Shown here: piece by piece, positions 1-64,000 of the stretch
Layout of the letters: the number at the start of each line of letters is the position of its first letter
Position numbering within the stretch: the first letter of the stretch is position 1
From: Bradyrhizobium lupini
GTDB taxonomy: Bacteria; Pseudomonadota; Alphaproteobacteria; Rhizobiales; Xanthobacteraceae
NCBI RefSeq assembly: GCF_040939785.1
Contig: NZ_CP162553.1
Span: 4,216,001-4,280,000 of the forward strand
DNA length: 64,000 nt
Direction: 5' to 3'
Position numbers and translations under genes: made by a program
Notes under the pieces: model-generated
The model's database searches: none
Told to the model about the DNA's origin: nothing
Seen by the model: only the letters and a program-made list of their open reading frames with translations

Positions 1-393
1 TGCGATATGCTTGACCGCGCCCCCGGCAAGTCGATGGCCGATCTCAAGAACGCGCTGCCGAAGACCTGGTCGTCGCCGACGATGTCGCCGCATTGCGCCG
101 ACGAGACCAAATACGGCGTCATCGACAAGGTGGTAAAGCACTTCGAGGCCTTGCAGGCCAATGGCGCCAAGATCGGCGGCCAGTCGATCCGCGATCTCGT
201 CACCGTCAACGGCGTCCGCGTCACGGTCGAGGACGGCAGCTGGGGCCTGGTGCGGGCCTCCTCCAACAAGCCCGAGCTCGTTGTCGTGGTCGAGAGCCCG
301 GTCTCCGAGCAGCGCATGCACGACATGTTCGAGATGGTGAACAGCGTGCTGCGCACCCATCCCGAAGTCGGCGAGTACAATCAGAAGATTTGA
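1..393 (+). CDS. Phosphomannomutase/phosphoglucomutase, C-terminal end (5' truncated by window)
   Basis: The frame is open from base 1, so the gene begins outside the window. The visible 131 residues match the last domain of the alpha-D-phosphohexomutase family: a segment DGSWGLVRASSNKPELVVV near residue 80 is the phosphate-binding C-terminal loop (GLVRAS). Family members interconvert hexose 6- and 1-phosphates for nucleotide-sugar and polysaccharide synthesis in the cytoplasm. Mannose versus glucose specificity cannot be decided from this end. A palindromic repeat follows the stop. Confidence 0.85.
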   Translation, partial: CDMLDRAPGKSMADLKNALPKTWSSPTMSPHCADETKYGVIDKVVKHFEALQANGAKIGGQSIRDLVTVNGVRVTVEDGSWGLVRASSNKPELVVVVESPVSEQRMHDMFEMVNSVLRTHPEVGEYNQKI

Positions 394-416
394 GGCGCGA
401 GGCTAGTCTCACCTGC

Positions 417-521
417 TGTCATGCCCGGCTTGACCGGGGCATCCAGTACGCCGCGGCTTATCCGTACCCCATCATCGTCTCTGGAATACTGGATCGCCCG
501 GTCAAGCCGGGCGACGACAGT
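417..521. repeat. Bradyrhizobium-type palindromic repeat, family 1
   Basis: Two GC-rich inverted arms, ATGCCCGGCTTGACCGGGGC and CGCCCGGTCAAGCCGGGCGA, flank a short centre containing CTGGAATACTGGAT. The same element recurs at 16511-16616 and 17403-17510, and as two separated halves around 13264-13664. It lies between the mutase stop and the converging Lrp gene and may act as a transcription end. Confidence 0.75.
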
Positions 522-537
522 TTGCGTGTGGTGAGCC

Positions 538-1046
538 TTAAGCCGCAACCACAGCCGGGATCGGCAGCGCGGTGACCGACTTGATCTTCTCCATCGCGAA
601 GCGCGAGGTGACGTTCTTCAGCGGCACGGCGCTGATCAGTTTCTTGTAGAACACGTCATAGGCCTGCATGTCCGCGACGACGACGCGCAGCATGTAATCG
701 ACGTCGCCGGCCATGCGATAGAACTCCATCACCTCAGGCATGGCGCTGACGGCGTCGGCGAACCTCTTGAGCCAGGCGTCGGAATGGTCGGAGCTCTCGA
801 CCGACACGAACACGGAGATGCCGAGCCCGATCTTGTTCTGGTCGACCAGTGCCACCCGCTTGGTAATCACGCCGTCGGCCTCAAGCGCTGGATGCGCTTC
901 CAGCAGGGGGTCGAGGACAGGCCGACGCGGTCGCCAATCTCGGCGACGGAGAGGGAGGCATCGTCCTGCAGCACCATCAGAATCTTGCGGTCGATGGCGT
1001 CGAGGCGGCGGCTGGTCTCGGGGAGTGGGACGGCGAGATCGGTCAT
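538..1046 (-). pseudogene. Lrp/AsnC-family regulator, frameshifted
   Basis: Read on the minus strand from ATG 1046, the first frame gives an AsnC-type N-terminal HTH (RRLDAIDRKILMVLQDD then IGDRVGLSSTPCWKRIQRL) and stops after about 60 residues. The other frame resumes at EADGVITKRVALVDQNKIG and runs to 538 with the RAM effector domain. The break is at about 880-883, where TTGAGGCC is found and TTGGAGGCC would restore the usual RLEADG. Repaired, the protein is about 169 aa, normal for the family. Either a recent inactivation or a one-base read error; everything else looks intact. Confidence 0.8.
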
Positions 1047-1086
1047 TTGAAGAACTTTGTTCCATTTCAAGGGACGTTTTCCCTGA

Positions 1087-1107
1087 TATAGAGAAAATCT
1101 TTCTATA
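1087..1107. promoter_or_regulatory. AT-rich inverted repeat upstream of Lrp gene
   Basis: TATAGA and TCTATA form inverted arms around the AT-rich centre GAAAATCTT, 41 bp upstream of the Lrp start. Lrp/AsnC proteins often bind such AT-centred palindromes and autoregulate, so this is a candidate operator; the assignment is inference. Confidence 0.35.
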
Positions 1108-1113
1108 GCAAGT

Positions 1114-2067
1114 CTATAATCTTGGCGCCCGCTCCAACGTCGCCGCCGGCGACATGCTCAAAAGCTCTTCAACTTCAACGCGTTGCGGGGCGGCCAGGCC
1201 GCCACCATGACGGGTGCATTTCAGCGCCGCGGCGGCCGCGGCGAATCGCAGCGCCTGCCGCACGCCGCCACCTTCGGCGAAGCGAAGCGTGAAGGCGCCA
1301 TGGAAGACGTCGCCGGCGCCGAGCGTATCGACGGCCTGAACCGGGAAGGCCGGCGTCTGCTCCAATGCGCCGGTCTCGTTCAGCCAGATCGTGCCATACG
1401 GACCGCGGGTGGCGGCGAGGAAGGCGGGCGTGAGCGTGGCCAGGCGCTTCAATGCCGCGCCGTCATCGGGGATGCCGGCTGTCTCCTGCACCTGGTCACT
1501 GGCGAACAGCAGATGCGACGCGGTCGTGAGCAGGCTGTCCTGCAACGCCATCGCGCGATCGACGCCGACGATGACGGCAATGCCGCGCCGGCGTGCCTCA
1601 GTGCAGAGCGAAGTTGCGAACGCGGCGCAGCGGCTTTCGACGAGAACCGCCCGGCAATCGGCGAGCAGCTTGTCGGCGTCGGGCAGCTCGACTGTCCACA
1701 GGGCCGGATCGCGATAGATCGTGAGCGTTCGCTCGCCCATCGCGTCAATGATGATGGCAGAGACGGGCGTGCTCGCATCAGGTATGCGCACGATATGGCT
1801 TGTGTCGATATTTTCGGATGTCATGCGGTCGAGAATGAAGCCGCTCGACGTCTCCTGCGCATCGCCCATCGGACCTGCGAACGCGACGCGGCCACCAAGC
1901 CGAGCGATAGCGATCGCGGCATTGAGTGCGTTGCCGCCGCAAATCTCCGCGAGATGGCTGGCATTCGCCTTGCTGCCGCGCGCGGGCACGGTTTCGACAC
2001 GAAAGGTCAGGTCGCGCACGGGAATGCCGATGCAGAGGATGCGCGGCGCGATCCCTGGTGCAGCCAT
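1114..2067 (-). CDS. PfkB-family carbohydrate kinase
   Basis: A 317-aa ribokinase/PfkB-type kinase. The N-terminal signature GGNALNAAIAIARLGG lies near residue 45 and the C-terminal signature DTLGAGDVFHGAF, with the catalytic Asp and the GAGD anion hole, near residue 250. The family phosphorylates sugars or nucleosides with ATP; the substrate is not evident. I place the start at ATG 2067 because only then does the core begin normally (MAAPGIAPRILCIG); a longer frame back to 2124 overlaps nudC. It follows the nudC stop by 7 bp, so the two are probably co-transcribed. Confidence 0.8.
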   Translation of the reverse strand: MAAPGIAPRILCIGIPVRDLTFRVETVPARGSKANASHLAEICGGNALNAAIAIARLGGRVAFAGPMGDAQETSSGFILDRMTSENIDTSHIVRIPDASTPVSAIIIDAMGERTLTIYRDPALWTVELPDADKLLADCRAVLVESRCAAFATSLCTEARRRGIAVIVGVDRAMALQDSLLTTASHLLFASDQVQETAGIPDDGAALKRLATLTPAFLAATRGPYGTIWLNETGALEQTPAFPVQAVDTLGAGDVFHGAFTLRFAEGGGVRQALRFAAAAAALKCTRHGGGLAAPQRVEVEELLSMSPAATLERAPRL

Positions 2068-2074
2068 CTCCGTC

Positions 2075-3013
2075 TCAGCTCTTGTCGTGCACCCAGCGGC
2101 CGAGCAGGTGATGCGCAATCGCAAACGGATGCGGGCCGGCGAGCCCGTCAGGATGCGTCCGCGTCAGCATCAAGGCCGCCTCCTCGCGCGTGAACCAGCG
2201 CGCATCCTCCAACTCGGAGTGATCGACGACGATGTCCTCGCTCACCGCCCGCGCGCTGCACCCGATCATCAGCGACGACGGATAGGGCCAGGGCTGGGTC
2301 ATGTAATATTGCACCTCGGTGCAGCGAATCCCGGATTCTTCGAAAATCTCGCGGCGTACCGCGTCCTCGATGGTTTCGGCGGCCTCGACGAAGCCGGCGA
2401 GGCAGGAATACATGCCCGGCGGAAACTGCTTCTGGCGGCCGAGCAGGCATTTGTCGCCGGCGGCGACGTGCATGATCACGACAGGGTCGGTGCGCGGGAA
2501 ATGCTCGGCCTTGCAACTCGGGCACTCCCGCTTCCAGCCGCCTTCCTTCATCGCGGTACGCGTGCCGCAATTGGCGCAATAGCCGTGGCGCTGATGCCAG
2601 CTCACCATCGACTTCGCCATCGCGATCGCCGACAGCTCCTCCGGCGGCACCGCGCCCTGCATCGCCATGCCGCGCAGCTCGCTGAGGGCGTAGTCTTCGC
2701 GCCCGATCAGCTTCTCGGACGCGGCCTGCGACAGGCCCATTCCGAACATCGCGGCGCCGTCGCGCAAGCCTAAGAAGATCGTGCCGGGATTGGCGCCGCA
2801 TTTCAGCGCCTCGTCGATTCCGAGCAGCGCGCGCACTGTGTCGCCCTCGCGCTTCACCAGCAGTGAGTCGCGATAGACCACATAGGCGCGCGACGACGGC
2901 TTCTGCTCCATCGCGAACAGCTTTTCGTCGTCGCGGCGCAGATGCGCGGCGCGGTCGAGAATGTTGGTGACGAAGGCGGGTTGTCCCAGTGGAAACGAGT
3001 CGAATGCTGACAT
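2075..3013 (-). CDS. nudC: NAD(+) diphosphatase NudC (Nudix hydrolase)
   Basis: About 312 aa. It has the NudC layout: an N-terminal domain, a four-Cys zinc ribbon (CANC then CPSC, about residues 145-170), then a Nudix box starting GFVEAAETIEDAVRREI and ending EESGI. NudC hydrolyses NADH/NAD to NMNH and AMP and also removes NAD caps from RNA. ATG 3013 is preferred; a TTG 15 bp upstream would overlap the HIT gene stop. It is one of three tightly packed minus-strand genes (HIT protein, NudC, kinase). Confidence 0.9.
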   Translation of the reverse strand: MSAFDSFPLGQPAFVTNILDRAAHLRRDDEKLFAMEQKPSSRAYVVYRDSLLVKREGDTVRALLGIDEALKCGANPGTIFLGLRDGAAMFGMGLSQAASEKLIGREDYALSELRGMAMQGAVPPEELSAIAMAKSMVSWHQRHGYCANCGTRTAMKEGGWKRECPSCKAEHFPRTDPVVIMHVAAGDKCLLGRQKQFPPGMYSCLAGFVEAAETIEDAVRREIFEESGIRCTEVQYYMTQPWPYPSSLMIGCSARAVSEDIVVDHSELEDARWFTREEAALMLTRTHPDGLAGPHPFAIAHHLLGRWVHDKS

Positions 3014-3024
3014 TTCTTGTTCTT

Positions 3025-3444
3025 TCAACCCAACCAGATCTTGCGGCGAAGCGCGCTGATGAAACTCTGCACCTCTGTGGCGTCGTGCGCCAAGGGCTGC
3101 ATCACGCCCCAGACCGGCCGCGGCCAGGCGGCGTCACTGGTGCGGCGCGCGATGATGTGGACGTGAAGCTGCGGCACGAGGTTGCCGAGTGCCGCGATGT
3201 TGAGCTTGTCGCATTGGGTGATCTCCTTCAGCGCGCGCGAGACGCGGGAGATCTCGGTCATCAACTGCGCCTGCTGCACCTCGTCGAGGTCGATGATCTC
3301 CACTGCATCGGCGCGTCGCGGCACCAGCAGCAGCCAGGGATAATGCGCGTCCTTGATGACCAAGACCTTGCACAGCGGCAAATCGCCGATGTCGATAGTG
3401 TCCTCTTTCAGGCGGGAGTGCAGCGACCAGGCGGGTTCGGACAT
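3025..3444 (-). CDS. HIT-family hydrolase
   Basis: A 139-aa protein starting at ATG 3444 (MSEPAWSLHSRL). The histidine-triad region reads PQLHVHIIAR near residue 100. The usual triad is H-x-H-x-H; here the third His position is Ile, so the nucleotide-binding fold is clear but activity may be altered. Family members hydrolyse or transfer nucleotides. The gene ends 11 bp before nudC and probably heads this short operon. Confidence 0.8.
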   Translation of the reverse strand: MSEPAWSLHSRLKEDTIDIGDLPLCKVLVIKDAHYPWLLLVPRRADAVEIIDLDEVQQAQLMTEISRVSRALKEITQCDKLNIAALGNLVPQLHVHIIARRTSDAAWPRPVWGVMQPLAHDATEVQSFISALRRKIWLG

Positions 3445-3570
3445 GAAGGTTTCCGGATGGCCCGACGGGATCGGGCATGGCGGGGCGGAACCCCTGAATA
3501 TTTGCTGCGACCATACGATACGGAATCTGATTGGGGAAGGATGGCGCTCCGCAGAGGCGGCATACGCGAT

Positions 3571-3703
3571 CGTCGTCCTGGACAAGCGCAGCGCCGATCC
3601 AGGACCCATTACCATCGGATTGGGTTTGGCGAAGATTCGGGGTTACCGACTTCGTGCCGCAACTTCTCTTTGGGGTAATAGGTCCTGGCCTTCGCCAGGA
3701 CGA
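3571..3703. repeat. Palindromic repeat, family 2 (CCAGGAC type)
   Basis: Begins CGTCGTCCTGG and ends CCTTCGCCAGGACGAC, inverted arms around a centre with ACCCATTACC and GGGGTAATAGG. A second copy is at 23016-23134. It sits between the HIT gene and the downstream operon end. Confidence 0.7.
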
Positions 3704-3711
3704 CTATGAGG

Positions 3712-4839
3712 CTACCCCTCCGCAAGCACCCGCGCATTGGCGCGGACCGAGGCTTCGCTGACGCGGATGCCGAGGCCGGGGCCGTCGGGCACGACGACGT
3801 GGCCGCCGCGATTGGCGACGCGCTCTTCCAGCACGTCCTCGGTCAGCACGTGGTGCGGCATGTAGAATTCGCAACCGAGCGAGATGCCCGGCGTCGCGGC
3901 GATCAGCTGCGTGCCGGCGGCAAGCCCGATGCCGCCCTCCCACAGCGTGCCGCCATAGCCGGGCAGGCCCGCGATGTCGGCGATAGCCATGATCGCCTGC
4001 GCCTCGAACAGGCCGCCGGCCTTCATCAGCTTGATCGAGACGGCATCTGCCGCCTCGCGGCGCACCACCTCCATCATGTCGCGGCGGTCGAAGCAGCTTT
4101 CGTCGGCCAGCACCGGCGTTTCCAGCGCTGCGGTGAGCTGCGCCATCACGTCGAGATATTTGCGCGGCACCGGCTGTTCGATGAAGGTCGGCGCGAACTG
4201 CTCGACGTCGCGCAGGATCTTGATGGCGCCGAACGGCGCCAGCGCCTGGTTGTAATCGACGCGTAGATCGACCTTGTCCCCGAATTCTTTGCGGATCGCC
4301 GCGAGATGATCGAGATCGTCGCGATGCGGCTTCACTCCGGTCTTGATCTTGTAGATCAAATTGCCGTCCGGAACCATCTTCCGCATGCGTTCGAGGTCGG
4401 CGGCGAAATCCGGATCGGCGATCGAGAACGACAGCGGGATCGTGTCGCGTACGCGGCCGCCGAGCAGGTCGGCGACCGAAAGCCCCGACGACTTGCCGAC
4501 GATGTCGAGCAACGCCATTTCGATCGCGACCTTGGCTTCGGCATGCCCGACCAGCGCGCGATCCAGCTCGGCCATCAGCGCGCGGATGCGCCGCACCGGC
4601 TTGCCGAGCACGACTGGCCGCAAATAGATGTCGAGCGCGGAGAAAGCCGCTTCCGGCGTTCCCGTGAACACTTCCCACGGTGCCGCCTCGCCCCAGCCGA
4701 TCACACCATCGTTCGACGTCAGCTCGAGCAGCACGCGCTTCACCGTGCCCTTGACGTTGCCGACGCCCTGGAGGCGCGCCATCTTGATCGGGCTCTCGAT
4801 CAGGAACAGCCTGATGCGTTCGACGGTTGCCTCGGTCAT
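3712..4839 (-). CDS. Enolase-superfamily enzyme (muconate cycloisomerase/mandelate racemase-like)
   Basis: A 375-aa protein starting at ATG 4839. The active-site pattern of the muconate-lactonizing subgroup is visible: K164-x-K166 (YKIKTG), metal ligands D195 (VDYNQ), E221 (EQPVP) and D246 (ADES), and the second base K270 (SIKLMK). It probably catalyses cycloisomerisation, racemisation or dipeptide epimerisation; the ligand is unknown. It ends the operon of SDR and ABC-transporter genes and overlaps the SDR stop as ATGA, suggesting it handles a compound imported by that transporter. Confidence 0.85.
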
Positions 4840-5591
4840 GTCAGGCCTCCATTGACGTGCCAGACCTGGCCGGTGACATAGGACGCTTTGGGGGACGCCA
4901 GGAAGGCGATGATCTCGGCCACTTCCTCCGGCCGCCCGCGGCGGTTCATCGGGATCAGCGCCTCGGTCGCTGCGATCTGTTCGGGTGAAAGCCGGCTTTC
5001 GCTGGGCTTGTCCTTGACGATGAGGCCCGGCGCGACGGCGTTGACGGTGATGCCCTCCCTGGCGAGCTCGACTGCGGTGAGCCGCACCAGCGCTTCGAGC
5101 GCGGAGCGGCTCGCGGCCGTCGCTGCAAAGGGCGCGAACTCCGGCCGGATCGCGTGAGCGACGAACGACGACACCGCCACGATCCGCAGATCTCGCCCTG
5201 CACGCAGCAGCGGCAGCGCGGCGTCCACCAACCGTGTGAACGCCAGCGCCGATTCGTCCATTGCCTTGCGGAACTGATCCGCCGGCGTACCGATGGCGCT
5301 GCCGCGCCGGGCATGGCCGCCGATCAGGATCAATCCGTCGAGCCGGCCGAAGGCACGTTGCGTAGCGGCGACGGCGTCGGTGGCCGCGGTCTCCTCGGCG
5401 AGATCGCCGAGGCATTTTGCGACGATCGCGCCTTGCGCTTCGGCTTCCGCCGCCGTGGCGTCGAGGCCGGCTGCGTTGGAGCGCGTGTGCAGCAGCAGCG
5501 CAGTGCCGGGCCCCGCGAGCAGTTTTGCGGTGGCGCGGCCGATGCCGCTGGCGGCGCCGGTGACGAGATAGATGCGATCGATTTCGGACAT
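4836..5591 (-). CDS. SDR-fold protein lacking the usual catalytic Tyr and Lys
   Basis: A 251-aa protein with the N-terminal dinucleotide motif TGAASGIG (11-18), SS at 141-142 and a C-terminal VNGG. The classical active site Y-x-x-x-K should fall at about 158-162, where the sequence reads T-A-A-S-R: Tyr is Thr and Lys is Arg. Classical SDRs use that pair to oxidise or reduce hydroxyl/keto groups, so this one may bind NAD(P) without classical chemistry. It overlaps the ABC ATPase stop (TGATG) and the downstream enolase-family start (ATGA). Confidence 0.8.
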
Positions 5592-6388
5592 CACGATGCC
5601 GTTGTAACCGGCGGCAGCGCGCCGGTGCGGTGGAAATGGCTGAGGAACGCGCGCGTCGCTCCTTCCTGCGGATTGTCGATCACCTGTCGCGCCGGGCCTT
5701 CCTCGACCACGACGCCGTCGCGCATGAAGATCAGACGGTCGGCGACTTCGCGGGCAAAGGCGATCTCGTGGGTGACGATCACCATGGTCATGCCCTCCGA
5801 CGCCAGCTGCTGCATGACGTTCAAGACCTCGCCGACAAGCTCGGGATCGAGCGCGGAGGTGACCTCGTCGAACAGCATCACGTCCGGCTCCATGGCGAGC
5901 GCCCGCGCAATCGCGACGCGCTGCTTCTGTCCGCCGGAGAGCGTTGCCGGATATTGGTCGGCCTTCTCTGCAAGGCCCACCTTCGCGAGTTGGGCCCGCG
6001 CCAGCTTCTCGGCGTCCGCCTTGGCCATGCGCCGCACCGTGACCGGTCCCTCCATCACGTTCTGCAGCGTCGTCATGTGCGGGAACAGATTAAAATGCTG
6101 GAACACCATGCCGGTGGTGGTACGGAATTTGGCCAGCGTCTTCACATCGGGGAGCTTCGTACCCTCGCCGAACGAAAAGCGGGTGTCGCCGACGCGAACG
6201 CTGCCGCCGTCGGGCGTCACCAGGAGGTTGATGCAGCGGAGCAGCGTCGACTTGCCGGAGCCGGACGGGCCGATCAGCGCCACGACGCCGCCCTTCGCGA
6301 CATCCAGGCTGATGCTCTTCAAAACCTCGTTGCTGCCAAAGCTTTTGCGCAGCGCCCGGATCTCGATCTTGGAAGAGGTGTCGCTCAT
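5591..6388 (-). CDS. ABC transporter ATP-binding protein, polar amino acid type
   Basis: 265 aa with Walker A GPSGSGKS, signature [15 protein letters not shown], Walker [15 protein letters not shown] and the switch His in [10 protein letters not shown]. The closest known type is GlnQ/HisP-like ATPases that energise amino-acid uptake at the inner membrane. It overlaps the permease gene by ATGA (6385-6388), so expression is coupled. Confidence 0.93.
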
Positions 6389-7047
6389 TCGCCGACCGCC
6401 AGTCGCTTCTCGCCGCGCCGGACCATGATGGTCAGGGGGATCAGGATCGCCGCATAGGCGACCGCGACGGCGGTGTAGGTTTCCAGCGGACGGTAGCTGT
6501 CATGGGCGGCGACCTGGCTCTGATAGACCAGATCAGGCACCGCCAGCACCGAGACCAGCGAGGTGTTCTTGAACTGGATGATCGACTGGTTCATCAGCGC
6601 CGGGATCATGCGCTTGATCGCCTGCGGCAGCACGATGCGCCGCATGTTCTGTCCCGGGGTCATACCGAGCGCGGCACCGGCTTCGGACTGGCCGCGGTCG
6701 ATCGAGATGATGCCGCCGCGGATGATCTCCGAATAGAACGAGCCGCCATAGAGCGACAGCGCCAGCGCGGACGCCGTGATTGGGGTCATCTCGACACCCG
6801 CCAGGATCGGCAGCGCGTAATAGAACCAGATCAGCTGCACCAGGATCGGCGTGCAGCGGAACGCCTCGATGAAGGTGAGCGCGAGCAGGCGCACCGCGCG
6901 AAAGCGCGACAGGGTGCCGAACGCGCCGAACAGGCCGAAGACGAGGCCAAGCACGACGATGACCACGGTGAAGCCTACGGTGACGCCGAGCCCGTTGAGA
7001 AAGAGCCAGCGATAGCTCCAGAGGATGCCGAAGTCCCACTGATACAT
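6385..7047 (-). CDS. ABC transporter permease, polar amino acid type
   Basis: 220 aa with several hydrophobic segments (about residues 15-40, 55-80, 90-110, 185-210) and the EAA loop [20 protein letters not shown] characteristic of HisM/GlnP permeases. It forms the membrane channel with the ATPase encoded directly downstream. The substrate-binding gene lies upstream across a palindromic repeat. Confidence 0.92.
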
Positions 7048-7085
7048 GCGTGTGTTACTCGTCGAACGCCTTGACCGCCGGCATT

Positions 7086-7162
7086 GTCGTCCGGGGCGAT
7101 GCGAAGCATCGAGCCCGGAATCTCGAGATTCCGGGTTCGCCCTTTGGGCGCCCCGGAATGAC
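7086..7162. repeat. Palindromic repeat inside the ABC operon
   Basis: Nested inverted arms including GATGCGAAGCATC, GGAATCTCGAGATTCC and CGCCCTTTGGGCG between the binding-protein stop and the permease start. Such repeats within operons can uncouple transcript levels, leaving more binding-protein mRNA; that role is inference. Confidence 0.6.
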
Positions 7163-7171
7163 AGTGGAAGA

Positions 7172-8017
7172 CTACAGCGAAACGCCCGGCGGAATGTCCG
7201 CCTCGGTCACGCCCACCAGCTCCATGTTGGTGATGATGGCGTTGCGAATGAAGCCGAGGCCTTTGTTGAAGTCGATCCAGGTGTTGACGTAGTCGCGCCA
7301 GGTCTTGTCGGTCTCGCGGCGGAAGCCGGCGTTCGACGTGGTAGCAAAGATCGGCGTCGGCAGCACGAACTGGCCCAGCGAGGGATTTTTCTTCAGCACC
7401 GTGAGCGACAGCATGGTGATCAGGCACTGCGCGTCGACGCGGCCGGTCTGGAGCGCGGCGGTGGCGTCGTCGGCGGTCTTCAGCCGCGAGATCTGCGCCT
7501 TCGGCGTCAGGCGGCTCACGACCTGGTCGTGCGAGGAGCCCTGGTCGACCGCGATCTTGACGTCGGGCGAGTTCAGCTCGGCCCAGCTCTTCGGCTTGAA
7601 GTCCTTCTTGCAGAGGATGCCGAAGGCGTTGTTGAAGACCGGCACCGAGAAGTCGACCACCAGCGCGCGCTTCGGGGTCGGGTTGAGGCCGAAGAAGATG
7701 TCGATCTTGTTGGACTGGAGGTCGAGCACCGAATTGCCCCAGGTGGTCTCGGTGATCTCGAGCTCGGCCTCCATGTCCTCGGCGAGCGCCTTGGCGATGT
7801 CGACGTAAAAGCCTTTCCACTGGCCGGTCGAAAGATCCTTCATGTAATAGGGCGCGCCGCCGCCGACCGCGCCGATCCGCATCTTCTTGGTGCGGCGGAT
7901 GCGGGCGAAGGTCGATTCGTTGGTATCGGCGGTCTGCGCCACGGCAGGGGAGGCCAGCGTCGCCGCGCCAATCGCGCCAAGTCCGACAATCGATGCAACA
8001 TCACGACGTGTAACCAT
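7172..8017 (-). CDS. ABC transporter substrate-binding protein, polar amino acid type
   Basis: 281 aa from ATG 8017. The N-terminus MVTRRDVASIVGLGAIGAAT followed by LASPAVAQ is a signal peptide with twin Arg, so export to the periplasm (possibly Tat) is expected. The mature part has the family-3 binding-protein pattern: KKMRIGAVGGGAPYY early and GFYVDIAKALAEDM after it. It should deliver an amino acid or related solute to the permease/ATPase pair. First gene of the five-gene minus-strand operon. Confidence 0.88.
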   Translation of the reverse strand: MVTRRDVASIVGLGAIGAATLASPAVAQTADTNESTFARIRRTKKMRIGAVGGGAPYYMKDLSTGQWKGFYVDIAKALAEDMEAELEITETTWGNSVLDLQSNKIDIFFGLNPTPKRALVVDFSVPVFNNAFGILCKKDFKPKSWAELNSPDVKIAVDQGSSHDQVVSRLTPKAQISRLKTADDATAALQTGRVDAQCLITMLSLTVLKKNPSLGQFVLPTPIFATTSNAGFRRETDKTWRDYVNTWIDFNKGLGFIRNAIITNMELVGVTEADIPPGVSL

Positions 8018-8208
8018 TGGGATCAATCGCTTTTCTGTTGGAAGAAGTTCCGGCAGCGTTCTTACCAAGGCGCCTCCGGCAGTGAAAGCACAGCCTATCG
8101 GCTGGGCAGACCAGGAATTGCCCGGATGCTGGGCAAGCCACCATGAAGCCGCGCCTGTTCAAGCCGATACCCGCTTGCTTTCCGGTCCTTTTGGCCCCAA
8201 ATAGGGGC

Positions 8209-8309
8209 CGGGAGATTGGCGGTGGACGAGCCACTCGCCAACCGGGTCAGGTCCGGAAGGAAGCAGCCCTAACGAGGTCCGGATCGGGTCGCTCGTCAGT
8301 CTCCTACCT
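8209..8309 (+). ncRNA. ffs: Signal recognition particle RNA (4.5S, bacterial small type)
   Basis: The conserved domain IV core GGTCAGGTCCGGAAGGAAGC followed by AGCCCTAACG is present at 8245-8275, the binding site for Ffh. The outer helix can pair GGAGATTG (8211) with CAGTCTCC (8297-8304). A T6 tract at 8311 probably ends the transcript. Position just upstream of dnaX is usual in this group. Exact ends are estimates. Confidence 0.92.
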
Positions 8310-8402
8310 GTTTTTTCCGAGCGAATTGCGCCGGCGGCTCGGGCCGCCAGCGCGCTCCTTTCCGCAAAGCCGGCCGAAAGACACTTCATTGCGGATCGAC
8401 CG

Positions 8403-10220
8403 ATGACCGACGCTGGCGCCCCTCCCAACCCTGAAAGCGCCGGCCGGGCCAGCACGCCCTACCGGGTGCTGGCGCGGAAATACCGTCCTTCCTCATTCGA
8501 CGATCTGATCGGCCAGGAAGCCGTGGTCCGCACCGTCTCAAATGCATTCGAGACCGGTCGCATTCCGCAGGCCTGGATCCTCACCGGCGTCCGCGGGGTC
8601 GGCAAGACCACCACTGCGCGCATCCTTGCCCGCGCGCTCAACTACGAGATGCCGGATGGCTCGGTGAAGGGCCCGACGGTCCAGATGCCGACGCTCGGCG
8701 TGCATTGCCAGGCCATCATGGAAAGCCGGCACATGGACGTGCTGGAGATGGACGCGGCCTCGCACACCGGCGTCGACGACGTCCGTCAGATCAATGACAG
8801 CGTCCGCTACGCGCCGGCCAGCGCCCGCTACAAGGTCTACATCATCGACGAAGTCCACATGCTGTCGACGGCGGCGTTCAACGCCTTCCTGAAGACGCTG
8901 GAGGAACCGCCGGAGCACGCCAAGTTCGTGTTCGCAACGACCGAGATCCGCAAGGTTCCGGTCACGGTGCTGTCGCGCTGCCAGCGTTTTGACCTGCGCC
9001 GCGTCGAGGCCGACGTGCTGATGAAGCATCTGGCCAACATCGCGGCCAAGGAAAACGTCGAGATCGAGCCCGAAGCACTAGGTATCATCGCGCGCGCCGC
9101 GGAAGGCTCGGTGCGCGATTCGCTCTCGCTGCTCGATCAGGCGATCGCGCATGCGGCAGGCACCGTGAAGGCCGATGCCGTCAGGCAGATGCTGGGGCTC
9201 GCCGACCGCACCCGTGTCATCGATCTTTTCGATTCTCTGGCGCGTGGCGACATCGCGTCCGCGTTTAGGGAGTTCCGCGACCAGTACGACGTCGGCGCCG
9301 ATCCGATCGTCGTGCTCTCGGATCTCGCCGAATTCGTCAATTTCGTCACCCGCGTGAAGATCGTGCCGGCGACCGCCGACAACGTCGCCTATGGCGAGAC
9401 CGAGCGCGTGCGCGCGCGGGATTTCGCCTCGAAGATCTCGATGCGCGTGCTGTCGCGGATGTGGCAGATGCTGCTCAAGGGCATCACCGAGGTGCAGGCC
9501 GCGACGCGGCCCGCCGCAGCCGCCGAGATGGTGCTGGTGCGCATCGCCTATGTCGCCGACCTGCCGACGCCTGACGAAGCGATCAAGATGCTGGAGCAGA
9601 ACGGCGGTGGTTCGCCGGTCGTGAGCGGCGGCAGTGCCGCGCGCAACGCGCCGGCCGGGCCGGTGGCGTCCGCGGCTCCCGTTCGCATGCCGAATTCGTC
9701 ACCGTCCTCGTTCGGCGGCGGTGGTGCTCGTCCGCAGATGGCAACACCCGCGCCGGATCCGCAAGCTGCCACGCCCGTGTTGCGCGTCACGAGCTTCACC
9801 CAGCTCGTTGCCCTGGCCGGGCAGAAGCGCGACCTCCTGACCAAGGGCGCGCTCGAAGGCGACATGCGCCTCGTTCGTTTCGAGGAGGGCCGGCTGGAAG
9901 TCGCGCTCGAGCCGAACGCCTCCAAGACCATGATTTCCGATCTCGCGCGAAAATTCGAGCTCTGGACCGGGCGCCGCTGGACCGTGATCGTCTCCAACGA
10001 GCCGGGCCAGCCGACGCTGCGCTCGGTAAGCCAGGCGGCCAAGCAGGAACATGCGCGCACCGCCGAGGCCGATCCGCGCGTGCGCGAGGTGCTGTCGCGG
10101 TTTCCGGGTGCGAAGGTCGTCGAGGTCCGCAGGCTTGCCCCCGAGGCGCCGGAATCCGATATTAACGCCGACTATGGCAGTGACGATCCGCCCGACGGTT
10201 CCGACGGCGACGATCTCTAG
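8403..10220 (+). CDS. dnaX: DNA polymerase III subunits gamma/tau
   Basis: 605 aa. The N-terminal AAA+ clamp-loader module has VLARKYRPSSFDDLIGQE, Walker A GVRGVGKTT (about 60), Walker B YIIDEVHML and the arginine-finger SRC motif (TVLSRCQRFDLRR). A Pro/Ala-rich linker (about 405-465) precedes the tau C-terminal domain. The zinc module seen in Escherichia coli DnaX (four Cys) is not formed: only one Cys (GVHCQAIM) remains in that segment. It loads the beta clamp at the replication fork. ybaB and recR follow on the same strand. Confidence 0.97.
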   Translation: MTDAGAPPNPESAGRASTPYRVLARKYRPSSFDDLIGQEAVVRTVSNAFETGRIPQAWILTGVRGVGKTTTARILARALNYEMPDGSVKGPTVQMPTLGVHCQAIMESRHMDVLEMDAASHTGVDDVRQINDSVRYAPASARYKVYIIDEVHMLSTAAFNAFLKTLEEPPEHAKFVFATTEIRKVPVTVLSRCQRFDLRRVEADVLMKHLANIAAKENVEIEPEALGIIARAAEGSVRDSLSLLDQAIAHAAGTVKADAVRQMLGLADRTRVIDLFDSLARGDIASAFREFRDQYDVGADPIVVLSDLAEFVNFVTRVKIVPATADNVAYGETERVRARDFASKISMRVLSRMWQMLLKGITEVQAATRPAAAAEMVLVRIAYVADLPTPDEAIKMLEQNGGGSPVVSGGSAARNAPAGPVASAAPVRMPNSSPSSFGGGGARPQMATPAPDPQAATPVLRVTSFTQLVALAGQKRDLLTKGALEGDMRLVRFEEGRLEVALEPNASKTMISDLARKFELWTGRRWTVIVSNEPGQPTLRSVSQAAKQEHARTAEADPRVREVLSRFPGAKVVEVRRLAPEAPESDINADYGSDDPPDGSDGDDL

Positions 10221-10272
10221 AGCATGATCCGGAAAAAGCGTGCAGCGCTTTTCCGACTGGATCACGCTCAAA
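10219..10272. repeat. Short palindromic repeat between dnaX and ybaB
   Basis: AGAGCATGATCCGGAAAAAG and its imperfect inverse CTTTTCCGACTGGATCACGC form a hairpin directly after the dnaX stop. From memory, the form AGCATGATCCGGAAAA is a frequent intergenic repeat in Rhizobiales. Confidence 0.6.
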
Positions 10273-10325
10273 ACAATCAGCGAAGGCGCGACGATGAGTC
10301 ATCGCGCCAACCAAGGACAGCACCG

Positions 10326-10655
10326 ATGGTCGATATTTTCGGCATGATGAAGCAGGCGCAGCAGCTGCAATCCAAGATGCAGGAGATGCAGGACCAGCTC
10401 GCCAACGTCGAGGTCGAGGGCATCTCCGGCGGCGGTCTCGTCGCCGTGCGCATGACCGCGAAGATGGACGTCAAGGGCGTCAAGATCGATCCTTCGCTGA
10501 TGAAGGCGGAAGAGCGCGAGGTGCTCGAGGATCTGCTCGTCACCGCCTTCGGCGAGGCCCGCCGCAAGGCGGAAGCCGCCATGCAGGAGAAGATGCAGTC
10601 GCTCACCGGCGGGCTCGGTCTGCCGCCGGGGCTGTCGGGGCTGTTCGGCCAGTAG
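10326..10655 (+). CDS. YbaB/EbfC-family nucleoid-associated protein
   Basis: 109 aa starting at ATG 10326 after an AAGGA ribosome site. A Met/Gln-rich coiled N-terminus ([20 protein letters not shown]) and the later [18 protein letters not shown] helix are typical of the dimeric YbaB fold, which binds DNA without strong sequence preference. The dnaX-ybaB-recR order is widely conserved. Confidence 0.95.
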
Positions 10656-10656
10656 G

Positions 10657-11259
10657 ATGGGCGCTGTTGCGGGTCCTGAAATCGAGCGGCTGGTCCAGCT
10701 TCTCGCGCGGCTGCCGGGCCTCGGTCCGCGCTCGGCGCGGCGCGCCGCGTTGCATCTGATCAAGAAGCGCGAAGCGCTGATGATACCGCTGTCCTCGGCC
10801 ATGCAGGTCGCGCTCGAGAAGGTCCAGGTCTGCAAGACCTGCGGCAACATCGACACGCAAAGTCCCTGCACGGTCTGCACCGATCCGAGGCGCGACCCCT
10901 CGATCATCGTCGTCGTCGCCGACGTTGCCGATCTCTGGGCGCTGGAACGGGCCAATGCCACTCAAGGGCGCTATCACGTGCTGGGTGCGACATTGTCGCC
11001 GCTCGACGGCGTCGGCCCGCAGGACCTCACCATCGAGGCGCTGGTCGCGCGCGCGCATGAGGCACAGGTGCATGAGGTCATCCTGGCGCTGAATGCCACC
11101 GTCGACGGCCAGACCACGGCACATTACATCACCGACCTGCTTCAGGACGCCAAAGTAAAAGTAACCCGGCTCGCCCATGGTGTGCCGGTCGGCGGCGAGC
11201 TTGATTATCTCGATGAAGGTACGCTATCGGCCGCGATGCGGCAGCGCACCCTGTTCTAG
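10657..11259 (+). CDS. recR: Recombination mediator RecR
   Basis: 200 aa. It has the helix-hairpin-helix [20 protein letters not shown] near residue 15, a four-Cys zinc motif [16 protein letters not shown] (about 57-72) and a Toprim domain with [13 protein letters not shown]. RecR works with RecF and RecO to load RecA on gapped DNA. The start is one base after the ybaB stop, so the genes are co-transcribed. Confidence 0.97.
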
Positions 11260-11285
11260 CCATCCAGACTTACGGAACGGACGAC

Positions 11286-11723
11286 ATGACGAAACTTTTC
11301 GCCACACGATGGGCTTTGGTCGCGACGCTGACGATGCTGGCGACGCCGGCCATCTCCGCGCAACAGGACGACGGGGCTCCGCCGCCGTCGAAGCCCGGCA
11401 AGCCGATCAATGCCGGGGAGGTGCTGTCGGGCGAGCTGAACACGATGAAAGTGCGCGACGTCAAGAACGTCGGCAAGCGGGTTGCGACCTACCAGATCAC
11501 CTCCGAGCCGCGCCGGCTGCCGCCGCCGAGCGGGCTGTGCAATCTCGAGACCGGACCCGAAACCTTCCAGCTCGTTCCCAGCGGCGATGCGCAGGCCGCA
11601 CAGCTGAAGACGTTCGCCGGCAAGGAGATCTCGGTCAAGGTCGACGAGATCGCCTGCGCCAGCGATCCCGGCCAGATGAGCGAGGCCGTGATCACGAAAT
11701 GGAGCCTGATCAAAAAGCAGTAG
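11286..11723 (+). CDS. Secreted protein of unknown function
   Basis: 145 aa with a signal peptide (MTKLFATRWALVATLTMLAT then PAISAQ, cut near residue 25). The mature part is Pro/Lys-rich at first, then a beta-rich stretch with two Cys (GLCNLETGP and EIACASDPG) that could form one disulfide in the periplasm. No family is recognised. It follows recR by 26 bp but may have its own promoter. Confidence 0.7.
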   Translation: MTKLFATRWALVATLTMLATPAISAQQDDGAPPPSKPGKPINAGEVLSGELNTMKVRDVKNVGKRVATYQITSEPRRLPPPSGLCNLETGPETFQLVPSGDAQAAQLKTFAGKEISVKVDEIACASDPGQMSEAVITKWSLIKKQ

Positions 11724-11768
11724 GGGGCGCCCCGTTTGCCCGCCACACATATAAGCGCATCTGTTTTT

Positions 11769-11856
11769 CGTCATGCCCGGGCTCGTCCCGGGCATCCACG
11801 TTCTTGGCGCCGCGTAGCAAGGCGTGGATGGCCGGGACAAGCCCGGCCATGACGAC
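11769..11856. repeat. Palindromic repeat between converging genes
   Basis: CGTCATGCCCGGGCTCGTCC and GGACAAGCCCGGCCATGACG are inverted arms around an inner pair (ATCCACG/CGTGGAT). It lies between the secreted-protein stop and the ampG stop and probably marks both transcript ends. Confidence 0.7.
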
Positions 11857-11862
11857 GTTGCG

Positions 11863-13227
11863 TTAAACCCGCACCGGCCCCAGCGCATCAAAATGCCCGC
11901 GCTTCTGCAACCAGGCCAGCAGCACCAGGCTCGGGATCGCCACCAGCATGCAGATCACGAAGAACAGCGGCCAGCCGGTGGTATCAGCCACGAAGCCGGC
12001 GCCTGACGAGAGATAGGTCCGCCCCACTGCGGCAAGCGCGGTGAGCAGCGCATATTGCGTCGCCGTGTGCAGCGGGTTCTGGCAGAGCGCCGAAAGATAG
12101 GCGACGAAGATCACCGTGCCGATGGCGCTGGTGAAGTTCTCACAGGTGATGGCGAAGGCGAGCGCCCATTGGCTGGTGCCGACGAAGGCCAGCCAGGAGA
12201 AGGAGAGGTTCGCGAGCGCCTGCACCACGCCGCCGATCCAGAGGCTGGTCGCGAGCGAATAGCGCCGCGCGACGAAGCCGCCGGCAAAGCCGCCGATCAG
12301 AGTCGCAGCAAGGCCCACGCCCTTCACGATCGCCGCATAGTCGTTGCGGGAGAAGCCGAGGTCGATCACGAACGGCGCGGTCATCGTGCCGGAGAAGGCG
12401 TCGGTGAACTTGAACAGCACGACGAAGGCGAGTGCCGCAAGCGCGTCCTTGCGCGTCAGGAATTCCGAGAAGGCACCGATTGCCGCGTGCAGCACGCGCG
12501 CGAGCGCGGTCTGCGTCTGCGTCGCGGCTTCCGCCCGCAATGACTGCTCGGGCTCGGTCGCGACCAGCGCCGTGATCGTCCCGATCAGGACCATCGCCGC
12601 CATCACCACATAGCCCCACATCCAGGCGGACGTGCGGGTGATGCCGGTGCTCTCGAAGCCGGAGACGATGAACAGCGCGCCGGCGGTCGAGACCAGCATG
12701 CCGATGCGATAGGCCGCGACATAGGACGCCATGCCGGCGGCCTGCTCGCTCTCCGGCAGGCTCTCGACGCGGAAGGCGTCGACCACGATGTCCTGCGTCG
12801 ACGAGGCCGTCGCCACCAGCAATGCGCCGAGCGCGACGTAGAACGGCGAGCGCGCGGGATCGGTCAGCGCCAGCAGCAGGATGGCTGCGATCAGCAGCAA
12901 TTGCGAGAACAGCAGCCAGCCGCGGCGCCGCCCGAAGGCGCGCGTGAACAGCGGCACATGCATCGCATCGACCAGCGGCGCCCAAAGGAATTTCAGCGTG
13001 TAGGGCGTGCCGACCAGCGCAAACAGCCCGATGGTCTTGAGATCGACGCCGGATTCCCGCATCCACACCAGCAGCGTCGAGCCCGACAGCGCCAGCGGCA
13101 GCCCGGACGAGAAACCGAGGAACAGCACGATCAGCACCCGCGGCTGCAGGTAAACGGCAAGGCTGTCACGCCAGGAGGTGGGGGCCGTGCCGGGGCCGGC
13201 AGGGGACGTCGCGTCGGGTGCGGTCAT
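11863..13227 (-). CDS. ampG: AmpG-type muropeptide permease (MFS)
   Basis: 454 aa with about 12-14 hydrophobic segments. The N-terminal signature FLGFSSGLPLALSGSTLLVW then LVGTPYTLKFLWAPLVD matches AmpG, the major-facilitator symporter that brings anhydro-muropeptides into the cytoplasm for cell-wall recycling and beta-lactamase induction. Related SLC33-type transporters are possible but the fit to AmpG is good. It is monocistronic, with repeats on both sides. Confidence 0.85.
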   Translation of the reverse strand: MTAPDATSPAGPGTAPTSWRDSLAVYLQPRVLIVLFLGFSSGLPLALSGSTLLVWMRESGVDLKTIGLFALVGTPYTLKFLWAPLVDAMHVPLFTRAFGRRRGWLLFSQLLLIAAILLLALTDPARSPFYVALGALLVATASSTQDIVVDAFRVESLPESEQAAGMASYVAAYRIGMLVSTAGALFIVSGFESTGITRTSAWMWGYVVMAAMVLIGTITALVATEPEQSLRAEAATQTQTALARVLHAAIGAFSEFLTRKDALAALAFVVLFKFTDAFSGTMTAPFVIDLGFSRNDYAAIVKGVGLAATLIGGFAGGFVARRYSLATSLWIGGVVQALANLSFSWLAFVGTSQWALAFAITCENFTSAIGTVIFVAYLSALCQNPLHTATQYALLTALAAVGRTYLSSGAGFVADTTGWPLFFVICMLVAIPSLVLLAWLQKRGHFDALGPVRV

Positions 13228-13263
13228 GGGGTGGTGTTAGCAGATTCTGAGAGCCACAAGTGA

Positions 13264-13664
13264 GGTGTCGTCGCCCGGCTTGACCGGGCGACCCAGTATT
13301 CCAGAGGCCGGAGTTATGGAGGGCCCGCGATCTCCGCATAGAGATCGTTCCAATCGGGATTATCCTTCTCGATCAGCGCAATCTTCCAGGCGCGCGTCCA
13401 TTTTTCAGGCGCTTCTCGCGTTTTATCGCATTCTCGGGATCATCGAATTGCTCGAAATAGACTAGCTTCACAACGCCCTATTCCTTCGTGAAGCTCTCGA
13501 CTAACTACAATTTGTGTTCGGCCACGCGGCGGATGAGATCGTTCGTTACGCCAATGTAGAGCGTGTCGCCCATCTTGCTGGCGAGAATGTACACGTAGTA
13601 GCAGCGCCCGCCCATCTGCCGTCTCTGGGATACTGGGTCGCCCGGTCAAGCCGGGCGACGACAG
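13264..13664. repeat. Split family-1 repeat flanking a GIY-YIG remnant
   Basis: The left half (13264-13310: CGCCCGGCTTGACCGGGCGA then CCAGTATTCCAGAG) and the right half (13618-13664: CTCTGGGATACTGG then CGCCCGGTCAAGCCGGGCGA) are the same two arms that lie directly adjacent at 417, 16511 and 17403. Here about 300 bp with a nuclease gene remnant separate them. Confidence 0.7.
13325..13615 (-). pseudogene. GIY-YIG nuclease remnant (UPF0213-like)
   Basis: Minus-strand translation gives YYVYILASKMGDTLYIGVTN then DLIRRVAEHK, which is the GIY-YIG core. After two in-frame TAG stops (about 13505 and 13475) and a frameshift near 13405 the homology resumes as VVKLVYFEQFDDPENAIKRE and WKIALIEKDNPDWNDLY. 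Intact relatives are about 95 aa single-domain nucleases. The gene is dead by several lesions, unlike the single-indel genes elsewhere in the window. Confidence 0.8.
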
Positions 13665-13677
13665 TGTGTTCTATATT

Positions 13678-14877
13678 CTACTCCCCCGCCTGGAGCTTCC
13701 TCGGGAACAACTCGGCAGCGCCGGTGGCCACGAGATGCGGGGCTTCGGGCGCATCGCTCTTGCTGAAATCGAGCTCTTCGATCCGCCCCGCGCGCTTCTC
13801 GATCTTGTCGGCGGAGATCAGGATCTGGCGGACGTCTTCGTTCGCGTCGGCAAAGTGCTTCTGCAATTTCAGCACGCGATCGCGCAGGCGGCCGAGGTCG
13901 TCGCCGAGCTTGATCACCTCGGTCTGGATCTGGTCGGCGGCATCGCGCATGCGCGCGTCCTTCATGATCTGCTGCATCACCTGGATTGCGAGCATCAAAA
14001 GCGACGGCGACACCAGCACGACGCGGGCGCGATACGCCTTCTGGATCACGTCGTCGAAACCGTCGTGGATCTCGGCGTAGACCGATTCCGACGGCACGAA
14101 CATCAACGCCATTTCCTGGGTCTCGCCGGCGACGAGATATTTTTCGGCGATGTCGCTGACATGCTTCATCACGTCACCGCGCAGCCGCTGCGTGGCGATG
14201 CGCTTTTCCTCGTCGGTGCGCGCATCATGCAGCGCGGTCATCGCCTCCAGCGGAAATTTCGCGTCGATGCAGAGCGGACGCTGGTCGGGCAGGAACACGA
14301 CGCAGTCCGGACGCTTGCCGGTCGAGAGCGTGAACTGGAACTCGTAGGCGCCCTTCGGCAGACCGTCCTGGACGATCGCTTCCATCCGCGCCTGACCGAA
14401 GGCGCCGCGCGACTGCTTGTTGGCGAGCACGTCGCGCAGGGTCGTCACCTGCGTGGTGAGGTCGGTGAGGTTCTTGTGCGCGCTGTCGATGATGCCGAGC
14501 CGCTCGTGCAGCGCGTGCAGGCTCTCCATGGTGTTGCGGGTCGAGTGCTCCATGGACTGGCCGACGCGGTGGGTCACCGAATCCAGCCGCTCGTTGACCG
14601 CGCGCGCCATGTCGGCCTGGCGGCCGGCCAGCGTCTGGGTCATGGCGTCGACTCGCCCCGAAGCCTCGCTCTGGGCGTGCAGCATCTGGCTGATGCGCTC
14701 CTCGAGCTCGTCGGCGCGGATGGCGTTGGCCATCGCGAGTTCCGCGCCGCGCCGCCCTGACCGCGCGATCACGACGGCAATCACGAGCAGCAGAATAAGG
14801 ACCAGGGCGCCGAAGCCGATCAGCGCGTCCACGGTGCGCACCGGCCAGTCGCCAAGCATGAAAATGATCTCGTTCAT
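13678..14877 (-). CDS. rmuC: DNA recombination protein RmuC
   Basis: 399 aa from ATG 14877. One N-terminal membrane helix (about 20-40) is followed by a long coiled coil (about 50-150) and the RmuC nuclease-like domain with AFGQARMEAIVQDGLPKGAY, CVVFLPDQRPLCIDAKFP and MALMFVPSESVYAEI. RmuC limits inversions at short repeats and is thought to be a PD-(D/E)XK-type nuclease. The gene diverges from def. Confidence 0.93.
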   Translation of the reverse strand: MNEIIFMLGDWPVRTVDALIGFGALVLILLLVIAVVIARSGRRGAELAMANAIRADELEERISQMLHAQSEASGRVDAMTQTLAGRQADMARAVNERLDSVTHRVGQSMEHSTRNTMESLHALHERLGIIDSAHKNLTDLTTQVTTLRDVLANKQSRGAFGQARMEAIVQDGLPKGAYEFQFTLSTGKRPDCVVFLPDQRPLCIDAKFPLEAMTALHDARTDEEKRIATQRLRGDVMKHVSDIAEKYLVAGETQEMALMFVPSESVYAEIHDGFDDVIQKAYRARVVLVSPSLLMLAIQVMQQIMKDARMRDAADQIQTEVIKLGDDLGRLRDRVLKLQKHFADANEDVRQILISADKIEKRAGRIEELDFSKSDAPEAPHLVATGAAELFPRKLQAGE

Positions 14878-15048
14878 GCCCCTGCTTCTAGCCGATTCGC
14901 TTCGAGACACGAACGAATAGCGAACATTTATGGTAAATGCTCTGTTAATTTTTATGGTTAACGAAACCTGAAGTTTTATGGTTAGCGGAGGGTTAACGGG
15001 GTTCCCGGCCGCATTGACCGCATCGAACGCGCGGCTTAAATCGCGGCC

Positions 15049-15573
15049 ATGGCCCTCAGAGAAATCATCATCCTGCCCGACAAGCAGCTGCGTCTGGTCT
15101 CCAAGCCGATCGAGAAGGTCACGCCGGAGATCCGCAAGCTTGCCGACGACATGTTCGAGACCATGTACGACGCGCCCGGCATCGGGCTCGCGGCGATCCA
15201 GATCGCGCAGCCGTTGCGGCTGATCACCATGGACCTCGCCAAGCCCGACCAGGACGGCGAGACCAAGCCCGAGCCGCGCGTCTTCATCAATCCGGAAATC
15301 ATCGCCTCTTCGGAGGACCTGTCGGTCTACGAGGAAGGCTGCCTGTCGATCCCCGAATATTACGAGGAGGTCGAGCGCCCTGCGAAGGTGCGGGTGCGCT
15401 ACACCGATCTCGACGGCAAGGTGCACGAGGAGGACGCCGAAGGCCTCTACGCCACCTGCATCCAGCACGAGATCGACCATCTCAACGGCGTGCTGTTCGT
15501 CGACTATCTGTCAAAGCTCAAGCGCGACCGCGTGCTGAAGAAGTTCGAGAAAGCCGCCAAGCGCGCGGAGTGA
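15049..15573 (+). CDS. def: Peptide deformylase
   Basis: 174 aa with all three deformylase motifs: [17 protein letters not shown] and QHEIDHLNG, whose Cys and two His hold the catalytic metal. It removes the formyl group from nascent proteins and pairs with fmt, which starts 12 bp downstream. Confidence 0.97.
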
Positions 15574-15585
15574 GGTTCTCTGTCG

Positions 15586-16509
15586 ATGCCCCTCCGCCTG
15601 ATCTTCATGGGCACGCCCGATTTCTCCGTGCCGACGCTGCTCGAGCTCGTCGCGCATGGCCACGAGATCGCGGCCGTGTACACGCGCGCGCCGAAGCCCG
15701 GCGGACGGCGCGGGCTGCAATTGCAGCCGACCCCGGTGGAAGAGGCCGCGCGAAAGCTCGGTGTGCCCGTGCTGACGCCGAAGACTTTGAAAACGCCGGA
15801 GGCGCTGGAAGAGTTTCGCGCCTTTGACGCCGATGCGGCCGTCGTCGTCGCCTATGGCATGATCCTGCCGCAGGCGATCCTCGATGCGCCAAAGCTCGGC
15901 TGCTACAACCTGCACGCCTCGCTGCTGCCACGCTGGCGCGGTGCCGCTCCCATCAACCGCGCGATCATGGCCGGCGATGCCGAGAGCGGCGTGATGGTGA
16001 TGAAGATGGATGTTGGCCTCGACACCGGCGACGTCGCTATGGCGGAACGGCTCGCGATCACGGACAACATGACCGCGCTCGATCTGCACGATCGTCTGTC
16101 GCGGCTCGGTGCCGATCTGATGGTGCGCGCCATGGCCGCGCTGGCGCGCGGCGGGCTTCAGCTGAAGCAGCAGAGCGAGGACGGCGTCACCTATGCCGCC
16201 AAGATCGACAAGGCCGAGGCGCGGATCGACTGGACCAGGCCCGCGCGCGAGGTGCTGCGCCATATCCACGGCCTGTCGCCGTTTCCCGGCGCCTGGGCCG
16301 AACTTGAGAATGCGCGGGTCAAGATCCTGCGCTGCGAGCTGGCGAAAGGCACGGGCGCACCCGGCGAGGTGCTCGACGATCACCTCACCATCGCCTGCGG
16401 CGAGGGTGCAATCCGTCTGATCGAGCTCCAGCGCGAAGGCAAGGCACGCATGCAGGCCGCGGACTTCCTGCGCGGCGTGCCGTTGAAGACCGGCGCCAAA
16501 TTCACCTGA
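15586..16509 (+). CDS. fmt: Methionyl-tRNA formyltransferase
   Basis: 307 aa. The catalytic domain carries [13 protein letters not shown] at the start, [20 protein letters not shown] (the SLLPRWRG motif) near 105 and a D-x-G loop ([10 protein letters not shown]); the C-terminal tRNA-binding domain follows. It formylates initiator Met-tRNA. Directly downstream of def in the usual order. Confidence 0.97.
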
Positions 16510-16510
16510 C

Positions 16511-16616
16511 GCTGTCATACCCTGCGAAGGCGGGGTATCCAGTACGCCGAGGCTTCTCGGTCGAACGGATAGGCTGCGGAGTACTGGATTGCCCGGTCGA
16601 GCCGGGCGATGACAGC
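16511..16616. repeat. Palindromic repeat, family 1
   Basis: GCTGTCATACCCTGCGAAGG to GAGCCGGGCGATGACAGC; same architecture as 417-521, filling the fmt-truA gap. Confidence 0.7.
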
Positions 16617-16629
16617 GAAACTGGACAAG

Positions 16630-17367
16630 ATGCCCCGCTACAAGCTCACCATCGAATATGACGGCGCGCCGTTCTTCGGCTGGCAGGTGCAGGAGACGCT
16701 GCCCTCGGTGCAGGGCGCGTTGGAGGCCGCTGTGAAGGCGATGACCGGCGCGGATGCGCGCGTCCATGGTGCCGGCCGCACCGATGCCGGCGTGCATGCG
16801 CGCGGCCAGGTCGCGCATGTCGATGTCGGCAAGCAGTTTCCGCCGGGCCGTTTTCGCGACGGCTTGAATGCGCATCTGCGCCCGCATCCTGTCGCGGTGC
16901 TCGAAGCGGATATCGTGCCTGATAGTTTCGAGGCGCGCTTTTCAGCCATCAAGCGCCACTACCGCTACCGTATCGTCAACACTCGCGCCAATCTCGCACT
17001 CGATGCCGGCCACGCCTGGCGCGTGCCGCGCCGGCTCGACGCCGATGCGATGCATGCGGCGGCACAACGCCTGCTCGGCAAGCACGATTTCACCACCTTC
17101 CGCGACACCGAGTGCCAGGCCAGGTCGCCGGAGAAGACGCTCGATCAGCTCGACGTGCTGCGCGACGGGCGCGAGATCACCATAGTCACCTCGGCGCGCT
17201 CATTCCTGCACAGCCAGGTGCGTTCGATGGTGGGGTCGCTGATGTGGGTCGGCGAAGGCCGCTGGACCGCCGATGATCTCTCCGCAGCGCTCGCCGCACG
17301 CAACCGCGCCGCCTGCGGCATCGTCGCCCCGCCGGACGGGCTGTATCTGATGCAGGTGGATTACTGA
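16630..17367 (+). CDS. truA: tRNA pseudouridine(38-40) synthase TruA
   Basis: 245 aa from ATG 16630 ([19 protein letters not shown]). The catalytic Asp is in [17 protein letters not shown] near residue 50, and the C-terminal [15 protein letters not shown] is the second conserved motif. It makes pseudouridine at positions 38-40 of tRNA anticodon arms. An in-frame ATG 21 bp upstream would lie in the repeat and is not preferred. Confidence 0.96.
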
Positions 17368-17402
17368 TGGGATGAGGGCGCGTACTCTCGCTACATCCCC
17401 CC

Positions 17403-17510
17403 ACTGTCATGCCCCGGCTTGACCGGGGCATCCAGTAGCCGTGGCCTCTCGGCTCAGTCACTGTCGTCTCTGGAATACTGGATCGCCCAATCAAGTCGGG
17501 CGATGACAGC
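17403..17510. repeat. Palindromic repeat, family 1
   Basis: ACTGTCATGCCCCGGCTTGA to TCGGGCGATGACAGC between converging truA and dapE; includes the shared centre CTCTGGAATACTGGAT. Confidence 0.7.
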
Positions 17511-17531
17511 GGAGTGGGCAGGCGGAAGAGC

Positions 17532-18698
17532 CTACCCAAAATACCTCGCCAAAATCCCGCGATACACCTTGGTCAACCGCTCCAGGTCCCTGACCGGCAC
17601 GCGTTCGTCGATTTGGTGCATGGTCTGGCCGACCAGGCCGAATTCGATCACCGGGCAATAGCTTGAGATGAAGCGCGCGTCCGAGGTGCCGCCTGAGGTC
17701 GACAGCTCCGGCTTGCGGCCCGTCACTTCTTCGATCGCGGACACCGCGAGATCGGTGAACGGGCCGGGCTTGGTCACGAACACGTTCGAGTTCGAGGGCT
17801 CCCAGACGATGCGGGCGCGAATGCGGTTGCCGCAGGCTTTTGTCAGCCGCATCTCGACCAGCTCGCGCAGGCTCGCCTGAGTGTGGTTGTCGTTGTAGCG
17901 GATGTTGAATTTTGCGCGCGCTTGTCCCGGGATGACGTTGTTGGCGGTGTTGCCGACGTCGACCGAGGTGAATTCGAGGTTGGAGGCCTGGAACTGCGCG
18001 CTACCATGGTCGAGCGGCTCGTCCGAGATGGCCACGATCAGCCGCGCGATATCAGGCACCGGATTGGCGGCGCGGTGCGGATAGGCGACATGGCCCTGCA
18101 CGCCGTCGACATACAGCGTGCCGGATTGCGAGCCGCGGCGGCCGACCTTGATGGTGTCGCCGAGGGTCTCGACATTGGAGGGCTCGCCGAGCACGCAATG
18201 GTCGAATTTTTCGCCGCGCTCGGCCGCCCACTGCAGCAGCTTGATGGTGCCATTGATGGAGACGTCTTCCTCGTCGCCGGTGATCAGGAAGGAGATCGAA
18301 CCTTTGCCGTCGCTGCGCGGCTTGCCGTCGTTCGCGGCCAGATGCTCCAGCACCGCGGCGACCGAACAGGCGATGCCGCCTTTCATGTCGACCGCGCCGC
18401 GGCCGTGCAGAAAGCCGTCCTTCACCTCGCCCGAGAACGCGCCGACGCTCCAGGCGCTCTCGTCGCCCGGCGGTACCACGTCGGTGTGGCCGGCAAAGGT
18501 GATGTGCGGCCCGTCAGTGCCGATCCGCGCAAAGAGATTGTCGACGTCGGCGGTGCCGGGCTCGCTGAAAGTCACGCGGTGGCATGTGAAGCCTGCCGCA
18601 TTGAGGGCTTTTTCGAGCACGCCCAGTGCACCGGCATCGGCGGGGGTTACCGAGGGGCAGCGGATGAGATCGCGGGCAATCGAGAGAGCATCGGTCAT
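17532..18698 (-). CDS. dapE: Succinyl-diaminopimelate desuccinylase
   Basis: 388 aa M20-family metallopeptidase. The first metal motif is [12 protein letters not shown] (about 65-76), the second is [10 protein letters not shown], with the catalytic Glu pair in [13 protein letters not shown] and the C-terminal GTSDARFI. DapE releases LL-diaminopimelate from its succinyl form in lysine and cell-wall synthesis. It overlaps the DUF805 gene stop-start (18695-18698) and dapD is upstream on the same strand, forming a lysine-pathway cluster. Confidence 0.95.
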
Positions 18699-19345
18699 GC
18701 GCCCCGCTTAACATGCATGCCGCCGGGTGGGCTAGCACTGGGCGGGACAAATTCGATCTCGCTCTGCTGGTCCCAGCTTTTCGTCGAAGGTGCGGGCGCG
18801 GAGCCATCTTCAAGGACGGCCAGTGGATCGGGGCCGAACCGGTTGTCGCCCGAGGTGCCGGGCACAATGAACATTTCCACGAGGCCCCAAAACCACGGAA
18901 TGTGCACGGCCCAGGCGACGGCAAGAACCCAGTTTGAATTGGTGGGCAGCAGGTCCGAGAACTGGTCGAACAACGCAGGCACGACGAAGAACGGAACCAG
19001 CCACCAGCCGCTCCGGTCGCGATCGTGCAGCCGCTTGGTCGCGGTTGCGAGATAGATCCACAGGAATAGCAAAGTGCCGAACACTTTGAGGATGAGGGTC
19101 GCGCGATCGGCCGTAGCCAGCTGACGATAGGCCCTGGGATCGACCACGTTGAAGATGTCGTCGACACCGAAATCGAAGTCGACCTTGAAGTTGAAGGCGA
19201 AAGTTGCCGCCCCGTTCAGCACCTTGATGGCCTGGTCGATCATCCCGAGCATGCACGCCAGCATCATGACGAGCAGCAGCGCCTGCCACAGCAGCGCGCG
19301 GTTGATGCGGCCGTCGAAGCGGAAGAGATACCAGATCCAGTCCAT
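18695..19345 (-). CDS. DUF805 membrane protein
   Basis: 216 aa beginning [20 protein letters not shown], the DUF805 opening (F-x-G-R-x-x-R). Four hydrophobic segments (about 20-40, 85-105, 118-135, 140-160) and the motif [12 protein letters not shown] between the second and third are typical. Function unknown. The C-terminal 55 residues are polar and cytoplasmic. It sits between dapD and dapE and overlaps dapE by ATGA, so it is probably transcribed with them. Confidence 0.85.
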
Positions 19346-19447
19346 TCCAAAGGCTCCGGGCGGGAAAGGTCGCCCGGATGTTGGTCGCGATGGGGGGAGG
19401 GCGGGTTCGATGGACCCTCGGTGTCGTACGGCAGCTGGTGCCGCGAA

Positions 19448-20293
<846 letters not shown>

Positions 20294-20372
20294 TTGGCGA
20301 TCCTTGAGCAGCATTTGCGGGGAATTTGGATCGCTTTTTCGGGACTTGGAGCGAGAGAGTCAAGAACGCAGT

Positions 20373-20416
20373 CGGCCATGTCCCGGCGCGTTCGGACGCG
20401 CCCGGGACATGGCCGG
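20373..20416. terminator. Long near-perfect hairpin
   Basis: CGGCCATGTCCCGGCGCG and CGCGCCCGGGACATGGCCG pair around TTCGGA with one bulged base. It lies 4 bp beyond the DUF302 gene stop and about 80 bp upstream of dapD, so it probably ends the DUF302 transcript. No long T tract follows on the minus strand. Confidence 0.55.
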
Positions 20417-20419
20417 CGG

Positions 20420-20874
20420 CTATTTTGATGTGCCCGCGAGATCGGTGCCGTTCACGATACCCTCGCAGAGGCCGGCGAGCTCATTTCCGAGTTCGGTCAA
20501 TGCCGGTGAACGGTAGCGCGCGAAGGCCATAGCCGGATCAAGCCATCGCAGTTCGGCTTGACCGTCTGGAAAGCCGATCACGGCGAACTTCAGGGGGCCT
20601 CGAGCAGCGCCGCGCTATCGGCGGTCAGCAGCCGCGACATCAGGCGTGGGTGGAAAAACAGGACCTGACGCGCGGGGCCGATGGCGAAGCCGCCACGACT
20701 GAGCAGCATTTGCGGGTCGATCTCGTGCAGGATCCAGAGGTCTGCCGCAATGATTCCCTGCTTCAAGCGGGTGACCACCTCTTCGACGGTCAGCGAAGAG
20801 GAGACCGACCGTTGAAACGAGCTTGCGGCCGAACCGCATCCGGAGAAGGCCACAGGTTGCGGTGTTTGCGTCAT
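20420..20874 (-). pseudogene. DUF302 protein, frameshifted
   Basis: From ATG 20874 the first frame reads MTQTPQPVAFSGCG, then SSLTVEEVVTRLKQGI and DPQMLLSRGG, and stops at 20590 after LLEAP. In the next frame the homology continues LKFAVIGFPDGQAELRWLDP to a stop at 20420. The break is in a run of five C (20591-20597); one extra C would join the frames into a normal DUF302 protein of about 151 aa. DUF302 proteins are small beta-fold proteins of unclear role. A read error is as likely as a true mutation. Confidence 0.75.
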
Positions 20875-20878
20875 CGGA

Positions 20879-21238
20879 TCAGCCTTCGCCCGGCTTCGGT
20901 GCCCGGCTCGAATCGAACGCTTCGAGCGTCCGTGCCGAGTAGACCAACGACGCCCCCGCACCGATCGCAATCGCCACGCCGAGGGCCTCGGCGAGCTCCT
21001 CACGGCTCGCGCCGAAACGTGCGGCGGCGGCGGCGTGAACCGCAATACACCCGTCGCAGCGGGCGGTCACGGCCGCCGCCAGCGCGATCAACTCGCGCGT
21101 CTTTCCGTCCAGCTTTCCTGTCTGGGGGCCAGCCGCGCCAAGTTCGCGATAGCCCTTCAGCGTCGCCGGGCTTAGGGCACCAATGTCGCCGATCCGCGCC
21201 AGCAAGTCGCTCCGATAGGCGCTCCAATCCATCATCAT
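20879..21238 (-). CDS. Carboxymuconolactone decarboxylase/AhpD-like protein
   Basis: 119 aa from ATG 21238, preceded by GGAGAG. The AhpD-like motif is CDGCIAVHAAAAARFGAS (C-x-x-C with His four residues on), suggesting a thiol-based peroxidase or disulfide reductase rather than a decarboxylase. It ends 4 bp before the DUF302 gene and diverges from nothing nearby; the LysR gene lies upstream on the same strand. Confidence 0.85.
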   Translation of the reverse strand: MMMDWSAYRSDLLARIGDIGALSPATLKGYRELGAAGPQTGKLDGKTRELIALAAAVTARCDGCIAVHAAAAARFGASREELAEALGVAIAIGAGASLVYSARTLEAFDSSRAPKPGEG

Positions 21239-21347
21239 TGTCTCTCTCCTCGAACGGCGGGTTGTTGCCGAGCTCGAGAGATAGACGTGCAGTCTCGCGG
21301 GAGCCATCAGCTATGGGCGTATGGCCGCTATACAGCTTGCCGAAGCG

Positions 21348-22253
21348 TCAGGCGAATTGACGGAATTCTCCCGCGATGAAGTCCACCACGGCGCGAACCC
21401 GCCGGACCTTGCCGGTGTCGCGATGAAATCCCAGCCACAGCTCGCGGCTCGGGACGGGCGCCGGCGTCTTGATCGAACGAAGCGCGGGATAGGCCGAGGC
21501 CAGCCGAGTCGGCAAGCAAACCAGCCCCGCGCCGGCGGCGGCCGCAGCGGCCTGACCATCGCGGCTATTGCTGCAGAATCCAACATGTGCCTGCGGCAAA
21601 TAGCGACGCAGCCACTTCGTCTCCGCAACACTTTCGGCGAGCGCCGCGTTCATCGTAATGAGCGCAGCGTCGGCGCCACCGTCCGAAAAATCGGGCGGTC
21701 CCTTTGCCTTGAGATAGGCAGCAGCAGCATAAAGCTCGAACGGAATGCTGCCGATCTTCCGCTGCATCAGTCCGTCCTGCTGGAAGCGCCCGAAGCGCAG
21801 GGCGACATCTATCTCCCGCCGCGTGAGGCTCAAGGCCTCGGCGTCAGTAACCAGCTCGACGGTGACGGTCGGATGCGCCGCGCAGAACTTCGCCAGCAAA
21901 GGCGAGAGGATCCGTGCCCCGAGCCATTCGGGCGAGGTCACGCGCACCGTTCCGGTCAGTCCAGCGCTGCTGCCGACTGCGATCCGCTGCGCCGCCAGTG
22001 CTGCGTCCTCCATCCTCTCGGCATAATCGAGAATCTGCCGTCCGGTGTCGGAGAGCCGAAGGCCGGACGGAAGGCGGTCGAACAGGATCGCACCGAGCTT
22101 GCTTTCGAACAGTTCGAGGCGCCGGCTCATTGTCGGTTGCGTGGTGCCCAGCTTTCGTGCGGCACCCGAGAGGCTTTTTTCGCGAGCCAGGTGCAGGAAG
22201 TAGCGCAGGTCTTCCCATTCGATCGCAGCCAAGTCTGTCGGCTTCTGAGGCAC
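21348..22253 (-). CDS. LysR-family transcriptional regulator
   Basis: 301 aa. The N-terminal winged HTH is LRYFLHLAREKSLSGAARKL then GTTQPTMSRRLELFE; the C-terminal substrate-binding domain follows (about 95-295). It probably controls the AhpD-like/DUF302 genes just downstream on the same strand, although LysR targets are more often divergent, so this is inference. Confidence 0.9.
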   Translation of the reverse strand: MPQKPTDLAAIEWEDLRYFLHLAREKSLSGAARKLGTTQPTMSRRLELFESKLGAILFDRLPSGLRLSDTGRQILDYAERMEDAALAAQRIAVGSSAGLTGTVRVTSPEWLGARILSPLLAKFCAAHPTVTVELVTDAEALSLTRREIDVALRFGRFQQDGLMQRKIGSIPFELYAAAAYLKAKGPPDFSDGGADAALITMNAALAESVAETKWLRRYLPQAHVGFCSNSRDGQAAAAAAGAGLVCLPTRLASAYPALRSIKTPAPVPSRELWLGFHRDTGKVRRVRAVVDFIAGEFRQFA

Positions 22254-22278
22254 GGTCGCTCCTGCGTTGCTGCGGGGG

Positions 22279-22977
22279 TCAGCCGATCGCGAGCGACTGC
22301 AGAAACCCAGTCAGATCGTCGGTGACGTGGTCGACATGGGCCGCATCACGGCCCGCCAGTTCCCAATCTTCACGCACCACTTGCTTGGTGCCGTCCGGCA
22401 CCACGAGTATCGTGGTCATGCCGAGTTCGTGCGGAACGGTGAGGTTGCGGGCGAGGTCCTCGAACATCGCTGCGCGGGTCGGATCGACCGAATGGTCGGC
22501 GAGAAACTTCCGGTAGGTCTGCGGCGCCGGCTTCGGCTCGAATTCGGCGGCGATGATGTCGAACACGCCGTCGAAATGCGTGGCAAAGCCGAGTCGCGCC
22601 AGCACCGCATCGACATGATCGACCGAGCCGTTGGTCAGGATCAGCTTTCGTCCCGGCAGTTTTGCAATGGCCTCGCCCAGCGCCGGGTTCGGCTCCAGCG
22701 GGGAATGGTCGATCTTGTGGACATAGGCGAGATAGTCGTCGGCGCGTACACCATGCAGGGTCATCATGCCACGCATGGTGGTGCCGAAGCGCTGGTAATA
22801 ATCCTTCTGGATCTTGCGCGCTTCCACCGGTGTCAGATTGAGCCAGTTGCAAACGAACTCGGTGATCCGCGCATCGACCTGCTGCCACAGATTGACGTGG
22901 TGCGGATAGAGCGTGTTGTCGAGGTCGAACACCCAGGTGTCGATATGGGCAAAGGCGCGGGAGGAGGTCATTTTCAC
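22279..22977 (-). CDS. Pyrimidine 5'-nucleotidase-type HAD hydrolase
   Basis: 232 aa HAD fold with motif I WVFDLDNTLYP, motif II Thr in LILTNGS, motif III Lys in KPAPQTYRK and acidic motif MFEDLARN. The SDT1/pyrimidine 5'-nucleotidase subgroup has this DLDNTLYP opening. It dephosphorylates small metabolites, perhaps pyrimidine nucleotides. Monocistronic, with a repeat upstream. Confidence 0.85.
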   Translation of the reverse strand: MKMTSSRAFAHIDTWVFDLDNTLYPHHVNLWQQVDARITEFVCNWLNLTPVEARKIQKDYYQRFGTTMRGMMTLHGVRADDYLAYVHKIDHSPLEPNPALGEAIAKLPGRKLILTNGSVDHVDAVLARLGFATHFDGVFDIIAAEFEPKPAPQTYRKFLADHSVDPTRAAMFEDLARNLTVPHELGMTTILVVPDGTKQVVREDWELAGRDAAHVDHVTDDLTGFLQSLAIG

Positions 22978-23015
22978 TCTCTATCCGTTGACCGCGGCGG
23001 CGCCCCACCCTCAAT

Positions 23016-23134
23016 CGTCGTCCTGGCGAAAGCCAGGACCCATACGCCGTGACCGATCATTGGGGCACTGCGGTCGTCGTTCTTCGCCAAACCCAATCCT
23101 GGGGTAATGGGTCCTGGCTTTCGCCAGGACGACA
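23016..23134. repeat. Palindromic repeat, family 2
   Basis: CGTCCTGGCGAAAGCCAGGA at the left and CCTGGCTTTCGCCAGGACGA at the right, with GGGGTAATGG in between; second copy of the element at 3571-3703. Confidence 0.75.
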
Positions 23135-23173
23135 GCGGCGTGCGTGGCACCGGTACCGTCACAACAGCACCCG

Positions 23174-24232
23174 TCACGGCATTGCAAACCGCAGCGTCTT
23201 GCCGCCGCTCGACATGTCCACCGCGCTAAAGCCCGTGGCCGCGAAACCGCGCGCGCCGCAGTCGGTCTGCTCGTTGGTCTCGAACTTGGTCTCGCGCGTG
23301 CAAAGCTGCTTGTCGCCGCCCCAGTTCAGCGGCTTGTCCTTCAGCTTGACGATTCGGTTATCGGCGTCGATGGCTTCCGCGAAGCTGAATATCTGCTTCG
23401 GCTGGCCGCTCACATCAGGGTGCAGGCAGGTCTTGGGGTCGATGCGATACCAGCCGCGGCTCGTCACCGATTTGCCGTCGTCGGTGGCGACCGCCGCCAT
23501 CACCTTGTGCGCGGTGTCGTTGCACCAGGTGAGGCCTGTCGCAGACGGCGTCTGCACGGCATCGACCATGGTCTTGAAGAAGTTCGGCGACGACAGGATG
23601 TCGGACGACAATCCGCGGCTCTTCAGGAAAGCGGCCAGCGCGCCTTGCGTCTTCGGCCCGTCGACGCCGTCGATCGGCGCGGCGTCGTAACCTGCGATCA
23701 CCAAAAGCCGCTGGATGCCGGCGAGGCGGGCCTGCTCGTCGTCATACTCGGAGTCCTCGGCGAGATAGGCGACGAAATTGCCGTCCGCGCCTTGGGTCGG
23801 GGTGATCTGGGTGAAGGCGGCTTGGGTCTGGCCGCTGCGGCACTGCCGCGCTGCCGCGATGACGAAATTGTCCTGCGCGACGCACAGCGTGTCGCTGCCG
23901 TTCTGCGGGATCGGGGATGCGCCGTAGACGCCGAGCGCGCGGGCGTTGAGCAGGATGCGGTCGGCGGAGAGCGTGCCCTGCACCACCACGCGGCAGGTGG
24001 CGGGGTCGATCCTGAACCAGCCGCGCGTCGCGGTCGCCGCCTTGTCGTCGATGCCGATCGCGGCCTCGACGACATAGGACATGCGGTTGCAGATTTTCAG
24101 GTCGGCGAAGGCCAGTGCGGAGGAGAACACGAACGAGATGGCTGCGGCAGGGAGCGTCATCAGGAAGCGCGTCAGGACGGAGCGGCGAGGCCGCCGCTCT
24201 CCCAGCACTGTTCCTGTCCGCTCTTCTCTCAC
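23174..24232 (-). CDS. Secreted protein with two DUF1036 domains around a peptidoglycan-binding-like segment
   Basis: 352 aa. After a hydrophobic signal segment ([17 protein letters not shown], ending near 43) a first DUF1036 domain ([18 protein letters not shown] then [11 protein letters not shown]) is followed by a putative peptidoglycan-binding stretch ([20 protein letters not shown]) and a second DUF1036 copy ([14 protein letters not shown] then [10 protein letters not shown]). The internal duplication is clear. The GTG start at 24232 overlaps the argB stop as GTGA; ATG 24160 is an alternative giving a shorter signal peptide. Confidence 0.75.
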
Positions 24233-25116
24233 TTGTGGATCAGCGTGCCCGTGCCGGTGTTGGTGAAGAGCTCGAGCAGCACCGCGTGCTGCATCTTGCC
24301 GTCGATGATGACGACGCCCTCCACGCCCTGTTCGAGTGCGTAGATGCAGGTCTCGACCTTCGGGATCATGCCGCCCGATATGGTGCCGTCCGCGATCAGC
24401 TTTCGCGCGTCCTTGACCGAGAGCTGCGGGATCAGCTTCTTGGACTTGTCGAGCACGCCCGGCACGTCGGTGAGCAGCAGCAGCCGCTTTGCCTTCAGCG
24501 CGCCGGCCACGGCACCTGCGAAAGTGTCGGCGTTGACGTTCAGCGTCTGCCCCTCTTTCGAGGTCGCGAGCGGCGCGAGCACGGGGATCAGCTCGTAGCC
24601 GATCAGCTGGTTGAGCAGCGTGAGATCGACTTTCTCGGGATCGCCGACGAAGCCGAGATCGACCGCCTTCTCGATGTGCGAGTCCGGATCCATGATGGTG
24701 CGCGTCGTCTTGGACGCCTTCACCATATTGGCGTCCTTGCCAGAGAGCCCCACGGCCTTGCCGCCGGCCTCGTTGATGTAGCCGACGATCTGCTTGTTGA
24801 CGGAGCCGGCGAGCACCATCTCGACGATCTCGATGGTGGCGGCATCGGTGATGCGCAGGCCGGCTGCGAATTCCGAGACGATGCCGAGGCGCTTGAGCAT
24901 GGTCGCGATCTGCGGGCCGCCGCCATGCACCACCACCGGATTGATTGCGGTCTGCTCGAGCAGCACGATGTCGCGGGCAAAATTCTTCGCGGTCTCCTCG
25001 TCCCCCATGGCATGGCCGCCATACTTGATGACGATGGTTTCCTCGTCATACTGCTGCATGTGCGGCAGCGCTTCGGACAGGATGCGGGCCTGGTCGAGCG
25101 GGGAGATTTCGGTCAT
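24229..25116 (-). CDS. argB: Acetylglutamate kinase
   Basis: 295 aa from ATG 25116. The amino-acid kinase fold shows [12 protein letters not shown] at about 29-40, [10 protein letters not shown], the DANMVKASK region and [10 protein letters not shown] for nucleotide and arginine binding. It phosphorylates N-acetylglutamate, the second step of arginine synthesis. The frame is open upstream to 25296 only through the repeat and is not coding there. Confidence 0.96.
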
Positions 25117-25190
25117 GAGGCGGATCTCGCTGGCGGGATACTCGGGCCGCGTTCTATCCGATTGGCGGGCGGGGCGCAAAGTGATGTTCT

Positions 25191-25335
25191 TCCCCTCTCC
25201 CCTTGCGGGAGAGGGTGGATCGCCGCGATAGCGGCGAGACGGGTGAGGGGTTCTCTCCGCGCGCGCAATAGTGAGTTCGTGGAGAGAACCCCTCATCCGG
25301 CGCTTCGCGCCATCTTCTCCCGCAAGGGGAGAAGG
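25191..25335. repeat. Palindromic repeat upstream of argB
   Basis: CCCTCTCCCCTTGCGGGAGA opens and TCTCCCGCAAGGGGAGAAGG closes it; an inner pair GAGGGGTTCTCTCC and GGAGAGAACCCCTC completes nested arms. Confidence 0.7.
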
Positions 25336-25347
25336 AACAAAGAGCCA

Positions 25348-25713
25348 CTATTTCTTTCCCACCACCGCCGCGAGCGTCACTGCCAGCCAGCTCAAGATCA
25401 TCACCGATCCACCCGTCGGCGCCGCATATGGAAACAGCGAATGGCCGGCATATTGCCGCAAGGTGAGGTCGCCCGCGAACAGCGCGGCGCCGGCTGCGAA
25501 GCCGGACGCGGCGATGATGCCAATTCCGCCGTGCAGAAGGCCGCGCCCGAGCAGGGCGACGGTCGCGAGTATGGCGGTTGCATGAAACAGCAGCATGGCG
25601 CTTGCGGCGGCGAGCCGGCTCGCATCGCCGCCATGCGAGGAAGCGGCGGCCAGCGCGACGCCGGCGGCGCCCATCATACCGGCAAGCCCGATCAACAGGC
25701 GGAACGCCGCCAT
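25348..25713 (-). CDS. DUF423 membrane protein
   Basis: 121 aa with four hydrophobic segments and the opening FRLLIGLAGMMGAAGVALAA typical of DUF423 (YgdD-like) small inner-membrane proteins of unknown function. Usual family length is 120-130 aa. Its start at 25713 touches the stop of the upstream yihA gene, so they are co-transcribed. Confidence 0.85.
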   Translation of the reverse strand: MAAFRLLIGLAGMMGAAGVALAAASSHGGDASRLAAASAMLLFHATAILATVALLGRGLLHGGIGIIAASGFAAGAALFAGDLTLRQYAGHSLFPYAAPTGGSVMILSWLAVTLAAVVGKK

Positions 25714-26366
25714 TACGAGGTGCGCTCTTCCAGCAGCTTGGCGATCGCGGCGCGCAGCTCGGCCATGCCGGTTGCGCTCCGCGACGAGGTCGCGAGCACG
25801 TTCGGGAACGCGGCCGGACGCTTGGCGAGCGCGGCCTCGGTCTCGACGATGCGCGATTGAAGCTCGGCGGCCTTGATCTGGTCGGCCTTGGTCAGAACCA
25901 GCTGGTAGCTGACCGCGGAGCGATCGAGTGTCTTCAGGACTTCGAGATCGACGTCCTTGAGGCCGTGCCGCGCGTCGACCAGCACGTAGACGCGCGCGAG
26001 GCTCGCGCGTCCGAGCAGGAATTTGTGGATCAGCTCGGTCCAGGACGCGACCTGGCTCTTCGGTGCCTTGGCATAACCATAGCCCGGCATGTCGACCAGG
26101 CGCAGGTCACTTTTCCCGGGGACCTCGAAGAAGATCAGCTCCTGGGTGCGGCCCGGCGTATGCGAGGTGCGCGCGAGCGCGTTGCGGCCGGTCAGCGCGT
26201 TGATCAGGCTGGACTTGCCGACATTGGAGCGGCCGGCAAAAGCGATCTCCAGCCCCGCCATCGGCGGCAGCGTTTCAGTCGAGGGCGAGGCCCAGATGAA
26301 CTGCCAGTCGCGCGTGAACAGCTTTCGCCCGACCTCGATCAGCTTCGCATCTTTGTCGTCATTCAT
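25713..26366 (-). CDS. engB: Ribosome biogenesis GTPase YihA/EngB
   Basis: 217 aa small GTPase with G1 GRSNVGKSSLIN, G3 LVDMPGYGYAKAP and G4 LTKADQIK. EngB assists assembly of the large ribosomal subunit. It is followed by a DUF423 gene and preceded by a repeat, then yidC. Confidence 0.95.
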   Translation of the reverse strand: MNDDKDAKLIEVGRKLFTRDWQFIWASPSTETLPPMAGLEIAFAGRSNVGKSSLINALTGRNALARTSHTPGRTQELIFFEVPGKSDLRLVDMPGYGYAKAPKSQVASWTELIHKFLLGRASLARVYVLVDARHGLKDVDLEVLKTLDRSAVSYQLVLTKADQIKAAELQSRIVETEAALAKRPAAFPNVLATSSRSATGMAELRAAIAKLLEERTS

Positions 26367-26388
26367 GCGAAGGCTTTCTGTTTGTCCG

Positions 26389-26474
26389 CGTCATTGCGAG
26401 CGAAGCGAAGCAATCCAAAAATGCATCCGCGAAGGGACTCTGGATTGCTTCGTCGCTTTGCCTCGCAATGACGG
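26389..26474. repeat. Palindromic repeat between yidC and engB
   Basis: CGTCATTGCGAGCGAAGCGA and TCGCTTTGCCTCGCAATGAC form inverted arms, with ATCCAAAAATGCAT and TGGATTGCTTCG between. Confidence 0.75.
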
Positions 26475-26491
26475 CTACGTCGCCTCAGTCG

Positions 26492-28336
26492 TCAGTTTTT
26501 TTTGAAGGAGTTTCGAATGTTGTCGAACAGCTCCACCTTCACGCCGTTGCGGCGCATGATGTAGCTCTGCTGGAGCACCGAGAGCGTGTTGTTCCAGGCC
26601 CAGTAGATCACAAGGCCCGCCGGGAAGCCCGCCAGCATGAAGGTGAAGATCAGCGGCATCCAGTTGAAGATCATCTGCTGCGTCGGATCCGGCGGCGTCG
26701 GATTCAGCTTCATCTGGAACCACATCGTGATGCCCATGATGATCGGCCAGATGCCGAGCGCCAGGTAGTGGCCGAACACCGGGATAGTGGTCGGATCGAA
26801 CGGGATCAATCCGAACAGAGTGAACAGGTTGGTCGGGTCCGGCGCGGAAAGATCCTTGATCCAGCCGAAGAACGGCGCGTGCCGCATCTCGATGGTGACG
26901 AACAGCACCTTGTACAGCGAGAAGAACACCGGGATCTGGATCACCACGGGAAGACAGCCGGCGACCGGATTGATCTTCTCCTTGCGGTAGATCTCCATCA
27001 TCTCCTGCTGCTGCTTCACCTTGTCGTCAGGGTAGCGCTCCTTCAGCGCCTGAAGCTGCGGTTGGACCGACTTCATCTTCGCCATCGAGGCGTAGGACTT
27101 GTTCGCCAGCGGGAAGAACAGGAGCTTCACGATCACGGTCACGAGCAGGATCGAGATGCCGAAATTGCCGAAGAAGCGGTAGAAGAAGTCGAGGCCGAGG
27201 AACATCGGCTTGGTGATGAAGTAGAACCAGCCCCAGTCGATCAACAGATCGAAATGGTTGAGGCCGAGTTCCTTGTTGTAGCCGCCATGGCCGGCGAGCG
27301 GGAAATTGATGCCGACAACGCTGGCTTCCTTGGCGCCGGCGAACAGCCGCGCGTTCGCGGTCGCGGAGCCGCCGATCGCGACGGTGACGGGATCGAGCAG
27401 ATAATCGGTCTGGTAGGTGTGGACGTTGCCACTCGGGTTCGACGAGAAGCGCGCCTGAATCTGCGCACTGGTGTCCGGCAGCAGCGCCGAGGCCCAGTAT
27501 TTGTCCGTCATGCCGAGCCAGCCATTGGTGGCCTTGAAGTTCACCGTCCTGGCTTCGTCGATTTTCTTGTAGGCGTATTCCTGCAAGCCATCGAGATAGC
27601 CGATCAGGCCTTCATGCAGGATGTAGTAGCCGGAGACCTGCGGCGTGCCGTGGCGCGAGATCAGTGCGAACGGATAGAGCGTGACCGGCGCGTTGCCGAC
27701 ATTGCTCACCTCGTCCTTGACGGTGAAGAGGTAGTGGTCGTCGACCGAGATGGTGCGACGGAAGTTGAGGCCCTCGCCATTGTCCCATTTCAGCAGCACC
27801 GGGGTCGTCGGCGTCAGGCTGCCGCTGCCGTCCTGCTGCCAGACGGTCTGCGCGTCCGGCAGTTTCGCCGTCACGCCCGTCGCCGGTACCCAGCCGAACT
27901 CGGCGTAATACGGCTCCGCGGTCCCCGAGGGCGAATACAGAATAATCGGCGGTGACTTCGGATCGACCGTTTCGCGGAATTGCACCAGCGCGACATCGTC
28001 GATGCGTCCGCCCTTCAGCGAGATGCTGCCGGCGATCCGCGGCGTCTCGATCTTCACGCGCGGGCTGGCAGCAATGGCGGTGTCACGGCTTTGAACCGGC
28101 TGGGCTTGCTGGTTCGCGCTCGGCGTCGACGGCTGGGCCGTGCTGCCGGCCTGCGGCGTGGCGCCCGGCGTCGCGGAAGCCGTCGGCTGCGGCGTGGTCT
28201 TCTGCAGCTCGGGCTGCGCCTGTTGCTGGGCGCGCTGCTTCTCCATCGCCGGCATGTTGTAGAAATATTGCCAGGCGATCAGCACGAAGCCCGACAGAAT
28301 GACGGCGAGGATGGTATTGCGGTTGTCGGTCATCAT
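26492..28336 (-). CDS. yidC: Membrane protein insertase YidC
   Basis: 614 aa, in the range for Gram-negative YidC. An N-terminal membrane helix (about 7-25) is followed by a Gln/Ala/Pro-rich linker (30-85), a large periplasmic domain, and the conserved five-helix insertase core from about 375 (GWFYFITKPMFLGLDFFYRF, then AGCLPVVIQIPVFFSLYKVL). It inserts proteins into the inner membrane with or without Sec. Part of the rpmH-rnpA-yidC-engB cluster. Confidence 0.97.
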   Translation of the reverse strand: MMTDNRNTILAVILSGFVLIAWQYFYNMPAMEKQRAQQQAQPELQKTTPQPTASATPGATPQAGSTAQPSTPSANQQAQPVQSRDTAIAASPRVKIETPRIAGSISLKGGRIDDVALVQFRETVDPKSPPIILYSPSGTAEPYYAEFGWVPATGVTAKLPDAQTVWQQDGSGSLTPTTPVLLKWDNGEGLNFRRTISVDDHYLFTVKDEVSNVGNAPVTLYPFALISRHGTPQVSGYYILHEGLIGYLDGLQEYAYKKIDEARTVNFKATNGWLGMTDKYWASALLPDTSAQIQARFSSNPSGNVHTYQTDYLLDPVTVAIGGSATANARLFAGAKEASVVGINFPLAGHGGYNKELGLNHFDLLIDWGWFYFITKPMFLGLDFFYRFFGNFGISILLVTVIVKLLFFPLANKSYASMAKMKSVQPQLQALKERYPDDKVKQQQEMMEIYRKEKINPVAGCLPVVIQIPVFFSLYKVLFVTIEMRHAPFFGWIKDLSAPDPTNLFTLFGLIPFDPTTIPVFGHYLALGIWPIIMGITMWFQMKLNPTPPDPTQQMIFNWMPLIFTFMLAGFPAGLVIYWAWNNTLSVLQQSYIMRRNGVKVELFDNIRNSFKKN

Positions 28337-28346
28337 TCTCTCGTCA

Positions 28347-28760
28347 TCAATCCGGTTTGCGGCTGGTCGCAGGAGCGGGGCCGGGCTTTAAGCCGTCGGT
28401 TGTTGGGCTGCTTTTTGAGCCGCGTCCCTTGTGCGTATGCCGCGCGGGCTTCGCGAACGCTATGCGCAGATCGTCGAGCATGGTGGCGAAGCCGCGCGAG
28501 AGCGCGTCCCTTCGGCCGACCAGCACATAATCATGATGGGGCTGCATCGACACCGGATCGAGCCGCTTCACCAGTTCGCGAAGCCGGCGCCGGATGCGAT
28601 TGCGCTCGGGGGCGTTGCCGTTCTTTTTGCTGACGGTGAAGCCGATCCGGATCGGGCCGCTATCGTCGCGACCGCGGCTTTGCAGGACGAACGCGGGGCT
28701 ATTCACCCGCGCGCCATTGGCAACGGCGAGGAAATCCGCTCGCTGCCTCAGCCGATCCAT
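28347..28760 (-). CDS. rnpA: Ribonuclease P protein component
   Basis: 137 aa from ATG 28760 (MDRLRQRADFLAVANGARV). The RNR signature is NAPERNRIRRRLRELVK. The basic, Pro-rich C-terminal tail beyond about 105 is longer than the Escherichia coli protein. It is the protein cofactor of RNase P, which trims tRNA 5' ends. It lies between rpmH and yidC; yidD is not seen between them. Confidence 0.95.
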   Translation of the reverse strand: MDRLRQRADFLAVANGARVNSPAFVLQSRGRDDSGPIRIGFTVSKKNGNAPERNRIRRRLRELVKRLDPVSMQPHHDYVLVGRRDALSRGFATMLDDLRIAFAKPARHTHKGRGSKSSPTTDGLKPGPAPATSRKPD

Positions 28761-28786
28761 GATGAAATCCCAAAAAGGGGTCCGGC

Positions 28787-28921
28787 TCAGGCGCTCAGAC
28801 GCTTGCGGCCGCGAGCGCGGCGGGCGGCGAGCACCTTTCGGCCGCCGGCCGTGGCGAGACGGGCACGGAAGCCGTGACGGCGCTTGCGCACCAGTTTGCT
28901 GGGTTGATAAGTCCGCTTCAC
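28787..28921 (-). CDS. rpmH: 50S ribosomal protein L34
   Basis: 44 aa: [20 protein letters not shown] and a Lys/Arg tail ending KRLSA. It begins with GTG at 28921, with GGAG 8 bases upstream; there is no ATG in frame that leaves the conserved KRTYQPS intact. First gene of the rpmH-rnpA-yidC-engB-DUF423 cluster. Confidence 0.95.
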
Positions 28922-29303
28922 GGGTTTTTCTCCGCTGACCGGGCAATTTGCCTGTAGAATTGATGATAAAGTCCGGAAGATGCTGCCCAAAACGAGCCTT
29001 TTTCGGCCCCAAGAGAGCCGCTCCCGGCGGTCACACCGGGTCATCGCGGACAATTGCGCGGCTTATAAGCGAGCGCCTTCTTTTCGTCAACGCCGCACAA
29101 GAGCTCAATTCCGGCGAATATCGCTGTTTGTGCGGGGTTTTTAACCCTTGAGGTAGCGACTCGCCAAATCTGCGCTTACATCCGACCTTGGCAGATTGAC
29201 GATCTGTAATTTGACCGCGCTGGGGGCGGGCCGCATCTTCGTACGCGCCAAACCCTTCACCAGCCAAATCTTCAACCCGGTAAAGGCAGCGAGGGCGAAT
29301 TTC

Positions 29304-30803
29304 GTGGCAGCGACAGACCTCCAGCCGATCCAGGATGGGGATCAGCGGGACCCGCCGGCGGGGCTGCCGCGTGGGACGCGCGGACTTGGGCTGTCCGGCA
29401 AGCTGCTGCTGCTCACCGTCCCCCTGGTGATGATCGCGGCCATCCTGCTCTACGTGCCGGCCATCGCCAACTTCTGGGTCAACCGGCTCAACGACCGCGT
29501 CGCCGCGGCCAACACGGCAGCGCTGGTGCTCGATGCGGCGCCGCTCGGCATGGTCCCCGATTCGCTCTCGCGCGAGATCCTGAAAAGCATCAATGCGCGC
29601 GCCGTCGCCATCAAGATGGGCCAGCAGCGTCGCCTGCTCGCCAGCGACAATCTGCCCGCCGCCATCGAGCACGATATCGACCTGCGCGACATGACGGCGT
29701 GGGAGGCGATCACCGGCTCGTTCCGGATGATGCTGGAGACCGGCAACCAGGCCATCCGGATCGTCGGGCCCGGCGTCGGCAACGCCCAGTTCATGGAGAT
29801 CGTCACCGACGAGCTGCCGCTGCGGCAGTCGATGTATCGATTCTCCCGCAACGTCGTGGTGGTCGCGCTGATCATCGCGGTGCTGACCGCCGGCCTCGTC
29901 TATCTCGCCATGCATTATCTCTTCGTGCGCCCGATGCGGCGGCTGACCGCGAGCCTGGTCGGCTTCCACGAAAATCCCGAGAGTTCAGCGGGGATCATCG
30001 TGCCGAGCCATCGCAGCGACGAGATCGGCGTTGCTGAGCGCGAATTATCGGACATGCAGCGCGACCTGATGTCGATGCTGCATCAGAAGAGCCGGCTCGC
30101 CGCCCTCGGCCTCGCCGTCTCCAAGATCAATCACGACCTGCGCAATCTGCTGGCCTCGGCACAACTCCTGTCGGACCAGCTCGCCAGCGTGCCGGATCCG
30201 CGGGTGCAGCGCTTTGCGCCAAAACTCGTCCGCTCGCTCGAGCGCGCCATCGCCTTCTGTCAGTCGACCTTGTCTTACGGCCGCGCCCAGGAAGCCGCGC
30301 CCGACCGGCGCATGATCATGATCGAGCCGGTGGTGCTTGAGGTGCGCGAGACCGCTGGCCTTGCCTCCGACGCCTCGATCTCCTGGGTCGCCGCAATCGA
30401 GCGCGGGCTCGCGGTCGATGCCGATCCCGACCAGCTCTTCCGCGTGCTGCTCAACCTCGTCCGCAACGCCGCCCAGGCGCTGGAAAGCCATGCGTCCGCC
30501 GAGGGCGGCGCGCAGCAGATCCGGATCACGGGAAAACGCGAGGGCGCGGTCGCCATCCTCGAGGTCTCCGATACCGGCCCTGGCGTGCCGCAGAAGACTC
30601 GCGAACACCTGTTCGAGGCGTTCCAGACCTCCGGCCGCCCCGGCGGCAGCGGCCTCGGCCTTGCCATCGCCGCCGAGCTGGTCCGCGCCCATGGCGGCGA
30701 CATCCATCTGGTCGAAGGCACCATCGGTGCCACCTTCCGGATCGTCATCCCCGACCGCCCCGTGGAACTGCTCTCCGTCCGCAACGAGCGGGCGCGGGCG
30801 TAG
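29304..30803 (+). CDS. Sensor histidine kinase
   Basis: 499 aa from GTG 29304 (GAGG upstream); a longer frame reaches 29196 without a better site. Two membrane helices (about 32-55 and 190-215) enclose a periplasmic sensor region; a HAMP-like stretch, the H-box (SKINHDLRNLLASAQLL), N-box (NLVRNAAQAL), G1 (DTGPGVP) and G2 (GGSGLGLAIAAEL) follow. It should autophosphorylate on His. No response regulator is adjacent, so its partner is unknown. Diverges from rpmH. Confidence 0.9.
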   Translation: MAATDLQPIQDGDQRDPPAGLPRGTRGLGLSGKLLLLTVPLVMIAAILLYVPAIANFWVNRLNDRVAAANTAALVLDAAPLGMVPDSLSREILKSINARAVAIKMGQQRRLLASDNLPAAIEHDIDLRDMTAWEAITGSFRMMLETGNQAIRIVGPGVGNAQFMEIVTDELPLRQSMYRFSRNVVVVALIIAVLTAGLVYLAMHYLFVRPMRRLTASLVGFHENPESSAGIIVPSHRSDEIGVAERELSDMQRDLMSMLHQKSRLAALGLAVSKINHDLRNLLASAQLLSDQLASVPDPRVQRFAPKLVRSLERAIAFCQSTLSYGRAQEAAPDRRMIMIEPVVLEVRETAGLASDASISWVAAIERGLAVDADPDQLFRVLLNLVRNAAQALESHASAEGGAQQIRITGKREGAVAILEVSDTGPGVPQKTREHLFEAFQTSGRPGGSGLGLAIAAELVRAHGGDIHLVEGTIGATFRIVIPDRPVELLSVRNERARA

Positions 30804-30966
30804 GTCGGCCGGCGGCTGAGTGCGGAAACCGTCATTTCCCAGCAAAATCACCTCAATCCGGACCTTGCCAATTGGGGCAAGAGCGGTTAGTCAGGGCGCT
30901 CTTTCGCACCCCTCCGGCGTCGCCGGGGGCTGCCTGCGGGCCACGCCCGCAATGTCAGCGAAAAAC

Positions 30967-31044
30967 GCGCCCGTAGCTCAGCTGGATAGAGCATCAGACT
31001 ACGAATCTGAGGGTCGGACGTTCAGAATCGTTCCGGGCGCGCCA
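30967..31044 (+). tRNA. tRNA-Arg (ACG) with one extra base in the T-loop; left attachment site
   Basis: Acceptor arms GCGCCCG (30967) and CGGGCGC (31034-31040) pair and CCA is encoded. The anticodon stem TCAGA/TCTGA holds loop CTACGAA, anticodon ACG (Arg). The T-stem GGACG/CGTTC encloses TTCAGAAT, eight bases where tRNAs have seven; the partial copy at 59784 has the normal TTCGAAT. The extra A is at about 31024. Either a read error, or integration left a damaged tRNA. Confidence 0.88.
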
Positions 31045-31190
31045 GTCTATCAATGACTTAGCTCGCAGAGCACCTCGGTAAGACGTTCGCGGTAAGCACC
31101 TGGTAAGCAAACGGGCGCCACCGCGCTCGCTGATCGTCAGCAGGTACTTGATGAAGCCGAATCGGTGTGGCGCTCGACCAGAGCCGGATC

Positions 31191-31310
31191 ATGCTTCCAG
31201 CCCAGTCAGCAGCTTCAGCCAGGTGCCGGCCTCGTTTTGACCGGCTTTCAGCCTTGCCCGCAGCTCGGATTCCCCGGCATTCAGCCTCTCGAACGCTGCA
31301 TCAATAGGTC
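31191..31310 (-). pseudogene. C-terminal gene remnant, unknown family
   Basis: A minus-strand frame without a start reads AAFERLNAGESELRARLKAG then AGTWLKLLTGLEA and ends in TGA at about 31191. It looks like the charged helical end of a protein but the upstream part is lost. The rest of 31045-31390 shows nothing I can name. Confidence 0.3.
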
Positions 31311-31389
31311 ATCAGGTGGCCCAATCGGCCGAACAGGCCCTGCGGTATAGGGCTTCCTCCAGCCGAAAAGCGGCTCGAAACCGAGGCGT

Positions 31390-31700
31390 TCAGAGGCTTT
31401 TGGCCAGAGCACAAAGGCCGACGCCTAAAAAACCGTCTCCAAAATTTCCGCCAGTTTCGTCCGCCAGAGCAGCGGGTTTCCGGCAGCCATTCGGATCAAC
31501 TTCCAAATTCATCATCCTCTCGGCGCGATGACTGATTGGGCTGCGCCACGAGGGAAAATCCACCCAGCGTTGGAGTTTGAGCCTCTCAACAACGCCTACA
31601 CCGAGACGATTTCGTCTTGGGCACCTTATTTTCAGGTGTCCTGTAGGGTTGGATGGCAAACAAGGCGGCGGACTGACGGGGCATAGTTTCGATTGGCAGG
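31390..31700. repeat. Island repeat copy A with 53-nt foldable core
   Basis: The core 31595-31647 starts CCTACACC and ends TGTAGG, so its ends can pair; an inner AGACG/CGTCT hairpin is at 31604-31617. On the left it shares about 200 bp with copy C (AAATTCATCA-CCTCT, TGGGCTGCGCCACGA, GGAAAATCC), and on the right about 70 bp with copy B (TTCGA-TGGCAG-TATGCA). Its function is unknown. Confidence 0.6.
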
Positions 31701-31829
31701 CGTATGCAATTATGCACGCTGTGACTAAACACGTCCCCGAGATGTACGCTAAAACGTCAATCGGATCACTTGGATATATCCTGAGCTGCCCGCATCAGCT
31801 CTAGCCGTTCTTGCAAGGATGAGGCGCCA

Positions 31830-32567
31830 TTGGTTACCCGCCCCTTCGAGATGCCGTCTACCCATCAGTGGAGCTTCGCAGCTATCCGCGAGCACGATCC
31901 TGTTCGCGCGGACCGCCTGGAGCGGGCCTCCAGCGCTGACGATGTATTCGAGGGGGTACGCGCGTCATTGGCCGCGGCAATTGCTGAAGAAAAATGGCGT
32001 CTTGCTGTAGACCACCTGACTCATGAGGTCCCCGGTGTCCGGGCGATACTGCAGTTTCCGGTCAACTGCGATGTCTTTGACGCATTCTTCAATTCCAGGT
32101 GCGGCTATAGGGCGAACTATTGGTACGATCCCGCGTGCGGCTTGGGCGCCGAAGCACGTCTCATCTCCTCTATGAGGGAGCTGCTGAGACTTCTGCCGAC
32201 GCACCTTCATGCACGCATCGTCAAAGTGCGGTTTGATCAATCAAGCCGCGTAGAAGTGGATATTGGTCGTCGCTCTGTCGGCGCGGAATTCTTGATGCAC
32301 TCGCTCGGGTCCTCGCTGGCGAAAATTTTCGTTTGCGAGCGCCCCATCCGAGGTACCGAAGGCCTCATGGCTGATTTGGTGCAGAGTCTGGTCGATGAGG
32401 CATTTCGCCTTGTTGTCCCTAGGTGGCCGAAAGCTCGGGCTATCTGCCCCGACCCGCCGTCCTGCTGGTTAGACTGGAAGGGCGCTTTTATACACGGCGC
32501 TGAGCAGTTCCAGCCTAAGCATCCCACCGCGCGAGCTGCGACTTTGCACCGGACGGGGTGGACGTAA
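31830..32567 (+). CDS. Hypothetical island protein
   Basis: 245 aa if started at TTG 31830 (AAGGA upstream), or 238 aa from ATG 31851. No family is recognised. It is mixed alpha/beta with a Cys/Trp-containing middle (CGYRANYWYDPACGLGAEAR) and a C-terminal segment DPPSCWLDWKGAFIHGAEQF. No signal peptide or membrane segment. It lies alone between repeat copy A and the HEPN-motif gene. Confidence 0.55.
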   Translation: MVTRPFEMPSTHQWSFAAIREHDPVRADRLERASSADDVFEGVRASLAAAIAEEKWRLAVDHLTHEVPGVRAILQFPVNCDVFDAFFNSRCGYRANYWYDPACGLGAEARLISSMRELLRLLPTHLHARIVKVRFDQSSRVEVDIGRRSVGAEFLMHSLGSSLAKIFVCERPIRGTEGLMADLVQSLVDEAFRLVVPRWPKARAICPDPPSCWLDWKGAFIHGAEQFQPKHPTARAATLHRTGWT

Positions 32568-32604
32568 GCCTCATTTGTGCAAGACAGGGCCTAGTATTCT
32601 CAAT

Positions 32605-33189
32605 CTAAGCGTCGCGCTCAGATTTCGGATTGTTTGGATCAGAACTAGGCTGGCGGGCACGGGGATTTGGACGCGCTGGTGAATTCACGATTCGCATAGG
32701 AATGTCGAGCCGATCGGGGCTGAAGGAGGAGTTTTCGAGCCATACTGCCACCTGCTCTAGGCCTGACGTGAATTGCTTGATCTTCCGGTACTCGGCGCGA
32801 AAGCTCGCTTCATCAAAAAGGACGCCGGGGGTGTCGAACGACCCTTTCGCCTTAACGGTCATGAAATAAACGGCGGGAGCGTCTTCGCCGATCATGAAAG
32901 GGTCGTGGACAAGCATGTTTCTTACCGTCGAGTAGTCGCCAATATCTCTGAGCAATTTTTTAAAATCGGCCTTCAGGGCGTCCTCTATGCTCGAAATGTC
33001 CACCAATGTTCGGACGATGTTCAACTTCTCTCGAATGGTCAAGTTGGCGCAAACGACAGTATTCATTAGAGCGTCGAGCTTCGTTCCCGCGGAGACGCAG
33101 AGATGGAGCGTTTGCTCCATTTGTGACCAGCGATGAAGGAATTCGCCCACGAGCGCGAAGCTACCCTTGGCGTGTTGGTCGCTGGTCAT
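32605..33189 (-). CDS. HEPN-motif protein
   Basis: 194 aa from ATG 33189. All-helical prediction: FALVGEFLHRWSQMEQTLHL opens the bundle and the segment STVRNMLVHDPF carries R-N-x3-H, the motif of HEPN ribonucleases and nucleotide-binding proteins. HEPN proteins are common toxins and defence effectors. The last 30 residues are Pro/Arg/Ser-rich. It diverges from the 84-aa/GHKL/partner operon (start about 310 bp away), so it could belong to that system. Confidence 0.55.
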   Translation of the reverse strand: MTSDQHAKGSFALVGEFLHRWSQMEQTLHLCVSAGTKLDALMNTVVCANLTIREKLNIVRTLVDISSIEDALKADFKKLLRDIGDYSTVRNMLVHDPFMIGEDAPAVYFMTVKAKGSFDTPGVLFDEASFRAEYRKIKQFTSGLEQVAVWLENSSFSPDRLDIPMRIVNSPARPNPRARQPSSDPNNPKSERDA

Positions 33190-33498
33190 CTGCCCAGTCC
33201 ATGAAGGTTGTTGGAGCGTAAGGCACCCGCACGTTCCGAGCCCCTGCGGCCTATCCGCCGCGGACACAGTGTCCGCCAGATCATCAAAGCTACCGCTGTC
33301 AGTATCTTTTTTCGTGCCCTCGGAAGCAAGCCGTACGCCGGTGCCCGGGACCCCATCGAGCAGGCCAAGCCGCTATCGGTCGAATTCAAGTCGAATTATG
33401 CCAATTTGCCAAGATTCTCCTGGACTCTGTATTTGGATAATTTAGGGGAAATATTGTTGGATTTTATTGTCGGAATTTCAAGCTGTACGGAGGCGCTC

Positions 33499-33753
33499 AT
33501 GCTAGAAAAATCGGCCGAAAAGGTTAAAGGGAGCCCTGAAAAGCGCAAGAAATTCGTTGAATTGGCTGAGAATCGAACCCGTAATGCGATCAAGGCCATT
33601 CGCGTAATCGCTAAATTGGGTAACCGGTCGGCCTACGAGTACACCGAGGCCGACGTTAAGAAGATCGCAGGGGCGCTCCAACGTGAGATTGATGCGCTCA
33701 AAGCCCGGATGATGCAGTCCGGTACGAAGGATTCCGTCGATTTCAGCCTGTGA
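33499..33753 (+). CDS. Small charged protein heading the GHKL operon
   Basis: 84 aa from ATG 33499, with GGAG 7 bases upstream; the frame is open to 33208 but overlaps the HEPN gene and lacks a better start. The body reads RKKFVELAENRTRNAIKAIR then LGNRSAYEYTEADVKKIAGA and LQREIDALKARM, a two-helix, highly charged protein. From memory, similar small proteins occur beside DNA-modification and ATPase genes of mobile islands. It ends 10 bp before the GHKL gene, which has GAGGA overlapping its stop. Confidence 0.7.
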   Translation: MLEKSAEKVKGSPEKRKKFVELAENRTRNAIKAIRVIAKLGNRSAYEYTEADVKKIAGALQREIDALKARMMQSGTKDSVDFSL

Positions 33754-33763
33754 GGAAGTTGGA

Positions 33764-34822
33764 ATGCCGTTGAATGCCCCTGACCTTTTGACCCGACTGT
33801 CGAGCGCCCGTTCGACCGGGCAGGTGGAGGCCATCATGGCCGGTCTGCCCATCGTGCCGCCCGAGCAATACCAGTGGCTCTCCGACACTGAACGAGCCGG
33901 CAGATGGCAGCCCGGTAACCTGCACTGGGTGCCCGTGGGCCGCGACCGGGGCAATGGCGGGCGCATCAAGCTGGCCGGAGAGCCGATGAACCCTCTCGCC
34001 GAGCGCCTGGTCAATGGCATGGAGGCGCTGATCGAACTCGCCCGGCTGCGCGAGCTCGCGAAGAATCGCGCTGCGGTTATGCCGGCGACCCCGCGCGAAG
34101 CGGTCCTCCGCTACTTCGGCTTCCCGCGGCTCGACCAGATCGAGCGCCTTGACGATGACGAGCGCAAGGCAAAGTCCGCGCTTGCCGACAAGGTGCGCAA
34201 GGACCTCTCAATCAAGCTGGACTTCGAGAAGAAGTCCAAGCAGTTCGCCGTCACCGTGCGCGATCACGGGATGGGCCAGACACCAGAGAACGTGCACCGC
34301 ACGCTCCTTTCGCTCGGCCGCACCGAAAAAGCTGACAAGCCCTATCTGATTGGCGTGTTTGGCCAGGGCGGCTCCTCCGCCTTCTCGATCGCCAAGTATT
34401 CCGTTGTGATCTCGCGTCGTGCCAACGACATCCGCAAGCAGGGCGAAGGTGCCGGCGTCGGCTGGTCCATTGTGAGGGAAATCCAGCCAAAGGGCCGGCG
34501 TGATCCGTATTTTGCGTACCTCGCTGCAGCGGAGGACGGCGGAGTACCAACCATCGCGGAGGCCCATGCCGAGAAGTTCGGCCAGGGCGCGCACTTCTGC
34601 CACATCGCCTATGACTTCGGCGCTTCGGAGTCGTCGATTGCCAGGTTGATGTATCAGTCACTCAACCATGTGCTGTTCAACCCGGTGATGCCGTACGAAC
34701 TGTACGCGCTGAAGGACACGGCGGACCCGATGAAGGGTACCGCTCAGCGCCTTGCCCTGCGCGTGCGCCGGTTTGGTCCGGCAGCGCTCGATAAGTCGTT
34801 CACGCAGCTGCCGGTGGTGTGA
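33764..34822 (+). CDS. GHKL (Hsp90-like) ATPase, N-terminal nucleotide-binding half
   Basis: 352 aa. The Bergerat fold is clear: N-box E80-x3-N84 (AERLVNGMEALIE), G1 DHGMG (167-171) in VTVRDHGMGQTPENV, and G2 GVFGQGG (197-203) followed by SSAFSIAKYSVVIS. The protein stops soon after the ATP-binding module and lacks the transducer and dimerisation parts that large GHKL proteins need; these seem to be in the next gene. Its TGA overlaps a GTG by GTGA (34819-34822), so translation of the two is coupled. Best seen as half of a split MutL/Hsp90-like machine. Confidence 0.85.
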   Translation: MPLNAPDLLTRLSSARSTGQVEAIMAGLPIVPPEQYQWLSDTERAGRWQPGNLHWVPVGRDRGNGGRIKLAGEPMNPLAERLVNGMEALIELARLRELAKNRAAVMPATPREAVLRYFGFPRLDQIERLDDDERKAKSALADKVRKDLSIKLDFEKKSKQFAVTVRDHGMGQTPENVHRTLLSLGRTEKADKPYLIGVFGQGGSSAFSIAKYSVVISRRANDIRKQGEGAGVGWSIVREIQPKGRRDPYFAYLAAAEDGGVPTIAEAHAEKFGQGAHFCHIAYDFGASESSIARLMYQSLNHVLFNPVMPYELYALKDTADPMKGTAQRLALRVRRFGPAALDKSFTQLPVV

Positions 34823-34833
34823 GGAAAATCGCA

Positions 34834-36660
34834 ATGTCTGAATCAGCACTGCAGGCCGAGCCGCTTCTGTTTGATGATCTTCCGGTCCAAGACCTAGGCA
34901 CTATTTCCATCCGCGTGTTCGTGTTGCCGCCGAAGGACAAGAAAGGCGCCGAGAAGCAGGCGGCGCTCCCGCTCGATCTCGAGGCAGGCGAAGAGTTCAT
35001 GCTGGAGAGCCAAGGCGCGACGCCGATCAGCAGCTATCTGGAGGCGAGCCGGGGCAAGCGTTGCGTGGTTTTCTTGGTGAACGGTCAGCGGCAGGAGTTC
35101 GACGACAACACCTTCATTGTGCAGGAACTGGGCTTCCGCTATCTGCGTTCGCGCATGATGATCATGATCGACGTTGACGGACTCGCGCAGGAAGCGATCG
35201 GTCGCCTGATGCAGGGGTCGCGCCAGGGGTTCTATCGCGGCGCTGTGCGGGAAGCCGTCACCAAGCGCGTCGTGGCGACCTTGAAGGGCGACCCCGATTT
35301 GATACGCCTGGAACAGGAGGCGGAAGAGGCAGTTTCGGAATTGTCAGCGGGCGACGAGAAGGTCAAGCAGACGCTCGATCAGCTCATCGAGTCGCACCAC
35401 GACAAGGGGCATTCCTTCGTTGAAGGCATAGGTTCAGCCGGTGACACGCACGGCGGCGACGAACTCGGCTTCAAGACCGTCGTGAAGGGCGGCGTCGTCA
35501 CGCTGTTGCCGCCCGATGTTGGCCAGGCGTCGGACTATCCAGTGCTGACGTCTCAACCTGCTGCGTCGATTATCCGCTTGCGGCCGAACGTGTCGCGTGA
35601 GATCGCCATCAAATCCATCCCATCCGGGCATTGGGCCGCGATCCAGCAATTCACCGTGGAGGGCGACTCCAAGGTTCTGGAACTCAACGTGAAGCATGAA
35701 CGCCTAGAGGACCAGGGCAAGCTGACGCTTCTGTTCAATGAGCCCCAGGACTTCGACAAAGACGAATACCCGGTGCGGGCCAACATTAAAGTCACCGCGC
35801 GCTTCAATGGCATCAAGGAGTCGCGCCGGCTCGAACTTTCCGTTCTGGTCAAACCCGATGCGGACAAGCCAGACCCGAAGCTCTCGGATGATCCTATCAA
35901 GCTGAAGGTCACGTCGCGCCAGCCAGTGCAGGTCCGCCGCGGCGACACTGGGACGCATGTACGTATGCGGTGGGACGGCAAAGATCGCCTGATCACTGGC
36001 GATGATGCGTCGTGGAAGTTTTCAGCCAAGCTGCTGAGCGGCACTCAGCCCGACATCCATTTTTCGGACCCCTCCGCAGGCCGCTTCACCATGCTGGTGT
36101 CCCCGCTCCCCGAGTGGCAGACAGGGCAGCGGCTCACGTTCGAGGTGTTAGCGACGGGTCCAAAGGGCCGTCAGCTCGTGACGTCATTCGACGCTGATGT
36201 TGTCGATCCACCGGAGCCTGCGGTCAAGGAGGAGAAAGCGCCGCGGTTGGTAGATAGCGAGTTCAAGACGGGCTCAATGCGGCGCCCGCCCTACGAGCTG
36301 AAGACGATCACGCGCGACGAGTACGACCAGCCATGCTGGAACTCCGACGAGTGGACCGACGAAGATGCGGGAGCGTTCCTCAAGCCCACCGAGCGCGCAC
36401 CGCTCATCCTTATCATCAATCAGGACATGGTGGCGCTGCGTGAGTTTCGTCAGGCGCTGGCGAAGCGCAACATGGAAAAGGACGTTGAACGCAAGCTCAC
36501 GAAGTACACGTCGCACATCGCCTTCCACCTGTACCAGATGTATCAGGCGACCATCGGGAAGAAAGACGACGACGTGGATGCCGCTGACGCAGCTCGGCGT
36601 GCCGAGGTTCGGCGCGTCGCGCTCACCATGATCAAGCTGATGGATGTCGCCGAGAAGTAG
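34834..36660 (+). CDS. GHKL-partner protein with transducer-like region and beta-rich middle
   Basis: 608 aa from ATG 34834 (GAGGA 8 bases upstream; a GTG at 34819 is possible). Residues 20-140 look like the missing transducer half of a GHKL protein: LGTISIRVFVLPP, then VVFLVNGQRQEFDD (NGQ at 83-85) and RSRMMIMIDVDGL. An acidic helical stretch (150-185) follows, then about 250 residues of beta-strand repeats resembling Ig-like domains (220-450), and a helical C-terminus (RQALAKRNMEKDVERKLTKY). No nuclease motif is evident. It ends exactly where the convergent methyltransferase gene ends. Confidence 0.75.
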   Translation: MSESALQAEPLLFDDLPVQDLGTISIRVFVLPPKDKKGAEKQAALPLDLEAGEEFMLESQGATPISSYLEASRGKRCVVFLVNGQRQEFDDNTFIVQELGFRYLRSRMMIMIDVDGLAQEAIGRLMQGSRQGFYRGAVREAVTKRVVATLKGDPDLIRLEQEAEEAVSELSAGDEKVKQTLDQLIESHHDKGHSFVEGIGSAGDTHGGDELGFKTVVKGGVVTLLPPDVGQASDYPVLTSQPAASIIRLRPNVSREIAIKSIPSGHWAAIQQFTVEGDSKVLELNVKHERLEDQGKLTLLFNEPQDFDKDEYPVRANIKVTARFNGIKESRRLELSVLVKPDADKPDPKLSDDPIKLKVTSRQPVQVRRGDTGTHVRMRWDGKDRLITGDDASWKFSAKLLSGTQPDIHFSDPSAGRFTMLVSPLPEWQTGQRLTFEVLATGPKGRQLVTSFDADVVDPPEPAVKEEKAPRLVDSEFKTGSMRRPPYELKTITRDEYDQPCWNSDEWTDEDAGAFLKPTERAPLILIINQDMVALREFRQALAKRNMEKDVERKLTKYTSHIAFHLYQMYQATIGKKDDDVDAADAARRAEVRRVALTMIKLMDVAEK

Positions 36661-37860
36661 TTAGCGGCGGTGATGGAATAGGACGACTTCCTGGCTGCCC
36701 GGTGTCGTGCCGCGCTGAGCGCTGTACCACCGGCGGCCGGGGACGCTGCGCCACAGCCGTCCGTCAGCTTCTCCCTCAAGTATCGGCAGACGAAATTCGG
36801 TCAGACCGGCTTCTTCCATGGCTTCGAGGTAGCGCGGGAGTTGCCAGTCCGGCGACGAGAACGCCACCATCTGCACCACGGCCGTGTTCTTGTCCGCGAG
36901 CGCGGCGACGGACGACATCGAGCCTTTGATGTTCTCGAAGTAAGTTTGAAGGCCGGGATATTTCCGGTCACCCATCGTGTAGTAACTCGACCCCGCGCCA
37001 TCGAGCTTGTTGGCTATCATGAACGGCAGCGGCGCTTCCTTGCGGCCGTCCACCTGCCAGCGGTGATAGAGAACGTGCACTCCGGGATACGGTGGAGATG
37101 TTACCACCAGCCGAGGTGCGCGCATCGCAGTCAACGAGGCCTCTTGGTGGATACCGATCGCGCTGCGTCGAAAAATCGTGACCGGCTGCCGGCCGTGCGC
37201 TTTCACCGACCGACGGAGTTCGCGCGCGCCAACGACCATATCTTTAGCGGTCTCCTGGAGGGTCTGCCGGAAGTCATTGATGGTCGCGCGCTTACTGCGC
37301 CCGTCGAGCGCCCACTGCGCGCTGCGCAGAACCACACACCGGCCGAATGCCTCAAGGCGCGGCGTACCGAGCATGACTGCTGCGGCAACCGACTGCTCAA
37401 TCGCCTTGCGCAGCCGCCAGCGTGACCTATTGTCGAGGTGCTTGTAGTACCCGAGCTCTTGGTAATCGCTGATTGGTGTGGAAGGTCGATGAATGTCAAC
37501 TAAGGACGCAACTTTGCCGGCCCATTGCTCCAATGTTTCGAGTTCGGCCTCCGAGTAGACCATGCATTTGGCGCTCGCGATGAACTCGGCCAACGAGCTG
37601 ATGTCCACACCTACGGATTCACGGCCGGAGGCCAGCGCCTCCACGAGCGTGGTGCCACCGCCGACATGAGGATCGAGCACAAGATCGCCGGGCTTCGTGA
37701 ACGCCTTGATGGCCGCGCTCGCGAACGTTGGCGAGAAGCGGGCGGGATATTTGTAATAGCCGTGTGTCAGACCACGGACGGGCGAGGGGTCGCGCGCAGC
37801 CGCGACCAGCACGGCTTGCGCCTCGTCGGAAAGCCCCAGATCGTCCCGGTGGTCATACAT
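36661..37860 (-). CDS. DNA methyltransferase, TSPPY type
   Basis: 399 aa. Motif X-like GYYKYPARFSP (34-44), SAM-binding motif I VLDPHVGGGTTLVEA (61-75, usual form DPFxGxGTT), acidic GVDIS (84-88), a 150-residue target-recognition-like region and catalytic TSPPY (254-258). The order I, recognition, IV fits amino-methyltransferases making N6-methyladenine or N4-methylcytosine. The stop codon abuts the stop of the GHKL-partner gene with no spacer, which argues that the two have moved as a unit. No restriction nuclease is found nearby. Confidence 0.85.
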   Translation of the reverse strand: MYDHRDDLGLSDEAQAVLVAAARDPSPVRGLTHGYYKYPARFSPTFASAAIKAFTKPGDLVLDPHVGGGTTLVEALASGRESVGVDISSLAEFIASAKCMVYSEAELETLEQWAGKVASLVDIHRPSTPISDYQELGYYKHLDNRSRWRLRKAIEQSVAAAVMLGTPRLEAFGRCVVLRSAQWALDGRSKRATINDFRQTLQETAKDMVVGARELRRSVKAHGRQPVTIFRRSAIGIHQEASLTAMRAPRLVVTSPPYPGVHVLYHRWQVDGRKEAPLPFMIANKLDGAGSSYYTMGDRKYPGLQTYFENIKGSMSSVAALADKNTAVVQMVAFSSPDWQLPRYLEAMEEAGLTEFRLPILEGEADGRLWRSVPGRRWYSAQRGTTPGSQEVVLFHHRR

Positions 37861-38044
37861 CGGTAACCATAAATATCAAGTTTGGTTAACGTCGCCTTAC
37901 CTGCGAATCGCCATAGGGCAAAGAGACTCCCGAAGGAAGGCGATGAGTAGGCCAAAAGCGAAACTTCCGGCCATTGAAGGCAAAAAGATGTGGGTACAAC
38001 GAGTTGGCGCGATCGAGGACCAGTCGCCGGCGGCAGCCCCAACC

Positions 38045-38170
38045 TGTGATGTGCGCTAGTCGCTAATCCCGCCGCAGCGAAGCACTAGGTATCCAGATGG
38101 ATCGAGCCCTGTCGCCTCGACGGTTCTCGGCCGGCGAGGCATTCGCCGCATCCGCAGGGTTCGTTCAGCC
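38045..38170 (-). pseudogene. Recombinase 3' remnant 1
   Basis: The minus strand reads VEATGLDPSGY, then degenerate sequence, a TAG, and TSQVG. This matches VSAAGLDPSGY and TSASQVG of the intact recombinase at 47330-48328, with the catalytic HSLRAG lost. Confidence 0.6.
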
Positions 38171-38212
38171 TAGTAGACGCAAGTCGCGGGAGGATAGCCG
38201 GGGGGCCCTCAG

Positions 38213-38335
38213 ACGACGCCTACACCGAGGCGAGTTCGTCCAAGGCGCCTCATTTCTTGGAGGGGTGTAGGTGTGGATGGCTCAAGAAAACGCGAACTGG
38301 CGGGCCGTGGCTTCGACTGGCAGAGATATGCAGTT
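38213..38335. repeat. Island repeat copy B with 53-nt foldable core
   Basis: Core 38219-38271: CCTACACC pairs perfectly with GGTGTAGG (8 bp), and GAGGCG (38227) can pair with CGCCTC (38246). Same 53-nt length as copies A and C. Right flank TTCGACTGGCAGAGATATGC matches copy A. Confidence 0.6.
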
Positions 38336-38453
38336 GTGCCTACCTCGCTCAAGCATGGTCCTGGAGATGCGCTGCAAGGAGGCAAACCCACCTTCGTCTC
38401 CCCCGAGGACACATTACCTACATCGCGCGTGGGAGAGATGAAGCCGGGTTGGG

Positions 38454-38768
38454 CTACGACCTGGGCCGGGCCGGGCAGTATTTCCGGGAGGCGCTGGCGG
38501 CCGTCATCTTGCCATCGCAGACCTGCTGGCAGAGCTGATTGAAGGGGCGCTGCCCCGGCTCCAGCTCAGTTTCCTTGATCCAGCTCTCGTGGTTATCCAT
38601 GATCTCCCTCAGGCGCCGTGCCTCGTAGCCGCTACGGACGTCCTCGCACGATGGCCTAATTGCACAGTTGGCGAACAGCATGCCGATGGTCTCGCACTCC
38701 CGCGCGGTGTAGGTCTCGGCAGCGGCCGGGGTGATGAGCAGCACCAGGGCTATCACAACACGATACAT
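38454..38768 (-). CDS. Secreted Cys-rich protein, island family member 1
   Basis: 104 aa from ATG 38768. Signal peptide MYRVVIALVLLITPAAAE, then six Cys, ending in LCQQVCDGKMTAASASRKYC. The same ending (L-C-x2-V-C-x-G-K-M-T-x5-R-K-F-C) occurs in the genes at 39108 and 46031 and in the broken gene at 38775. Probably periplasmic or secreted with disulfides; function unknown. Confidence 0.7.
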   Translation of the reverse strand: MYRVVIALVLLITPAAAETYTARECETIGMLFANCAIRPSCEDVRSGYEARRLREIMDNHESWIKETELEPGQRPFNQLCQQVCDGKMTAASASRKYCPARPRS

Positions 38769-38774
38769 GGGCAA

Positions 38775-39072
38775 CTCACGGCTCGGGCCGGTAGTGGGGG
38801 CAGAAGTTTCTGGTCGCTTTCAACACGGTGCTCTTGCCGTGGCAGACCTGATCACACAGCGGCCTAGGTCCAGCTCTGGGTGTGCGTCCGAGAACGTGAT
38901 TAGGTCCTTACTCTCGCCCGCCCCAGCGCGATGTACCATATAGCACTGCGGCAGCTTTTCGGACACCGAGCAGGCGTCAAAGATGTACAATCCGGTCACA
39001 GGTGGCTGTGTCGTATTTCGCTGCTTGGGCCGGGCTGATCAGCAGCCCCAGGGCCAGAATGGCGCATTTCAT
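38775..39072 (-). pseudogene. Secreted Cys-rich protein, island family member 2, broken
   Basis: From ATG 39072 the minus strand gives a signal peptide (MKCAILALGLLISPAQAA) and stops after about 31 codons. A second frame reads IFDACSVSEKLPQCYMVHRA then GAGESKDL, close to the gene at 46031. A third frame reads LCDQVCHGKSTVLKATRNFC then PHYRPEP and a stop at 38775. Two frame changes and probably an internal deletion have killed it. It directly precedes member 1. Confidence 0.8.
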
Positions 39073-39107
39073 CCCACCCTCCGTCAGGTTGAGGGACCGG
39101 GGCCGGG

Positions 39108-39872
39108 CTACGGCTTGGTCCGAACTGGCTTCAGTACCCTCGCGACCGGCGCTGCCAACCGGAGGGCATCAGCAGCACTGATTTCTCCCCGCGAATAATG
39201 CCGCAGCATCGCGGCCTCCGCCTCCTGGATCACGATCTCATCGTAGCCTGCGGGCGCGGGGCGGCGGCAGAACTTCTTCAGCGCCATCTGAGCGGTCATC
39301 TTTTCGTAGCACACATTCTTGCACATAATGTCGAATGTGCCCTGGTCCGACGTCAATCGAGAGTACGGCAGATGATGTCGCAGCTCGATCGCGAGCGTGC
39401 TGTTGTCGCCCCAGCGTAACCATTTATGGCTCACGTCGGCGGGGATGCACTCGCCGTCATTCTCATCGAGGCTCTTCGCGCAAATATTGAAATACTGCGC
39501 CGCCACCGCGCATTCGCGCTCGTTGAATTTAAGATTTTGAGCGAACACCCGACAGGACGAAGCAGCGTCAGTCTCTTCCGGGGTTGCGGTCGCCTCGCAC
39601 TCCGCTACCTGGGTGTTACCCCCGGGCGACACGACAAGGGCGTGGCCAGTGAACTTGAGTTTGGCGCTCGCCGTGCAGACAACGTTTTGGAAACTACAGG
39701 ACCAAATCAATTCTATCAGGTTAACTTTCAGGTTCTTGCTTTCGAGGTGCTTTTGAATATCGCTCTTGGCCTTCTCGCCGAGAGAACCCAGCTTGACAGC
39801 CTCGTCGTGCGTGATCGCCTCAGCGAGAGCTGGGGTGACCAGAAGCCCTAGGATGAAAGCAATGCGATACAT
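39108..39872 (-). CDS. Secreted Cys-rich protein, island family member 3
   Basis: 254 aa with signal peptide MYRIAFILGLLVTPALAEA. Mature protein has ten Cys; residues about 195-220 carry the family ending MCKNVCYEKMTAQMALKKFC. A 40-residue tail beyond it (EIVIQEAEAAMLRHYSRGEI) is not in the other members. Unknown function, likely periplasmic. Confidence 0.72.
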   Translation of the reverse strand: MYRIAFILGLLVTPALAEAITHDEAVKLGSLGEKAKSDIQKHLESKNLKVNLIELIWSCSFQNVVCTASAKLKFTGHALVVSPGGNTQVAECEATATPEETDAASSCRVFAQNLKFNERECAVAAQYFNICAKSLDENDGECIPADVSHKWLRWGDNSTLAIELRHHLPYSRLTSDQGTFDIMCKNVCYEKMTAQMALKKFCRRPAPAGYDEIVIQEAEAAMLRHYSRGEISAADALRLAAPVARVLKPVRTKP

Positions 39873-39977
39873 TGGCTAACACCGCTAATTGAAATAATAG
39901 AGATATTAGCTCTAGGCCACCGTGAGTAAAGAATGATCCCCGAGCATCCACCGAAATGGGGAGCACAGGTGGTAGCA

Positions 39978-40517
39978 TTAGCGTGGAGTGCCCGCCGGAA
40001 ATCTCGCCTGTATCTCGGGCTCTAGCTCGCGACATCCGATTTCATTACAACTGAGCGTGACGTAACCGCCAATATCTGAGCTGCTGTCTGAACGGCGTTC
40101 GCCCGTTTGTCTGTTGATGTGCTCCGCTTGATAGACCTTCACTGCGTGAGGCTCACTCACGACCAGGACATCGATATCCCACGAAGAACTCTTTCCATCC
40201 GCGTCCTCGACAGTGATTGCTGAGCGTCCGGGAGAGAGGCCGCTGAACTCTACGACATGATCGGTCTGAGGGGCGGCCTTGACCAAAAACTCGTCATCGA
40301 TCTTGATCCGCTTAATCGGCTTCTTGAAGTAGATGCGGGTCGCGTCACCGAACTTCACGATAATGTCGCCCTTGCCCTTTTCCGGAGCAGGAAGGATAGG
40401 CTGGCTTATCACGTCTCGGCTTCGAGTAGCCTGGTCCACATCTTGCGCAGACGCGGGAAACGATGCTGCCGCTGCCACGATTGCGGCAGCGCAGGCGCTC
40501 AACTGCATGATGTTCAT
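39978..40517 (-). CDS. Secreted protein with CpaC-type pilus-assembly N-terminal domain
   Basis: 179 aa from ATG 40517 after a strong GAGGGGGG site. Signal peptide to about residue 24 (FPASAQ). The middle (IYFKKPIKRIKIDDEFLVKA then GLSPGRSAITVEDADGKSSS) matches the beta-rich domain that precedes the secretin in CpaC-like pilus proteins, but the secretin itself is absent. A Cys pair (SCNEIGC) lies near the end. It may bind peptidoglycan or pilin; no other pilus genes are near. Confidence 0.65.
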   Translation of the reverse strand: MNIMQLSACAAAIVAAAASFPASAQDVDQATRSRDVISQPILPAPEKGKGDIIVKFGDATRIYFKKPIKRIKIDDEFLVKAAPQTDHVVEFSGLSPGRSAITVEDADGKSSSWDIDVLVVSEPHAVKVYQAEHINRQTGERRSDSSSDIGGYVTLSCNEIGCRELEPEIQARFPAGTPR

Positions 40518-40776
40518 CGAAAATCCCCCCTCGCCCTAACGGCAACCTCACGACTAAAGATGGCACGTCCCGCGCTGCGGGGCTTTAAAACGCTCTCTTT
40601 ATAACACCCACAGGATTATTATTTAACACCGAAGCGATTATTTTTGCGATTTAATTAATTTACCGCCCGGGTGCTGAGTTAATGCTCTTGGAGGGTGCGC
40701 GGCGCCCTGAAGGCCGACACGCGCCCCCAGACATCATCGTCCGCGAGCACACCCCCCCTTGAACAGGTCGGGGATC

Positions 40777-40956
40777 ATGTCAGCTTGGTCAGGACCAACG
40801 CAGTCGGCACTAGTCTGGGTCGGCACAAGCCTCACCTTTGGGGCCTTCCCCGACGGGGGAAAATACGTTTCCAACCAACGCACACTCGCGTGCGTGCTAG
40901 CTGCCCAACGGCTTGGCCACAGGCTTGGCGTCGAACCGGCTTGTATGGCCTTGTGA
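40777..40956 (+). CDS. Possible small protein
   Basis: 59 aa from ATG 40777 (MSAWSGPTQSALVWVGTSLT), a region otherwise empty between 40518 and 41031. No family or signal is recognised and the ribosome site is weak, so this may be chance. Confidence 0.2.
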   Translation: MSAWSGPTQSALVWVGTSLTFGAFPDGGKYVSNQRTLACVLAAQRLGHRLGVEPACMAL

Positions 40957-41031
40957 GGAAAAAATTGACCAGCTCCACATACCATTTGCCTTGCGTGGTG
41001 TTATGTTTGGAACATTGGAGGAACGACGGAC

Positions 41032-41781
41032 GTGACGGAGCACGAGCAATATCGCTTGAAAATCGACGTTTTCAGCGTCGATAGCCTGCCTATGGCCCGC
41101 CTGGCGGAGTACATGGCCGAGCTGGCCAGCCTATTGGGCGAGCGCGAGCGCGTGCATTTCTCACACCTTGAACCGGGCAGTGCCGTGCTGGTGTCGAACA
41201 TCGAGCCGGTCGCCTTTCCGAAGGTGGAGGAGCGCGTGACGCGGGTCAGTCGCGGGGATGGCCCCAAAGATGCGATGCAGGCGTACAAGAACATCGATAA
41301 CCTGCTCGCAAAGGACGGCGCCGTTGCCGTGCTCATTTCGCCGAGCCAGAGCAAGGTCATCGAATTTCCCGGTCGCGCGCGGCCAAAGCCGGTGCGCTAT
41401 GGACCGTTCCGGGAAGTCGGCACCCTTGATGGTCGGATCATTCGCATCGGCGGTCGTGACGAAACTATACCGGTTTGGCTCAAAGACGGGGACGCTGAAT
41501 ATCATTGCAACGTGCGCGGCGAAGACGTCGCGCGACGGCTCGCACCGTATTACCTCAACGGCATAGTGCGTGTGCAAGGTAGCGGCAAATGGATGCGAGA
41601 CGAAAACGGCACCTGGGAGCTGGAGCAGTTCGACATCTATGATTTCGAGGTTCTTGAGGACAGCCCAATGGGTGACGTCGTCGGTCAGCTTCGCGCTGTC
41701 GAGGGCAGTACATGGCACCAGAGTGATGACGCGCTGACCGATATTCTCGGCCTGCGTCGCGACGATAAGGACCGCCACTAG
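41032..41781 (+). CDS. Hypothetical protein paired with PIN nuclease
   Basis: 249 aa from GTG 41032 with GGAGG upstream. Family not named; the first 100 residues (MARLAEYMAELASLLGERER then HFSHLEPGSAVLVSNIEP) form an alpha/beta unit and the C-terminal half is beta-rich (LDGRIIRIGGRDETIPVWLK). It is far larger than usual VapB-type antitoxins and shows no DNA-binding motif. The PIN gene starts at the very next base after its stop, so it is probably the partner or immunity factor, which is inference. Confidence 0.7.
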   Translation: MTEHEQYRLKIDVFSVDSLPMARLAEYMAELASLLGERERVHFSHLEPGSAVLVSNIEPVAFPKVEERVTRVSRGDGPKDAMQAYKNIDNLLAKDGAVAVLISPSQSKVIEFPGRARPKPVRYGPFREVGTLDGRIIRIGGRDETIPVWLKDGDAEYHCNVRGEDVARRLAPYYLNGIVRVQGSGKWMRDENGTWELEQFDIYDFEVLEDSPMGDVVGQLRAVEGSTWHQSDDALTDILGLRRDDKDRH

Positions 41782-42282
41782 ATGGCGGTCGTGGTCTTTG
41801 ATACATCGTTCCTCATCCCCTTGCTGGACCCTCGCGTAAAAGGCTTTGGCGCGGTCGATGTGAAGCTCCTGCATCTCATCCAAATGCTCGATAAACAGAG
41901 GGACGTCATCGTTGTCCCGACACCGGCCCTTAGCGAGCTACTCATCGGGGCTGGCGATGCCGCACCCCAATATTTGGACATTCTGAACAGGACGCCGCGC
42001 TTTAGGATTGCGGCGTTCGGCCCGCGCGCAGCGGTGGAAGCGGCAGAACGGCATCGGCGGGCGTCGCGCAACAACGATAAGAGGGAAGGCGCCGAGAGCT
42101 GGGCGAAGCTCAAATTCGACCGGCAAATTATTGCCATCGCGAGGGTCGAGGGCGCGGACTGCATTTACTCGAACGATGACGATATTCGGCGCTATAGCAA
42201 AGCGGAGGGTTTGGAAGTTATCCGACTTGGAGATTTGCCCGAGCCGCCGGAAAAAACCCCCGATCTGTTCGATAAATTGTAG
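41782..42282 (+). CDS. PIN-domain nuclease
   Basis: 166 aa. Acidic PIN residues are visible: first Asp in VVVFDTSFLIPLLD, Glu in ALSELLIGAG, and Asp residues in KFDRQIIAIARVEGADCIYS then NDDDIRRYS. PIN proteins are Mg-dependent RNases, often toxins. Length is slightly above typical VapC (about 130 aa). It follows the 249-aa gene without spacer. Confidence 0.82.
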   Translation: MAVVVFDTSFLIPLLDPRVKGFGAVDVKLLHLIQMLDKQRDVIVVPTPALSELLIGAGDAAPQYLDILNRTPRFRIAAFGPRAAVEAAERHRRASRNNDKREGAESWAKLKFDRQIIAIARVEGADCIYSNDDDIRRYSKAEGLEVIRLGDLPEPPEKTPDLFDKL

Positions 42283-42299
42283 TCGGCCGAACGCGGTTC

Positions 42300-42440
42300 T
42301 CGCGCTCGTAGCAGGGCCCACGCCGCATACCGACGAAAAGCTCGCCGTCCCGGATGTACCCTGCCAGCATCGCGTCAGACGTGTGGCGTGTCTGCGCCCA
42401 AATCTTCCAAGTTGGCATCCCCCATCTGTGATGCGCTGGG
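42300..42440 (-). pseudogene. Recombinase 3' remnant 2
   Basis: The minus strand reads MPTWKIWAQTRHTSDAMLAG then YIRDGELF, matching VPTGKIRAQTRHASDAMLAR and YVRDGALF of the intact recombinase. The upstream part with HSLRAG is gone. The remaining gap to 42818 shows nothing recognisable. Confidence 0.7.
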
Positions 42441-42818
42441 AGTAAGTGCCGCCCGGAGGGAGTGACCAGAATATCCAAAAGGACCGACGCCAGCCGACAG
42501 CTACTGCTCGGCGGACAGCGGCAATCGTTGATTGTGCCCGACAACGTACTTTGAAGCCGAATTTCACCCGGCGTCTGCCATTGATGCCGCTACAGCTACG
42601 CGCGCTGCCGGGGTCCGTTTGCTGGCACCCAACCTTATCGCCGCCGCCCGGACACCAAGAAATTGGCCCGAGCACTCGCGCGGCAACCCGCACCCGCGTG
42701 AAAATCGCTCAATGCCTCTTAAAAGCAGAACCCCGCCGGAACATCGACGGGGTTTGCCAGCGATCTGAGCCCGGTTTTATTAGGCGGCGCTTACCCTCTT
42801 GCAGAGGGCGGGGTGGGT

Positions 42819-43304
42819 TCAGGACCAGAAGGTCCGATGATCGATGCGAATGTCATATTGGCTCAGGAGCCGTTCCATGCCGCGGGCCGCAAGATAGCTG
42901 ACAAATGCCGCTTTAGCCGCGACCAGGGCCGCTGCGACGTGGGACGCCGGATCGGGGGTGGGTGTGGCAATGCCAGTGCCCAGAGCCGCAGTGACAGCAG
43001 CGGTGACGGCCTCTTCCAGAACTTTCCGCACCGCGGCGTCAGGTTCAGGCCCATCGATTACCAGCCGGAAATCGTGCTGCAGGAACTCCGTGTGTCCCGT
43101 GCCGATGCATACTTTGGCCCCGGGCCGAGGATACACCCACTTGCCGCACGTCAAACGGGGTTCGAGCCCGAACTGCGCGATCTTTCTGTCCACGATTGTG
43201 CCCGCGTCGGCAGACGCGCTCATGGCAAAAAGGCTGCCTACGCAGGCCGCTGACCGCAGGTATTTCGGGAGGCTGTTCTTGATCATTGAATTGATTTTGG
43301 ACAT
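42819..43304 (-). CDS. Secreted hypothetical protein
   Basis: 161 aa with an N-terminal export signal (LRSAACVGSLFAMSASADA, about 16-34). The mature part has two Cys (RLTCGKWVYPRPGAKVCIGT) and a long Ala/Val-rich helix (EEAVTAAVTAALGTGIATPT) that might associate with membranes. No family is recognised. It is one of several small secreted proteins clustered at 38-47 kb. The 43305-43519 gap holds a short GC-rich hairpin-like stretch only. Confidence 0.6.
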   Translation of the reverse strand: MSKINSMIKNSLPKYLRSAACVGSLFAMSASADAGTIVDRKIAQFGLEPRLTCGKWVYPRPGAKVCIGTGHTEFLQHDFRLVIDGPEPDAAVRKVLEEAVTAAVTAALGTGIATPTPDPASHVAAALVAAKAAFVSYLAARGMERLLSQYDIRIDHRTFWS

Positions 43305-43519
43305 GTGGTTGCCACCTTCCTGTTAGAGTTCGCCGGCGGTCTAGCTGACGACGAGGCGTCGTCGGCCCGCCGGGCTCTCCTCAGAAATCGTGGTCGAAGT
43401 TCAGCCTCAACGTGCTTTCGGTTTACGTCCGCTCACGCCGTTCCCACTGCATGAACGGGCGTTCATAGAAGCGATCGCTGAATAGGACGCTGTTCACTAG
43501 CTTCTATTGCGCCTGAACA

Positions 43520-44674
43520 ATGTCAGGCCCACCTTCTCTGGAGCGTGACTTCTCGCGGGAGCGCTTCATGGCCTTGCTGTCCCAAAGGCAGAAATTCAAG
43601 CTCATAGTGAGGCACTTCGAAAGAACTCGTTCCTCTTCGGACGGCGATGCAATCTTAAATCCCGAAGCTGCGGCGCGGGCGAGATGTGGGTTCTGTCGGA
43701 CGACTGGCTACTATGTGAAGAAGGGGCTGCACGAGGTGAAGGACCCAGAAAAGCTGGAGCACTTCGAGAATACATTCAGGGAGATTGTTGCCGAACCGGG
43801 CTCTCGCAGCTACCAAGCTCAATTCGATGGAATGCGAGCCATCGTGGACAGAGGTGGCTCAGATCCGCAGTTCTTGCGATTTGTGGTGCCAGCCGCATAT
43901 GGACATTGGGCGCAAGTTGCTCTCGACGTGGATAGGCACGATGCGGCGCGTCTTCTTGCTGGACGTCTCGCCGAAGTGCCTCTGTATTACTATTGTAAGC
44001 TGCTACTCGACAGCAAGCATCAACGCGATCCAGCAAATCCGGTGCAAGTAGATCCGCGAGCTGCCCATGAGCGCGGCATCAAAGTGATGGAGGCTGTAGC
44101 TGGCATCCTGGCCGCCAACTTAAAGGCGCCGCCTGGATTGTTTGAACACGGGAGCGCGACAGCACAGGAGCAAGGGTATCGAATGCTGCGCATTCGCTTG
44201 TTGTCGGACTATACCGGCTGGCAAGGCTCCCTAACTAAAGACGACGCCGTGCGCGCAGAAGTTTACGCCAAGGCATACCGCTCCGGCCGGGCAGAGGAGC
44301 TGATGTGGTTGCATGAAGAACTCGCCGAAACCTCCGACGTGGCTCACTCGAACGGCGCTTTCAACCTCGCTACTCATGCGGGAGATTGGAGGCGAGCAGC
44401 GGAGTATGGCGTTGCGCTGCTAAAGGCGTTTCCGGCTCTTCTAACAGAGAAGGTTGATGGGCTCGCTCCTCTGCTCAATGACCGCACGGTCGGGCCGGGT
44501 ATCGCGGCCATGATCACACATCGAGAGCTTGATATTCCACCAAAGCTGCGGCGTGAGCTGGACGAACCTCGCCCCAAGCACAAGTCAGTTATGGGCCGTA
44601 TTCGGCTGATGATTGACGGAGTAAAGGCCGACGCCCCCTATCTGACTGTTCTCAAAATTGGAGAAGGAAAATGA
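43520..44674 (+). CDS. Hypothetical island protein
   Basis: 384 aa from ATG 43520; ATG 43568 has a clearer ribosome site (GGGAG 6 bases upstream) and may be the true start. Mostly helical, with a C-x2-C (CGFCRTTGYYVKKG) near residue 55 and helix-pair segments in the second half (GDWRRAAEYGVALLKAF) that recall TPR-like repeats. No known family. Its stop overlaps the start of a 49-aa secreted peptide gene by ATGA. Confidence 0.6.
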   Translation: MSGPPSLERDFSRERFMALLSQRQKFKLIVRHFERTRSSSDGDAILNPEAAARARCGFCRTTGYYVKKGLHEVKDPEKLEHFENTFREIVAEPGSRSYQAQFDGMRAIVDRGGSDPQFLRFVVPAAYGHWAQVALDVDRHDAARLLAGRLAEVPLYYYCKLLLDSKHQRDPANPVQVDPRAAHERGIKVMEAVAGILAANLKAPPGLFEHGSATAQEQGYRMLRIRLLSDYTGWQGSLTKDDAVRAEVYAKAYRSGRAEELMWLHEELAETSDVAHSNGAFNLATHAGDWRRAAEYGVALLKAFPALLTEKVDGLAPLLNDRTVGPGIAAMITHRELDIPPKLRRELDEPRPKHKSVMGRIRLMIDGVKADAPYLTVLKIGEGK

Positions 44675-44820
44675 GGCGACTACTTACCGCTATTGCCTTG
44701 GCGACAATGATTGTTGGTATGGCCGCGCCTTCTATTGGCGAGAATTCGGGAAGCACTATCGTCAAGAAGCCTCCAGGCACCGTGGAGGTCTCGGCGCGCG
44801 ATTGGCGCGTGACCGGGTGA
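44671..44820 (+). CDS. 49-aa secreted peptide, coupled to the upstream gene
   Basis: MRRLLTAIALATMIVGMAAP is a typical export signal; the remainder is SIGENSGSTIVKKPPGTVEV then SARDWRVTG. GGAGAAGGAAA precedes ATG 44671, which overlaps the upstream stop (ATGA), so translation should be coupled. The mature peptide would be about 28 residues. Function unknown. Confidence 0.5.
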   Translation: MRRLLTAIALATMIVGMAAPSIGENSGSTIVKKPPGTVEVSARDWRVTG

Positions 44821-44869
44821 TGACACGGTACTTCTCAGGATCACAAGAGCGTGCCAGCCGCATTGTTTG

Positions 44870-45085
44870 TGAATAGCGCTCCGTCTCTGACGTAACGCCC
44901 TAACATAGCGTCCGAGGCGTGGCGGGTCTGTGCCCGAATTTTCCAAGTCGGGACGCCAGCCTGGGAGGCGCTGGTGGCTAATCCCGCTCGGAGCGAACGC
45001 CCTCAGTATCCTGAGGGATCGAGCCCCGCTGCCTCGATGCGCGCTCGGACGAAGAGCGAAACGGCGTCACCGAATAGGCGCGCTC
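44870..45085 (-). pseudogene. Recombinase 3' remnant 3
   Basis: The minus strand reads IEAAGLDPSGY, a TGA, then GRSLRAGLATSASQAGVPTW, KIRAQTRHASDAMLGRYVRD and GALF. It is the best preserved of the three remnants: about 70 codons of the recombinase C-terminus, with the active-site H of HSLRAG changed to R and one nonsense codon. Confidence 0.85.
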
Positions 45086-45103
45086 CCGTTCGAGGCCAGA
45101 TAA

Positions 45104-45636
45104 TCATTTGCACTGAACTAATAGGTCTCGAAATCGTGCCCAGCCATAAATCAATTCGCGTAGTTCAGCGACCCGGCGTTTAGTGGCTAATTTGCCATTC
45201 CGGATACTAAGCGAAGCGGAATTGGATAGCAGCACGTTCGTGAGGCCCAAGTTGTCGAAATACCCTTCGACGTCGCTATATCCAGGGTTGAGCCAGTGAA
45301 TAGAAACATCAAAGTTGCGCTGTATGACATAATCGATGGTTATACGGACTTCCTCGGTATATTGCATCGAACACAACACAATCCTTGCGGTCTGATGTCG
45401 AGAACATCGCCAGCGTATTCTTTCCGTTCTTCAAATGACCCGCTTACGAGATAAACATCAACGCACTCTCCAGGTGCTAACTCAAGCCGCCGCGAGTTCT
45501 TCCCGCGCCGTACCGTCCGGCCGAACAGATCGTTCCAAGTCGATGACTTGCCTGAATTACGGTTTCCCAGCACGCCCACGAATAGTCTATTGCCCACGGT
45601 CGGCCTCCCTAGTTGCTTGACCTTGCTTGGCTGCAT
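45104..45636 (-). pseudogene. P-loop NTPase, frameshifted
   Basis: From ATG 45636 the first frame gives RLFVGVLGNRNSGKSSTWND (Walker A GNRNSGKSS) then ECVDVYLVSGSFEERKEYAG. Near 45395 a C seems to be missing (CTCGACATC where CTCCGACATC is expected) and the second frame continues ARIVLCSMQYTEEV and SIHWLNPGYSDVEGYFDNLG to 45104. Joined, it is about 176 aa. The family is a small NTPase of unknown role. It lies upstream of recombinase remnant 3 on the same strand. Confidence 0.7.
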
Positions 45637-45689
45637 GAGGGAAAGCGATCAACAAATCCGATGCAAGGTTGGTCTCTAGCCTTCTTTTG

Positions 45690-45985
45690 CTAAGCGCCCG
45701 GTAGATATTCTAACCTGAAGTTCTTGGCGGACAGACAACTTGCCAAAGCATGCGGAATTCGTCTCCAAAAGTCCCACCAATTTCGTGCGTCATGCAAGCC
45801 GTTCCCGATCCCGGTTGCCCGTGCGTTCAAATTCATCAGCCTCTCAGCGCCGGTCCCCTTGGGCTGCGCCACGAAGGAAAATCCGCTGGGCTTTGTAGTT
45901 TGAGCCTCCGTGCGCCTACACCAGGGTGAGTTCGTCCTGGCTGCCTTATTCTGAGGAGGGCTGTAGGTGTGGATACGAGACTGAT
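45690..45985. repeat. Island repeat copy C with 53-nt foldable core
   Basis: Core 45915-45967 with CCTACA/TGTAGG ends and an inner CCAGG/CCTGG hairpin (45921-45940). The left 200 bp resemble copy A, including CAAATTCATCAGCCTCTCAG and TTGGGCTGCGCCACGAAGGA. A minus-strand frame there reads AERLMNL and ARNWWDFWRRIPHALASCLS, so part of the repeat may once have been coding. Confidence 0.6.
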
Positions 45986-46030
45986 CTCGAAATGACGCCG
46001 CCTAACATCGGCTGGCCAGCACGCTTTTGG

Positions 46031-46762
46031 TCATTTGCGGGCTGTACTGCCAGGCACGTCGGGCTCCTGCCTGTAACTTTCCATAGAATGCGGCCGCTGA
46101 TGCGGGCAGAATTTCCGGGTTGCGGCGATCACCGTCATCTTGCCGTAGCAGACCTTCTGACACAGCGCTTGCATCTTGTTAAAAAAGCCATCTGAGGGGT
46201 GCCGAGAAAAGAACTGGGACAGGCCTCTGCTTTCGCCCGCCCCAGCGCGGTGCACCATGTAGCAATAATCGGCGGTCTGCTCAGAGACGGAACAGGCGTC
46301 AAAAATCACCTCGATCTGGCCGCACTCTTCCTCACTGGCCTTCTGCTCCTTGAGGCGTACGGTCTTCCAGCGCTCGTCGATCTTGACCACCCAGCTATGT
46401 CTGTTATCGGCGTTGTCGTCATACTGGGTCGTCTCGACGTCCCCGTTCGGCAGCTGGCGACATTCCTTATATTCAGAGTAGGAGCGGTACAGGTTCTCGC
46501 AGTCGCTCTCGAACTGCTCCCGCTGCCCCTTGCCGATTTGGATCTGCACTCTCGGCCGGGTGCGATGGGTCTCACAGGCGAACGTGTAGGCACCGCCGTA
46601 CTGGTCTTCGCCGGACACGTCTTTGCCCTTCTTCTCCAGAATTTCTTGCCCGCCCCAAGTCCAGCGCCCCAGCGCGTTCGCGCAGAGCTGATCACCCAGC
46701 GGGTAGCTTACAGCGCCGATCAGATGGGCAGACGTGTACACCACCAAAAATACACTAGACAC
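46031..46762 (-). CDS. Secreted Cys-rich protein, island family member 4
   Basis: 243 aa; the start is GTG 46762 with a short hydrophobic segment (VFLVVYTSAHLIGAVS). Contains IFDACSVSEQTADYCYMVHR then AGAGESRGL, shared with the broken gene at 38775, and the family ending ALCQKVCYGKMTVIAATRKF with PHQRP. About ten Cys. The amino-terminal 130 residues are specific to this copy. Unknown function, predicted periplasmic. Confidence 0.65.
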   Translation of the reverse strand: MSSVFLVVYTSAHLIGAVSYPLGDQLCANALGRWTWGGQEILEKKGKDVSGEDQYGGAYTFACETHRTRPRVQIQIGKGQREQFESDCENLYRSYSEYKECRQLPNGDVETTQYDDNADNRHSWVVKIDERWKTVRLKEQKASEEECGQIEVIFDACSVSEQTADYCYMVHRAGAGESRGLSQFFSRHPSDGFFNKMQALCQKVCYGKMTVIAATRKFCPHQRPHSMESYRQEPDVPGSTARK

Positions 46763-46863
46763 GGCTCGAGCCCTCTATTGGGTAGCGGCGGCATCGCACA
46801 CAGCTTGTAGTAATCTCGGTTGAACCAGCCTCGTCGAGCGGGGCAGTGCTCACGACGAGATCG

Positions 46864-47247
46864 TCAAAGAACGCGCTTGGTCGGCTGACAGGCTAACGAA
46901 CTCTCTAAGCGCCTCATCCCCGCCTCAACTTGGGTTAGCAACGTTTGGCCAGACACACGGTCAAGTGTGAAGGAGGTTCCGCTAGTTGCAGTGGCTGTAA
47001 TTGATCGTTCGTCTGACCGCTGGACCTGGAATTGAACAGTTCTCTCTCCAGCCGGACCTAGGATGCTCGCCGCAAAGTGGGACGTGAGGCTAGCTGAGCT
47101 GGTTGCTAAATCTACGGCCAAGATGACGTAGCTCACGTCATCTGGCGGCAAGTCTAGGTTTTTGCACCGCAAGTATACAGGATCTGCTGATGCCGCAGTC
47201 GTCGCGAAAGTCATTGAGAGTGCGAAAGCCGTTGCTACCATGTTCAT
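46864..47247 (-). CDS. Secreted hypothetical protein
   Basis: 127 aa from ATG 47247 (AAAGG upstream). Signal peptide MNMVATAFALSMTFATTAAS then ADPVYLRCK. A beta-rich mature part with two Cys (YLRCKNLDL and SSLACQPTK, a possible disulfide linking the ends). No family recognised. Confidence 0.6.
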   Translation of the reverse strand: MNMVATAFALSMTFATTAASADPVYLRCKNLDLPPDDVSYVILAVDLATSSASLTSHFAASILGPAGERTVQFQVQRSDERSITATATSGTSFTLDRVSGQTLLTQVEAGMRRLESSLACQPTKRVL

Positions 47248-47329
47248 CGAAATGCCTTTCTTGAAAAGGTGTTCTGGCAGGGTCAAGCGAAAAACATTGA
47301 ACTATTCTTATGGCTCTTTGAAAGGGGCC

Positions 47330-48328
47330 TCACAGTAGCGCACCAGCGGCATTTTGGGAAAAAAGTGCTCCATCCCGTACGTACCGCGCGAGCATCGCGT
47401 CGGAAGCGTGCCGAGTTTGCGCTCTGATCTTCCCGGTTGGCACCCCGACCTGCGACGCGCTGGTCGCAAGCCCCGCGCGTAGCGAATGCCCTGAATATCC
47501 AGAGGGATCGAGACCAGCTGCGCTGACGCGCTCCCGGACGATCTCGCCAACTGCTTCGCCGGACAGGCGGCAATCATGGACCCTGCCATGGCGATTAATG
47601 GGTCGAAAGATCGGCCCTTCACTGATGCCTGAGATCGCCAGCCAGGCTTCCAGGGCGGCGATCGGGCACCACCGGCCCCGGCCGTGTGGGATGCCGATTT
47701 TCTGTCCTCGAGCCTCCTGGTCGGATTTTGAGCGCAGCAAATGAAGAATGACGCCCTGCCGGACATGTTCGGCGTGGTCCCGATTTAGGCCGACCAGCTC
47801 GGAACGACGTAACGCGCCCGCAAATCCAACCAGTAGGAGAGCCCGATCCCGGAGGTCCTTCGGCCTGTCGCCGGTTGCGTCGAGCACCTGGATCAGCTCG
47901 GTGAGCAGCAGCGGCTTAGCCTGGTGCTGGGCGCAGCCGTAGGTCCGCTTGATGCCCCTTAGTGTCGCCCGGACGAGCGCGGAGCGAGTTGGGTTGGGTA
48001 GCCCCCGGGCCTCGTGCGCTTTCGAGATCGAGGCCAAACGCCTGACCAGGGTCGCCACGCTCAGCCTGCCAGCGTTCTGGGCGAGGTGTTCGGCCAAGGT
48101 GTCAGGCGATGCGGGGATCGAACCGCCGCTCAGCTCAAATTCCCGCAGATCACTCAGGTACGCCCGGCGGCTATTCTCCGAAACACTGTTTTCGATGAAA
48201 AAGTGGGTCTCTGGAGACAGTTCGGTTGCGCGTGCAACTAATTGCATTGGAAGTTCAAAACGGTCTGCTGGGGCCGTTTTAACCTCCGATAAGTGAATAG
48301 TATCACGGGTTAGAAGCTCAGCTGACAT
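47330..48328 (-). CDS. Tyrosine recombinase (second island integrase)
   Basis: 332 aa. Core-binding domain from about 40 (SENSRRAYLSDLREFELSGG) and a catalytic domain with Arg I (FAGALRRSELVGL), Lys region (LLRSKSDQEARGQKIGI), H-x-x-R (YSGHSLRAGLATSA), the Arg/His-type position in TRHASDAML and the nucleophile Tyr in LARYVRDGALF. All catalytic residues are present. It starts inside the end of the upstream MgsA-like gene (11-bp overlap). Three decayed copies of its 3' end lie at 38-45 kb. Confidence 0.9.
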   Translation of the reverse strand: MSAELLTRDTIHLSEVKTAPADRFELPMQLVARATELSPETHFFIENSVSENSRRAYLSDLREFELSGGSIPASPDTLAEHLAQNAGRLSVATLVRRLASISKAHEARGLPNPTRSALVRATLRGIKRTYGCAQHQAKPLLLTELIQVLDATGDRPKDLRDRALLLVGFAGALRRSELVGLNRDHAEHVRQGVILHLLRSKSDQEARGQKIGIPHGRGRWCPIAALEAWLAISGISEGPIFRPINRHGRVHDCRLSGEAVGEIVRERVSAAGLDPSGYSGHSLRAGLATSASQVGVPTGKIRAQTRHASDAMLARYVRDGALFSQNAAGALL

Positions 48329-49418
48329 GGCTCGATGCCTCCATCAGCTGGGCGCGGATCGCGTTCAGCTCGCCCAGATCAGCTCGCGCGAGCGCCAGGA
48401 TTTCGGTCGCATCTGGGCAGTGCTGGCCGTTGCACTCGTAGTCGGTCGCCCGGCGCAGTTCGTCAGCTAGCGGCCACCGCAGTCGGCGCTGAACGCATTG
48501 CCCTTCGAGCCGGAAGATAATCGTCCCCAAGAACTCGACCCGCTTGCGTGGTGGAATGTGCAGTCGGACCCATCGGGCGCTCCGAGTTGATCCCTCGATA
48601 AACTTGGCGAGCACGGCTCTGCCAGGGCGGGTGTAGAGGTCAATACACCAGCCTGGAATTGGTCCCACCATCACCTCTGCTGGCATGTCGTCGTCTTTCA
48701 TGCTCGTCAATTCCAGCTGCAGATGAGGCGCAAGCAGCGCCATCAAGATCGGCAGCACCTCGCCGCTGCGCCGGTAGCCCTCGTGGGCGATCTCGACCAG
48801 ATCAGCAGGCAAGATTTCACCGAGGGCGGCGAACAGCGAAACGATATCGCCACGTCGTCGGGTAAGCCGAGGTGAGGGGCGGCGATCTGTGCCGAGCAGA
48901 AACCACGCTGCCAGCGCTCTCACCGCCCAACGCTCGGAGGTGGTGAGCACCTCGATCAGTTGTTGCGTGGTGCTGAAACCCAGCTCCATGCGATGGCTCT
49001 CGTACAGGGGATGGTTCTCTGCCACAAGCAAGAGATCATCCGCGCCTCGGCATTTAGTCGCCTCCGCCATCTTGGTTGTGAGATAGCTGGCGACCGCCCA
49101 CTCACCCCCGAGCGGTGCTCGCACTCTCTTGCCCGCCATGGCGGCCGTTACCAGCTTCACCAGGTCGAGATGACCTAGACCGACGTCCTCGAATGCTATG
49201 CAAGCCAACCTGCGCCACAGCCGCTCCGGCGATTGTTGAAGGAGGGTCGTCGCCGCCTGGAGCGCCAGATCGGTTCGCCCGCGTCGAATTGCCTTCTGGA
49301 TCGCTGACATTGCGATCCAATCCGACGTTTGCAGCGGCTGTGGCGACGGAGGCTGGAAATTGCCAACCGCGATCTCTAGATGATGCCCGGCAGATTGAAT
49401 GCCTTTGATTTTGTCCAT
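48318..49418 (-). CDS. MgsA/RarA C-terminal-like protein coupled to recombinase
   Basis: 366 aa from ATG 49418, with AGGAGG ideally placed; the frame extends to 49643 but is not needed. Residues 34-125 (SAIQKAIRRGRTDLALQAAT then RLACIAFEDVGLGHLDLVKL) resemble the C-terminal domain of the AAA+ ATPase MgsA/RarA, which acts at stalled forks. The AAA+ module itself is missing: no Walker motifs occur. The C-terminal 200 residues are unknown. It forms a two-gene operon with the recombinase. Confidence 0.6.
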   Translation of the reverse strand: MDKIKGIQSAGHHLEIAVGNFQPPSPQPLQTSDWIAMSAIQKAIRRGRTDLALQAATTLLQQSPERLWRRLACIAFEDVGLGHLDLVKLVTAAMAGKRVRAPLGGEWAVASYLTTKMAEATKCRGADDLLLVAENHPLYESHRMELGFSTTQQLIEVLTTSERWAVRALAAWFLLGTDRRPSPRLTRRRGDIVSLFAALGEILPADLVEIAHEGYRRSGEVLPILMALLAPHLQLELTSMKDDDMPAEVMVGPIPGWCIDLYTRPGRAVLAKFIEGSTRSARWVRLHIPPRKRVEFLGTIIFRLEGQCVQRRLRWPLADELRRATDYECNGQHCPDATEILALARADLGELNAIRAQLMEASSHVS

Positions 49419-49732
49419 TGCTCTCCTCCTTGAGTTGAGGGGAGCGAAAACAAGTTGCCCGCTATTAACGATGGACCTGTTGCCGGTCATGTAAAGAGAA
49501 AGCTCGGCAAAATCAGCGGAGTAAGCTCCGGGAAGGAGCGCGAGCGCGCCTCGTAAGTCCGCGTCACATGCCTCGACGTCTGCGGCCCCCCCCCCGCGAC
49601 CCTGAGCGTGGATGAGACCACGTCCAATGGTGTGGTGCAGCACATCTCGTCGTGCATCATTTTCTGATTGCCGTCATAGGCTTTGCCGCCGCCGAACGGC
49701 GGCCTATTTGAAGTTCATTCAGGAGAAGCGCC
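49419..49732. other. Intergenic region, no gene seen
   Basis: Contains the shared upstream region of two divergent genes, a C-rich run (GGCCCCCCCCCCGCG at about 49590) and a small hairpin GCCGCCGAACGGCGGC at 49688-49703. I see no coding sequence. Confidence 0.4.
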
Positions 49733-50181
49733 ATGCGATTGTTTTCCGCCCTCCTTTTTATACTGGCTTCACTTGTCCTCCCCGTAACTGCTGCCGATGA
49801 TCAGAGCAATCAGGAAGTCGTCAAAATTGCTGTTTCTTTTACAGAGAACTTTGACAAGCAGAATAGTGCTGGGATCGGCGCTCTTTTCACAAAAGACGGA
49901 GTGTTCGTGAACCCTACAGGCGCGCACACTGATGTTGCTCAGTTTTATGCGGAGGCCTTTAAGGCGGGTATCGACCGGATAGAGATCACAGTGAAGCAGG
50001 CAGCGGCGGTTGGCGCCGACGCTATGATCGGAATGGGTGAGTACCGGACCAGCGGAAAGGCCCCATCGGGTGCAGCCATTAGCGAGACGGGGCTTTGGAC
50101 GGGAACATACGTCCGCGACGGGGGGTGTGGAAAATCAGAATGCTCACCGGGCTTCCCAAAGCACCCCACCTAAGTGACTAG
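49733..50181 (+). pseudogene. Secreted SnoaL/NTF2-like protein (DUF4440 type), 3' frameshift
   Basis: Signal peptide MRLFSALLFILASLVLPVTA, then an NTF2-like domain (FDKQNSAGIGALFTKDGVFV and GMGEYRTSGKAPSGAAISET). The usual ending W-K-I-R-M-L-T appears only in another frame (VWKIRMLTGLPKAP, stop 50181) after a run of six G at about 50119-50124; in the observed frame the end reads GCGKSECSPGFPKHPT (stop 50173). Family members bind small ligands or act as weak isomerases. The indel is in a homopolymer, so a read error is possible. Confidence 0.75.
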
Positions 50182-50440
50182 TGTCGAGAGGCGGCGGCGC
50201 TCAAGCGTCGTCACCAACGTGGCAGGCTCAGAGGCTGTCCGGGGCCGCAAACCGAATTTGGGCGGAAGCTACAAGGTTTGGGTGCGCGTCCCTGGTGACA
50301 AGAACTGGTATTCGCCGGAAGACATTTCGGGCGTTCGCCGCTATCTCCCCACTGATGAGCATCTTCGGGTGCTAAAGCGCGATCCCGGCAAGCTGCAGAT
50401 CGAGAGACTGCCATTACCAGCCGCGAGCAAGACTACGTGA
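50174..50440 (+). CDS. Hypothetical small protein
   Basis: 88 aa from GTG 50174; basic start, then KVWVRVPGDKNWYSPEDISG and LRVLKRDPGKLQIERLPLPA. Not recognised. Its stop overlaps the GTG of the next frame (GTGA), which is weak support for both being genes. Confidence 0.3.
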   Translation: MTSVERRRRSSVVTNVAGSEAVRGRKPNLGGSYKVWVRVPGDKNWYSPEDISGVRRYLPTDEHLRVLKRDPGKLQIERLPLPAASKTT

Positions 50441-50643
50441 GAACCTGCTTCTTCAAATTGAAGCGCGCTAAACTTATCCCATTCCCAAGAGACGGTTGGC
50501 CGGAGGCACCCGACAAGCAGGGCGTCTATGTAATCTATGCGCCTCGTTCCCCGAAGGTTGTCCATGTGGGCAGGACTACGGTCGTGCCTCAGTTTGAAAG
50601 TCTCAGTTTTGTGGCCGACGCTGGAGCACCGCAGCGGGATTAG
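50437..50643 (+). pseudogene. GIY-YIG domain N-terminal fragment
   Basis: QGVYVIYAPRSPKVVHVGRT has the GIY-YIG spacing (GVYVIY, then VHVGRT). After this point the expected Arg/Glu-containing rest of the domain is absent and the frame ends at 50643 inside the oppositely oriented Abi-like gene. Probably truncated by the recombination that placed that gene here. Confidence 0.5.
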
Positions 50644-51270
50644 ATAATTCGGACACAAGCCACAATGTCTCAGGGCACATCCATTGCAACAATGTCCGGA
50701 TATTCTTGTATTCCTGTGTTGGCGCCTTATCGAAAATTGCGTAATGATGCATCACCGCATTTCGAAATTTTCGAAGACGCTCCAGTCTCATGTAGACGTC
50801 GTTACGGCCAAGGCCTTTCGGGAGGTGGGGAAAGGCAGCACCGATACCGTCACACCAGAGAATGAATTGAAGCCTTTTGCCGAGCAGGTTCTGCCAAAAA
50901 CCGAATGACATCCCGGCCACAACGTGGTCAGCCGCGAATGCGAGCCCGCGCTTTTGGCGCTCATCTGCGGCCACTTTGGCGATTTCATTTTTGTGCCGAT
51001 CCGGAATTGCCCCGTGAACCGGGGCTCGTCAAACCACTCGTTTCCGTAAAGGATGGTTAACCGTTGGTGGATAGAGTTCCTTAAAGAAACCTCGGAAAAT
51101 TGAAGAGGGATATAGAACTCTTCGCAGAGTCGCGCGTTCCATACATATAGTCTAAGCGCATGATATTTATCGCCTTTCGATGCTCCAACGTAACGCGCTA
51201 GCCGCGCCGGAGACATGGTGGCTTCGAGGGCAGACAGCACTTTCGGCAGCGGCGAAAAGGGGTATTGCAT
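50603..51270 (-). pseudogene. Abi-like protein (Abi_2-type), frameshifted
   Basis: First frame from 51270: SPARLARYVGASKGDKYHAL, LRLYVWNARLCEEFYIPLQF and SEVSLRNSIHQRL. At an A5 run near 50990 the frame changes to EIAKVAADERQKRGL, VVAGMSFGFWQNLLGKRLQF and RLERLRKFRNAVMHH, ending at 50603. The R-N-A-V-M-H-H motif is HEPN-like. The order of blocks matches Abi-like proteins, some of which stop phage growth. Joined length is about 222 aa. One base in the A run would repair it. Confidence 0.75.
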
Positions 51271-51355
51271 CGCGACTCGGCTGTTAGTAAGTAATCAGGA
51301 CGTGCCGTGGGGCTGGATCACTGCGCTAACGCGCATATCTCCTACGGACAAAAGC

Positions 51356-51389
51356 GGGCCGGACCTTCGGGTGCCGGCCTTCTATTTTT
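51356..51389 (+). terminator. Rho-independent terminator-like hairpin
   Basis: GGGCCGGACCTTCGGGTGCC then GGCC forms a GGCCGG-x/x-CCGGCC stem followed by TTCTATTTTT. It lies between the Abi-like gene and the IS remnant; the transcript it would end is unclear. Confidence 0.5.
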
Positions 51390-51419
51390 GTGCCGCAACT
51401 GCCGGCAATGTCAAAGACT

Positions 51420-51861
51420 TCATGCGGATGTAAGTTGCTTTTTCTTGTATGGTCCCCGCTTCTTAGCCGGACCTTCCCGCCGGTCGATCAGCGTAACAAT
51501 GTCGCTCATTTTCAGCGGTGACGAAACAAGGCCGGCCGCCATTGCCGGCGTGAGCCCCTTGAGTGACTTGTGGGCCTTGATGAAATTGTACCAGACGAAA
51601 TAGAGCGACAGCGCGCTCCAGATAGGAGGTGGAGACGTGCGCCATGTCGGGCGATCCAAGGATCAGGTCTTTATCGATCCCGATCAGCTTGGCCGGGCTG
51701 TAACGCTTCTGAGCCTGCTGGTCGCTGCCGTAGATCCTCACCAGCATCCCGTAATCAATGCCGTCCGCGCCGAAGGTCTCACTAACTGCGTTCAAGTAGG
51801 CCCTGTGCCCGTCCGTGGTGAGCTGGACGCAGTTGGCAAGGCGAGGCTTCAAATCCTCCAT
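51420..51861 (-). pseudogene. IS1-like transposase remnant
   Basis: Frame 1 reads LTTDGHRAYLNAVSETFGAD, IDYGMLVRIYG and HVSTSYLER. Frame 2 continues SLYFVWYNFIKAHKSLKGLT then PAMAAGLVS. The block between SYLER and the WYNF segment (about 30 codons in intact relatives) is deleted at about 51615, and the N-terminal half is missing. A dead IS fragment; no terminal repeats found. Confidence 0.8.
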
Positions 51862-52028
51862 GAGCGCACTGGCGCAGCGCGGCTTGCTCCGCCAGCCTTG
51901 CCGCCCCGCGCCCGATTCGGCCCTTTGCCGGGCGTATCCTCAACCTCGCCGGTCGCGATCCTGCCGATCAGCACGGCGTTCTGCACGGTGTCGGCGTGGC
52001 GCTTCTCGCCTTTAGGTCTTCCGGGCAT
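51849..52028 (-). pseudogene. Small basic protein truncated by the IS remnant
   Basis: MPGRPKGEKRHADTVQNAVL then IGRIATGEVEDTPGKGPNRA and RGGKAGGASRAAPVRS, 59 aa. This resembles small basic RNA-binding-like proteins common in Rhizobiales, whose Lys/Ala-rich tail is here replaced by transposase sequence. Confidence 0.5.
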
Positions 52029-52270
52029 TCGGTTATGCCCCGTCCACCTCGGTACAAGCGAGTGACCCAGCTCGTGGCAACTCGCGTTTCGGACTTGCTC
52101 AACAACTCAATTTGGCCCGGTCCCTGAAAACGGCTCATGCAACTGCATCCTGGGTCTCTAATCACCGGCATTCTGAAGGCGGTTTTCGAAGGGTGCTTCT
52201 GGACCATCCGCTAGACAGATTGTCTCGCCCGGACGATCATGGATAGCCCGAGCGAACCTGGAGCGCCGCC

Positions 52271-55200
52271 ATGGAGATGCGAGGTTGGCTGCGGAGGCTT
52301 GGCCTCGAACAATATGAGGCGGCATTCCGCCAGAATGAGATCGACGAGACGGTCCTGCCGACCTTGACAGCGGAGGACTTGAAGGACCTTGGTGTCGAGC
52401 TTGTAGGGCATCGTCGTAAGCTGCTGGACGCGATTGCTAGCCTCCGCGCCGAAGCCGCGTCAGCGTCGGTACCCCGGCCCACCGAAACGGCGGAAAGAGC
52501 TGCTGAGCGGCGCCAAGTGACCGTGATGTTTTCGGACCTTGTAGGCTCGACTGCGCTCTCCGCGCGGATGGACCCGGAGGACCTGCGCGAGGTCATTTCA
52601 GCCTATCAGAAGTGCGTCGCTGAGATCGTTCGCCGCGCGGCTGGCTTCGTGGCAAAATATATGGGCGACGGCGTGCTCATTTATTTCGGCTATCCGGAGG
52701 CGCACGAGGACGACGCAGAACGTTCCGTCCGCGCAGCATTGGAGATGATTGCTGCCGTCGGTGCACTCAAGGTTTCCGTCCCGCTGCAGACACGCATCGG
52801 TATTGCTACCGGGTTGGTCGTTGTGGGCGACCTGATCGGCTCAGGGGAAGCGCAGGAGCGTGGCATCATCGGAGAAACGCCCAATCTCGCGGCACGTCTG
52901 CAAGCCTTGGCTGAACCGAACTCCGTTGTCATTGCCGAGAGCACCCGGAAGCTCCTGGGCAACCTGTTTGAATTGACGGACCTTGGGCCGCAGGAACTCA
53001 AGGGGATCGCCCGAGCAATGCGAGCCTTCGCCGTGCTGCAGGCAAGCCCTATCGAGAGCCGCTTTGAGGCGATGCACCCCAGCGGGCTGACTGCTCTGAT
53101 CGGACGAGAAGAAGAACTTGAGCTGCTTTTGCGCCGCTGGGCGAGAGCAAAAGTGGGCGCAGGACAGGTGGTGCTCCTATCGGGCGAGGCTGGAATAGGC
53201 AAATCGCGCCTCACGGCGGCCTTTATGGAAACAGTCGCAAAGGAAGCCCACACGGGTTTGCGCTATTTCTGCTCGCCTCAGCACACGGACAGTCCGCTCC
53301 ATCCAATCATCGGACAGATGGAGCGTGCTGCTGGAGTTGGGCGTGACGATCAGCCCCTTACCAAGCTCGACAAGATAGACACCCTGCTGGGGCAGAGCTT
53401 GACGTCGCGCCAACATATCGCGCTCCTCACCGAAATGCTTTCCCTGCCGAACGACGGACGATACCCCCATCTGGAGCTAACTGCGCCGCAGCGCCGACAA
53501 AAGACGTTTGAGGCGCTAACCGCACGACTTGAGGCTTTATCCAAGTCCAGTCCGGTCCTGATGATCTTCGAGGACGTGCATTGGATCGATCCGACGAGCC
53601 TTGAAGCACTCAGTCGTACGATCGATGGGTTAAAAAATCTTCGGGTGCTGCTGATTGTCACGTACCGGCCCGAATTCGAGCCGCCATGGATTGGAACGCC
53701 ATACGTCGCCGCAGTGCATCTGAACCGCCTCGGCGAGGACGAGAGCAAGGCCATAATCGACCGCGTCTCTGGAAATGCCCAAATTCCAGCGGACATTAGA
53801 CAGGACATCATCGAGCGCACCGATGGCATACCCCTCTTCGTCGAGGAGATGACCAAAGCGGTAATGGAGGCGGGCGAGAACGGTGCTGAGCGATCGGCTG
53901 CGAGTATTCCCTCACCGCTGGCCGCCGTTCCTCCGAGCCTCCATGCCTCGCTGATGGCACGGCTTGATCGGCTCGGGTCACTCGCAAAGGAAACGGCTCA
54001 AGTTGGTGCCGCCATTGGTCGGGAGTTCTCCTACGAGCTGCTCCTGCCAGTGGGGCAGCGAAACTCGGCTGAGCTGGATGAAGCCCTGAACCAGCTTGTA
54101 TCCGCCGAATTGATCTTCAGGCGCGGAATGCCGCCACACGCGGAATACACCTTTAAGCATGCCCTGGTGCAAGATGCCGCTTACGGCACGTTGCTGCGGG
54201 GACCCCGTCAGGAGCTGCATGCACGAATTGCTGAAGTGCTCGAACAGCTATTTCCCGAGCGCACCCATATCGAACCCGAGCTGTTGGCGCGCCATTTCAC
54301 AAATGCCGGGCACGCGGACCGTGCTATTCCATACTGGTTAAAGGCCGGACGGCGTGCGGCTGAACGATCCGCCGACGAAGAGGCAGTGCGTCATCTCAAA
54401 CGGGGCCTTGAGATGTTGATGACGTTACCGCATTCGGCACAGAAGGACAGGCAGGAACTCGACTATCAGCTTGCCTTGGGCACGCCTTTGGCGGCTCAAC
54501 ATGGGTATGGCAACCCGGTCGTCGGAGCTGCGCGTGATCGCGCGATTGCGCTCTGTGAACGATTAGGCGACACCCAGCACCTGTTGCCATGCCTTTATGG
54601 TCAGTATGCCTATTGCATAGCCAGCGGCAGGATTTCCAAAGCACTTGAGTATTCGGAGCGGTGCCAATCGCTGGCCGCGCAGACGGGCGATCGCGTGGCG
54701 AAACTGATTGCATACCGCGCGATGGGCGCATCGCTGCTAGAAGTGGGCGACTTAGAGACGGCAAAAGCGCAGCTGGAACAAATGCTAGCAATCGACCGGA
54801 TCGAAATGGACCAAGCTCTTTCGGTGCTTTACCTCACCGATCCACATGCGTCAGGTCTTGCCTATTTGGCACTGAGCCTGTGGGCCCTGGGATACCCCGA
54901 CAAGGCAGTCGCAGCACGCGAAAAAGGCAATTAAATATGCCCTGGATGCACAACACGCAAATACCAGTGGCGTCGTTGGCATCTACGCTGGCGCACAGTT
55001 GTCTGTGCTGCTCGGCAACACGCGGGACATCAACAAGTATGTTGATAGCTTAAACGCACAACTCGGACCGCGCATGCCACTGTGGGCAACTAGCTGCGGG
55101 AAAATATTAACTGGTTGGGCCATCGGGGGCGCAGACCAGCTGGAAGACGGCATTGCTCTGGTGAAACAGGGAATACATGCCGCCAAAGAACAGGTTCGAT

Positions 55201-55607
55201 TTCATTCCCCGCACTACCATTCCCTCCTTGCAATCCTGCAAGCACGTGCGGGATATATGCAGGACAGCCTGGTCGCGATCAGCAATGCCAAGGAGCTCAT
55301 TCTCGAAACGGGCGAGTTTCTCTGGCAAGCTGACGTACTTAGAATTGAGGGTGAACTCCGACTGCTTTTTGGAGCATCCGCGAACCAAGCAGAAGCAAGC
55401 CTGTTTGAAGCGCTCGAAGTCGCCCGCAAGCAGCGGGCAAAATCGTTCGAGTTACGCGCCGCGATGAGCATGGCGCGGCTGTGGCGTGATCAAGGGAAGC
55501 GGCACGAGGCCCGAGAACTTCTCGCTCCAGTCTACGGCTGGTTCACGGAGGGCTTCGACACCCTGGACCTCAAGCAGGCCAAGGCTTTACTCGACGAGTT
55601 GGCGTAA
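52271..55607 (+). pseudogene. SAM-cyclase-ATPase-TPR signalling protein, one frameshift
   Basis: First frame (52271-54934, 887 aa): SAM-like domain 1-60, class III adenylate/guanylate cyclase 82-235 with metal Asp89 (FSDLVGS) and Asp133 (MGDGVLIYFG), an AAA-type ATPase with Walker A GEAGIGKS (305-312) and FEDVHWIDP, then TPR-like helices. It stops after AAREKGN at an A5 run (about 54922). The next frame continues KAIKYALDAQ, VGIYAGAQLSVLLGNTRDIN and further TPRs to 55607. Joined, about 1,110 aa, the usual size for this architecture. ATG 52271 has GGAG 8 bases upstream. Confidence 0.85.
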
Positions 55608-56008
55608 GCTCATTGTCGCGGAGTGTCTCTGGGTCGGGCTACTTGTCGCCGCCGTATGCTCCAGGGACATTGGGCTTGTCCTCTTACGTATCTGCACTTG
55701 CGGGACAGATTAGAAGCCTTGCCTGGGGAGTGATTTCACCGCAGCTCAATGCGTTGATTTGCTGATTGAATTTGGCTCAATCATCGGGGGTGAAGCATCG
55801 TTGCCACTCAGGTCGGCCGTGTCTCAAGCCCTGTCTCGAACTGGCCTCAAAGGGCCTGGGCGAGATCGGCGAACAGGCGGGATGTTCGCTCATATACTTT
55901 GCCTTCCTCGAGTGCGGAGCTGAGATGGTGCAAGCGAAGCCGGCGCGAAAGAGTAGGCCCGCTTCGGCGGAAGCCTTTTCATTTCTCGATGCTCCGCTCA
56001 CCCGGTCG
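55608..56008. other. Intergenic region, no gene seen
   Basis: About 400 bp without a supported frame. Short ORFs present on both strands have no family match I can recognise and no ribosome site. Confidence 0.4.
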
Positions 56009-56425
56009 TTAACTGCCGCCGGGATCGTCGCTACTCGTCAGGCCATCGTGGCCGACTAAGAGGTGCTGCTGGAGGAGCCGGAGGATGCGAAATTGCGCAT
56101 GGATACAGCCGGGCCGTTTTGGCTGCGGGTACGCATCTGTAGGTACTTCAGAGGCCAGAAAGCCAAAGTAGCGCTGACGTATTCTTCGAACTTCGCTTCC
56201 CGTTACTTTTTTGTTGCTCAGTTCATGCGCTCTTGTCTCCGTGAATTTTTTGATGTCCTTTTCAAGGTTGTGTTCGTCTTTGCAGTGTCGCAAAATGAGA
56301 ACAAGCAGGTCGCTGGCGAAATTCGCTTCGTCTCTCGTCGGCTGAACCGTGCCGGTCCCGTCTACAAAAAATCTGATGAGCTCTTTCTGTTTCTTCCAAG
56401 TAAGAAGTTGTTCGGATGCATTCAT
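56009..56425 (-). CDS. Hypothetical protein next to Rep-like gene
   Basis: 138 aa from ATG 56425 with GGAG 7 bases upstream. Charged and helical (MNASEQLLTWKKQKELIRFF then DEANFASDLLVLILRHCKDE); no family recognised. It is 41 bp downstream of the Rep-like gene on the same strand and may be co-transcribed. Confidence 0.5.
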   Translation of the reverse strand: MNASEQLLTWKKQKELIRFFVDGTGTVQPTRDEANFASDLLVLILRHCKDEHNLEKDIKKFTETRAHELSNKKVTGSEVRRIRQRYFGFLASEVPTDAYPQPKRPGCIHAQFRILRLLQQHLLVGHDGLTSSDDPGGS

Positions 56426-56466
56426 GTTTGGTCTCCATAATCCTGGCGACGAGCGAGAAGCAGAGT

Positions 56467-57428
56467 TCATGCAATTAATTGCAAATCACTGCTATTGGGC
56501 GGCAAGATCGGTTCATGAGGGTGCGTCTTGGGTTTGATGAGTCCCAGCTCTTTGCCTAATCCCGACTTTAGCAGCGCATCTTTCCACCCAGTCCACAGCT
56601 GCTCTGCATCGGGGAGCAGGGTTTGTGCGGCTGTCAGTGCCTGGGTGATCAGTTTCCGCTGATCTGGGGGGAATGGGGACAGGGCATGCTTCAAACCGCG
56701 CACGCGGATGCTGTCGGCCAGAATGCGCCCTGGGAAATCCAGCTTCAGCTCGTTCAGCACGTCGGCTGGGAGAAGAAGGACTTTCTTGAACGGATTGTTC
56801 AGCTCAACCAGTGCGCTTCCCGGACACAGAGGCTTGCAGCGGACCTCAAGGCGCAGGGCTTGTCCATCTGCGCCATGTTTGGTGTAGGCGACGATCCGCT
56901 TGGAGCGGGGGTCCCGAGGTAGGTCGTCTCAGGACGGCCGTGCCGATCTGAGTAAACCCCGTGTTTCTTCTTAGAAGAGGCGAGCACGATCACGTCATCC
57001 AGCGTGTGTCCCGGTAGATCAACCGCAGCGTCAGCTCTTGTGATCCGTCCATTGCTGAAGAACTCAATTGGGGTGGCGTGCATCGACGTGTCGAGCAGCG
57101 TAATCAGATCGTCGATACCTTCTGGCGAGAGCTTGGCTGGGTTGAAGTCCAATCGACAAGCTGGAAGGGATTTGTGGTGAGGGCCAACTTCCAAGTAGAT
57201 GGGATGAGCATTCTCGGTTGAGTTGATGAATGGGACCGGAATGGATGCGCGAACCTTGTAGCGCGCATTACTGGTGATCTTGATACCCGGTACTTGCTGC
57301 TTGTCGTTAAGCAACACTCCACAAATGTAGGAAGGGTCAATTTCAGCTGGTCCGTTGAAGCAAACTGTAAGCCTATCCAGGATGATCTTTGGGGTTGTAT
57401 AGAGCTTCGTGTCAGTGTGTTTGGTCAT
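56467..57428 (-). pseudogene. Rep-like replication initiation protein, frameshifted
   Basis: From ATG 57428 the first frame has KIILDRLTVCFNGPAEIDPS, RITRADAAVDLPGHTLDDVI and KKHGVYSDRHGRPETTYLGT. In a C5 run near 56917 it shifts; the second frame reads RSKRIVAYTKHGADGQALRL, EVRCKPLCPG and later LKLDFPGRILADSIRVRGL to 56467. The pattern fits the replication-initiation-factor family of phages and plasmids (catalytic Tyr perhaps in VAYTKHG). Joined, 320 aa. It suggests the island could replicate after excision. Confidence 0.65.
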
Positions 57429-57552
57429 CGTAACTCGGTTTATGGTGCTATAAGAAGGAATGGTCGGATCATTTGATGGTCGATAGGCACGAGCCCTTGT
57501 TCACAGCGCCGGACGGCGCCGCGGGCGTCAGTTCGAAGAGAATTAGAGGTCG

Positions 57553-57753
57553 CTAGCTGCTTCGGTTGTCGGAAGTTGAGCGGTGCCGCCGTTCGTTCAG
57601 CCAGTTATCAAGATCGTCTTGGGCATACAGCACTACGCGAGGACCTGCTTTCGAGAACACCGGTCCATCTCCGCGCACCCTCATTTTGGCGAGGGTACAC
57701 GGTGATAACTGTACGTACGCGGCTGCTTGTTCTGTCCGCATTTGCTTCGGCAT
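57553..57753 (-). CDS. HTH excisionase-like protein
   Basis: 66 aa from ATG 57753. Winged HTH of the MerR/AlpA type: TEQAAAYVQLSPCTLAKMRV then GPRVVLYAQDDLDNWLNERR. Such proteins next to tyrosine integrases usually act as excision factors or regulators. It lies between the Rep-like gene and a hypothetical gene next to the integrase. Confidence 0.75.
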   Translation of the reverse strand: MPKQMRTEQAAAYVQLSPCTLAKMRVRGDGPVFSKAGPRVVLYAQDDLDNWLNERRHRSTSDNRSS

Positions 57754-57835
57754 CGACGGCACGTCCTCGTTATGTCGCGTCAACGAGGATGAAGATGGCC
57801 GAAGATGCTGCGGATTGGAATAGAAGGAATAGCGT

Positions 57836-58408
57836 CTATTCCTTCCCTTTCGGCGGTTCGAGTACTCCGAACTTGAGCCGCCGACCGGCAGCTTCCGTCC
57901 CGGTCAGCTGGCGCCCTACGGAAAGTCCTCTGTAGTACCGAAGACGCTCCTTGCTGTCGGCTAGATTCGCCGACACGGTCTGATAGGATTTTTTCATCGA
58001 TTCGAAGCCGCCCTCTCCGAAACACCCATGCAAGCTTTTTTCTGCCTCATAGCAAGACTCCTCCAAAGTCTTGCCCGAGACGCGACATTGTTCAACTGTG
58101 CTCCACCGTCGGTAGTGAACCATGTCAGTTTTATATGCAGCGAGAGTGTTGCCTGTCTGACCTTTGCCGGTGGTGACGCCTTTCGCCACAAGCGGTTGTA
58201 GTTCATCAATAGCAGCCTCGATCGCCCAATCGGGCAGAACAATCCCACTCTGCAAAGCTATCACGAGAGCATCGAACAGCCCTAGCGGGTTTCCCTCTTT
58301 ATAAACGGCTCTCATTTCCTCTAGTCGCTCGCTTACCCGAAACAAAAACTCGCCGGGAGCGCTCAACTGAAAAGCCGGATCATTGAATTGCTTTTTCTTC
58401 TTGGGCAT
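57836..58408 (-). CDS. Hypothetical protein overlapping the integrase gene
   Basis: 190 aa, beginning MPKKKKQFNDPAFQLSAPGE; helical and charged, with two Cys (EQCRVSG, EESCYEAEK). No family recognised. Its start lies 29 bp inside the 3' end of the integrase gene, so the two are transcribed together. Confidence 0.6.
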   Translation of the reverse strand: MPKKKKQFNDPAFQLSAPGEFLFRVSERLEEMRAVYKEGNPLGLFDALVIALQSGIVLPDWAIEAAIDELQPLVAKGVTTGKGQTGNTLAAYKTDMVHYRRWSTVEQCRVSGKTLEESCYEAEKSLHGCFGEGGFESMKKSYQTVSANLADSKERLRYYRGLSVGRQLTGTEAAGRRLKFGVLEPPKGKE

Positions 58409-59633
58409 GTGGGTTCAACGCGCCGGAAATTCTGGTTGATATGTCTTCAGACGCTCGCCTAAGAGGGCTGGCATCGAGATGGGCATAACGGTTGGTGGTG
58501 GATGGCTGCGTGTGGCCCAACAATTTGCCGATTATTGGCAAGCCAAGTCCAGCTTCCGCTCCATAGGAGGCGAAGCTGTGTCGCAGATCGTGAAGACGTA
58601 CACCTTTCAAATCAGCAGCTCGGCGAAGCACTGACCAAGGTCGTTTTAAATCAGCGCGGCGGCCGTCGCTGCCAGCGATGATGTAGGGATTACCATCGAG
58701 CCGTGGCAAGCTGTCCAGAATGGCAAGCGCGGTCTCAGGCAAGTAGATCGGCTTTTTGCCGGTCTTGCTGTCGGGCAAGAAGAGGATCCGCCGGTCGACA
58801 TCAACCTGGTCCCATTTCGCACTCAGAATTTCTCCTAGACGGGCGCCGGTGAAGATCAGCAGCCGGATTGCAGCGACGGCGAATGGATCCAATGTGGTCC
58901 GACGGTTTTCTTCCCGGGGCAGATGTTTGGACTGAACGTCATTTGTCTCCCATGCGACACCGACCGTCTCCGCGAGTCTCAGGGATTCGCCTAGCCTACC
59001 AAACTCATCGCGGGTCAGAAAACGCTCCCGGCTTCGTTCCGGGTTTTTTTCGATTCCCCTAGCCGGGTTCTCTTCAAAAGGGACTTCGGCCCGCCTGGCG
59101 GCCCAATTCCAGATTGAGGAGAGGAGGGCCAAACAGCGGTTTGCAGCGAACGGCGCGGACGCCATACACGAGTGTAGGCGCGCGACGTCGCTTCGCGTGA
59201 TTTCGACAAGCCGACGACTGCCAAGAGCCGGTAGGATGCGACGGTCTAGGAGACATTGATATTCAATGGCTGTCCGCGGCTTGCGCTTACTGCGCACGTG
59301 ATGGACCATGAAGTCCGCCGCGGCCTCGGCGAGGGTTCTTCGGGCACGCTGTTCGCGGCGTTCCGCGATCGGGTCACTTCCGGTCTCGACAGCACCGAGC
59401 AACTTCTTTGCTTCTGAGCGGGCCTGGTCAGGGGTGAGCCTGCCGTGTTCCCCCAGGGCAATGCGGCGGGATCGGCCGTGCTGCCGGTATTGAGCGTAGT
59501 AGATCTTCTTCTGAGATGGGAATGCTGCCACCCCGAACCCGGAAAGCGCATCATCCCACAGAAAAACGCGGTCTTGTTTTTCCGAACACCTCAGCGCGTC
59601 TACGGATTTTTTTGATATGCGGCCTTGGGGCAT
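58380..59633 (-). CDS. Tyrosine integrase of the island (DUF4102 arm-binding type)
   Basis: 417 aa from ATG 59633. N-terminal arm-binding domain (RVFLWDDALSGFGVAAFPSQ), core-binding domain (about 95-190), and the catalytic domain with Arg in FTGARLGEILSAKWDQ, Lys in DSKTGKKPIYL, H-x-x-R in LHDLRHSFASYGAE, His in GKLLGHTQPST and Tyr in NRYAHLDA. It reads away from the right attachment site 150 bp off, as usual for tRNA-targeting islands. Confidence 0.95.
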   Translation of the reverse strand: MPQGRISKKSVDALRCSEKQDRVFLWDDALSGFGVAAFPSQKKIYYAQYRQHGRSRRIALGEHGRLTPDQARSEAKKLLGAVETGSDPIAERREQRARRTLAEAAADFMVHHVRSKRKPRTAIEYQCLLDRRILPALGSRRLVEITRSDVARLHSCMASAPFAANRCLALLSSIWNWAARRAEVPFEENPARGIEKNPERSRERFLTRDEFGRLGESLRLAETVGVAWETNDVQSKHLPREENRRTTLDPFAVAAIRLLIFTGARLGEILSAKWDQVDVDRRILFLPDSKTGKKPIYLPETALAILDSLPRLDGNPYIIAGSDGRRADLKRPWSVLRRAADLKGVRLHDLRHSFASYGAEAGLGLPIIGKLLGHTQPSTTNRYAHLDASPLRRASEDISTRISGALNPHAQEEKAIQ

Positions 59634-59783
59634 CGGCCTTAATCTCACTTCCGGTAAGCACACGGTAAGCAAGATTCAGCCATTCAGAGATGTGCCAGTC
59701 AACCTTGATCAGACTACAAAGGCTTAGAATAATTCGATAATCCATCTTGAGGAACCTTGAAGAATGCTGAGATCACTTGGTCG

Positions 59784-59834
59784 ATCAGACTACGAATCTG
59801 AGGGTCGGACGTTCGAATCGTTCCGGGCGCGCCA
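59784..59834 (+). other. Right attachment site (tRNA-Arg 3' copy)
   Basis: Fifty-one bases identical to tRNA positions 30993-31044 apart from the single extra A: from ATCAGACTACGAATCTGAGG to GTTCCGGGCGCGCCA. It includes anticodon arm, T-arm and encoded CCA, but lacks the tRNA 5' half, so it is not a functional gene. Confidence 0.95.
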
Positions 59835-59963
59835 TTTTCGAATACGCGATCGACGCCGATTTGCCGCATCCATTCGTTTCGTCCGCAGGCGGCGCACCCG
59901 TTTCGGCGCGATGACAATCAATTGCACTGTTCGGGATTCTGCGTACCGCCGACAAAGCCCGCT

Positions 59964-60299
59964 TTAGCGCCGCCCTACATCTTGCGCCGCCGGATCCGAA
60001 CCAAGCCCCTTGCTCGTCAGCAAACGGTTGAACTGATCGGCGGAAAAAAGCTGCCCGTCCGGAGCCGTGATCGACACCACAAAACCATTCACCGCATGCT
60101 TGCGGGCCAGGATCACCGCAACGATCGCGCTGTCACGGAAATCCACGGTGCGGCAGTCGTCTTTTACAGCTTCGATGATGAATGTCATTTGGCCCACGAC
60201 CACCGTTGGCACGCGCCAATTGCGCGCCCGGCCACTCAATCCCGTATCGGTGAAAATGATATTGCCGACAAGCCGGCTATTGACCCGATTGAACCGCAA
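59964..60299 (-). CDS. Hypothetical protein
   Basis: 111 aa, unrecognised; MRFNRVNSRLVGNIIFTDTG at the start, then WRVPTVVVGQMTFIIEAVKD and VNGFVVSITAPDGQLFSADQ. Beta-rich, no signal peptide. First gene beyond the island, diverging from the regulator at 60416. It could start at an internal site. Confidence 0.5.
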   Translation of the reverse strand: MRFNRVNSRLVGNIIFTDTGLSGRARNWRVPTVVVGQMTFIIEAVKDDCRTVDFRDSAIVAVILARKHAVNGFVVSITAPDGQLFSADQFNRLLTSKGLGSDPAAQDVGRR

Positions 60300-60415
60300 C
60301 CATACCCATATTGGGGGAAACAGCAGACCGGTCCTGCCTCACGCGCGGTGCGCCACGGATACATAGAACCGGCTGTGGGCGTCGGACCGGACATCCGTAG
60401 AAGCGGGGACTGGTG

Positions 60416-60901
60416 ATGGTTGGTACGACTGAAGGCGAGGACATCGCATCGGATTTGATCCGAACCGTCTCCCGCCACTCGTTGGCCTACATGCTGTGCG
60501 CAGCCAGCGAGATGTTCCGCCACTACGATTTCGATCCGCTGGACTTGATGATCATTCATGCGGTCCTGAACGCCAACGTTCTCAAGATCATGAAGACCCC
60601 CGAACTCGACCGGCAATTTGGCAGTATCCAGGCGGTGGAGCCGGACAAGATCAAGCAGGGCGTTTCCCGTGCCGCCCTGTCCCGCTTTTTCGGTCTGCCG
60701 ATCGAAACCGTTCGGCGGCGCGCCGATCGCTTGAAGAAGCAAGGCATTTTCCGCGAGACCGACCAGGGTCTGATCGTAACCGAAGCCAACCAGTTCAAGT
60801 TCGGCAATAATCACGAGTTGCAGAGAACTAACATGCTCCTGGTGCGGAAATTCCTCCGTGACCTGACGGAAGCGGGCGTTGAGCTTCCCGGCGGGATTTG
60901 A
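60416..60901 (+). CDS. HTH-type regulator
   Basis: 161 aa from ATG 60416. A winged HTH is likely in the middle (QGVSRAALSRFFGLPIETVR then RRADRLKKQGIFRETDQGLI), with a helical N-terminal region (SLAYMLCAASEMFRHYDFDP). The target is unknown; family not named. Confidence 0.65.
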   Translation: MVGTTEGEDIASDLIRTVSRHSLAYMLCAASEMFRHYDFDPLDLMIIHAVLNANVLKIMKTPELDRQFGSIQAVEPDKIKQGVSRAALSRFFGLPIETVRRRADRLKKQGIFRETDQGLIVTEANQFKFGNNHELQRTNMLLVRKFLRDLTEAGVELPGGI

Positions 60902-60963
60902 TGGACCATTGGCGCTTCCGAATCGGGACCGCACCAGACGGTGCGCCATTCATCATCCGGCTT

Positions 60964-61194
60964 TCACGCGCTCTTCGGCCGAAAAGCGACGATGGATCCG
61001 CTTGGCTCGTCTTCGCGCATTGCCGCCTCGATTGCCTTCGCCAACGCAGCCTGGTCGAATGGCTTTGATAAACGCGGCAGGCTGGATCGTTCGTTGCTGG
61101 GAATCTCTGCGTATCCCGTGCTCAGGAGGATGACCGTCCCGGGGCGCTCCGCGGCGACAGCGCCGGCCAGCTGCAGTCCAGTCATCCCAGGCAT
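60964..61194 (-). pseudogene. Response-regulator receiver domain, 5' truncated
   Basis: 76 codons covering only the second half of a REC domain: MPGMTGLQLAGAVAAERPGT (normally preceded by the phospho-Asp), LLSTGYAEIP and the conserved Lys in LSKPFDQAALA. The part with the phosphoacceptor Asp is absent upstream, so it cannot work as a normal receiver. 61195-61560 holds nothing else that I recognise. Confidence 0.7.
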
Positions 61195-61560
61195 GGCAAA
61201 TTGTCCTCCCCTGACGACGCCGAATCATCCTCGGCACTAAGATCGCTTCCGCCTGACAGGGACCGCGCCGATGATCGGCCGCGACATCCGTACCTCGTCA
61301 GACGAGAATCAGTTGAGAATAATACCGGCCGCGAGCCTGCACCGCAAAGTGTCAGCAAGTCGGCCGGTTCCCGCACAAAATGCATACCGCGCGACCACCT
61401 GTGATACGCGAGCGGCACGTCACGCGCTGCTGCGCCGGCAAGGGCGTGGTGCGATATGAATGGTAAGATCCAGGCACGCTCGGCCGGCGGTGTGATGTGC
61501 AGCACGCAACATCACTTGTAATCTGCTTCACACGCAAACGCGCCCAATGACGCTAGACAA

Positions 61561-61588
61561 AACAGGTCGCGCCTTCGCGCGGCCTGTT
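61561..61588. other. Perfect hairpin upstream of small membrane protein
   Basis: AACAGG and CCTGTT close a stem with inner CGCG/CGCG pairs around CCTTCG. Twelve bases upstream of a 52-aa gene, so it lies in its leader; it may be an attenuator-like hairpin or terminator of an upstream transcript. Confidence 0.45.
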
Positions 61589-61599
61589 CGGAGCTGGCG

Positions 61600-61758
61600 A
61601 TGATGGCTGCACTGGCAAAGGCGATATCCCGCGCGACGAGAACCAACGTTGATGTCGAAACTCTGAAAGTCCTCGTGATCTTTTCGGGCGCGGGCTTGCT
61701 GCTCTCTCTCGTGGCCGCAATGATCTACGGGCAGGCTGGCAACGCTGCTTTGTTTTGA
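61600..61758 (+). CDS. 52-aa single-helix membrane protein
   Basis: MMAALAKAISRATRTNVDVE then TLKVLVIFSGAGLLLSLVAA and MIYGQAGNAALF. One membrane helix (about residues 22-43). GGAG lies 7 bases upstream of ATG 61600. From memory, similar small proteins occur near exopolysaccharide genes in Bradyrhizobium; the large transport gene starts 256 bp downstream. Confidence 0.6.
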   Translation: MMAALAKAISRATRTNVDVETLKVLVIFSGAGLLLSLVAAMIYGQAGNAALF

Positions 61759-62014
61759 GATCCGGCGCGCCGGGTCGTCGAGGCGCAAGAAAGTCTTCCG
61801 CAAGCGTCCGCGCCAACCAATAGCGGACTTTATGCATTCGGTGTCGCCCGGTATCCGGACGCACGGAACCCCTCTCCGCGCAGGGCCGTGCGTCGTCTCC
61901 TTAATGAACCGTTTACCGAGCTTCGCGGCAGCCGTAACCGCGGGTTAACCATGGATATTTACGGTGCAGCAAGTCTCTAGGCTGTGCCTGTTAGTTGATT
62001 TCGAGTCCAACCCC

Positions 62015-64000
62015 ATGGCGTTCGGTAGAAGCGCATCTCCGCGAAGCATCGCCCCGACGGAGCCCGCGGCTTCGTGGGAAGCGCCGCGGGCTGCGGCGGC
62101 GACGCCCGACAACACCGCCCCCGCGCTGATCAAGGGATCGCTGACCCTCACCGGCGCGTTCTCTTTCCTGCGTGAGAACGGCCGGCGCATCCTGATGCTG
62201 GCGCTGGCACTCTTCGCGCTCGGCGTCGCCGTGCTGATGGTGCTGCCGGTCCGCTATGCCGCGACGGCGCTCGTCGTGGTCGATCCCCGCGAGCTGCGCG
62301 TGACCACGGACCAGGACGTGCTGCCTGGCATCGGCCAGGACGCCGCTGCGCTTCAGAGCCAGATCGAGATCGCCAAGTCGGACGGCTTTCTCCGGCCCCT
62401 GATCGAGAAGCTCAAGATCGCCGACGACGAGGATATCTCAGGCGGTCATACCGACATGACGCGCCTGCTCGAAAAACTCCGCAGCCGCCTCGATATCTCG
62501 CGTCGCGGCCTGACTTACGTCATCGCCATCTCGTTCACCTCGAACAGTGCGGAGCGGGCAGCGTATTATGCCAATGCCATCGCAGAGGCGTTCGTCGCGA
62601 CCCAGAGCCGCGTGCGCAGCGATGCGACGGACGAGGCGGCCGACTGGCTCAAGGACCGGCTGAAGACGCTCAGCGAGCGCCTGCGCGTCTCGGAAGACGC
62701 CGTCGCAGCCTTCCGGCTCGAGCACAAGATCCTCAATGCCGGCAAGGATTCCACCACCCAGCAATTGCGGGTGACCGACCTGAACCAGCAGGTCTCCGCG
62801 GCTCGTGCGCGCACCGAGGAAGCCAAGGCGCGTTACGAGCAGGTGCAGCGCGATCTCAAGGCCAATGTCGAAGGTCCGGTGAAGCAGGATCTCCTGAGCA
62901 TGCTGCGCGCGCAGCGCTCGACCCTGAACGACCAGATCGCACAGAAGAAGGCGGTCTACGGCGACCGCCATCCTGATCTTGCGATCTCCTACAGCCAGTT
63001 GGCTGACATCAACAGGCAGATCGAGGTCGAGCGGAAGAAGAACATCGACACCGCGAAGTCCGAATACGAGGCCCAGCTCGAGCAGCAGGCCGCGCTGGAA
63101 AAGCAGCTCAAGGCGGTCGAGACGCAGATGCTGGTGGACGGCCAGGCGCTCGTGAAGCTGCAGGAGCTGCAGCGCGATGCCGATGCCAACAAGAACATCT
63201 ACGAGCAGTTTTTGTCGCGGTTCAAGACGACCAACGAGCAGCGTCAGCTTCAGAGCTCGCAGACCAAGATCGCTTCGCCCGCGATTCCGCCGCTGCGCTC
63301 GACGCGTCCGCCGCTCGCCCTGCTGCTCGCCGCGCTCGCGATCGGCTCGCTGCTGACGTCAACCGCTACGGTTGCGGCGATGACGAGCATGTCCGACAAG
63401 TCCGATCCTGCCGAGGCTCCGGCTCGAACGCCCGCGCGGGCGGAGGCGAGGGAGACGCCGAAGCGGCAAGCCAAGCGTCCGGCTCCGGCCGTGCAGCAAC
63501 CCGAGGCGATGCCGAACCTTCCGGTCTGGTCCCGCATTCCCGAACTGATGTCGGGAGCTGCGCCCAACACTGTCTGGCAACGACCGATTGCCGCCCCAGC
63601 CGAGCTCGATCTCGGCGCTTACTTGCGTCCGCTGCTCGAGCGTATCGATCGTGCCCCGGTGCGTGGCTGCAAGGTCGCCCTCGTGCTGTCGGTCGGCAAG
63701 AGCGCCGGCGGCAATACCGTTGCGCGCTCGCTCAACCGCGCGGCCGTCAATCGCGGCATGATGAGCGTGCTGATCCGGCTGCAGCCGGAATTCGCGGGCG
63801 CCCAGCCGCCGGTGACCGAATGGCAGGACGGCTCGACCACGGCAGGACTCCAGTCGATCGACGAGCTGCTGAGCGCCGGCAGGAAGGCCGATGCGCGGCC
63901 GGAGGACGACATTCGCTCGGAGTTCGACTTGATCATCGTCCATGCGAACAATCTTGCCTTGCAGCCAGATGCGATCGCGCTCGCCGCGCACGCGGACCTG
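62015..64000 (+). CDS. Exopolysaccharide chain-length/transport protein (Wzz/ExoP-like), runs off window
   Basis: 662 codons are visible. A membrane helix (about 60-80) leads into the Wzz periplasmic domain (VRYAATALVVVDPRELRVTT), long coiled coils (220-420), a GNVR-like segment and a second helix (about 425-450), then a cytoplasmic domain. The expected BY-kinase Walker A is degenerate: LVLSVGKSAGGNTVARSLN lacks the G-x4-GKS/T spacing. The protein probably sets polysaccharide length and export, perhaps without kinase activity. No clear ribosome site precedes ATG 62015, so the start is uncertain. Confidence 0.85.
   Translation, partial: MAFGRSASPRSIAPTEPAASWEAPRAAAATPDNTAPALIKGSLTLTGAFSFLRENGRRILMLALALFALGVAVLMVLPVRYAATALVVVDPRELRVTTDQDVLPGIGQDAAALQSQIEIAKSDGFLRPLIEKLKIADDEDISGGHTDMTRLLEKLRSRLDISRRGLTYVIAISFTSNSAERAAYYANAIAEAFVATQSRVRSDATDEAADWLKDRLKTLSERLRVSEDAVAAFRLEHKILNAGKDSTTQQLRVTDLNQQVSAARARTEEAKARYEQVQRDLKANVEGPVKQDLLSMLRAQRSTLNDQIAQKKAVYGDRHPDLAISYSQLADINRQIEVERKKNIDTAKSEYEAQLEQQAALEKQLKAVETQMLVDGQALVKLQELQRDADANKNIYEQFLSRFKTTNEQRQLQSSQTKIASPAIPPLRSTRPPLALLLAALAIGSLLTSTATVAAMTSMSDKSDPAEAPARTPARAEARETPKRQAKRPAPAVQQPEAMPNLPVWSRIPELMSGAAPNTVWQRPIAAPAELDLGAYLRPLLERIDRAPVRGCKVALVLSVGKSAGGNTVARSLNRAAVNRGMMSVLIRLQPEFAGAQPPVTEWQDGSTTAGLQSIDELLSAGRKADARPEDDIRSEFDLIIVHANNLALQPDAIALAAHADL

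What the first reader, a model, noticed from the sequence alone, without database searches (positions are those of the whole stretch)
33499..37860. Candidate undescribed system: split GHKL ATPase plus convergent DNA methyltransferase
An 84-aa charged protein, a 352-aa GHKL ATP-binding protein, a 608-aa partner with transducer-like and Ig-like regions, and a TSPPY methyltransferase are packed without gaps: 10 bp, a GTGA overlap, then stop codon against stop codon. Methyltransferase plus ATPase suggests self/non-self DNA marking, yet no nuclease is visible, so the mode of action would be new. A HEPN-motif gene (32605-33189) diverges from the operon and is the only nearby candidate effector. The gene calls are seen in sequence; the defence role is inference.
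Basis: partly seen in the sequence, partly recalled or inferred. Interest (0 to 1): 0.85.

Follow-up and report, generated by a model that had tools for sequence, protein, structure and literature searches.

The report
Candidate mobile methylase–ATPase immunity cassette
A soil bacterium's mobile DNA island carries a gene set, found again in distant bacteria and in viral sequences, that looks like an immune system in which one enzyme marks the cell's own DNA and an ATP-driven clamp acts on DNA without the mark; no DNA-cutting part is visible and nothing has been tested at the bench.

Summary
The genes are real and well described. The four (84-aa protein, GHKL ATPase, 608-aa partner, convergent methyltransferase) recur together, under purifying selection, in Bradyrhizobium, Pseudorhodoplanes, a Hyphomicrobiales MAG and a viral contig; a planctomycete keeps all but the small gene. 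The "partner" is the transducer, two Ig-like domains and C-terminus of one paraMORC-like ATPase, divided between GHKL and transducer. Elsewhere the same methyltransferase and small gene flank a single-chain ~760-850-aa version: the window methyltransferase is 82% identical to two such loci while the ATPase is 19%. Sixteen of 17 full-length methyltransferase loci sit beside an ATPase module (10 of 11 not already known from an ATPase search). Single-chain relatives on plasmids sit near SspBCD-type phosphorothioation genes (3 of 7), DndB (1) or a C5-methyltransferase (1). Best reading: the ATPase is an exchangeable restricting half paired with different DNA-marking halves, a variant of the paraMORC restriction-modification systems predicted in 2008. 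No searched family model covers it above cut-off; no nuclease was found; the killing step is unknown. The HEPN-motif gene is not part of it. The cassette lies in a 28.8-kb island at tRNA-Arg. Defence and action on unmarked DNA are inferred.

The parts
33499..33753 (+). small conserved charged protein, 84 aa; shared by split cassettes and most methyltransferase-linked single-chain cassettes; role inferred: regulator or adaptor
   Evidence: pN/pS 0.07-0.32; present in 14 loci including the window; HepT-like Pfam match only sub-threshold
33764..34822 (+). GHKL ATPase half: E80/N84, DxGxG at 167-171, GQGGSS at 200-205 (numbering of P0002; motif roles recalled)
   Evidence: HATPase_c_3 E=1.4e-4, below the gathering score; the named glycines, E80, N84 and D167 invariant in 6 split homologues
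34834..36660 (+). S5-like transducer + long helix + two Ig-like domains + helical C-terminus, 608 aa (start at ATG 34834; GTG at 34819 gives 613 aa)
   Evidence: alignment to single-chain homologues; AlphaFold2 model, Foldseek Ig-like hits
36661..37860 (-). DNA methyltransferase, N6-A/N4-C type, motif I (DPHVGGGTT, 63-71) before motif IV (TSPPY, 254-258)
   Evidence: N6_N4_Mtase 3.1e-13; MTase_II models; TSPPY and D63, G67, G68, T70 invariant in 12 homologues
30967..31044 (+). tRNA-Arg (ACG), target of the island that carries the cassette
59784..59834 (+). direct repeat of the tRNA-Arg 3' end (52-column match, 98% identical), far end of the island
58380..59672 (-). tyrosine integrase of the island
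   Evidence: Phage_integrase 2.1e-19, Arm-DNA-bind_3 1.2e-13
32605..33189 (-). HEPN-motif (RxxxxH) gene diverging from the operon; neighbour, judged not part of the system
   Evidence: no match in the related loci searched with it

Best explanation
A mobile, restriction-modification-like DNA immunity cassette. The methyltransferase marks the host's DNA. The GHKL protein and the 608-aa protein together make one paraMORC-like ATPase (GHKL + S5-like + Ig-like + C-terminal region) that is the restricting half: it closes on DNA in an ATP-dependent way and acts on DNA lacking the mark. The small gene probably regulates or bridges the two halves. Shown here: the four genes, their co-inheritance, their correspondence to one single-chain protein elsewhere, exchange of the ATPase against the methyltransferase, and the standing of single-chain relatives near other DNA-marking genes. 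Inferred: defence, action on unmarked rather than marked DNA, and the clamp. Unknown: whether it blocks DNA without cutting, cuts through an unrecognised site (a rival below, nested in this one), or recruits a host nuclease.
For: Four-gene unit in L012, L015, L010, L013; GHKL+partner+methyltransferase in planctomycete L014. Purifying selection on all four genes. Alignment places the division between GHKL and S5-like part of 755-905-aa single chains. Methyltransferase loci: ATPase module beside 11 of 11 full-length genome loci and 5 of 6 viral-contig loci; leaving out those already known from an ATPase search, 6 of 6 and 4 of 5. Exchange: window vs L059/L061 methyltransferase 82%, ATPase 19%; L010 vs L013 ATPase 98%, methyltransferase 69%, with the drop near the gene boundary. 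Split ATPases lie on one side of a 100/100 branch, but their methyltransferases as one clade are rejected (AU p 2.5e-20 and 1e-77). Single-chain relatives near SspBCD-type genes in 3 of 7 plasmid records, DndB in 1, C5-methyltransferase in 1; DndB also diverges from the split cassette of L015 (PF14072 2.7e-99). Island at tRNA-Arg. Patchy: 8 of 242 genus genomes, own included.
Against: No experiment. No nuclease found by family models, by simple motif search of 25 proteins or in the 50 Foldseek rows shown. Models are weak (pLDDT 61.7 and 50.4). 2 of 7 plasmid relatives have no annotated marking gene in 8 kb, and L075 none recognised in 12 kb near a contig end. In 2 of 8 single-chain genome loci (L062, L064) the ATPase frame is interrupted while the methyltransferase is open. 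L016 has the GHKL start at a contig end and its genome has no such methyltransferase at 1e-20. Lone methyltransferases exist: L027 and an interrupted second copy in the window's genome.
Confidence: 0.6

Rival explanations
1. Classical restriction-modification with a hidden nuclease (a special case of the best explanation): the C-terminal part of the ATPase cuts unmethylated DNA, as in GHKL-bearing restriction enzymes of the BbrUII/HgiDII family.
For: Methyltransferase and ATPase together in 16 of 17 loci; interrupted ATPase with open methyltransferase in L062 and L064 is what loss of a restriction gene would look like; NCBIfam holds a BbrUII/HgiDII restriction enzyme family, matched by a different, GHKL-containing protein of this genome (4.1e-16, far below its cut-off); residues 464-581 of P0003 are below pLDDT 50, so an active site could be missed.
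Against: P0002 and P0003 do not match that family; no [ED]xK column after the GHKL part is shared by more than 6 of 25 proteins, and no GIY or HKD pattern occurs.
Confidence: 0.25
2. Mark-activated effector (SspE-like polarity): the ATPase needs the mark to be activated and then attacks invaders; the methyltransferase is a licensing rather than a protecting partner.
For: Single-chain relatives stand near SspBCD-type genes; SspE depends on PT marks (PMC8092258, passages).
Against: SspFGH, also an SspBCD partner, acts on unmarked DNA (same paper), so the neighbourhood does not fix polarity; pairing with different kinds of mark argues against one activating mark.
Confidence: 0.15
3. Not immunity: a mobile-element maintenance or gene-regulation module (addiction or epigenetic switch) that rides on islands and prophages.
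For: Island and viral-contig location; a methyltransferase with a killer of unmarked DNA would be addictive in any case; small regulator-like gene.
Against: The wider family stands near marking systems of known defence type (Ssp, Dnd).
Confidence: 0.15

Closest known systems
MORC/paraMORC GHKL ATPases of restriction-modification neighbourhoods (Iyer, Abhiman and Aravind 2008, PMC2292703; parts 1-2 of 4 of the main section and passages read)
   Same: GHKL + S5 with a C-terminal extension, beside DNA methyltransferases, sporadic and mobile; some neighbourhoods lack helicases.
   Different: MORC S5 motif absent in 25 of 25; no RE fold or TIR domain seen; no helicase among the four genes; GHKL and S5-like parts on separate genes in the window's clade; a specific methyltransferase subfamily and small gene; SspBCD partnership not mentioned in the parts read.
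Shedu VcSduA, called paraMORC3 (PMC12137116, passages read)
   Same: GHKL ATPase in anti-phage defence; ATPase site needed.
   Different: VcSduA carries a DUF4263 nuclease in the same chain; none seen here, and here a methyltransferase is the constant companion.
SspABCD-SspE and SspABCD-SspFGH phosphorothioation defence (PMC8092258, passages read)
   Same: Exchangeable restricting partner beside a DNA-marking module; single-chain relatives stand near SspBCD-type genes.
   Different: The window uses a methyltransferase; the ATPase is GHKL; no SspE or SspFGH name appears in its family searches.
BREX / Pgl (PMC9122589 and PMC4365076, abstracts in a search listing only; type-4 BREX in PMC12839542, passages)
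   Same: Marking-based defence; the first abstract says no BREX component appears to be a nuclease; type-4 BREX shares DUF4007 and PAPS reductase with the plasmid neighbours.
   Different: No BREX model matched the window proteins in the rows shown; PglZ and BrxL were not looked for around the plasmid relatives.
HEF_HK + Response_reg_2 pairs beside methyltransferases (PMC8011034, passages read)
   Same: GHKL proteins linked to methyltransferases; such-looking pairs adjoin relatives L003/L004 and the interrupted second methyltransferase of this genome.
   Different: No HEF_HK match in the window ATPase and no response-regulator-like partner among the four genes.

Membership tests
MORC family (prokaryotic) | GHKL nucleotide-binding motifs | tested here: met
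   by alignment; motif definitions recalled
MORC family (prokaryotic) | GhXhhpXXRhl motif in S5 domain | tested here: not met
   0 of 25 proteins, simple pattern
paraMORC group (broad) | GHKL + S5 + C-terminal extension in R-M neighbourhoods | tested here: met
   neighbours; S5 assigned by alignment and element order only, no S5 structure match obtained
paraMORC1 | sequence membership of the 2008 family | not testable with these tools
   the 2008 alignment is a figure, not held
paraMORC2 | ExxxH in C-terminal part of S5 | tested here: inconclusive
   no ExxxH in the window row, which held gap signs in that script; in L012 only in the GHKL half, none in L014
paraMORC3 / Shedu | C-terminal RE-fold nuclease (E-D-ExK, DUF4263) | tested here: not met
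   no Pfam match; no shared [ED]xK column
paraMORC4 | TIR domain | tested here: not met
   no TIR match in P0002/P0003
paraMORC5 | HxH motif in C-terminal domain | tested here: not met
   absent in window, L012, L014, L015; L010/L013 and 10 single-chain proteins have HxH at scattered positions
Type II restriction-modification | modification methyltransferase | tested here: met
   by sequence; activity not tested
Type II restriction-modification | site-specific endonuclease | tested here: inconclusive
   none found; part of the C-terminus poorly modelled
BREX | PglZ, BrxC, PglX components | tested here: not met
   none among the best 25 of 56 families listed for the methyltransferase nor among the matches of the other four window proteins
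Any PADLOC 2023 system | model match to ATPase or partner | tested here: not met
   only TmtA at 4.1e-4 over 78 residues of GHKL; none for the partner or for three single-chain relatives

The most novel reading that the evidence does not exclude
A nuclease-free bacterial counterpart of eukaryotic MORC silencing: a two-chain GHKL-S5 clamp that reads the absence of a DNA mark, topologically traps the unmarked invader and blocks its replication or transcription without cutting it, and that is mark-agnostic over evolution, serving as the missing restricting partner of methyltransferases and of SspBCD phosphorothioation alike.
Probability: 0.25. Interest if true: 0.88.

Novelty: new variant of a known kind. 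Interest (0 to 1): 0.63.

Why it matters
PMC8092258 reports that 2,211 of 2,678 sspBCD modules have neither sspE nor sspFGH and names undiscovered restriction partners as one possibility (passage); the single-chain relatives are candidates. Prokaryotic MORC-like ATPases were tied to restriction-modification by gene neighbourhood in 2008, and PMC8011034 (2021, passage) still calls the biochemistry of bacterial MORCs poorly understood. A compact mobile cassette with natural ATPase and methyltransferase swaps makes both questions testable, including whether a MORC-like clamp can silence foreign DNA without cutting.

Tried and rejected
HEPN gene as effector: rejected; P0005 finds nothing in the related loci searched, and its resemblance to the L012 upstream gene is one 18-residue stretch at E=0.029.

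Division of the ATPase as a sequencing error or pseudogene: rejected for the window's clade, because six loci from different hosts keep two ORFs divided at the same place; purifying selection was measured on five of them. L062 and L064 are different: their single-chain genes are interrupted.

False or double rows: L040 (G408) and L042 (G073) look like HtpG by eye and were dropped. L063 is the same contig as L012 by length and genes and was counted once. L065 (G152) holds only fragments of both genes and was not counted as full-length. L011, L023 and L029 are the same viral contig as L010.

Hidden nuclease: family models, motif patterns and Foldseek gave none. The partner profile's one PDB sequence match, an rRNA N-glycosidase at E=0.033, is taken as chance. 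The second structure job (single-chain L026 protein, 4 sequences) was too poor in the GHKL part to use. The viral and VIA structure libraries were not searched.

A single-sequence search with P0002 found it in 1 of 60 same-genus genomes, its own, so that search alone would have missed the exchange cases, which the methyltransferase profile showed. One search (P0004 alone, viral contigs) found no relative; the profile found six loci. No relative in the phage records of the two proteins tried there, the Ensifer ATPase and the L039 methyltransferase.

The TmtA literature search listed only unrelated papers. Searches of PMC for combinations of GHKL, MORC, anti-phage, methyltransferase, SspBCD and related terms listed no title or abstract describing this cassette; most subscription journals and bioRxiv preprints are not held.

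Script flaw found in checking: in several scripts the stored P0002-P0004 were alignment rows with gap signs. BLAST gave ungapped query coordinates and MAFFT realigned the rows, so stand; the window row of the pattern search did not, and most patterns were redone on clean translations of 25 proteins (ExxxH was not).
Full report
WHAT IS THERE. The window lies in a 7.8-Mb single-contig genome. and searches confirm an 84-aa ORF (33499-33753 +), a GHKL ORF (33764-34822 +), a 608-aa ORF (34834-36660 +) and a convergent methyltransferase (36661-37860 -) whose stop codon abuts that of the 608-aa gene. The GTGA overlap belongs to an alternative 613-aa start; homologues start at the position of ATG 34834. 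The cassette lies in an island: tRNA-Arg at 30967-31044, 52 columns of its 3' end repeated at 59784-59834 (98%), a tyrosine integrase beside the repeat, and G+C of 0.54-0.61 from 32 to 62 kb against 0.61-0.67 to the left.

FAMILY MODELS. GHKL: HATPase_c_3 at 1.4e-4, below the gathering score. Partner: nothing at E<=0.1 in Pfam, NCBIfam, PHROGs or PADLOC. Methyltransferase: N6_N4_Mtase 3.1e-13 and PADLOC type II methyltransferase models. PDB sequence matches: HtpG/Hsp90 and MORC4 for the GHKL profile, a cytosine-N4 methyltransferase over motif I for the methyltransferase profile. The motif TSPPY and that match lean towards m4C; m6A is not excluded.

THE UNIT IS CONSERVED. IMG/VR contig IMGVR_UViG_2757320695 (L010) holds the same four genes in the same order at 66-70% identity beside a serine recombinase (the latter by eye). 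One genome-contig scan gave Bradyrhizobium sp. YR681 (L012), a Pseudorhodoplanes MAG (L013), a Hyphomicrobiales MAG (L015), a Phycisphaeraceae MAG (L014: 53/41/43% for GHKL/partner/methyltransferase, small gene replaced by a 207-aa protein) and a Planctomycetaceae fragment (L016) cut by the contig end. So 6 of 6 complete split loci (window, L010, L012, L013, L014, L015) have the convergent methyltransferase; L016 cannot be judged locally, and its genome shows no such methyltransferase at E<=1e-20. pN/pS is 0.06-0.35 in all 20 comparisons, five per gene, without L014.

ONE PROTEIN IN TWO PIECES. On plasmids, relatives of the GHKL gene are single proteins of 755-905 aa. Aligned with them, the window's GHKL protein ends and the 608-aa protein begins between the GHKL and S5-like parts. 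An AlphaFold2 model of the partner (10 sequences, pLDDT 61.7, pTM 0.30) shows an alpha/beta part with a long helix (about 11-187), two beta sandwiches (about 214-339 and 357-457) and a poorly modelled, partly helical C-terminus. Foldseek against PDB returns mainly Ig-like and cadherin-like repeats with low TM-scores; I see no nuclease in the 50 rows shown of 1,887. The single-chain L026 protein shows the same order of elements after GHKL, but its GHKL part is mostly below pLDDT 50 and not usable. Split ATPases lie on one side of a 100/100 branch, so one event separates the forms; the tree is unrooted, and a single split is my inference from the single-chain state of the distant relatives seen.

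METHYLTRANSFERASE-SIDE CENSUS. Profile hits: 8 of 242 genus genomes, 3 of 289 class genomes, both including the window's own, 2 of 226 genomes of the phylum of L014, and 6 viral-contig loci. Full-length genome loci: window, G645, G664, G720, G725, G751, G771 (= L012), G792, G165, G833 (= L014) and G904; an ATPase module lies beside 11 of 11, split in 3, single-chain in 8. Of the 8, G751 and G792 have an interrupted ATPase frame. G904's methyltransferase is distant (33-36%) and one search counted a TGA in its aligned stretch, though a 381-aa ORF is open. Viral contigs: 5 of 6 (L010/L023 split; L024, L025, L026 and, on the same strand and partial, L028 single-chain). Together 16 of 17. Window, G645, G165, G771, G833 and L010 were already known from ATPase searches; without them 10 of 11. 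Not counted: G152, with fragments of both genes (L065), and the interrupted second copy in the window's genome. The exception, L027, is a 6.3-kb viral contig with a lone methyltransferase between replication-like and structural-like genes; a phage borrowing the protective mark is plausible but untested. The small gene is present in 14 loci (window, L010, L012, L013, L015, L024, L025, L038, L039, L059, L060, L061, L062, L064) and not found in L014, L026 and L074 (L028 is cut before that place); L014 and L026 share a different upstream protein (34.5% identical).

ATPASE-SIDE CENSUS. The single-chain profile found two other genomes of 299 in the phylum, G645 and G165, both with the methyltransferase. 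P0003 found G378 of 289 in the class, whose single-chain ATPase (L041) is convergent with a different N6/N4 methyltransferase. In the phylum of L014 the split GHKL profile found, in 226 genomes, G833 and three single-chain relatives at or near contig ends; for the longest (L075) no marking gene was recognised.

MODULE EXCHANGE. Window versus L059 or L061: methyltransferase 82%, ATPase 19%; versus L039: 77% and 18%. L010 versus L013: 93-99% DNA identity in nearly all 150-bp blocks through the upstream gene, small gene and ATPase, falling to 59-75% from the end of the partner gene through the methyltransferase; the difference goes on into the recombinase side (52-83%), so the exchanged or diverged block is larger than the methyltransferase. 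pS is 0.10-0.14 for the first three genes and 0.68 for the methyltransferase. On the methyltransferase tree the split-associated rows need 5 changes, and their being one clade is rejected (AU p 1e-77; 2.5e-20 without the most distant rows; the tree has long branches, and the groups were named after identities had been seen). The methyltransferase region 106-245, between motifs I and IV, is less conserved than the rest (51-66% against 75-83% for L010, L012, L015), as expected of a target-recognition region; whether targets differ is unknown.

OTHER MARKING PARTNERS. The seven plasmid records with the single-chain ATPase: Ensifer, Devosia and Hymenobacter carry it near DUF4007 (SspB-like), a large protein at the place of SspC and a PAPS reductase (SspD-like), with a class-V aminotransferase (cysteine desulfurase-like) in the first two (PF13182 9.6e-65 and PF01507 5e-11 for the Ensifer genes, others by annotation); Rhodococcus beside an annotated DndB; Natronobeatus one gene away from a C5-methyltransferase; Pontibacillus and Haladaptatus without an annotated marking gene in 8 kb (the plasmid gene table is incomplete). 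DUF4007 relatives occur in 92 of 72,556 plasmid records, so 3 of 7 is far above a naive expectation. Conversely, only these 3 of the 92 are known to carry the ATPase nearby (60 rows shown); the three closest DUF4007 relatives of Ensifer's (65-71%) are not among the ATPase hits. DndB diverges from the split cassette in L015. The Ssp names rest on homology stated in PMC12839542 (passages); that paper also places DUF4007 and PAPS reductase in type-4 BREX, so BREX-like rather than Ssp-like marking is possible, and I did not look for PglZ or BrxL there.

MECHANISM. The most economical reading is a restricting ATPase half plus an exchangeable marking half. Established knowledge of GHKL-S5 proteins (MutL, topoisomerases, Hsp90) gives ATP-driven dimer closure; the 2008 paper proposed DNA looping for MORC-like ATPases of restriction systems. 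I infer closure on unmarked DNA. The killing step is open: after the GHKL part, the polar residues shared by at least 20 of 25 proteins are few (an N and a Q of NGQ, two D, an R, a W and an NxD pair), to my eye no nuclease pattern, and no [ED]xK column is shared by more than 6 of 25. Polarity is open too, since SspE is mark-dependent and SspFGH acts on unmarked DNA (PMC8092258, passages).

NOVELTY. Predicted in kind in 2008 (PMC2292703); I found no family model above cut-off for the ATPase and no paper on this cassette in the searches named under Tried and rejected. It fails the MORC motif and the paraMORC3, 4 and 5 extras; paraMORC2 is inconclusive and membership of paraMORC1 cannot be tested here. 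I therefore call it a new variant of a known kind. In checking, confidence in the best explanation went from 0.62 to 0.60 because of the interrupted ATPase in L064 and the larger exchange block in L010/L013.

Noticed in passing
L037 10419-11631 (G000:C1 about 4144419-4145631): A second copy of the methyltransferase gene in the same genome, reading frame interrupted, convergent with a 596-aa protein and an 857-aa protein with two GHKL domains (best NCBIfam match BbrUII/HgiDII restriction enzyme, 4.1e-16, below cut-off; HATPase_c_3 and HATPase_c), resembling the HEF_HK/Response_reg_2 pairs of PMC8011034.
   Followed up: partly
L027 4009-5181: Lone methyltransferase of the same subfamily on a short viral contig between replication-like and structural-like genes; possible phage self-protection.
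   Followed up: partly
L010 521-1888 and L013 4937-6304: A conserved gene of unknown function (TIR-like by eye; the L010 copy has no Pfam, PADLOC or NCBIfam match) travels upstream of the cassette in two loci.
   Followed up: partly
L015 5891-6955: DndB-family gene (PF14072 2.7e-99) diverging from a methyltransferase-type cassette.
   Followed up: partly
L064 6769-9075 and L062 1601-3917: Two Bradyrhizobium loci whose single-chain ATPase frame is interrupted while the methyltransferase beside it is open.
   Followed up: partly
L074 5885-6460 and L076 1012-1416: Genes that look PIN-domain (VapC-like) by eye lie immediately upstream of single-chain ATPase genes in two genomes reached through the phylum of L014.
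   Followed up: no
L014 1521-9069: Upstream of the planctomycete cassette: a large Eco57I/PglX-like methyltransferase, a small protein and a RecD-like helicase (all by eye), a possible second defence operon.
   Followed up: no
L003 2324-6699 and L004 9446-13948: A GHKL sensor-kinase-like protein plus a large partner lie beside the single-chain ATPase near the SspBCD-type genes; in L004 HEF_HK at 7.1e-5, just under its cut-off.
   Followed up: partly
window 31045-59783: The island also carries several uncharacterised ORFs and a second integrase-like ORF near 47330-48328 (by eye).
   Followed up: no
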